Positions 1 through 64,000 of a stretch of 64,000 nucleotides of DNA are shown piece after piece. The stretch lies in NCBI RefSeq assembly GCF_964355755.1, contig NC_092673.1:30261001-30325000 (forward strand), in the 5' to 3' direction. Within the stretch, counting starts at the first letter, position 1; each line of letters starts with the position of its first letter. Origin of the DNA: Antedon mediterranea (Eukaryota > Echinodermata > Crinoidea > Comatulida > Antedonidae). The notes under the pieces are model-generated. The model saw nothing but the letters and a program-made list of their open reading frames with translations. It was not told where the DNA came from and ran no database searches. The translations under genes and the position numbers were made by a program.

Positions 1-1000
1 TTAGTGGCACAATGACATTACAAAACATTAGTGGCACAATGACATTACAAAAACATTAGTGGCACAATGACATTACAAAAATATTAGTGGCACAATGACA
101 TTACAAAAACATAGTGGCACAATGACATTACAAAAACATTAGTGGCACAATGACATTACAAAAACATTAGTGGGACAATGACATTACAAAAACATTAGTG
201 GCACAATGACATTACAAAAACATTAGTGGGACAATGACATTACAAAAACATTAGTGGGACAATGACATTACAAAAACATTAGTGGCACAATGACATTACA
301 AAAACATTAGTGGGACAATGACATTACAAAAACATTAGTGGCACAATGACATTACAAAAACATTAGTGGCACAATGACATTACAAAAACATTAGTGGCAC
401 AATGACATTACAAAAACATTAGTGGCACAATGACATTACAAAAACATTAGTGGCACAATGACATTACAAAAACATTAGTGGCACAATGACATTACAAAAA
501 CATTAGTGGCACAATGACATTACAAAAACATTAGTGGGACAATGACATTGGTGGGACAATGACATTCCAATGACATTGGTGGGACAATGACATTCCAATG
601 ACATTGGTGGGAAGTAGGACAATAACACTACAATGGCATTGGTGGGACAATGACATTACAATGGCATTGGTGAGACAATGACATTGATGGGACAATGACA
701 GTACAATGGCATTGGTGGGACAATGATATTACAATGACATTGATGAGGCAATGATATTACATTGGCATTGGTGGGACAATGACATTACAATGACATTGGT
801 GGGACAATGATATTGGTGGGATAATGGCATTGGTGGGACAATGACATTGATGGGATAATGATATTACAATGACATTGGTGGGACAATGATATTGGTGGGA
901 TAATGGCATTGGTGGGACAATGACATTGATGGGATAATGATATTACAATGACATTGGTGGGACAATGACATTATTGGGACAATGACATTACAATGACAAA
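1..1000. repeat. 28-bp minisatellite in CCDC180 intron
   Basis: Tandem array with a unit of about 28 bp built around GGCACAATGACATTACAAAA. It is near perfect from 1 to about 540. From about 540 to 1000 it shifts to a degenerate variant built around GGTGGGACAATGACATT, with shorter and irregular units. The array enters from the left edge, so its full length is unknown. It ends within about 20 bases of the splice donor of the CCDC180 exon at 1011-1157. The gradient from perfect to degenerate units suggests recent homogenisation on the left side. Confidence 0.97.
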
Positions 1001-1010
1001 ACATACTTAC

Positions 1011-4000
1011 TTGAAAGACATAATGAACCTGGCATTTGATTCACGCAACATTTGCAACGTGTCATCCAAGTACTGGCGGAACTTGCGTAAGGAAGCCCGG
1101 ATCACCTGCATGTAACTGTCAAGTTTTGTGCTAACTTGAGTTGACAAAACCGACAACCTGTAAATAACAAGTAAGCACTTAAATCATTTTGATGTGTTTT
1201 TTTTATCATGACAATAGAAATTGTGTGTTCTGAAGAAGATGAAACAGGTATCCTGGCTATTAATTTTCACCACAAATAATGAGAAATTAGTTTGATTTGG
1301 TGTTAAGCTTTTTCTACACTACACTTGTTTGACAAAAAAGTGTGATTTGCCCAAATATGGTCGTGATATACTCAAATATGGTAGTGATATGACATCATGT
1401 CATATGGGCACATCGCAGTTTTCTTTTCACATAAGGTTTGATGGTGCAGACAGAGCATTAGTCAACTCTCCAACCAGAGACCTAGAACCTACAATAGAAG
1501 TCCTGAAGGTCTCACATTTTTATACCTTATAAATTTACATTTGTTATACTTTTCAGGCAAGCCTCCAATGAGTGTGACTTGGGTATCATAAATGTTCTTT
1601 CAGTACTTACATAGAAGATTTCGTGGCATTGACAAAAATTGATTCTAAAGAATCAATTTCCTCTCTAAAATTATCCGCCAACTTGTCATGTTCAAGTTGC
1701 ATGTTAATGAAGCGATCTTTACAGTCTTTTAAAGCAGAGGTAATCCCTCTGGAATGACGACTGACACGCTCCTGATGCATCACCAACTCTGCTGCTCTCA
1801 CGTTGTGGATGTCGAGCTCTGCACGCCGGCAACGAGGGCCGTGTAAATGTAATCGTAAGTCAAGTTCACTGTTTAACTCCTCAATCTTTAGTAACAAAAG
1901 AAAACACATTTATTGTATTCCTTTTCACACACAGCATTGCAAAACTAGTCATAGAATCTATGACGATACAGATTAGTTCTCTATTCAAAAAACTGTTCCA
2001 ATCACTGACAAAGCAGTTCCAGATATTTATGGTATGAAAACAAAAGAAATCGTACCTTAGCAGCAACCACACTGCTAGCCCGTTCAACAGCTTGGACAGA
2101 CCATTCCTCAAGATTGTCAATAAAGGCCATTCTCATTCTGCGAAATAAATAATTTCATTAATTTTGTTTTTATTAATATTTTATTCAGATAGCAAGCTAA
2201 AACCTTAGATTTCATTCTAGTTTGATTTTTGATGAAATTAACTTTAATTCCAAAATAGTGAATGGAATTGAAAACTTACTCTTTTCTGACGTGCTGGAAC
2301 AACTCCTGGTCAATAAGGACCTTCTCCACCACAGGAAGCAGATAACTTGAAGCTGGAGACTTCTCTAATGATGGCAAATCCAATATATCTTCATCTTTAT
2401 CTGTTTGTTGAGAAGCATCTTCAGCAGATGTGAGAACGTAAAATGTTGTTCCTTGCTTCGAGGAAAGTACCTCTTTAACACAAAGTTGGGCGGGGTAGGA
2501 AGACGTACCTACTACAGAGTCTCGAGAAATTACAGACACACTCTGTAAATACAACACAATTCGCAATCAGTCTTTGGAAGGAAAATTTGAAATTTAGCGT
2601 TCCTAAAGAGCCAACAATATCGGCTGGTGGTGAAATAATTCTTCTCGGAAGGACTATAAGATGCAGGTCAAGTGTACAGTTTGCCTGTGTGCCACTTTAA
2701 AGAACCCAAGTTCATCATTTGAGATGAAAAGCGGGTTACGCTGGTGAACAGGTTGACAAAATAGCCCCTGTGTCAGGGGATTCTCACCTATCTGATAGGA
2801 CAGTTACTACAATGTAAATATAAAAAACAACTGATTGGCATTGGTTCACTGATTGAAATTGGTTAACTGATTAGTAAAACAAGTAAAATTAAACAAATTA
2901 ATAAAAAACTTGAATAACACACAATAGTATTAACAGCTAAAAATAAAAAAAACAATAAAGGTGGAATAAATAACAATTAAAAGACAAAGCAAATTTAAAA
3001 AATATTATAATAGTAAAAAAAAAACAATGTAATATAAATTATGTAAAAATAAAGTAATAGCAAAATGTCTACAACTTTTCTCTTTATCTTACCCTCTTCA
3101 TTATTTTCTTCCATTTGTGTTTGTATTCAGGTAACAATGTCTGACATAAACATATATATTACTTGAAACCTCACGTTAAGGTTGTGTGTTTTCATTTTTT
3201 TTTTTTTTTTTTTTTTTTTTTTATTTCATTTCATCACATACATAATACAAAATTAATATATAAAGGCAACGTAACTATTAAAACGAAATAATACTCTCTC
3301 AAAAATAAGAGAGTAATAAAAAAAAAAAAAAAAAAAAAAAAAATATAGGATTATATATAATTATAGGATTTCATACGTTTAAAATTAAATCTACTTTTCT
3401 AAATATTAAAAATATCCAATTAAATCAGTATACATTAAATAAAACGTTTTTATGTACAGTATTTTTTAAGAACCTAATTTCAGGAAAAAAATATTCATCA
3501 TCATCGTTCACCGAAATCATTAAATGTATGAGAAAGAGAACTAACCCCAGTTTTGGAAAGCCTTCTGCTGTCGGTTGGACTTGGTGTAGCTTGGTTACGA
3601 GAGCTAGACCTTTGTTGTTTTCTTAGTCTACTCTGCTCAGCACTCTCTTCTTTCTTTTTCTTTTCCTAAAAACAAATTATTTGCATAGAAAAATTTCAAA
3701 ATAGATGCCATGGTGTTATTCTAGAACATCAGCATCTACAGTAAATAGGTGTTATGCCACTTGCTTTATGTAAATCAAATTGAACATTAATGTTTCGTTT
3801 TCATGCGGCTATGCGCATATTGATTGGCATATAGTTGTATGGAGCACAGTATGGAAACGTGCTGGAAAAGCTTTGAAAGACCCAAGTGTGCCATATGTTG
3901 ATGTGCATTGTAAAAAATGTGTAACCAATTAATTTTTTGTCTTCAGTTAAACAAGTAGTAAAACCTGGATAATGGGATGGTTTTTTTGTATTCAAAACAA

Positions 4001-7000
4001 TAGTGAGAAATCTCCTCTATCTCCATAGGGAGAAAAGAAACTGTGACGAAAGTGTGATGTGCCCAAATATGGTAGTGATTTGACATCATGATGTCTATAT
4101 ATGGGCACATCACAATTTTTCTGTCGAACTAGTTGGTAGACAGAGCTTTAGACTTACAGTTGGATGAAGTCTGTCCACTTCGAAAAACTTGCAGACGGAT
4201 TTGTCATAACGCTTTAACTCATCCTGTACCATGCCTGGGTATTGTTTGACAATGCTGAACTGTTGCTCATGGAATGTATCATAGCTGCAAATAATATAGA
4301 TTTGAAAAGTGAGGTTGCAAACAAAATTGAGCTGCCAAAAAAAACAGTCATTGAAGCTACAGTCTGATAGTATACTTGATGTTTTTGATACTTGAACAAT
4401 CCGTGGATCAAGAGGTTTTTTTAAGGTTGTATTCTCAAAATTAGTCATGAATCAACTATAACAAAAATAAGTAATTTCAAAACCCATGCAAGAACTTAGA
4501 ACAACTGTGGAAATGTGCAGTTTGTTTTTCCGTGTTCTGGACCCCAATTGAATTAAGTATTTTACTTTTTGGGGATTTCCATTTAACTCGAGCCTTACTG
4601 TTGTACTGATTGATTGTATTGTTTGTAACTCCTGTGGAGTAGCTTTGCGTCAGGGTGTTGAGTAATTGGTCAGATGTTTACAATGTAAATATTTATATTG
4701 TATGTATTTGTGTGACTCTGGTTAATCAATAAAATCAATCAATGAAAACTTGTAATAAACCATCTTCTTACCTGCTTTTGATGTTGTCCAGTGCTAGCAT
4801 AGCCTTAGACAGTTTATCCTTAAGTGTATCTTCTGTGGCTTCTTGTCTCATCCTGTCCATTACAATATCTAGATTTGCTTCCATATCCTGTAAAGTTAAC
4901 AAGCACAAATGTGATAAAATATTCTGGGACATGGGACACTAGTTTACTCCAAGCATATGATATCATCTATACACAGTGAGTGAAGAGAGAGAGAGACATA
5001 AGTATTTAATACAAAGTGTGCTTTGAGGAAAACAGGTAGCAATATTGTACAGTATCATAGAGTTGAGTTGAGGCTTGGTGGTGGATGCTTGGCTACCAAT
5101 CCAAAGGTCCTGAGTTTAAGTCCTGTCAGTGCCAATTTATAACTCCACATCGAAAGATCTGTAATAAGACTTTGTTTATGTACACCCTCTTGTGTATGTT
5201 TGTCTTGTGAACAGGATTGCCACCTTTAAGAAGGATAGTGAATTAATTCACTTATGGTTATCCTTGGCAATTTTCCTATCCATGTAACACAATTTGCATT
5301 AGTAGGAACTAACCTGATTTAGATTGTCATGTTCATGACGACAAGCCTCTAACATTTCTTGAAGTTTTCTTTCTTGCTTTGCAAGGCCAATCTCGTGAAC
5401 ATCCCATAGATGTCCCGCACCTTGAGCATACTTGAACAGACTGTGTAGCTGACTTGCATAAGCTACTGACAGATTCTCCAAAGATTTCTAGTAAAAAAAC
5501 AAAAATTAGGTTTAAACAATCTTTATGCAACTGATGTTCTACACAAATTATTATTATTACAACAAGAATGAGTGGACAACCAAAATATACATGCTGTAGT
5601 TTTTCTTAACAAAACAAAAATGTATTTCAGAGCCAAAAACCTAAATCTATGTGTAGAAAGCAAGGATGTACTAACACAAAATGATGCACAAAAGCTCTCT
5701 GACAGTGGCGTAAACAGCTATGAGTGCTCACTGGTTAAACTCAGGGGCCTCAAAGCTTTGAGGTAGAAAACAGGCACTCAAATAATGTTCAAAAAGGCCT
5801 AAAATTCCAGAGGTATCCAACGTTGGAGGGTCACTTAGGTTCCCTAAACAAGTGGCCTGCTCCATGATCTTCTATACCTGTTAACAATGGCAAAGTTCAT
5901 GTACTGTACATGTCTATATCATCTTGTGTCTCTTTACGAAATGATTGATTTATTGACTTACATCCATGGTTTGAAGAATTTCTTCAAAGACTTTCTGTCG
6001 TTCGCCAATAAGTGGAAGAAACTTCTCTTCTATCACCGACAAGACTCTCTCCTCTGAGCACACTCCGGCCTCCATCAAAGAACTCTGTAAATATGGAGAA
6101 AGTAAATGCATTGTCAAGTTCACATTGGCATAATTCGGTGGAAACATAAAAGGTAACTGAAATCCTATGGCTAAGAGACTGTGTTTCCATCTGACAGGAT
6201 TTGAACCCAGGACCTTGGGATTGGTAGCCAAGCATCTTCACCACCAAGCTACAACTCCACACGAATCATACACACCTTGTGATTCTCCATCTCCGCAAGA
6301 CAACCTTGACAAATCCGTTCATATTCTTCATGCATCTTATCAAGATATGCAACATGGACTTGTTCGATTTGTTTGTTGATAGAGCCAATTTCATTATTCC
6401 ATTGGTAAACAGCAGCCTTTGTAGAGCTCGGAGGCTTCATTTCCCTGAATATAATTGATACAAGAGATTACAGGTTAAAACAGGAGGTGGGTGAAGAGGA
6501 GAGGGGCAACAAGAAAAGGAATAAATTAATTTCACAGGAGAAACTTAAATGGAGAACCTAGGATTATAATGCAAGAATGTGAGTTGAGTCACATTCACAT
6601 TAGTTAAATAATGGAAAATCATATAACAAATTGAACAGCGCCGTATTCTGTTCAGAACAAGTGTGAATGTAGCTTTAGCCTGTGTAGTGCCTCATGCTGT
6701 GCCAGGTGGCTTAAGCTAAGCCTTATGCTTGAGCATTGCAAGGAAATACTAGTAAACGTAGGTACCTAAGTGACTGGATTAGCTTAAGTCTTTTTGTATT
6801 CAGTTCATCTTGCTCTTCTCTCAGCTGTTGTATAAACTCATCGACTTTAGGTGGCTTGGTGATGTCATTGCTCTTCATAAAATTTCTAAAATATAAACAA
6901 TATTATCATTAAATATCTTTGTGGTAAAAACTGTAAATTGACATAATATTTATATGCATTACTGTACTAATAATTTCAACTTACTAATTTTGACTAAACT

Positions 7001-10000
7001 AAACTCTGTCTACACTATCAAACTAATTTGACAAATAAGGTCTGATGTGCGCAAATATGGTAGTGCTATGCTTAAATATGGTAGTGATATGACATCATCA
7101 TGTCCATAATGGGCACATCCCATTTTTTGTCACATAAAGTTTGATAGTGTAGACATGGCTTTAACCAGTGAAGGACTTACTGAAAGGACTTGATAGCTAC
7201 TTCAGTGTTTAGTTGCCTCCAGTCTTCCACTCGGCCTTCCCAAACATAATGTAGGTCTTTCTCACGCTCAATGTCTGCTTTCATCAAGCGGACATACAGG
7301 TTACTATATGAGCGTCTATTATGAATTAAGGTTTGGTTGACAACCTGTGACTCTTTCTCTATGTATCGACTCACATCTGGTGGCATTAGGTGAGCTATCT
7401 GTTCAAGAGACTTGGCATATGCCTTAAGGACTTCTCTAATCTACACAAATAAACAAGAAATAAAGTATAAAAATATCTATAATAGTGCCAATTGTCTCAG
7501 ACCTACAGTATTGCTAATCAAAATTACTGTTTACTCTACCATAGCAGAATCAGTTGATTTCACCCGGTTTAAAACAGGTAATTTACTAGGTCACTTAACA
7601 CTAAACAGGTTTATTTGGTCTAGTTCCTATAACTGATCCAGTCTCAATGCAGGTCAATTTTTGACTGAGGAATACTAATTCTGTGCATCCCCCGTTACGA
7701 TTCAATTACCTTTTGCATCCGTTGGCCTTCATAGCTTTGAAACTGCTTATCTAATTCTATGATCCAATTTCTACGATATTCAGATTGCTTAGCTATGTCA
7801 TTCCACAATTCTATCAATCCTTGTAATGTGTAACCTCGCAACTCCTGCAAATAAAACATTTTCCAGTGAGGTTTACTGTGGCTGCTTTGTGAGTTGTTTA
7901 TTACAGTGATATTATAGGCATAAGGAAACACAAGTGTCTTTACAGCCTTTTTGAAAAACAATTATATACTTTTAGTTAGAAATCAACAGCAAGTAAAATT
8001 ACAGAATAGGAAAAATGAAATATCAAGTTTTTATAAAAGCATGTCCAAACTATAGAGGGTGCTATAACATTTAAAAAAATATACAAAATCATAGACTATT
8101 AGAAAATCTAAAGATTGGTTTCTATAGCAAACATGGGTATGTCGGGAGAGTTGGGAGGTGCGACATTCTTTCTAAACTAATTTTATGTACACAATTAATA
8201 AAAATACGAAAAAATAAACAATTTATTGCTTAAAAAGTGAAAATAAAACAGATATTTTACCACGTCATCTTGTATTTTAGACAGGAACTGTTCAATAACT
8301 GAAAAAAAAAAAGATGATGTTGTATAATGGCAATAGCTTCCTCCTTATAAATAAGTAAATCTAATATATTTTGTTAGTATCAAGGGATCTGATTTGGAAA
8401 GGTTAGTAAATTTCTTAATTTGTTCTGTACTTTTAGGAAAGTTCAGTGCAACATTCGTCACATGTTCCAACTGTACAGTAGAACCTCCATTTTACGTACG
8501 GTACGGGACCGAAAGGCGTACGTAAAACAAGGGATTCGTAAAATCCAGGTTGACCTTAAATTGACCCCCAAATACGTAGATCGTAACTAAAAAGGCTGCC
8601 GTGTTTGCCTACAGCATGCAGGTGGTCACTAACTTAGCTAGGCCTAGACTAATCTAGGCCAGGCTAGCAAGATGTGAGGCCTAGAAAAGTACAGTATATA
8701 CAGGCTGTGCGACTTAGTTTAAATAAAGTGTTATAAATAAAATATCAATGTTCTTGTATTTTCTATCAATAAAACAGTCGCTGCTGTAGGGGAATGCATA
8801 TTGTTAAATTGCGCCCTCAATGTAAGAAAATGATGACGTCATCGGTCATTTAAGCGTACGTAAAATCAAGGGAACGTAAAATCAGGGTACGTAAAACGAA
8901 GGTTCTACTGTATAAACAAAACAATTTTAGTGACTCTCTATCTAGGAAATTTGAATACGATACTATAGTAATTCACCAAGACTACATTATCTAAATTTTA
9001 TTTTATTAAGTAGCTAAATACATAAAATAAATTATTATTGTACCTTTATCATTGTCTTGCATACTAGAAAGTAATTGTTTTCCAGAAGCAGTAATATGAG
9101 GTTCAAACTCCTGTCAAATGAAATATAAAGACAGATAACTAACATATTAGCATTTATAAATAATGATTATTACATGAAATGGTGCCTACACCCCTCATGA
9201 TGGAAACAGTGGTGTAACGGCTTTGATATGAGCGTACACTGCGTACAAAATCAGGGGCTCCAGAGCTCAAGGGGTCCCAGAGCTCAAGGGGCTCTGGGAC
9301 CCCAGAGCATGTGCAGTCTAATGCGTCGGAAGGCCCCTTAGAAGTGCTAAACCAGGGTCATTTGTCTTGTGCATTACGGCACTGGATGAAAAAATATCAG
9401 GATGTTGTCCAGTTGGGCATAGTTTGGGATATATTTTATTTATTTCTTGTTAAACTGTGTTTAATGAGGGTAAAACAAAACCGTGTACTTCGCATTCAGA
9501 CTTAGTCGTATGCTGTATAAACGTGGTCTGGACAGGCACTAAGTTACATCAAACAGGGTTATTAACCTTAGCAATGATTGACAGTTCCTGCTGCAGATCT
9601 TCCACGGCTTCTTCGTGTCGTTGTCGCCTGCTTTCACTGATTCTGTCTATTATATCAGAACCAGATTGCTCTTTGCCTATAATAGAAATGTACAAACCAA
9701 AAATGCTGTAAGTTTTCATTACACAATCTAGCTAGCAGTCCAGCCTCCGTGGACAAATAAAGTTGAATTGAATTAAACAAAATGTGGGTATATTATACTA
9801 TAAAGCATTATTCTTTGGCTCATCATATAAAATTTACAATTTATTGTACAAACTCATCAAGAATGAAACGTATTAAAAAGTAAAATGTATGGAAATATTT
9901 ACATGCATGCAATTTATGCATTGTGGATGTATACACTAGGTATCAACCAAAACATCCCAAAGTCTTTAACTTTATAAATAAACTAAAACTACAAACCAGC

Positions 10001-10936
10001 TACACCAAATATGGTAGCGACATGCCCAACTATGGTAGCGACATGCCCAAATATGGTAGCGACATGCCCAACTATGGTAGCGACATGCCCAACTATGGTA
10101 GTGATATGATATCATCATCATCATCCATATATGGCCACTTAAAATGTTTTGTCACATCAAGTTTGATAGTGTAGACAGAGCTTTAGGTATTAGTTTTATA
10201 TCAAAGATATTTAAATTCTTACTGATGATATCACTTAGACCTCTGACATCTCTAGCTGCCGTTATATGCTCTGGCTCAACTGATGCTTCTATTGATTTCA
10301 AAACCGTTTGCCTTAAAATAAAAAATGTAAATCAATAAAACAAAATTGGTATTATACTCTAGTTTAAGATATAGTTTACTCTTACAAAACCATCCTCCTG
10401 GACTTGAACTTTGACCCAAACCTACCTATACAATACAGGATTCTCCGACTTGTCATCATTTGGGTTACCTTCAATCCACAGCACTTGACGTTTATTCAGT
10501 GACCTTTCACCCATCTCCTTCCTATTTTCTTTAACAAGTGGGATGCCATTTTGTTTAGGAATAACTTTCTTAGGATTTGCTTTTGATTTCTCTAAAGCTT
10601 GCACAAGTTGAACCTATGAATAACATAATTTATAGTATTATCTAAAGTATTTTGAAAAAAATTTTAATATAATAATTACCATATATATTACATATTTTAT
10701 TATGTAACTATATACCTGTGTGTGCTAATTATATGTAGTATGTACAGTATACTTTACAATAATTTGGTAAAAAATATGAATACTGTGTATGTGATAATTA
10801 GAAAACAGTACAATAGTTACAAAACAATGATACATTTTATTGATAGACCAAGGCTTCCTCTTACCTCTGCATCGAATATCTGTCTGTACACTTTACCACT
10901 TTGAATCACCTTGCAGGGTTGCTGTGTGTTAGCCAT
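1011..10936 (-). CDS. CCDC180: CCDC180 (coiled-coil domain protein), 19 N-terminal exons, 3' part outside window
   Basis: Coding exons in gene order: 10865-10936 (ATG at 10936), 10426-10613, 10223-10311, 9567-9676, 9044-9110, 8261-8298, 7710-7844, 7181-7440, 6766-6885, 6276-6444, 5962-6084, 5314-5487, 4772-4887, 4158-4284, 3546-3665, 2280-2542, 2056-2137, 1611-1885, 1011-1157. Every junction has GT-AG borders and reading phase is preserved throughout, giving about 891 codons. The N-terminus reads MANTQQPCKVIQSGKVYRQI, and exon 4 contains SGSDIIDRISESRRQRHEEA; both resemble the N-terminal region of vertebrate CCDC180 as I recall it. The protein is rich in charged helices predicted as coiled coil. 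Exon 15 encodes a Lys/Glu then Ser/Arg-rich linker. CCDC180 is associated with cilia and sperm flagella; molecular function is poorly known. The last exon seen ends on a donor at 1010, so the C-terminal half lies left of the window. Confidence 0.86.
1305..1483. mobile_element. Palindromic MITE (family A), copy 1
   Basis: Small inverted-repeat element in a CCDC180 intron. The left end resembles CTACACTACACTTGTTTGAC and the right end is the inverted form ending near GCAGACAGAGC. The middle holds about two copies of a 21-bp motif containing CAAATATGGTAGTGATATG. Related copies lie near 4041, 7000, 10005, 45170 and 62485. Confidence 0.75.
2630..2800 (+). repeat. SINE core fragment
   Basis: This stretch shares a diverged core with the SINE at 33605-33900, including GGACTATAA, GCAGGTC and ACTTTAAAGAACC in the same order. 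It lies in a CCDC180 intron and has no tRNA-like head, so it is probably 5' truncated. The family name cannot be given from sequence alone. Confidence 0.55.
2800..3545. other. AT-rich intron with poly(T) and poly(A) tracts
   Basis: CCDC180 intron sequence with no coding signal. It contains a run of about 30 T near 3195-3222 and a run of about 27 A near 3318-3343, which face each other and could form a foldback. A short inverted pair ACTCTCTC / GAGAGAGT lies just before the A run. These tracts may be remnants of poly(A)-tailed retroelements. Confidence 0.6.
4041..4156. mobile_element. Palindromic MITE (family A), copy 2
   Basis: Shortest copy of the family, with one internal CAAATATGGTAGTGAT motif. 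The two arms GTGATGTGCCCA and TGGGCACATCAC are inverted around a centre at about 4095. It lies in a CCDC180 intron. Confidence 0.75.
4500..4745 (+). repeat. Non-LTR retroelement 3' tail
   Basis: A region resembling the 3' end of a LINE or SINE, finishing in a simple tail with AATCAATAAAATCAATCAAT. It lies in a CCDC180 intron just before the exon at 4772. No reverse transcriptase frame is present, so only the tail was inserted or survives. Confidence 0.45.
5060..5290 (+). repeat. tRNA-derived SINE
   Basis: A tRNA-like head with a B-box-like segment (GAGTTTAAGTCCTG) follows GCTTGGTGGTGGATGCTTGG. The same head occurs inverted at about 6175-6265 and 44770-44880, and direct at about 57945. It lies in a CCDC180 intron. 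Confidence 0.6.
6100..6265 (-). repeat. tRNA-derived SINE, reverse orientation
   Basis: Reverse complement of the SINE head seen at 5060. On the minus strand it reads GTAGCTTGGTGGTGAAGATG, and the B-box-like segment is GGGTTCAAATCCTG. It lies in the intron between CCDC180 exons 10 and 11. Confidence 0.6.
7000..7165. mobile_element. Palindromic MITE (family A), copy 3
   Basis: The left end CTGTCTACACTATCAAACTA is matched by the inverted right end TTTGATAGTGTAGACA, making these the clearest termini of the family. The middle has about two to three diverged 21-bp motifs. It lies in a CCDC180 intron directly beside the exon at 7181-7440. Confidence 0.8.
8476..8910. mobile_element. Tc1/mariner-pogo type MITE with TA duplication
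   Basis: Inverted ends of 24 bp: the left begins CAGTAGAACCTCCATTTTAC, and the right is its inverse with two mismatches. A TA dinucleotide flanks each end (8474-8475 and 8911-8912), as expected for Tc1/mariner insertion. The 435-bp interior has no transposase frame, so it is non-autonomous. It lies in a CCDC180 intron. Confidence 0.85.
10005..10190. mobile_element. Palindromic MITE (family A), copy 4, with internal 21-bp tandem array
   Basis: The core 21-bp motif (ATGGTAGCGACATGCCCAAC and variants) is repeated five times between about 10010 and 10110. The right arm ends with TTTGATAGTGTAGACAGAGC. The left arm is diverged. It lies in the intron before CCDC180 exon 3. Confidence 0.75.
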
Positions 10937-11179
10937 ATTGTTGTATGACGCTTAGGCCTAGTCAGAAAACAGAAATAAAAAAATCATGTTGGCCTTAGTC
11001 TATAACCCATCAACAGTGATGTTCTTTAAAAAAAAAAAGGTTTCGGAACAGCTGGTTGGTTGATGTAGCTTGACAACTTTCATATTTTATTATAAACATT
11101 TTTTAGAGAGGACTAATAATCACAATGGCAATGCGGCTGATGCCGGCTCTTTATGGTCATCGAGAGTGGATATATTAGG

Positions 11180-11550
11180 CCTATCTAGGCTAGGCCCTTC
11201 TAGTCTTTAGTTGGTATATATATAGGCTCAGGCTAGGCCTAACTCCTAGGCCCCTACACTTTTTAACTCTAGTAGGCCTAGCCCACTCCACTTGCTGCTT
11301 CTTATTATATTATATAGGCCTAGGGGGCCTAGCAAATTTTAGGCCTAGCCTCTCTCTTATTATTATATTAGCTAGCTAGCCTATCCTAGCTAGGCCAGGC
11401 CTAACTGGGCCTAGCACTAGGCCTAGGCTAACTTATGATAGCTCCCCCAGGCCCTAGCTAACTAGAAAGGTAGAGTATACCTACTATATACTAGCTAGGG
11501 GCCTTAGTCTACTAGCCTACTACTACTATTATTATTAGGCTAGCGACGTT
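11180..11550. repeat. TAGGCCTA palindrome cluster 1
   Basis: A run of overlapping and nearby copies of AGGCCTA/TAGGCCTA and related words such as CTAGGCC and GCTAGC. It is not a regular tandem array. A similar cluster lies at 30530-30800, and single copies are scattered through the window. Confidence 0.75.
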
Positions 11551-11759
11551 TTTATTTAAGTTAAAAATATTCTATAATATATACCGGTTTCAGAACCACA
11601 GAAACTGTTTTCAATATTGCAAGTTTTAGAATCAACAGTCTAAACTATGTTTAGTGAAAAATAACTAGTAGAGTTAATGATTTTTTGGAATTAAACTGCC
11701 ACATTTTTCTCGGTTTTCTACCTTCGAAGTAGTTGTTTTAGTTCGCCGTAGCAACAATA

Positions 11760-11771
11760 TGCGCATGCGTT
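11760..11771. promoter_or_regulatory. NRF1-like binding site
   Basis: TGCGCATGCGTT is close to the NRF1 palindrome. In animals NRF1 often sits in promoters of housekeeping and mitochondrial genes. The position between divergent CCDC180 and OCIAD1 fits a promoter role; this is inference from motif and position. Confidence 0.4.
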
Positions 11772-12331
11772 ATATGGCAATAACTTTATTTCTATCCAAA
11801 CGTTGGTGGGGTAGTTGTGTTTCGTGTGAGGACCGGAGCTGAGTGGGATTTGGTGCTGAAGTTCTGGATAAAAAATACTGCATTTTCCTTTGAAATTTCA
11901 AATGATTGCAATATATACTTAAACATAACTGATATTTACAACATAGGTATTACTTTTATCACATAGTTTGTGATGGCGGCTAGCCAAACTAGGTAATAAG
12001 CCTAGGAATGTACCTAGGCTAGGCTTGCCCTCGTACCAACCAGCAGGCTCAATTTAGGAGTCCCGACCAAACAGAGCACCCTCTAGAGGTCCCAGATGTT
12101 AGATTCCAGCTAGTGCCTACTTCCATACCGAGAATGTAGAAGGATCACCGTAGAGCACACACCTACCTACCTACTGCTCTGATACAAAATTGTTTTATGC
12201 CCCACTAATTTAAGTATTGGCCAGATATACTCTACTAGTACTAGAGTAATAATAAGGCCTCAATCAATACCACCAGCATGCAATACATTTCAATAAAATA
12301 AAAAACTACTTCTTATTAATATTTTTGTAGG

Positions 12332-13123
12332 ATGGCATACTCTGGCAGTGGTGAGACAAATTCAGCAGGTTATCCACCAGTTAATCAAAGTCGTGGACGA
12401 CGTGGAGAAAAAGTGCAAAACATTAATCTTACTCCGGGTGATTTGGAGATAGTAGCTGAATGCAGGAGGGAAAGTTTTTACTACAGATCACTGCCACTTT
12501 CAACATTGGCTGCGATAGGTACTCACCAACTAATAAGAATGGGCTACCTAACAACAGGGCGTCTTGGTCAAATACCAAAGATTGGCTTTGCTATGTTAAC
12601 CGGGTATTTAGTTGGCAAAATATCGTACGTTAATGAGTGCAAGAAAAAATTTATGAGGCTTGAAAATTCCGAGGTTGGAGAAATGTTAAGGAAGGGAAAA
12701 AATATTGGGCCCGGGACATTTGCTGGTGTACCAAATATTGCAATGGAAACCGAAGAATATGATGAACGTGAAAGTGAAAGGAACGCGATACGTAGCAGTG
12801 ACCCACATGTTAATCTTGATATCGACACGAGTACATTACCATCACTGGATGATAAAATGGACAGACCAGAAACACTTTACCAATTTGATAATGATTTAAA
12901 CGAAAGTCAAGCAGCTAAACCAATGACCACGTATGAAGAATTACGAAAAAGGAATCGTGATCAATCTAATCGCAACACGATGCAGAATAATTTTGATAAT
13001 AAGCAACTTGTAGCATCTGATAGGAGTGGTTCGAAACCGCGTTCTAAACATTTTGAAGATACCGGTTTCTCAAAATCTGTGAAGACTAAAGTCAATACTT
13101 ATGGTGACTCTTGGGACGAATAA
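12332..13123 (+). CDS. OCIAD1: OCIA domain-containing protein 1 (OCIAD1/asrij-like)
   Basis: Open frame of 263 residues from ATG at 12332, directly after a splice acceptor. The OCIA domain covers about residues 30-115, beginning LTPGDLEIVAECRRESFYYR and containing two hydrophobic helices around residues 53-71 and 82-100. Residues near 203 read TTYEELRKRNR, a motif typical of OCIAD1 C-terminal regions. The rest of the tail is polar and low in order. OCIAD1 proteins sit on endosomal and mitochondrial membranes and affect JAK/STAT signalling and respiratory complexes; that role is family knowledge. The whole coding region is in one exon, whereas the human gene has many coding exons. The protein is well preserved, so it looks functional. 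Length is close to human OCIAD1 (about 245). Confidence 0.93.
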   Translation: MAYSGSGETNSAGYPPVNQSRGRRGEKVQNINLTPGDLEIVAECRRESFYYRSLPLSTLAAIGTHQLIRMGYLTTGRLGQIPKIGFAMLTGYLVGKISYVNECKKKFMRLENSEVGEMLRKGKNIGPGTFAGVPNIAMETEEYDERESERNAIRSSDPHVNLDIDTSTLPSLDDKMDRPETLYQFDNDLNESQAAKPMTTYEELRKRNRDQSNRNTMQNNFDNKQLVASDRSGSKPRSKHFEDTGFSKSVKTKVNTYGDSWDE

Positions 13124-14328
13124 AATCCAATTTGTGGAGAGTCCCGAGTCAACTAAAATACATACAATAACTATATAATCATTGAGTGATTAGTGTTCTA
13201 AATAAACATTAAACATTGCGGAATATTGACATTATCAGTGATGAATTTCATGAATAATTTGTAATTGTTGTAATGAGATGAGTAACATATAACATGATGG
13301 AAAGTTAGAATGAAATGAATAAACTTGAATCAGTAAAACTCTTGTGTAACTGGTGCTGATTTTACTTTTCATGTTATTGTTAGTCCACCAATCGACGTTT
13401 TGATTTTTGTCATTGTGAGCTCAAGTATTGTGTGTGTGTGTGCCAAAATATTTATCTTTTACTAATTTTGGTCTAATTAACTAACTAATTAACAGTAACA
13501 TATCTGCAACATAAACATTATCTGTACTAATTTTAGTCAATATTACTATGACAAATAAAAAATATCAATAATGATGAAAAGAGTCATATTTATTAATACT
13601 GTAAAGAAGCATTCACTATTCTTACTCATTAAAAATAAAATAGAAAACATTAAACAAATGCCTCGATTAGATAACTTCACCTATTTAGGATATCAGAAAA
13701 AAAAGAAAAATTGTGGTGCGGCATGTTGGTCTCTCCAACTACAAAAGTACACTATGTTGTGTTCTAGCAGTATATTTTGCAAATCATCTTTCTTGAGGAG
13801 AAGACATTTAGAATTTGCGAATAACCATCTACCTAGTTGTAGACCTAACGTGATTGTGGTTGTTCCCTGGTTCTAACAATTGGTTGCAATTAATATAAAG
13901 AACCAGGATGCATCCAGTCGATCTCCTGCAGACAGAACCATTCATCATTGTGTGTACCATGACCACAAAGGAAAGCACAACCTAGTTGGTAACTAAATCT
14001 ATTTAGGGTGAGCAGGGAGTTCTAATAACAACTCCCTGGTGTGAGCAGTTTTAATTCTGCTCCATTCACCAAGCATCCCCAATTATTCGTGACTCAGATG
14101 TAACCCCAATCCCTGTATTATTGTCCACCAGTCAAAATATTTATCTTGTTACTAATGTCGGTCTAGAACCCAGACTATAATACTGTATACAATCATAGAC
14201 AAGAATTTACAGCAGAGTCTCACCACCTGCAGCAGCCAGTTCAGCTTTAAATTAGAATTAATTCCAAATTAAAAACAATTTGCGTACAAAAGCAAACAAT
14301 TAAAATTTTGACATCTGTTTAAGTTATT
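13124..14328. other. OCIAD1 3' UTR and intergenic sequence
   Basis: AT-rich. AATAAA signals at about 13201 and 13317 are candidate OCIAD1 poly(A) sites. An open frame at 13571-13876 has no family likeness and low-complexity codon use, and is considered spurious. The rest shows no gene before the BCL10-like stop codon. Confidence 0.6.
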
Positions 14329-16358
14329 TTAAATTTGATGGGCGATCAGTGAGGGGTTCTTTCCAGACGAGGATGGTAAATGTTCTGTAGAAAAGAAAAT
14401 TTTTAAACAAATTAAAACATTTGAGATTATATGTGTATGTATACAAATGTCGATCATCTAGTATATACATTTTGTTCTATAGTATTACTAAACTTGTGTC
14501 TAGAATATTTAAAGCAGGGTTCGAAAAATCATCATGACCTTATAGGCCTCAGTGGGTTTATTTACCGTCACTTCTACTGCTGTCCTATAGTTTAAAAACA
14601 GAAAAAAGTGGGGTTCGTTTGACCCTCGAATGCCCCACTGGCTACAGGCATATATTTACTACCTTACCATTGTTGTTCTGTGTTGTAGGCCTCACTGGGA
14701 GGGGGATTGCCCCGGGCTGACCAGGTATCGGAAGCTGCTTCTCAATACTTTTAGGTATCTCTCTGTTGTTGTTTTTCATGTTTGCTTGAGTGTCACTTTC
14801 GTCTAGAACTCTTGAACTAATAATTTCATCATCACTGGGTCTTGGTTTTCTCTCAGCAACTTAATAAAAGAGGGAAATATTTATATTAATAAAACAGTAA
14901 TTAACTATACAATAATACTTTATTCTCAGGTTCAGGTTATCAAATCGCAATGAAAATAGTTTTCCAGAAAGTGAAATGAATCACTCTGAATAGTTAAAAT
15001 TCTAAATGTCTTTATTAAATCTAAAACACCTGAAAATCCACGAAGAAGCAGACAAAGTTGTTGACCAGTAAAGCTTAAATGTCGTTAATGAATGTGAAAG
15101 CAGCAACAAGCTACATTGACAAAATACCATAGGTTTACGGTACTTACTTGAAACAGGTGGGTGATTCTTGAGGTCCTCTAATGCAACATTTAACCGTTTA
15201 ACTATAAAAACTTGTGTTCTGTTTTTCATTAGAGACTTAACAAAAATTTGGAAAGCAGTATGTCCGCGTCTTTTTAGATAGCCAAGGAATGTTCTACACC
15301 TCTGCCTCGTTGTGGTCTGTGACATTATGTCTTCAACGGTTTCTTGATCAAATATTCGTTCTGAACGCAAGAAATCGACATGGTCTGAGGGGTTGATGTT
15401 ATCACAGAGAAAGGCAAAGTTATTTTCAATAACCTGTTGAGGAAAGCAATGGGTTATTATTTATATATGAAATAAGTGTTTAATTAATAAATTATTTTAT
15501 GTTTACCACATTATTCTAAGTAATTAAACTGTCCGGAATGTGGGATGTCTCCCCATTTATTGAGTTTGCTACGTTGTGCATGTGGTTCGTCCCGGCCCCG
15601 GTCCCGGCTCAAATACGTCATGTAAAAGGGAAACCCCCATGTATTTTTTTTTTGTAATTTTCGTTACCAAGCTGCTAAAGTTCTGGCCAATCAACAACTA
15701 TGAATTTTTGCGCGCAATATGTTACGCACCAGTAGTTGCCCAGGGAATAACCATGTCCAACCATTGCATTCTAAATCTTGCAGTCGAACGGAATACAGTA
15801 GGCTTATGGTATTGCTCATGGAGGATACCTCCATGGTATTGCTTAATTGTGTGATAATTTAAAAAACAATTATTTTAAGTACGTGCAAGGTAAGTAATTT
15901 TTCGAACAATCCACGCATGCATCCTGGGATATTTTGTCCAGACGACGGTTTCTTTGGCATTTAATATCAACAAACAAAAATAATATAATTCAGTCACAAC
16001 TAAACGAAGACATGGAATAATCGGCTACTGACTGCCACCCAGAGGTCTTATTAATCACTTATCTAAATTGATTTCTGTTTCTTTATTTGACTAAACATAA
16101 GTTAGGGATATTCTTTTATTTTGCAATACTAAAGGTAAGCCTCTATTATTCAAATATCATTATTCACATTCCACCCACCGACCACCGACCACGTCATCAA
16201 AATTTATTCAACAATAAACAAACATACTTCCTGAATGTCGCCGACATTCCATGTTCAATACAACATACTTAGCTAGGCCTACAGAGCACTGAATGATCGT
16301 GTCTTACCTCACAATGCAGGAAATGTTCATATTCTTCTTTTATTGAAAATCGTGCCAT
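14329..16358 (-). CDS. BCL10: BCL10-like CARD adaptor, four exons
   Basis: Exons: 16308-16358 (ATG, start MARFSIKEEYEHFLHCE), 15148-15434, 14668-14859, 14329-14384 (ends with TAA). Exon 2 encodes a CARD: FAFLCDNINPSDHVDFLRSE, then RIFDQETVEDIMSQTTTRQR and later KNRTQVFIVKRLNVALEDLK. This lines up with the BCL10 CARD pattern (LC..I, H.D.LR, T..R.R, T-Q-F). Exon 3 ends with LPIPGQPGAIPLPVRP, like the Pro-rich tail of BCL10. Length is about 195 residues versus 233 in human. BCL10 bridges CARD-coiled-coil scaffolds to MALT1 and TRAFs to activate NF-kB. Exon 1 in its natural frame does not join exon 2 in frame: one extra base near 15420 shifts it. A start at an internal ATG in exon 1 (MNISCIV) would restore frame. 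A TRAF gene lies next to it on the same strand. Confidence 0.75.
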
Positions 16359-19079
16359 ATTTAGACCTATAGAGAGATTTATCACGGGGTTTTGACTAAC
16401 GTCGAACACAGCTTCGTTACTTTTGTAAGTACAGTATTGTAAGTCTTCAGTCAGTTGTTACATCGAGGCTATAATTACTTAGTCTATTACAGTATTGAAG
16501 TCTGTATGTAGTACTGTAGTTTAAGTGTTGATTTAGGTGAATAACTGGTCTATAACTGGTGATAGTTTAATTTCGACAAACAATCGGTGATAAATCGTAA
16601 GTCTCGTCAAATTGTAGTACTGTATCAGACGACGTGAACATTCCTTGGTTCTCATGATTCGTTACACCCGGAAGTAGCATGATTATTTTTGTATTGTGCA
16701 AACTGGTAATGGACCCGTCCATTTTCAGTGTATAATTCTTAGGCCCTTCTTATTAATAATGAATATTAACATTAACAGTAGTATTAACCATTTGACATTA
16801 ATCGTTACTTTATGTTTAATAGATTATTTGGATTAATTAAATTCAGGTCGGTTAAGAATGTTTATTTTTAGTATTTAGGTCCCTTGCGAAAAGTCGTACG
16901 TCCTAATTACGTCATGCAAAAGGGAAACCCCCTTAACACTGTTGATATTATACGACGTATGTGTTATACAGATTCGACAACCACAATGTTAAAGTAATTA
17001 ATTTTCTTTTATTACAAATAATTATTTAAAGCAATCATGCATAAATTAATTAGGTGCACTACTGAGTGCAATAACGTTAACAAATATTAAACAATCAAAT
17101 TATCAAGAAAAGTGCGATATGGGTGTATATACAGTATTTTTTTAGGCAAGGTAACTAACTACACTAGTAACTAACTACACTAATAACTACATATACTTTC
17201 AAAACTATGCTTATTTAAACTAAGCCTCAATATGAGGTAGCTTAGTACTATATTACTATTACACTTATTTCCAATGAAATTGCCTGATATATGATGACTA
17301 TACAGGTTGAACCAGGGCCTTGAGATAAGGAGGGAAAGTACAATACCATTAAACCACAATACTTTCAAACATGTCTACTCTACTACTACACCTCAATATG
17401 AGGCTTAGTTAGATAGCAGTACTCGGATGCACAATTCAAGGAATTTGATTAAATCCACAATCGAACCAGAACCTCAAAATGAGAAGGGAGGACACTACAC
17501 CAGTAATAATTTACAATATATAGAAATGTATACTGTACTATTAATGTTCGATATACAAGACAAAAATCACTTTGAATGGTTAATAGTTTTTTAAACATTG
17601 TTATATACTGTACAAGTTTACTTTACTATAGTCTGGCTGGTGAGTTCATTGGTGGTTATACAAGAATAAGAATAAAAAGCAGACAAAACAACAGCTAGCC
17701 AGTAGCTGTTTTTATTAATTTTTTTTCTTATTTTCTTGTACAATCCACCACTCTAGCACAGTTACATATTCTACTTAATATTTGTTAGATACAATTTTTT
17801 TAATTTATACAAATCCACTAATATGTCTTATGTATATCATACATTTTGAATGAATAGTAAATCTTTCAGAAACCCAAAGTTCTTTCCTACTTTTAAAAAT
17901 GCATTCTGAAACTTCTTGAAAAATGACCAGCCCAAGATTGTCTTTGAATGTATATACAGTATTATTTTACCTATTATCATGTTAAGAGGCAGTTTTTTGT
18001 GTTTGTTATTTCAACATGCACCGAGTATTCATATGCGAGTCATGAGGCAAGTGTGCTGTAGTAAGACTTTTTTTCTTATCTTGGCCACAAAAAAACAAAA
18101 CAACTCGTCAGCTCATTTATAAATCTCAGTGCATGTCAAGTTTACTCATTAGCAGTGAATGCCAGTGAGTGGCACAAGGGCCTCAAATTTACTCCTACAA
18201 GAGGATTGGTTTAGACCACTCGCTTACAGAGTTCAAAATATTTGTTCTAGAGCCAAACACAAACAAACTTGAGAATAAACAGTAAAATGAAATGGAAATA
18301 TGGAAATTCTTTATTCCCAAATTGAAAAAAACAAAACAAAAGACAAAATTACTGGTGCAAATTTCAAACCTTCTGTTTTCTAAACTAATAATTAGATAAT
18401 AGAGTAGGGATAATCTATTATTATAGCGAGACAATTACAACAGCATTTAGGCCTCTAATATAGAGCCTCTTCTGACACTACCTTGGATTGCTACATTTCT
18501 ATACTGTATGCCTACTTATTTACAATCATTCATTGATAACATTCCTGCTACCATAAAAAATATATTTTTAGATAGAATAAGACCACAATATTTCTATTCA
18601 AGGCCGTGTCAATATTAGACTAATATAAGACTTTTGAAATGATAAATAAAAGGAAATTAAAATTATCTTCTAGTATAATCTTAAAAAGAAACTCCAACAG
18701 CTTAATACAGTAATACAGTTTTTTTTTGTGATATTAAAAAAATAAATCACAAAAAAAACTTAGTTTAGATACGTTCTTATAATTCTGAATATATTTTATC
18801 ATTTATAATGACTTCCGTTTTGTCTTGAAAATAGGGACTAAAACATTGGATGTCTAGAAAACTAAGATCTAGAAAACTAAGACCTAAAGATATCTTAGTT
18901 TTCTAGCTAGAAAACTAAGATATCTTAGGTCTTAGTTTTCTAGACTAGAAAACTAAGATATCTTAGGTCTTAGTTTTCTAGACTAGAAAACTAAGATATC
19001 TTAGGTCTTACTTTTCTACACTAGAAAACTAAGGTCTTAGTTTTCTAGATCTTCGTTTTCTAGACACACCAAAACATTT
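16359..19079. other. BCL10 upstream / TRAF downstream intergenic
   Basis: No gene recognised. A shared segment (ACGTCATG.AAAAGGGAAACC) occurs at about 15616 and again at about 16910, probably two remnants of one repeat. Diverged direct duplications with CCTCAATATGAGG occur near 17225 and 17390. The interval ends with the palindromic array at 18848-19074. Confidence 0.5.
18848..19074. repeat. Palindromic array directly downstream of TRAF
   Basis: Five to six tandem palindromes built from TAGAAAACTAAGATATCTTA and its inverse, separated by CTAG junctions. The array ends six bases from the TRAF stop codon at 19080, so it would lie in the TRAF 3' UTR and could fold into strong hairpins. The core CTAAGACCTAAGAT also occurs in the inverted ends of the element at 24907-28421. 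Confidence 0.9.
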
Positions 19080-22000
19080 CTATTGCTGCTTTAACTCAAC
19101 ACTCACTCTAATAAACATAGTGTCTTCTTTTATGTAAGCATTTCTGCTCTTCTCTACTTCATTTGGTGTAATAAACAGTGGGCATCCTGTCGGGATATTA
19201 CGTTCAGATTTCGGTCTCTGGAACGACGTACTGTTTGGTTCTGGTTTGAAACCATCCATGATGTGCTCGAAGTTATTCTGGTCGATTAACATGAACTTAA
19301 CAATGTGTTTGAAAGGCCACGGCAGAGTAGCGTCATACTTACCACGCAACAACATAAAGAAAATGGAGAAGTGCGAGCCTTTGCCGACTCCATCACCATT
19401 CAGAAACAAGCGGCAGCACATCTTATAACCGTGTGGACCAGAGTAGAACACTGGTGAGTAAATAGATGACCCCTGCTGTATTGCTTCTCTTCTCTTTTTT
19501 CCATAATCAGAAATTTTCCAGATTATGATTCCATTATGGGTGGCGTTTTCATTCTCAGTTATCTTCTCCTGCATTTCCAAAATGGTGTTTTGCAAAACAG
19601 CTAACTGCGTTGGTAACGATGTCATGCTGCTCTTAAATTCTTCTAAAACTTTCAACCTTTCATTAATCTTATTAATTTGTTTTCCAATCTCTTCTGATTG
19701 GTCACTAAGTACCTGCATAGCATCCTGGTATGTTTTTCCATTTCTGTCCAAGATCCGCAAATCTTTCTCTAATTTCTTGATCTGTCTTCCTTGCTTGGTT
19801 ACCATATCTTTGAGACTAATATCCTCCTTATCTGCAACTATGGCATCTACAATCTTTGCAAGCCCTTTTCCAACCTCTTCAACAGTCTCTGTCTTCTTGT
19901 CTTTGATCTTAATATTCATGTGACCTACTTCAGTAGCAAGAGATTCTACAGGAGTAGCAGTTGCAGTTGCACCTATGTTATCTCCAATCTTTGCAAGTTT
20001 ATCTGCACCCTCTGAAAACTTGTTTAACTCTTCTTTAACTTTGACATTAATATCTTCACCTTCTCCATGACTAGCAGTACTTGCTGCATTTATGCTATCT
20101 CCAATCTTTGACGGACTCTCTGCAGCCTTCTCATAATTCGAATCCTCACTTACTTGAGGTCGAAAACCACTCTTCAAGTGAACTTCCATGAATTCCTTTA
20201 CAAGAATGGAAATAAACTGCCGTACTTCAGCAGATTTCAATAGCGTCGGAGTTGCCAACAGGCTTTCCGATGCAAGCTGCTTCAGCTGTTCGACATCCTC
20301 CAATTCAGAACTTGTTGAGGCACCTGCTTGTTGTTCATCACAAGAGTCTACAGATTTGCTTTCTGGTTTACCAAACGAAATCTTATCTTGCTGTTTTATT
20401 TTTGTATTGAAATCTGATTTGTGGTACACTTTGAAGAAAGGTAGAAAGGCGCGGCAGAGTAAGGTTAGATGCTCTTGGATGTTATCTTGCAAATGTTTTT
20501 CAGCTGTGTACAAACTCAACTAAAAATCAAACGATATTTCTAATTATATTTAGGTGATTATAAACTAAATGCAAGGAACAATAAAAAAATGTATTCTACT
20601 TAAGCTTACTGCAGTAATATGTTAAATTATTGAAATTTCTTTTTCATATACAATATTTCTATAAATTAGAGCAAACTGTATTGCAGTAAATGTAATTTCT
20701 GCAGTAACTGCAGTAGAATAAGTTTGACATGATTCTTTTAACATTTTCTACAGAATAAAAGTAATAACCATTAGTGTAGTCCAGCGTCAGTGTACAATGT
20801 AATTTCATAATTTACTTACTTTTGTGTTACAACCAAATTGTGCAAAGACACAGTTGTTGCTTTGAGAACGGGGGCAGTCTCCGGTTTCATTATCTTGATG
20901 AGATGATAACTATAAGAAAAAAACACATGGTATTTTTGTTGTTTAACAGTTTCATCAGAGTTACACTTGTTTGTATACAAAATTAAATAATTAATACACA
21001 CACTGTAAGTTAATAGTAGCATAATTAAAAACTCTGATAGCCAAACTTTTTCATAGATTTAAATCCTCTATTAGGCACAGTACCAAAGAGTCTATGAATG
21101 GATATTTTCAACCTAGAATATTGTTTGTTTTTTTAGTATACTTGCCTAACCAAATTTCGTATATTGTTTATTTGATTATAACTTACAGTATCTCTGAAGA
21201 GCTTCTTCCCACAATACTGACATTCAACTTCTGATTTTGGACATTCTGTGGTGTTGTGTTTCTAAAAGAAAAAATAAAAATTTGAACAACTTTCTACAAT
21301 AAATATTATAACAAATTCCACCTGAAGTAAAGTTCAGAATGATTGTCCTTTATGAAGTAATGTGGACATAAAAATACATCAGGCACTTTAAAAAAAGGAC
21401 CTTGCTCAACGCAGAAAGCAATGGAAAACCATATGAACTGGATGACATATATATGGATTTACAATAACAATTTCTATTTTTTTGAAATTTAAAAGATATA
21501 CTGTATCTGTTTGGTTAAGCACCTTAAGCATTTTTGGTACTCATTGGTGCTACATCTCTTTCAAAACGCATTGGAGAGGGATGGAAGTGGTTCATATTCA
21601 AATATGGCACTTCTTCATGACACAATAAATATAAATTTAACAATACCTTAAGAAACTTATATGCAATCGCACCATTACAGCGTTTGCAGTAGAATGGCCG
21701 GTATGGACATTCTTTTTCAGTGTGAAATTTGTATGCTGCTGTTTGGATGTATTTTCCACAACCAGGATGAGAACACAGTTTGGTTTTGTAACTACAGTTG
21801 GCTTCATGGGCCTGAAATAAAAATGTAAAAAAAAAAAAAAATAGTTTGCTTCGTAGAGCAAAGTGATACATACTGAAACTGGACGTATGGCAGTTACTGT
21901 TTCAGATTAATCATTATAATATTTGGATCATAAGATATTAGCTTTTTTCTGTAATTGTTTCTGTAATGTAATCAATGATGCAAATTTATAAATGTGTATA

Positions 22001-24210
22001 TAATGCATTTTATTTAATGTTTTTACAATCTTGAATTTTACCTACTTTTGTATTTTTGAATTTTATGTCTTTTGACGTTTCTTGTATGTATTTTAATGTT
22101 TGCGCTGATTGTACATATTGGGCAAATAAAGGCTGTGTGTAACTGTAAGCAAGCAGCGCATTCATCATAATTATATTATTTGAACATTTTTCATAACCAG
22201 ATGTGAAAATGTTTACATACTTTTTTTATTACTATGTAAAGTTTTTGATATTCATATTTTTATATATACATATTTTAATTGTTTTAACTCTGAGAATTTT
22301 TACGTATGTTAGTATTGGAGTGTGTGTTTCTAATATTTATTGGTGCATTTCTTCTCTTTATATGTATTGTTTTTATCGTACTTTTTATAATAATCATTAT
22401 TATGTAAAGTTTTTGATATTAATATTTTTATATATATATATATATACATATTTTAATTGTTTTAACTTCTCCTTTGGAGATCAATAACATTATTCTGATT
22501 CTGATTCAGGGGTGGATCCTTTTGAAATTGTGGAGTGCTAATTGGAGATGCCCAGGCTGCATATGCCGCACGCACCTCCAGGGCGGCGATCTCATAATTT
22601 TATCTTGACTTTAAAAAGGCAAAAGACTACTGCTTGATTTTATTTACCTCATAATTTCCAAAAACGCCCTTCCAACTACATCCATTATTGATACATTTAA
22701 CAGCAATCGTTATAAACTCTCGTTTTAAAACAAAGTCTGGAACAAACTGTAGAAATGAAAATGTTATAAAACCAAATACAACATATGAATGAAATTAAAA
22801 TTAAAACTAGATTATGGTGACTTTGGTCACCATGCTGAATTTGTAATACTGTAGGTTCAAATTACTGGCAATCGTGCATGAACAATTTACATTTTTTCTT
22901 TAAAATTAAATATGGTGAAATGAATCAGAAATGAAATGATTAAAGATGTATTGTAAAACCTGAAATATTAAGATTAATTAAATCAGATTTGAATAGGTTA
23001 TTTTGTAGTTTTAATAAAGTATATCCCTTTCATAAAAAAAATAAATATAAAATGACAAAATAAATAAATTCAACCCAAAACCCATTGGCTGACAGCCAAT
23101 TTGACTATATTTTGCTTTAAATTACAGTTTTTCAGGTAAATACATTTTTTTTTTTTAATTCAATTTTTTTAAAAAGTGGATAACTATTATGTGACATTAA
23201 AATGGAATATTTGACAAAAAGAATTAAAACAAATATTTTTTCAGGGGGACAATACATCTTTAAATAACCTTTAAGGTGAGGTTATGTCTATAAGAGCATG
23301 ATCATCTTTTCGAGTTGAACTGAATGGAACTAGTGTGTGGAACTAATGTTGACACTGGAACTGATTTGATGATGACCAGATGACCAGAATTCAAGCTCAG
23401 TGTGAATATAATAAAAAAATTATGTAAATAAAAAGGATAATCACATCAGCATCAATTGTAGAATCTCCTTCAGAACAACCTTCTTGTAAACATCGAGGAC
23501 ATAAATGAGTCTGAGAACTTCTAAAATAAAAAAAATTTCCCTCAATTTATAAATGTGTATCTTAATAATATGACATAAAAACATATGCTGCAGTTAATTA
23601 TTAATTTGTATGTTAGGCTATAGATTAATAATTGATCGCATATTCACTGTGAGCAATAGAAATAAATAAAATTTGAAAGAGAACTATAAAAAACATTGAA
23701 TTAAACTTGCCTACCTGTAAGGGGACCATGTAAAAATTATTCTACTACATACAGTAACCTCTGTTTAATATCTAACCAATTCTTGCAATGATATGTAAGT
23801 TTAAAAAAAAAATACACTGTTTATTGCCTGCTTGCATTGAATCAAACTAAAATATATTACTGCAATAAAAAAATATAGTTACTGCAGTACATGAATTTTG
23901 ACATGATCCCAATCTGGATGATCCAAGTTTACATACTAGATTGATTAGCTTACAAGTTTATAAAAAATAAAACACAGAATTAAATAGTTTGTACAAACAA
24001 GACCACTACATAATGAAACTGAGACTACTCTCAGAATGTACGGACAAACATGGTTTATACTTACTCGATTAATGTTTGAAGGCAATCTTTACAGTATCTG
24101 TGTCCACATGAACTTTGAACTGGATCATTAAGTATCAATTCACACTGAGGGCAAAGGTGTTTTTCGGGATTGATCTTGACAGTTAAAATACCTCGATTAA
24201 AGCCTGGCAT
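19080..24210 (-). CDS. TNF receptor-associated factor (TRAF2/3-like), seven exons
   Basis: Exons: 24065-24210 (ATG), 23445-23520, 22648-22746, 21647-21811, 21187-21261, 20820-20909, 19080-20519. They join in phase to 2091 bases, 696 residues. The RING finger is at residues 20-59 (C20, C23, C35, H37, C40, C43, C56, C59). Exons 3-6 carry TRAF-type zinc fingers with regular Cys/His spacing. Exon 7 adds an acidic linker, a coiled coil around residues 465-545 and a MATH/TRAF-C domain at about 546-696, with KMCCRLFLNGDGVGKGSHFS and LPWPF. MATH details match TRAF2 (FQRP, GCPLF) and TRAF3 (FKPEPNS), so paralogy is left open. TRAFs are ubiquitin ligase adaptors below TNF-receptor and innate receptors, feeding NF-kB and JNK. 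It is longer than human TRAF3 (568) because the linker at about 350-460 has tandem repeats. Confidence 0.94.
21950..22145 (+). repeat. Retroelement 3' tail in TRAF intron
   Basis: The segment ends with TGGGCAAATAAAGGCTGTGTG, typical of the 3' end of a non-LTR element. No coding frame is seen. It lies in the intron between TRAF exons 3 and 4. Confidence 0.4.
22210..22490 (+). repeat. Duplicated AT-rich block
   Basis: A segment containing TATGTAAAGTTTTTGATATT and ending TTTTAATTGTTTTAAC occurs twice, at about 22230-22290 and 22400-22470, with a TATATA microsatellite inside. The open frame across it is a by-product of the low-complexity sequence. Confidence 0.6.
22940..23270. mobile_element. 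MITE family B (AAAGATGTATTGTC ends), copy 1
   Basis: The left end AAAGATGTATTGTAAAACC is matched by the inverted right end GGGGGACAATACATCTTTAA. The interior of about 300 bases is AT-rich. Copies with the same ends and partly shared interior lie at about 31256-31580 and 49405-49748, and a left-end fragment at about 28530. Located in the TRAF intron between exons 2 and 3. Confidence 0.75.
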
Positions 24211-24906
24211 ATTATTAACATTTGGTCTGTGTCACCTGCTGAATGTCAAAATACAATCAGTTGTGATGAGTCATGAGTTTGAAAAATTGTATAATTTAAA
24301 TCAATGTTCCGCAAAAGTTTTTATTTTGCCCAATCACTCAGGTAGACCCCACAATTAGGGCTGAGGTAAGAACATCTTATGGGGTATGGACCTCTGGTCC
24401 CTGGAAATTTCATACTACAGTAATTTGATATTTGGAGGGTCAAAATTGCGTTGACCTGACCCACCGACCAATGTCAAGAAAAAAGTCAGTGCAGCCTGGA
24501 GGTTCCCTTTAACGCACATAACACATGTCACTGTATCACATATGGTTCACACAAGATTTTACATTACATTGCGATCACTAGTCTGACACACAATAAAAGG
24601 CACTTTGACATTTGTGTATCAACGTTTGAGTAGGATAATTAGTTATTGACAATTAACAAATTTAGCGATTTGTCCCAAATACTGTAGGGGTGTTTTCTGA
24701 TTGTGGTATACACTGTCTAATGGATGCCCATCTTGAAAAATACCCGCATACGAGGATGCTTCGCATTTACCTATCTCTTACTACGATAATTGTTTTTTTT
24801 TAACATCTTTAAAATAGGCAGTTACAAGGCTAAAACATCTGCCGTCCTTCAAAAAAGACTAGATAGAGTGACAGCTCAATCCATTAATTGACTGCAGTCG
24901 AGCTCA
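24211..24906. other. TRAF upstream region
   Basis: Presumed promoter and 5' UTR side of the TRAF gene. No clear TATA box or initiator could be assigned. No other gene is visible before the inverted-repeat element begins at 24907. Confidence 0.4.
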
Positions 24907-24999
24907 GGGTGTCACAAAACCTAAGACCACAAAAGCTAAGACCCACTAAGACCTAAGATCACAAAAGCTAAGACCCAAGATTACAAATATTTACCTTTC

Positions 25000-27091
25000 G
25001 CACCTGCCTTGTATTTTAACTCCAACATTTATTATGAATACCACACCTTAGAATTACCACTTTTATGAAAAAGAATCGCATAAAAAGTAACAAATAAATT
25101 CTTAAATTGATGATTTCAGACGTTTTTCACGCACCTACCCCACCATGTTATTGTTCAATATTTTTGTTTCTATGGAACGTCAACAAATTATATAGAGGGC
25201 TATAAACTCTGTGGAGTCCATCTATTTTAACAAATTTTTTAGTGAAAATTATGTTACAGTACTTGTTCATTTAATCATAATTTTAACATAGTAGGCCTAG
25301 GTTTAATTTATTAATGCTTGTAACCCTAAATATCATTAGATATTGTACCCACAACAGAATAAATTTCACTCGCAATATTTTTGTCTGTGGAGCATAATAC
25401 TTTTGTTTCACAACATTTAGGGAAAGGTTTAACTCGCGACTGGTTATTATTAGCTCGCAAGAAGTGGTTTTTACTATGGTGGTTAGGCAGCGCCTGAGTC
25501 CGGGATGACCAAGGCACAATGATGCTGACCAGTGTTTAATTTAGATGATCACCAAACCCATGGTGGTTAGTGATGAGGGCATATCATGTTTCGGGTTTTT
25601 TTTTTCTCTTGTCATCACGAAGTCACTACACTTTGTGTGGATGAAACAATGTAAAATTCAAATTGTAATGATAATACCTGTAGTATAATGATGCTAGTAC
25701 GAAGAATAAATACCCGAAAATAAATTTTAATTTAAAAATCATGATAATCACGGGAATGATAACTAAAGGTTATATAATTATGCATAGGCATATAATATGC
25801 AAAATATAAGCTTAAAAAAATAAAATAAAATAAATGCTTATTATTACTGTAATATTAGTTTTACGCACTATTATTTAAAGGGATACAAATTTTTCATACA
25901 AAAAAAGTAGAAAGTGATTGGTAATTGATATCGACGTGCGCTGATATACCAATCATTATTCGTAACAAAAACGCGTAAACACAATAACGATGCACAATCC
26001 ATGTTGGGCCATGCAAGAAGTTAGATATTTACTCTGTGCATATGGCTTCGGTTATGTTTGGTTGAAACAATACATATTGTCAATTTCTTAATGACTTTAA
26101 GTTAAGGGTTACAGACATTGTGAAACAAAAATTACATCACATTCTAAGTTGAAATATTATCGTTTAGTAAACATGACATCATAAGTATAGTTACCATATT
26201 GTGAATGTTTATAATCTTAAGTAGGCCTACATTATTATTTTAACTAAATTTCACCTTGGAACTCAAAACCTAAAAGGCGATTTAGAGGGCTATTCCTGTT
26301 ACCTGTACCATACAAAGTTTTTTGTTTTGTTTTCTTCCTGTTTTTATACTTGTACTATTATTGTTGCTCTTTTGGCGCTCCATAAAAACGAAAATATTGA
26401 GCATGGGGAGTAGTTACATTATAAAGAAACACGTCTGTAAAATCATCAATTTAAAGGATTTATTTATTTGTTTGTATGTGTTTCTCCTTCTTAAAGTACT
26501 AAATTTAAGGTGTGGTATTCAGGATAAAGTTAGTTAACAAATTTGGAGTCAAAATACAAGGCAGATGCAAAAGAAAAACATCCTCCAAACCAACACAATG
26601 TAGTAAATATATACCAACAAATAACCCATCAAGTTGTTGTAAAGAAAAAAATATACATTTACTCAACGGGTGAAAATAATGTGAGTTTATCTATGTTTTG
26701 TGGTAAGTATTTAATTATATTTATGGTAATAAATGAACCCTACTGTGGGAAACTGGAAGTACGGATAGGGGGATCTATACTGTAATCATTCAGGGGTGAC
26801 GGACATGCGCGGTAGAATAATTTTAGACCGGAGTGGGTACAGGTTGTGTATATCCATCGTTGCTGAGTAGAGGCAGTTACTATTTAAATTATCAGTTAAT
26901 CGTTTCCAGGTACGTTGTAATACTGTATCATAGATTAAGATATACACGTTATTGAATCAATTGTTGTATTTAGTCATGATAATGAATAGTAGTATTGTAT
27001 TAAATGTGTTATTTATGCTCATATATGTAGTTATAATTGATGATAGATTGACTCGCCGATACAATGTGCGAGTTCGGATTTCAATATGGCG
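25000..27091. other. Interior of the 3.5-kb element, no recognised gene
   Basis: AT-rich sequence. Two overlapping minus-strand frames at 25283-25519 have no family likeness. A GC-richer stretch at about 26795-26910 ends in a donor-like CCAG/GTACG at about 26910, which could be an untranslated first exon. This is weak evidence. Confidence 0.3.
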
Positions 27092-27168
27092 ACCAATGTT
27101 GGGGTCATATCTAGTTGTAAATAGTATTATGTTAATAACCTGGTTTTACATGTATTTATTTAATAGAT

Positions 27169-27238
27169 TGGGCTGAATGGAGATGGAGGCTGAGTAAAGA
27201 TGGGTATGCACATCCAAAATTAACATCGTTTAATCCAG
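27169..27238 (+). CDS. Possible internal exon, unknown protein
   Basis: Open in the frame reading WAEWRWRLSKDGYAHPKLTS, with an acceptor TATTTATTTAATAG before it and a donor CCAG/GTATAG after. An ATG in a good context (CAATATGGCGACC) lies at about 27092 upstream but cannot be joined with certainty. The peptide is not recognised. It lies inside the inverted-repeat element at 24907-28421 and may belong to that element or to a captured gene. Confidence 0.3.
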
Positions 27239-27574
27239 GTATAGATGTGGTTATCACTTGTTATATATTTATAATGATAATAATGTAACGCTGATGCTAT
27301 GTTAGTCTGGGCTCCAGACGGAGTTTTGTCTTAATATTTGTAAAAATATAAATATTTTTGCACATATGGCGTTTCATACATGTATTAACTATTACTTGAG
27401 TTTGGATACTCCGTCTGGGGAAACACGCAAAAGTCACATGGTTTGACACCAAGAATTCTTGGTGCATAGATTATCCATTTGACTAGTTTCAGCCGCATCC
27501 GATTGGCTACACACTCGTATGCTGTTTTAATATTCATGTTTTAGAATTTCAAAGACTCACAACAACTAAGATAA

Positions 27575-27586
27575 TGCGCATGCGCT
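27575..27586. promoter_or_regulatory. NRF1-like binding site
   Basis: TGCGCATGCGCT matches the NRF1 palindrome closely. A CCAAT-type box (GATTGGCT) is at about 27501 upstream. The pair precedes the open frame at 27712 and suggests a promoter on the plus strand. Confidence 0.4.
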
Positions 27587-27711
27587 ATGTTACGTTTAGA
27601 CAATGTGTGTTGTGTGGAGGAGACGTACACACGTGTGTACTTTTGTACATTGATGAAAGTTTCTGAAGGTTAGAAATGATTTTATATGCCTAGTAGTGTG
27701 GTAAAAATTTG

Positions 27712-27927
27712 ATGGGATTTATCTCCAAGAACATGAAAACTCTTCTTGATAATGATAGGCTAGCTTCTCCGCAAATCGAACATTTAAATGATTTATTATG
27801 CGGAGAGTATTTAATTCCCACCCAGAACCTGTCCTGTCTGTGTGGTGGTGTAGCTCTGTTGTGTGCCGGTAGTGGTATGTACCTTTTTGACGTTTTATGG
27901 CAGGTCATAGGCCTACGTACGAGTTGA
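27712..27927 (+). CDS. Hypothetical small protein or first exon
   Basis: ATG at 27712 opens a 71-codon frame ending at 27927. The region reads NDRLASPQIEHLNDLLCGEY, then a Cys/Gly-rich hydrophobic segment CLCGGVALLCAGSGMYLF at about residues 45-62. The hydrophobic Cys-Gly segment faintly recalls the mitochondrial DMAC1/TMEM261 family, but the Cys spacing differs and the match is not secure. Two donors are available (GTAGTG/GTATGT and GGCAG/GTCATA), so this may be a first coding exon. The NRF1-like and CCAAT motifs upstream support a real promoter. It sits inside the inverted-repeat element. Confidence 0.35.
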   Translation: MGFISKNMKTLLDNDRLASPQIEHLNDLLCGEYLIPTQNLSCLCGGVALLCAGSGMYLFDVLWQVIGLRTS

Positions 27928-28499
27928 GTAGGCCTACGAAGGAGGCCTAGACAATAATAAACAAAACAACTTGGCAACACGATTTTATACAGTATTTCAA
28001 TAATTATTCAGTCTCGATCGTACATTCAGCACTGTACGGACTCGATTGTTTCATTTTTAAACAAAATGATCATTGGTTGATTCGAAATCCATATTTACAT
28101 ACCGCTCGCCCCATATAGCCAAATACGGTATGATAACCTACGTCATTCTTATCGGATGTTTGCGGTCTGCAAATCGATTTCTATATGTGTTTCACAAGTC
28201 TGTATTTTCAGACAAAAATCAAAACAACGACGTGTGGAATGACTTAAAAAAGACAATAAATACATAATGCTATGTGTATGTTTTGCACTAAAGATAACGT
28301 ACTGTAATAAGTATAACAATGGTTAGCAATTGTGCAAATGTGGATTATTATGTATGGTTGCTTTCGTGATCTTAGGTCTTAGGGGGTCTTAGCTTTCGTG
28401 GTCTTAGGTTTCGTGACACCCGTCGAGCTCAATATAATATAATTTATATAATAGAATATAGGGCGACTAAATTCAGATTAAAACAAGAAATATTTCTTA

Positions 28500-28680
28500 C
28501 AAAAAACACAGCTCGCTTGTTGATGTAACAGTTTTAAAGATATGTAGTCCCCCTAACAAAATTTTTTTTTTACATTTTTTTTTTAATGTGTCATTTTAAT
28601 ATCACATATAATAATATTTATTCACTTTAACCAACAACTGGATTTATTGCTAAGGGATCATGTCATCAAGGCTAGACTAA
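28500..28680. repeat. MITE family B fragment
   Basis: AAAGATATGTAGTCCCCCTA followed by TTAATATCAC and TTCACTTTAACCAA matches the left half of the element at 31256-31580. The right end is missing. Confidence 0.5.
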
Positions 28681-28729
28681 GTCAACAAGTGATAAATGGC
28701 CAGTACCAAAAGGTGCTATAAAGGAGGGA

Positions 28730-29640
28730 TGTCAGACCAAAATCAGTCCGGGCCAAAATCGGTCCGGCGGACCAGTTTTGGCTGCCAAAATCAGTCCGGT
28801 GGACCATTTATGGCTGCCAAAACCTGTCCGGCCGGACCAATTTTGGCCGCCAAAACTGGTCCGGCCTGGATAAAATTGGTCCGGGCAGTAGGACTGTTTT
28901 TGGCTGCCAAATATGGTCCGGTCTTACAAATATATAGTTCGCAAAATGAGTCATAATGTATATATCATTAAAAAAAGGCCATGATTAGTCATTATATTGA
29001 AAACTACGGGTTTTATTTGTTTTTTTAATATTATAAATTAAGCCTGTTTTTTTTATTATCATTATTAGTAGTAACTCATCAATAATTAGTACTAATTGTT
29101 AGGCTTTTTGTATACAATATGTATCTCTGCCTGTTTTTAATCCATTTTGGTCTTTTTTAACATCTTCGTTTCCCCATGATGTTAAAAACAATTTAATTTA
29201 TTAATTATTTATGGTTAATCAATCAATATATCAATTCAATACAATTATTATAAAACAATTATCCAATATTGATTAGGCTGAGGAAGGAAAAAGGCCTCAA
29301 TCATAAATAAAATCTAGCTGGCAATATCAGCGTCTCATACCCGTTCATGTGAGTGTGTGGCAGGCCGAAATATGAGTGAACACCTAAGTCATGTTTTTAG
29401 ATAAAATACATTTATTTATAGTATTTATCCGACAAGATAACTTACTAATATATATCATGGGATATTTTTCTAGCTATAAACAACTTAAAACAGCATCATA
29501 GGCCTAGTAATTCAATTAAAATCGACAGAAGAAAAGCTCGGACCGATTTTGGCAGTGGCGGACTGCTTTTGGCCACAATTTTAGAGCCAAAACTGGTCCG
29601 GCCGGACCGATTTTGGCCCCGGACCATATTTATCGTGACA
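28730..29640. mobile_element. Element with GGTCCGGCCGGACC-rich ends
   Basis: The left part (28730-28945) and right part (29535-29640) are GC-rich blocks with repeated GGTCCGG and CCAAAA words in inverted orientation. They include the palindrome GGTCCGGCCGGACC and the shared run GCCAAAATCGGTCCGGC. The ends read TGTCA and TGACA. The AT-rich centre of about 590 bases has no gene. Target duplication is unclear. Confidence 0.65.
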
Positions 29641-29810
29641 GGGACATTCAAGTGTGAACAAATTGTATCCTATAATACAAACAAAAACTTTACTATGGAC
29701 TGTTTTGATCGTAATTCAATGACAGCAAATTTTTATAATATCAGCCTAGATTGACAGTCAAATGGAAGTCATTGTAAATACCTGCCTATTATACCAAAAT
29801 AAAGTACGAA

Positions 29811-30191
29811 GTGGTTAGGATTCCGGCAGAATGAACGCATTTTATTGGTCAATTGAAAATTGCTCATGCATGCACATTTTTATAACATCATGTACACAGT
29901 TCAACACCAATTTTTCCGACTGGTTGGATGGCTTAGTGGCGTGGTACTGCGGCTAGGGGTTTAGAGGTTTTGCTGGTCATTGTAGGTTCAATTCTCGATC
30001 AATTTTTAAATTTTTTTTTTAATTCAAAAAATTGTATTTTATTGACCATCGTCTTTATTCATCATCATCTTTACCCACCATTGCCTAGAGGGATGTTTTT
30101 TTTTAGTTTTAGGTTTTAGTTCTCAGTGGAAAGTTTCTGTCGGAATCTGTTACAATGGGCAGTTGAGTTCCGGTGCCGGAATCCTAACCAC
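29811..30191. mobile_element. Inverted-repeat element with tRNA-like interior
   Basis: Perfect 18-bp inverted ends (GTGGTTAGGATTCCGGCA) bound 381 bases. Inside, at about 29920-30000, a tRNA-like segment has A-box-like TGGCTTAGTGGCGTGG and B-box-like GGTTCAATTCTC. The flanks share AATAAAGTA on both sides, an imperfect target duplication. Confidence 0.75.
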
Positions 30192-30529
30192 GGCGAATAA
30201 AGTATGGTTTATTATTATAATACCTGCCTAGGTTGACAGGCAAGAACAAAGTCATTATTTATTTATTGAACAAGATTTTACAGATTACTGTCTACATGCA
30301 TCTATATAATCCAGATGTGCTTTGGGGTTTGTAATTTTAGCATGACCTGTCCTAGTTTACAAATTCCCAAAAACGTCAGTCTCTAGTACTATAACTGCTG
30401 CTTGCTTTCAGCTTCTAAATGAGTCATCCTCTTGGGACGTACCTGGCTAAAGCAGCAGCAGCGTGAAAAAACACTTAATGGCAGCCAACAACGACGTGCC
30501 AAGCTGAACGGGAGCTGAACATCCTACTA

Positions 30530-30800
30530 ATATTAGGCTAGGCCTGGCCTAGGCCTAGACTACAATCATTATAGACCTGCCCTACAATATTTAGGCCTAG
30601 GCCTAGGTAGAGTTTAGAGAGCCTACTAGGCCCTAGGCCTAGCCTAGATCCTTCTCTGGAGGCTAGCCTAGAAACTTGACAAAATGACAGGCTAATAATG
30701 CTCCTGGGCAGGCTAGGTCTTTCTCTACTCTCTAGCTATGCCTAGCCTCTGGTTAAACTATGTAGTAGTACTACTACTACTAGGCCTAGGCTAGGCCTAG
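30530..30800. repeat. TAGGCCTA palindrome cluster 2
   Basis: Dense AGGCCTA/TAGGCCTA words like those at 11180-11550, including consecutive copies such as TAGGCCTAGGCCTAGG. No gene start could be assigned next to it. Confidence 0.75.
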
Positions 30801-31255
30801 ACTGACTGTATTGTTGTTGTTTTTGAGAATTCAAATAACATCCAATAAGGTCAAGCTTGTTTGTTGCGTTTTCAAACGATATAATGAATATGCATCGATT
30901 CGTATCACATTACACAACGACCCTAGACAGCTAGCTAGGTACCTAGCTGTATTAACTATTTAATACGCTAGTTCTAAGGCAGAACAACATTTCGCTCTTT
31001 TACTGCTAGTATTTCTTAAATTAATAGTACAAACCTTGTAAAAATGGTATGCAAGTTAACCTAAACGATATTTCTTCTTTTTCGCGCCATTTATAGTGCC
31101 CACAAAAGGGTTAGGGTGATATTCTCCCTTTCCGATCCCAAAGGCGGGAATGTGGTTGTTGTTTTGATCGTCACAGATCACTAATCTAAGTACGTACCTG
31201 GACGTACACGCATGACAGGGCATATCATGAATTATTCATTTTTAATATTATTTTA

Positions 31256-31580
31256 GAAAGATATATTGTCCCTAATTTTTTTTCTTTCTTTCAATATTTT
31301 TGTTGGATGCAATTTTAATATCACGTAATAGTTATTCACTTTGACCAAGAACTGGATCGAAAAAAAAATGTATTTATCTGAAAAAATGTAATTTAAATAA
31401 AAAAATACTGTCAGACAATGGTTTTTGGTTAAAATTAACAGTTTCTTTTGTCTTTTTATAAATTAATTAATCATTTTTTTTACCGAAGTGAATAACTTTA
31501 TTAAAACTGCAAAATGGTCTATTTAAAATCTGATTTTATTAATCTACATTTTTCATGTTTTTGGGGGACAATATATCTTT
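31256..31580. mobile_element. MITE family B, copy 2
   Basis: The left end AAAGATATATTGTCCCTAAT and right end GGGGGACAATATATCTTT are inverted copies. The interior is AT-rich and shares the segment around TTATTCACTTTGACCAA with other copies. Confidence 0.75.
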
Positions 31581-31707
31581 TAACTGTTTCCCATGAATAT
31601 TCATCTCCATGGTAATATTATTAATATTTTATAAATCTTAGTTGAAATAAAAAATATATAACTACTAGAGGGTGAGCTCACTTCGCTCGCTCCCCCTCTA
31701 GGAAATA

Positions 31708-32830
31708 CCCCTTTTACACTATCACTGTAACAGCGGTGTAACCCCGCAGTTGTTAGTACACCGGGTCGTTAAACGCCGGTGTTGTGGTTTTTATTGACTG
31801 GTGTAAATGGGAAAATCCAACCACCCCGGTGTGGTCTCCCCGGGGTGAAACGAAGCTGAATGTTTTCCGGTGTACCTTCTCCGGTGTAGTCGAATCTACA
31901 CCGGGGACAAGAAGTGTAAACGGTTTTTGTGGTTCAACACCGAGCTGTTAAAGGTCATTGACGTGAAAATGTAACATTTTGTCACAGAAATACAATATAT
32001 TATGCGAACAAAATAGGTTTTTTTGCTTAAAATACACCCTTTTTGCTTAAAATAATAATTGTACGATATATTGTGCTGTTCGTTATTTTATTATTTATCT
32101 ATTTATATTTAAAGGCAAAAACAAATTTGTGATTTTTTTTTCTGCTGAAAATATTGAAATTTTTCGTGTGCATTCTACCTTACCAGAAAGCCTAAAATAA
32201 TGTAATATTGGTGTAACTCTACCCTGGCCGATTCTATATGTAGGCCTAATTATTGAAAAAGGGAAAAATATATATAATACTGAAGTCTTTAGGAACTGAA
32301 AAAGTAGGCCTACCATATAATAATTTTCCTTCATTGATACATTGTTATGCTAATTAACAAATATATTTTTTATTTTAAATACTTACCATACCTACCCTAT
32401 TTTTACGACGCCAACCTAACAATTTAAGGCCTATTTGTACGTACAGTCTACAAGGCGGAAATGCAGTCATTTTAAAAATAAAAATAATTGTTAGGCCCTA
32501 ATTTTTAAAGAATAAATGATAATCTTAATAGCCACAAAGAAAATATAACACTGGACTACATTCAAAATTAAATAAATTGTGTGTAAATTCGGATTATTAT
32601 GTTTTTATATGAGATTTATCGATATGTTCCAGTATTTTAACATAAACCATTAGTCAGTTAAGTTCCACGTGTGCGCTTGCAATAGTGATTTGATTGACAG
32701 CACCGGGGTGATCGATGTAGTGTAAATGGGCGCAACTCGAGTTCATCTCGCAGTTTTTTTGGCTAGTGTAAATGGAAATTGCCTCCGAGTTTAACTCGTG
32801 TTCCTCTCTCAGTCGATAGTGTAAAAAGGG
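31708..32830. mobile_element. 1.1-kb inverted-repeat element with TA flanks
   Basis: The left end CCCCTTTTACACTATC and the inverse of the right end (CCCTTTTTACACTATC) differ at one base. TA dinucleotides flank both ends. Subterminal GC-richer blocks repeat GTGTAAATGG and CACCGGGG words on both sides. No transposase frame was found. Confidence 0.7.
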
Positions 32831-33600
32831 TAGGAAAGGTAGACGATGGTTCTTGGAATGATAATGACTCGGGTAAAACGGTTTTAGAAGGACGTTCTCC
32901 TTGTACGTTTTCTGTCGGTTACCATTATTATGCTTGACATTCGTAAAACTAAAGCCTGTTTTCCTGTCGATTATTATTCAAAGTGACTTTTTATTGGGGA
33001 CGTTTTGGGCGTTTATTCAATATTATTTAATTTAAGCATCTTTTGAAACTAACTTCCGCGACAGAGTGGGCCGTTTCGACCCAAGAAGGAAGACGTTTTA
33101 GACGGCTTCCAACATGGGCATAGACGTATCCCGGTTCGAACGCGACAAAGATAGCCCACAGTTATTCCTGCCAGCTTACTCAATAAAACTCGGCTATCGG
33201 GATTTCACTCGATTTTAAACAAAAGGTCTTATCGTCAGATCTCCCTATGTAATTTTATAATACTATTCCCCACAATATACTCCGATGCTTTATGGCGTAT
33301 GTTTAATTTTATCTTTATTATTTTCAGTATAATTTTTATTTTGTACCTTTACACGCGCGGTCCGATTCGAAAGAAACAAAAAACTAAAATGGCTATATAG
33401 CCACTAACGGCCAACTTAGTTGAAACCAGGAAGTTGCAAGGTGAACTCATCGTGAACCCGGAATTACTTGGACCGCGTACAATTGAAATTGAATTGGAAA
33501 TCTACCAATGAAATCAGAAATTTGGTGTTAAAATCCTTTACTTTATAATATCTTCCTAAGATAGAAATATGGAACAATGTCGTAATAGTGGAACTAATGT
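32831..33600. other. Intergenic, no gene seen
   Basis: Mixed sequence with moderate CpG content around 33050-33480. No open frame or RNA gene was recognised. Confidence 0.4.
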
Positions 33601-33604
33601 TATC

Positions 33605-33900
33605 AAATCAGGTGAGTGAGTGGCCGAGCGGTTAAGACAGTGGAACCGTAATCACGTAGCCATAACATCGGCATGGTTCTGGTGGTAGAACGAGTCTTTT
33701 CGGATAAGGACTATAAACCGCAGGTCCAGTTTACACAACTTGCTCGTGTGCACTTTAAAGAACCTAGTACATCTTTCGAGACGAGTAGGGGGTTACCCCG
33801 GTGTATTAGTACATCACAGCCACTGATCACCAACTGGGCCCTCTGGGAGATCAGTCTTTGACTGAAGAGGTCACACGCGTATAAAGATAAAACAAACAAA
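33605..33900 (+). repeat. tRNA-headed SINE with conserved core
   Basis: The head GAGTGGCCGAGCGGTTAAGA resembles a Ser/Leu-type tRNA A-box region. It is followed by the core segment GGACTATAAACCGCAGGTCC and CACTTTAAAGAACC, and a tail AAAACAAACAAACAAACG. The core is shared with the fragment at 2630-2800. Open frames across it on both strands are not genes. Confidence 0.75.
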
Positions 33901-34387
33901 CAAACGTTTCACGGTACATCTGAGATAGATAAGGTAGGTAACCAAGGCGGAGATATGTCCCGTAGTTTTTCCATTGTGCTCGATCGCCTATATCAGAATT
34001 ATCCATAATTTATATAGATTATAGGAACATCTAGCATTGACAATTGAATAAATTGGTTGTCAAGTAAAGTTGATCAATGGTTTATGATTATGGTAAGATA
34101 AAAAGTTTATCCAATGCCAAAAAAAAAAAAAATTATTTCAAAGCTGACTCTAATGACATACATATTCAATTGATTAATTTACAAAGTGAATGACTTGACT
34201 AAATAATTTAGAGTATAAAGAAACTGAAATTGAAAATTATTTAATGAAACATTCCAACTGGACAAATTAAAATTTAAAAAAGAAAGTACTTAAGAAGTAG
34301 AAACTAAATAATTATTAGGTTGAGTTGCTACTTGTTTACCATTGCTTATAAGTTATATCGCTCAGTTGAGTCATGTTAAACCAAGGT

Positions 34388-35835
34388 TCTTTCAATAATT
34401 ACAACAGCTTCACAAGCGATTCCTTCTTTTTGCCCTATGAAACCCAACTGTTCTGTGGATGTGGCTTTTACGTTAACGTTGCTGATGTCCGTTTCAAGAT
34501 TCTCTGAAATAACTTTGCAGCATCAATATAAGGTGCCATTTTAGGGGCTTGCGCCATGATGGACATCAACGTTTCCAATGACATAGCCTTTTGTTTTGAA
34601 TTTGCCATAGACATCACGTAATAAATCACCACTATCTGCACCTTTCCATTGTTTGTCTGTATCTGGAAAATGTCGGCCTAGGTCACCGGCTGCTATCGCA
34701 TCTAACAAGGCATCACACAGTGCATAGAGTACAACATCCCCATCAGAATGAGCAATGATCCCAAAGATCAGTAAACATCTTGGTGTAAACATTGATGAAA
34801 CGCTAAGCTGGAATATACTCGTGCGAAGGCTCTAAAAGGTTTAGGTATGCTCAAACGATGTAGACACATTTTTCAAAATAATATATTATTAAGAAATATT
34901 GCAAATTTTATTATTATTTTGTTCTACTCTACTTTCTGCTATTATTATATTATTTTGTAACTTTGTAGGTTTACTTGTAATTTGTGTTTTTCATATTTGT
35001 ATTTTGATGGAATAATTTGTATTGTAATCCACCCTTTTCAGCTTTTGCTGCTGGTGTGGAAGTTGTTTTAAACCATAATAAATAGATAAATAAAAATTAT
35101 CCCACATTTAACTTATTGTATTGTAATGTGGGGTAATTGTGGCTCGAGCTTTATAAAAAGAGTACAAACTGTACAAAATAGAACAGCCCGAATCATAGTT
35201 GGCCTATCTTAGGGCACACCAAGTAAAGATGCACTTGAGAGAGTAATATGGCTTACCCTCTCAATTAAAGATAAGTATGAATGTTGCATGTTAATTTATA
35301 AAGTTATGACGGGGCGTGTACCTATATATCTATCAAATCTGGTTAAACAAAATAATTTCAAATATAACTTTAGACATAATGATACAAACCTCTAGGCCTT
35401 TATGTTCCGAAACCGCGCACTGAGTATAAAAAACGTATATTTCTTATAGGGGGGTTATAACCTGGAATAAACATAATATTGATATCAACAAGATGCCACA
35501 ATCTCTGAACGTATTAAAAAAAGAAATTGCAAACATATTTAAACAGGAAGCCTAATGCTGTATTATTTTATAAATTCTTTCTTTTAATGTTTTTCTATAA
35601 ATATGTATACACTGTATTATTTGTATACATGCATTACCTATCACGAACTTGTTGAAGAACACCTTTATTTTATGGTGAACGAGCTTTATATTTTGTACTA
35701 TTGTAGGCCTGTTTTATAATTTCGTGAATAAATAAAGGTTCTGATTGTTCATAAGGAATGGGAACACCACCTAAAATAACTGGCCCTTCTCTGCCGACTC
35801 TATGCACATCAAAACCAAGACCAATACGAATCATT
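34388..35835 (-). pseudogene. ispF: ispF pseudogene, interrupted by retroelement
   Basis: Two pieces match the intact copy at 37465-37947. The N-terminal piece is 35747-35835 (starts [17 protein letters not shown]) and the rest is about 34388-34760. They are separated by about 1 kb of inserted retroelement sequence. The downstream piece has small deletions around 34490-34570 that break the frame after [11 protein letters not shown]. The conserved metal-binding His of the GDVVLHAL segment is Tyr here (GDVVLYAL), and His6 is Leu. It is a dead copy; similarity with the intact copy is still high, so the duplication is fairly recent. Confidence 0.92.
34761..35746 (+). mobile_element. 5'-truncated non-LTR retroelement inside ispF pseudogene
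   Basis: The plus-strand sequence encodes pieces of a reverse transcriptase C-terminal region. [14 protein letters not shown] lies at about 34770 and KRVQTVQNRTARIIVGL at about 35160-35210, both typical of CR1/L2/jockey-type LINEs, with frame breaks between. A second tail-like insert at about 34910-35095, ending in AATAAATAGATAAATAAA, splits it. The 3' end is near 35746 (GAATAAATAAAGGTTCTGAT). It is a fragment without coding capacity. Confidence 0.8.
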
Positions 35836-36161
35836 GTTTAACCTTACCTCTCAATCTTTTATTTACTGGATAGTAGGCCTACAAGGAAGGTAGGGTTATT
35901 TACTTCTTTTAAATATCAAAGATAGTTTGTACTATGAGCTATTTTGTCATAAGAAGATACCTGGTATATTGGCCAACATCATACACTATCAACAACCTCG
36001 ATTGGGTGCGGCAACATGGGATTCCCAGAGAATTTGGGAATCCCGAAAGAAAGAGGGGGTAATTCCAAAAAGTATGGAAGGCCTTCACTGCCTTCTGCAG
36101 CGCCTTTTTCTGTTCGGCCCTTTTATCAATTATGATTTTTCCAAGAAAAAAAAAAGTACAA

Positions 36162-38520
36162 GCCGAATCTTTAATGACATACATTTATTTAATTTTATTA
36201 AGTTACAAAGTGAAGTGACTCCTCAGCCTAAATGTTAGAAAATAATTTACAGCTTGTAGTAAAAGATATTTCACATCTTTCAATTAACTTATGAGGATTG
36301 AAATTTCATAATTCAATACCAATAATCTTAAATATTAATTTCCATTACTTTTAATTCACATAAACAACATATTTATGGTAAAATACTTATACAATATTGT
36401 TTGATTTTTGTACTACTGTATAATACTGTATATAAATAAACAAGCTAGATTGTCCACAACTGTTGGCCATATTATAATCAGCATACAGTATATAGTATCT
36501 CTTAAAACTCACACTACAAACGGATTGAAACGATGGGATTGGAAGAACTGAACTAGCTAAACATTAAACAAACTTCACTATAAATAATTGACATACAATC
36601 ATTAGTATGTTATAGTACAATATAACCAATAATCTTGATACTAGTATTATGTATTTAGTACAGTAGGGTAACACTATGTTTTTTCAACAGGTATACAATT
36701 TGATATGTGAAAAACTAAAAAAAAAGAAAAGAAAATATACACTTTTTTCCCTCCAGAATAAACTTTAAAGGGAAAAATATTGCGAAACTCCTACATAATA
36801 GTGAAAACAGAAATAACACATTATATATGAACAATATCTTAAGTTGGATAATTCATATTGAAGAAAATAAAAATAATCATGGTTTAAGTTTTCTTAAAAT
36901 ATAGTAAACAGATGAATTTGAAATAATTGTTGACTTCCTCAGGTAGCGCATAACAAAACTACCTAATTCAGTAACAAACATACAGTACAACACTCCTCCT
37001 TTCAGCTGATCTTAAAAAGATGTCCCCTTGATATGTCTATTGTACTTTAATTGTTCATTTTGACTAATTTTTCTTCTGAAATTGTGTAATTTACTATTTG
37101 ACCACAATAGGGGACAATAGGCCTATTGCTTAGATGTGTTTAACAAATAAATATACTTTTTCTTGTATATTACAACACAAATTTAATTATATATCAGATA
37201 GGTAGGCCTACAAACGTTTTCATATTCAATATTTGAATATTCTTTTCATTCATTGCCCTACACATATACAACCACAGTATAACGAAACTGAAAATTATTT
37301 AATGAAAAATATTTAATGAAAATTTCCAATTGGACAAATTAAAATTTAAAAAAGAAAGTACTTAAGAAGTAGAAACTAAATAATGCAGTAGCGCCAATAA
37401 TTATTAGGTTGAGTTGCTACTTGTTTACCATTGCTTATAAGTTATATCGCTCAGTTGAGCCATGTTAAACCAAGGTTCTTTCGATAATTACAACAGCTTC
37501 ACAAGCGATTCCTTCTTTTCGCCCTATGAAACCCAAATGTTCTGTGGATGTGGCTTTTACGTTAACACTGCTGATGTCCGTTTCAAGATTCTCTGAAATA
37601 ACTTTGCACATAGCATCAATATAAGGTGCCATTTTAGGAGCTTGCGCCATAATGGTGATATCAACGTTTCCAATGACATAACCTTTCATTTTGACTTTGC
37701 CATAGACATCACGTAATAAATCACCGCTATCTGCACCTTTCCATTGTTCGTCTGTATCTGGAAAATGTCGGCCTAGGTCACCGGCTGCTATCGCACCTAA
37801 CAAGGCATCACACAGTGCATGGAGTACAACATCCCCATCAGAATGAGCAATGATCCCTTGTTCATAAGGAATAGGAACACCACCTAAAATAACTGGCCCT
37901 TCTCCACCGAATTTATGCACATCAAAACCATGACCAATACGAATCATTGTTAGTGTGTGTTTCCTTACCTTAATCAACCTATACCCAAAGAATGATATAT
38001 TATTATATTCTTTGCTATACCTTATCTACAAGAGTAGGCCGCGCCTACAAGGAAAAGGGAAGGTAGGTGTGTTGGCTTATTTACTTCTTTTAAATATCAA
38101 GCAAGGATAGTTTGACTATTTTGTCATAAAATACCTGTTATAGGCCAACAAATCATACACTTATCAACAACTTAACCTCGTTTGGGTGCGGCAGCGATAG
38201 GGGATTCCCAGAGAATTGCTCGAATTCGGAAAATCATGAGAGAAAAAAAGAGGGGGTAATTCCAAAAAGTATGGAAGGCCTTCACTGCCTTCTACAGCGC
38301 CTTTTTCTGCTCGGCCCTTTTATTACGTACATTCTTGTCCGCAAAATTGAAATGTCTGTTGTTGAAAATGTATTTTTTCGCCGAAATGGAATTCGATAAA
38401 ACGTCTGAAATGACGTGTACAAAGTTCTATGATTGGATCTTTGGCAAAAATTATTGTTTTACCGTATTCAATTTATTGCAATTTTATAAAAAAAAATGTA
38501 AATTATGGTTTAAAAATAAG
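36162..38520 (-). repeat. ispF tandem unit, copy 2 (intact)
   Basis: Unit made of an AT-rich 3' flank of about 1.3 kb (36162-37464), the intact ispF, and an upstream block to about 38520. Its flank matches copy 3 at 38524-39730 along most of its length, including ACAGCTTGTAGTAAAAGATA-type runs and TTGTTTGATTTTTGTACTAC. The segment 38333-38520 has no equal in copy 1. Confidence 0.88.
37465..37947 (-). CDS. ispF: 2-C-methyl-D-erythritol 2,4-cyclodiphosphate synthase (IspF), bacterial type
   Basis: Intact frame of 160 residues, the usual IspF length (E. coli 159). ATG at 37947 is chosen because the protein begins [18 protein letters not shown], matching the bacterial start. IspF makes MEcPP from CDP-ME-2-phosphate in the MEP isoprenoid pathway. 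Metal ligands D9, H11 and H43 are present, with the [18 protein letters not shown] segment, [23 protein letters not shown] and [10 protein letters not shown] in order. The Arg usual after GADS is Gly. Overall it looks gamma-proteobacterial. It has no intron or obvious transit peptide. It lies among animal repeats and is part of a tandem duplication, which argues against simple contamination. No other MEP gene is seen in the window. Expression cannot be judged; a TATAG/GTTGATTAAG acceptor-like site lies about 30 bases upstream of the ATG. Confidence 0.94.
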
Positions 38521-38523
38521 CAT

Positions 38524-39730
38524 AAGCCGACTCTCTAATGACATACATTTATTCAATTTATTAAGTTACAAAGTGAATGACTTGACTAAATGTTAGAAAA
38601 TAATTTACAGCTTGTTGTAGTAAAAGATATTTCACATCTTTCAATCAAATAATTTGAGGATTGAAATTTCATAATTCCATACCAATAATCTTAAATATTA
38701 ATTTCCATTACTTTTAATTCACATAAACAACATATTTATGGTAAAATACTAATACAATATTGTTTGATTTTTGTACTACTGTATAATACTGTATATAAAT
38801 AAACAAGCTAGATTGTCCACAACTTTTGGCCATATTATAATCAGCATACAGTATATAGTATCTCTTAAAACTATAAAAGGGCACCATTCACGCAGACTAC
38901 AAACTGATTGAAACGATGGGATTGGAAGAACTGAACTAGCTAAACATTCACTATAAATAATTGACAGTATGCATACAATCATTAGTATGTTATAGTACAA
39001 TAAACCAACAATCTTGATACTACTAGTATTATGTATTTAGTACAATAGGGTAACACTCTGTATGTCTGTCTTTTCAACGGGTATACAAATTGATATGCGG
39101 AAAACTAAAAAGAATGTAAAAACCTTTTTTTTCTCTCCAGAATAACCTTTAAAGGGCAAAATAATGTGAAACTCACACATAAAGGTTAAAACAGAAATAA
39201 TACATTATATATTAACAATATTGTAAGTTGGAGGAATCCACTACTGTAAAAGGTAAATAATAGGTTTTCTTCAAATAGAGTGAACAGATGAATTTTAAAT
39301 AATTTATGACTTCTTCAGTTACCTACATTAGTAACAGAACATACAACAGTAGAACACTCCTCCAAGAGGCAAACTTTGTTTTGTTCTAAAGACTAAAGAT
39401 GTCATCTTGATAAGTTTTTCTACTGTAATTTGTTTTGACTAATTTTTCTTCTGAAATTGTGAAATTCACTATTTGACCACAATATTGCTTAGATGTATGA
39501 CAAATAAATATTACATTCTTTCTTATATTAATACAATACAACTTTAAAAACTAACATTTTAAATTATATAAGACAAGTAGGTATGTTTTCATCTTCAATA
39601 TTTGAATATTCTTTCATTCATTGCCCTACACATATACAACCACAGTATAAAGAACATTAAATTGGAAATTATTTAATGAAAATGTCCAACTGGACAAACT
39701 AAAGTTTAGATAAGAAAGTTGATGAGAAAC
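38524..39730. repeat. ispF tandem unit, copy 3 (flank only)
   Basis: Matches the 3' flank of copy 2 (36162-37370) from GACTCTCTAATGACATACAT to AAGTAGAAACTAAAT-like sequence, with scattered indels. It stops just before the point where ispF would begin. The open frame at 38776-39000 is low complexity and not a gene. Confidence 0.85.
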
Positions 39731-42700
39731 TAGAAACTAAATATAAAAGATATGAAAATAAAATAAAACTATATATGTTGTATATTATTGAAAGCAAAAC
39801 TAATTAAAGCTAAATTAATTTCCGTCAACATTGATTTTTATTCATCATATTCTTCAACAAAATTATATTCATTTTGTTATTTGTTCATATTATTTCAAAA
39901 TCAAACATTCCAAATGTCATCATAATGTATTTGAATACGGTTTCTGTTGATAAAATAACATAAACAAAAATATCTATTACCACTAGAAAACTAGCTATTT
40001 TTTTTATAAGCTATAAAAAATTATAAAAACTGAAACGGAAGACGTCTAGCAGAAAAGAACCAACAGAAAATACCACTCAAGATCTATGACTAAAAATGTT
40101 ATATCAGTAAATCATTAATAATTCCTTTTAGAAAATATTCTTGGTCCAGAAACGTGAATGGCACATGAAAAACATACAAATTCATATTTGAAGCAAAATA
40201 AAATCTCCAATAATTAAATCATAAAACAATATATTTAAAATAAAAAATTGTTGTAATAATTTCCACCAATTCAACAATACATATATCTCTTTCTTATCAA
40301 AAAAATCAGGTTCTATATAGTTTTTTCATTTCATTTTCATAATTAAATGAATTTTCTGTAACATTCACAAATCAATCTATCCAAAGGGTCTCCTCAATAT
40401 AGAATATACTGTATATAAAACATGGTTCTACGTTGTAGGGGCACTTTTGTTAAAACAACTGCCAGTAAAAGCAATTTTTCTACAGAATTTTTTAAACAAT
40501 TTTTGTTCCTGGCCAGCAAGATAACAGTCACAAACTATACATTTAATAAATAATATATATTAATAAATCATTATGCAATAGTGGAGGCTTTTTTCTCTCA
40601 TAACAATCAAAACTTTAAATACCAAATTCAATTTTACTCTATAGCACTTTACCCCAATAAGAAGCAACCTGACGAGATTCTGCTTATTGTATGTTGTTCA
40701 TCTGTTATTTAAAATAAATATAAATGATAACCATGCCATTCTCTATTTAATATTATAGTTGGCATTATTCAAATGCCAACTATATTTTGATAATTGATGC
40801 CATTTTTTTCGTACAACAGTTCTTCATTGGTTCAAATGCACTTGGTGAAATGTTTCAAACACATTTCAGAACATGCACCAAACTCTTTTAATGTCTCAAC
40901 ACAAAAATTGGAAAAACCAAATGCACCATGGAGGCTTTCAAGTTGGTTGATCATCAAACATCCAAACATATTCAAGCAAAAATTGAATGAGAGAATGCTA
41001 TTTTTAATTATTTTTACAGTGATTAACATCCAGGGTGCATCTGAACCAATGGAAGAACTCTTGTATAGAAAATAATCAGCATCTGGAATACTAACAACTT
41101 ATTTATTTATTTTAATGTTAATTAGCATTCAATACTAACTAACTTTCATATTAATATCAGTCCATGTGTGTAAAGATCCGTTTACGACAAAAAAGTTGAT
41201 GAAACCTTTAAAAATTATCATTCTGCAAATAAAGTTATTTACACACTTCCTCTTTTGATTTCGGTTTTCCCTCCACTAAAGCCTCAAAATTAAAATTTAT
41301 TAGATGTATTTTTAATCAATTTTGCAAAAGATGGTTTTTGAAATTGCTTAGTTAATGCTTAATCTACTCTAACTTTCCTAAATTCTGAGATTGCTCGAGT
41401 TTGCAAACAAAAGTTTGCCAGTGTTAGTTTTTACCAAACTAGTGTACTTTGCCAAAGTTTTTCAACTGGTCTACACAAGCAAAAATTTGAAACTTTTCTT
41501 GACAAACACAGGATTTTTGCTCAAGTTTGCAAACAAAAGTTTGCCAGTGTTATAGTTTTACCAAACTTGTTTTCAAAGTTTTTTCCGAGTTCCTTAAAAC
41601 TACTGTCTCTGAGTAATTGTTTCCACCTGCAGAAACACATTGAAAACAACTTGACTAGATTTGATTCGCTGAATTCACAAATCTCAGAAAACTAGTTTGT
41701 TAAGTAGATGGATGTCCAAACTGTTGCTAACTAGTTTTCTGCAGTTTACCAAAGTTTGATCTGCAAGAAACTTTGCAAACATTTTCTCTAAAGGTTTCTA
41801 ACTAGTGTAGACTTTTGTATAAAAATAAATTGCGTGACTTGCTTGTTAACACACAAGTTACCTAAAATTAAAACCAACCCATCCTCATAAATTTTCAGAA
41901 GGGGAGGGCAAAGAAAATATTATTCTTTTGGCCTAACTTTCTCCAAAAACACGGTTTCAATATCTTTATTTGGACCAGATTTTTGCACATCATTTGTACA
42001 ATAATATTCACTATATCCATGATACACTAATAGATATAATGAGGCCTATACTAAAAATGTAGAATTATATACAATATGAATTTAATAAAATCTATATCTT
42101 TTCTACATTGTCATTGTAAAATGCATCACAACAAACATTTTTCACGATTGAACGATTCACCAAGCACTTGAAATGCATCACAACAAACATTTCTTAATTA
42201 CAGTCGCTCCAAAATTAACCTGGGTGCTATTTTTGGAGAATTGACTGCCTATATTTTAATAAATTATTCAAATTATTATAAGCCAATAAAATGTTGGTAG
42301 TTAGATACCATTTACCTATTTTGAACAAATTAGTAATATTTGATATCTACAATGTTTATAACCATTGAGATATTATATGGCCTTACAGATTGCACATTTT
42401 ACCCAACAATAAACACATAGTATATTAATCGTAATGTTCACATAAATGATTAAATATAACAATAATAATTATCACGAAACTGGTTAATTATAATAGTAGT
42501 GTATACCATGTAGACAAAAACGGTATAATTAACATTTTATGTGTAAGTTAGTAGATACTTAGAAATAGTAATACTAAAATAATACTATATTTATTAAGAT
42601 TTTGTGTATAGATACTGAAAACAGGTAGTTAATTAGATGCAACAAATGTCATTGTACTTTAAAAGAACATTTTTAAGAAACTGTGTCAACATTATTTTAC

Positions 42701-44588
42701 TGCAATTTACTGCAGTAACCATGCTTTGTTCGGCATTAACATGTTTATCTAAATATTTGCTTTTTTAAAGATATCACACGCTCTGTTTATTACACTACAG
42801 TGACTACTTTATAAACTACATTGAAACAAACTATGTTATTGCAGTAGCAGTTACTGCAGTAACTTCAGTAGAATAATTTTGACACATTCTAAGAGTATAG
42901 AACAACCTATCATTTCTATCCAGGAGTATTTAGATCCATTTTTTACTTATTTTTACCTAAGGTAGAAAGATAAACACTTGTTACCATTTTTTCCCAGCAA
43001 TAGTTCATATGTGTTCTGTTCTCATAAGTTAGTATCTTTGGGACTTTTAAAGAATTTATTGTTGGTTGAACAACTTTGGTTTTTCTTAACTTTTGGTAAG
43101 CACACATATAACTTTATGGTAATAAAATAATTATATGAAAAATCCCTTACCATTTATTTAGTGAGCTTTATATTTAAATCTATGGAGAAAGGGAATTCTT
43201 TTATAAACCATTACAGTGTCATGGAAACATACTGTAACAGATTAAATATGGTAAGTCACCAGAAAGATAACCTTTGACATTTGTGTTTAATATCTCAAAC
43301 CCTTTTTTATTTAATTAGAAATTATAAACTTTGAAAATATTTTTGTATTGTTAAAAAATATATCTTCTTAATTTTTTTACAGGTGTGCGCTGCAATAGCT
43401 TTTGTAGCTTTGTAAAATGGAAGTTAATGCAAAATAAAAGTACAATTAAATTGTCTTACAAATAGAAAAAGAATGTGTATTTAAGAAAATTATAAACCAT
43501 ATGCACACACCAATAATAAAGGGTGCTTTTTTCCCCAAACCATGACTTGCATGTATTTCATACAGGATATTTGCATTGATATTAACTTATGTAAACATTT
43601 GAACTATTGATTCAAATAAAGGAATTGATCGTAACGCAAGATAAAGTCATTTTTGGGTCATTAAACTTGCCTATGATATGGCCTATGGACTAATGCTGTA
43701 TTTTGATCATAACGTAACGTATTTGTAGATACAGCAGCGAGAACTGGGTGCATGGTTCTTGTACAATCACTAACACTCAAGTATTTCAACAAATGATTGA
43801 TCGAGGTATATAACTATACCTGTAGTTAAACATTGTTTTCAATTAATAATCAACATTACTATATGCACATCATACAGATGATATAAATAATCATTAATTA
43901 TACCACAAGATGTACATGATTAAGATTAAAATATTCAATATTATTAACCAATTAAAGGACAATATCAAGCCCAAGGTGATGTAGAAATTATATTATATTT
44001 GACAAAACTTTTTTTTATTATTATTATGTCCTGGTTGAGACTGATGTGTAAATGATTTTCATAAACTAAAAACTGTTGAATTTAGTGAATCTACAACATT
44101 CATTGATATTGTGAGTTATTGTCAAAAAGAAAAATTATGGTCGATTCAAAATGTTGATGACATAATTAAAATCAAAGTATTGATCCCGAATCAAAGATAC
44201 TGTGCGTTTTTCTTTTTACTTTCGTTCATTAGGACATCGGTTAATATATCTTGATTCTAATTGGTATTGCATTGATTTGAAGCACATGGAACTATAAAGG
44301 CGTGCTAGGAAACAAAACATACGATTATCAACAATGTTTTGTGGAAAAAAACTTGATAGGTTGTTCAAAAAATAGACATTCAGAGTGTTATAGATATGTC
44401 AAGTCCGAAAATAATCACGAAGCTCGTACATACACATGCATGCTGGGCTTGAAGTCTGCTATCGGTTGCCATCTGCATTTCTCAAGTATCACCACCTTGT
44501 TCGATAGTTATCACAGCCAAATACTATAAATACTGAAAAGGCTGTGAAATTTATCTTTAGACTGTGTTACACCAATTGCCTGAAAATT
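39731..44588. other. AT-rich downstream region of the EEIG-type gene
   Basis: No gene recognised. Part may be the 3' UTR of the EEIG-type gene. It contains a direct repeat of about 125 bases with GTTTGCAAACAAAAGTTTGC (about 41396 and 41521), a 52-base tandem duplication with AATGCATCACAACAAACATTT (42120 and 42173), and a CTGCAG-rich dispersed repeat (42700-42890). Frames at 40794-41075 and 44302-44529 show no family likeness. Confidence 0.5.
42695..42895. repeat. CTGCAG-rich dispersed repeat
   Basis: Contains TTACTGCAGTAACTTCAGTA then GAATAATTTTGACACATTC. The same arrangement (CTGCAGTA ... GAATAA.TTTGACATGATTC) is found at about 20690-20740, 23840-23910, 47245-47350 and 52365-52420, so it is a dispersed family. 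Confidence 0.6.

Positions 44589-64000
<19,412 letters not shown>

Follow-up and report, generated by a model that had tools for sequence, protein, structure and literature searches.

Animals are known to have acquired bacterial genes by transfer, and many of these genes have decayed or function in digestion, defence or a symbiosis. IspF, an enzyme of the MEP pathway, acts on a CDP-linked polyol phosphate, from which it liberates CMP. Humans lack the pathway, which for that reason is treated as a drug target (PMC2151065, in excerpt), and no animal ispF was found described in the literature searched, which holds few subscription papers; the accessible portion of PMC7912892 has no mention of animal, metazoa, opisthokont or MCS. 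Two described animal systems come close to the locus reported here. CRPPA/ISPD, the animal homologue of IspD, is likewise a MEP-type enzyme present in animals outside the MEP pathway, but it is a different protein family with a different reaction and is represented in this genome by two exons on contig C2. The shikimate genes of Nematostella are bacterial metabolic genes in a marine animal genome (PMC4237138, in excerpt), whereas here a single enzyme is present and later pathway steps were not found. The nearest counterparts of the protein itself are the IspF proteins of Vibrionaceae (Grimontia, Enterovibrio, Vibrio and Photobacterium), with which it shares the fold, the zinc ligands, the second-metal Glu and the cavity Arg. 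In contrast to the bacterial gene, which stands in the order ispD-ispF-truD, the animal copy lies in a chromosome without the operon, five bacteria-invariant residues differ in both animal copies, and DXR, IspG and IspH were unmatched in the animal genome. Overall, we think it probable that the locus represents a lone, domesticated MEP-pathway enzyme of Vibrionaceae origin that was duplicated, with one copy now dead and the other kept by purifying selection.

The window, that is, the whole 64-kb stretch of Antedon mediterranea DNA that was analysed, corresponds to bases 30261001-30325000 of contig C4, ~30.3 Mb into that contig, in an assembly of 354,431,138 bases and 18 contigs. It contains zero Ns. 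Ten other frames in the window were scanned, and five of them, located at 7-21 kb, had OCIA, CARD, TRAF/MATH or DUF4455 domains; one more had a Myb/SANT domain, and 4 of the 10 had no domain match. The DNA is animal, as indicated by these domains and, in agreement with them, by the presence outside the window of HMG-CoA reductase and a CRPPA homologue. Searches of the genome for COX1 and for molluscan haemocyanin had no match, and the haemocyanin search had none in the controls either. The observation of the sequence-only reading that an intact bacterial-type ispF is integrated in an animal chromosome was thus borne out by the animal-type genes in the same window and the lack of Ns. A contaminant contig was ruled out by the position in the 18-contig assembly, the animal-type domains and the duplicated units, and the ispF locus is a horizontal transfer.

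The intact gene (copy B) is located at 37465-37947 on the minus strand and is open from ATG to TAA, encoding 160 aa (the stop-to-stop frame is 186 aa). The Pfam profile YgbB spans residues 2-155 (E 2.7e-67, 226.4 bits against a cut-off of 26.7), the NCBIfam ispF profile TIGR00151 scored 223.5 bits (cut-off 116.45), and all 30 distinct PDB sequences that matched are IspF or IspF-containing. In E. coli IspF the zinc ligands are Asp8, His10 and His42, and in the alignment to E. coli positions these correspond to D9, H11 and H43 of copy B. The Asp-His-His set is strictly conserved in IspF (PMC3927217, in excerpt). The second-metal acid, Glu135 in E. coli numbering, is E136, and copy B also retains H35 and S36 as the His-Ser pair, R143 and E145 as the Arg-Glu pair of the cavity and, in the cytidine pocket, the Pro-Lys-Met segment at residues 104-106. 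These matches, together with the profiles, agree with the earlier description of a full-length IspF with conserved metal ligands and signature segments. A structure model of copy B, for which 16 sequences from the window and the loci were used, had a pLDDT of 79.9, with residues 65-69 and 141-143 below 50. Its best PDB match was 1t0a (TM 0.84) and all 50 matches listed were IspF or IspDF, so that copy B is predicted to have the IspF fold.

A single Thr to Ser replacement is the one departure from an otherwise preserved CDP-binding site in copy B. At the position of E. coli Thr133, both animal copies have Ser134, which retains the hydroxyl, whereas Thr is present in 80 of 80 Vibrionaceae. The available text of two papers describes Thr133, which binds the alpha-phosphate, as strictly conserved in IspF (PMC2151065) and the CDP-binding side chains as conserved at >95% (PMC3927217). 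In addition, a Thr that lines the cavity, a role taken from the part of PMC2151065 available, is replaced by Ile in both copies. Ser134 and the cavity Ile may represent tolerated drift or a changed preference.

The sequence-only reading had also pointed to a local duplication, and comparison of the window with itself by blastn confirmed it. Unit A occupies 34212-37275 and is followed by unit B, with the intact ispF, at 37276-39643; a third unit is truncated to its beginning (39644-39743) and lacks ispF, as the ispF protein search gave copies A and B only. A genome-wide ispF search produced three matches, all from these two copies, and a search with the 5' flank of the unit (37948-39743) produced five, at this locus alone. 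Protein search and self-comparison placed copy A on the minus strand in two parts, with residues 1-30 at 35745-35834 and residues 31-160 plus the stop at 34376-34762, the latter part having 2-base and 4-base deletions. Between them lies a 982-base insert (34763-35744), delimited by comparison with the unsplit copy B. Copy A is dead, as it is split by this LINE-like insert and has two frameshifting deletions. With its frame judged by eye, the insert reads as holding a reverse-transcriptase-like (LINE) tail; this resemblance, by eye, is what speaks for the LINE fragments that had been noted at the locus. Over 477 aligned coding bases the two copies show 22 differences (4.6%), compared with flank divergences of 3.1% (37320-37464), 15.2% (38060-38323), 4.5% (38512-38990) and 16.9% (38991-39640). 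The jump from 4.5% to 16.9% within 38512-39640 may point to gene conversion or to a history of patchwork assembly of the units.

The gene is of bacterial origin. At least 575 relatives of the copy B protein were found, and the best 80 of these were all Vibrionaceae, with 74-82% aa identity over nearly the full length; DNA identity over the gene was 71-76% (loci L001 to L050). Near-identity to a known bacterium, which the sequence-only reading had named as a point against an animal gene, was looked for and is absent, the closest match among those best 80 being Grimontia hollisae at 82% aa. In an 85-row protein tree the two animal copies join (100/100) and the pair groups with Grimontia, Enterovibrio and Veronia (88/98), in a tree whose bootstrap is unsettled, with many open forks and an Aeromonas outgroup row inside an open Vibrionaceae fork. 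The animal stem in that tree is 0.47, and the longest other Vibrionaceae branch is 0.25. A DNA tree placed the pair elsewhere in Vibrionaceae, and AU tests do not decide the placement within the family. On these comparisons the source family appears to be Vibrionaceae, with protein tree, DNA tree and AU tests not agreeing on a donor genus. This would be explained by a donor that is an unsampled or fast-evolving member of the family, or by much of the stem evolution having occurred in the animal. Plasmid and phage sources were considered and rejected: 65 plasmid records matched, the best listed at 70.3%, and 17 phage records matched, the best listed at 63.3%, with none among viral contigs and no near phage DNA match.

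In bacteria the order ispD-ispF-truD is annotated and was also read from frames in the relatives' loci. No credible match to ispD, truD, surE or ftsB was found in the 64-kb window, and a search for an ispD remnant upstream of ispF scored no better than shuffles. Directly after ispF, a stretch at 37409-37463 on the minus strand, identified by eye and with shuffles, may be what is left of the 5' end of a bacterial truD. This truD-like stretch follows the stop codon in both copies, with a one-base frameshift common to both, and against shuffles it had p ~0.01 as protein and ~0.03 as DNA; whole TruD against the window gave nothing credible. The stretch is suggestive only, because the frameshifted reading was chosen by eye.

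To polarise the differences between the copies we used the 80 Vibrionaceae genes, in which 87 residues are invariant. Copy A has changed at 13 of these residues and copy B at 5. The latter five (Leu32, Ile58, Arg75, Thr134 and Thr141, which are Ile, Leu, Gly, Ser and Ile) are found in both copies and hence predate the duplication. Private changes after duplication at the invariant sites thus number 8 in copy A and 0 in copy B (one-sided sign test, 0.004). Counted by hand, copy A has 9 clear missense changes, and the single one of copy B is at position 127, where 79 of the 80 bacteria have Asn (sign test 0.011); sites 87, 97 and 137 are ambiguous to polarise, and a best guess for them brings missense to ~10 versus 3 (one-sided 0.046). 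Indels show the same one-sidedness, copy B having none, compared with the two deletions and the insert in copy A.

A purpose-written codon model was fitted to codons 1-155 of 16 sequences (14 of the 80 relatives and both copies), with the copy A codons touched by deletions set missing. When equal copy ages were imposed, omega was 0.84 for copy A (omega = 1 not rejected, p 0.72) and 0.15-0.16 for copy B, for which omega = 1 was rejected (2dlnL 7.1, p 0.008); equal omega for the two copies was rejected as well (p 0.025). A second topology, set by hand and fitting ~34 log units worse, gave p 0.012 for neutrality of copy B, and a parametric bootstrap of 400 neutral simulations with the background fixed gave a one-sided p of 0.0075. 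For the whole stem, omega = 1 was rejected (2dlnL 24.2) and no neutral stretch was required, a constraint that includes bacterial evolution; the stem likelihood drops by ~2 near 0.14 neutral changes per codon (interpolated between grid points). Purifying selection on copy B after transfer thus has statistical support, at small counts and under the equal-age constraint only.

The main rival to domestication is that the locus is a neutral relic, a fairly recent bacterial fragment of which both copies are drifting and one has by chance not yet been hit. We regard this as somewhat unlikely, although several results fit it. When branch lengths were left free, omega of copy B was not determined and omega = 1 fitted it equally well, and the coding sequences of the copies have not clearly diverged less than the uneven flanks. 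Furthermore, in a substitution-only neutral simulation the chance of no internal stop was 0.61-0.79 for 17 to 8 changes. Against drift of both copies stand the rejection of neutrality for copy B in the equal-age model, with which the bootstrap agrees, the one-sided private changes and indels, and the rejection of a purely neutral stem, for which no neutral stretch need be assumed. A recent non-functional transfer was one of three options offered by the sequence-only reading, and it is this option that the selection contrast between the copies disfavours. Far less probable, indeed barely credible, is an assembly artefact, in the form of a misjoined bacterial contaminant or of two haplotypes placed side by side. 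Marine animals are commonly highly heterozygous, which would favour an artefact, but both copies lie within animal flanks, parts of three units are present and the window is free of Ns. Moreover, the identity of 82% to the closest of the best 80 relatives and the lack of credible matches to other operon genes in the window also argue against such an artefact.

The genomic background of the ispF gene was assessed with searches that covered, of the MEP enzymes, DXR, IspG, IspH, IspD and IspF. No match in the genome was found for DXR (PF02670), IspH (PF02401) or IspG (PF04551) by searches that may miss weak or split genes and were positive in 10, 10 and 9 of 14 control genomes, respectively. The IspD search matched two separate exons, of which the one tested was closest to 4cvh (E 1.5e-17), a chain named isoprenoid synthase domain-containing protein; judged from these sequences, the match is CRPPA and not a Vibrionaceae transfer. 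Within the enzymes covered, ispF is the single bacterial-type MEP enzyme found, as had been proposed. HMG-CoA reductase gave 20 matches at about six places, three with internal stops, and is apparently multi-copy in this animal. The sites are C4:11.38 Mb, C5:4.25 and 4.26 Mb, C3:25.88 Mb, C4:28.25 Mb and C11:0.42 Mb. As HMG-CoA reductase is present and DXR, IspG and IspH are unmatched, the mevalonate route is likely present and the MEP route likely absent.

We hypothesize that a short piece of Vibrionaceae DNA with ispF, and possibly the opening codons of truD, became integrated into an animal chromosome, where a later tandem duplication took in its animal flanks as well. Copy A died through the LINE-like insertion, the two frameshifting deletions and missense changes at invariant sites, and copy B would have been retained by purifying selection. 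A constrained gene with a preserved catalytic site is most simply an enzyme, and we infer that copy B is expressed and its product active. That product, predicted to be a trimer, would bind a CDP-linked polyol phosphate at the zinc/magnesium site and release CMP. As the neighbouring MEP steps were unmatched, its substrate would be bacterial or another CDP-linked compound, and the enzyme would act outside the MEP pathway, with the CDP-linked metabolite supplied by the host or by microbes. The remaining options offered earlier, another substrate or a symbiont's intermediates, look alike at the level of sequence, and each individual substrate idea has a low probability. A lone enzyme accompanied by a dead sister copy, which acts as a built-in neutral control, makes the locus a clean case for the fate of an orphan enzyme after transfer.

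A CDP-alditol phosphate as substrate is speculation, on which two facts bear: the host has a CRPPA homologue, and the CDP-binding site is kept save for Thr to Ser. In a tentative and rather doubtful reading, the lone enzyme was domesticated, with no working MEP pathway around it, to cyclise or cleave a host CDP-linked polyol phosphate, with the Thr to Ser change part of a substrate shift; if true, this would be a reaction which no animal was known to carry out. An unlikely version of the domestication reading is that MEcPP is made from CDP-ME 2-phosphate leaked by symbiont, gut or prey bacteria, for detoxifying, scavenging or signalling. The intact catalytic site would suit this, as would the stem, which is strongly constrained although part of it was evolution in bacteria. 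Against it, IspG and IspH, which would use MEcPP, were unmatched, as was DXR, which would feed the pathway, and Thr133 is Ser. Still less likely is a version in which CDP-ribitol or CDP-glycerol, donors for the dystroglycan glycan, is converted to CMP and a cyclic polyol phosphate. In favour of this version, CDP-ME without the 2-phosphate is cyclised by E. coli IspF, if slowly, but CRPPA is widespread in animals without ispF, and no residue change indicates such a substrate. The CRPPA/ISPD homologue in the host is consistent with it, as ISPD produces CDP-ribitol in the cytosol (PMC8478517, in excerpt). Finally, it is very unlikely that copy B was kept not for catalysis but to bind, in the trimer cavity, isoprenoid diphosphates that the host makes by the mevalonate route. 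The E. coli IspF cavity binds farnesyl and geranyl diphosphate and IPP, with the regulatory effect unproven (PMC2151065, in excerpt), and copy B retains the cavity Arg-Glu pair in a host with HMG-CoA reductase matches. However, the metal ligands, needless for a binding role, are kept, and the cavity-lining Thr is Ile.

Additional features were observed in the window. A CARD frame (15002-15460) and a TRAF/MATH frame (19080-20519) lie <4 kb apart and are a possible innate-immunity gene pair. Two tRNA-Val (AAC) genes were predicted by ARAGORN at 54808-54880 and 55091-55164, of which Rfam supports only the second. Long minisatellite arrays are located at 1-989 and 62525-62669, with units of 28 and 21 bases, respectively, and a unit resembling the 21-base minisatellite recurs at 10005-10108.
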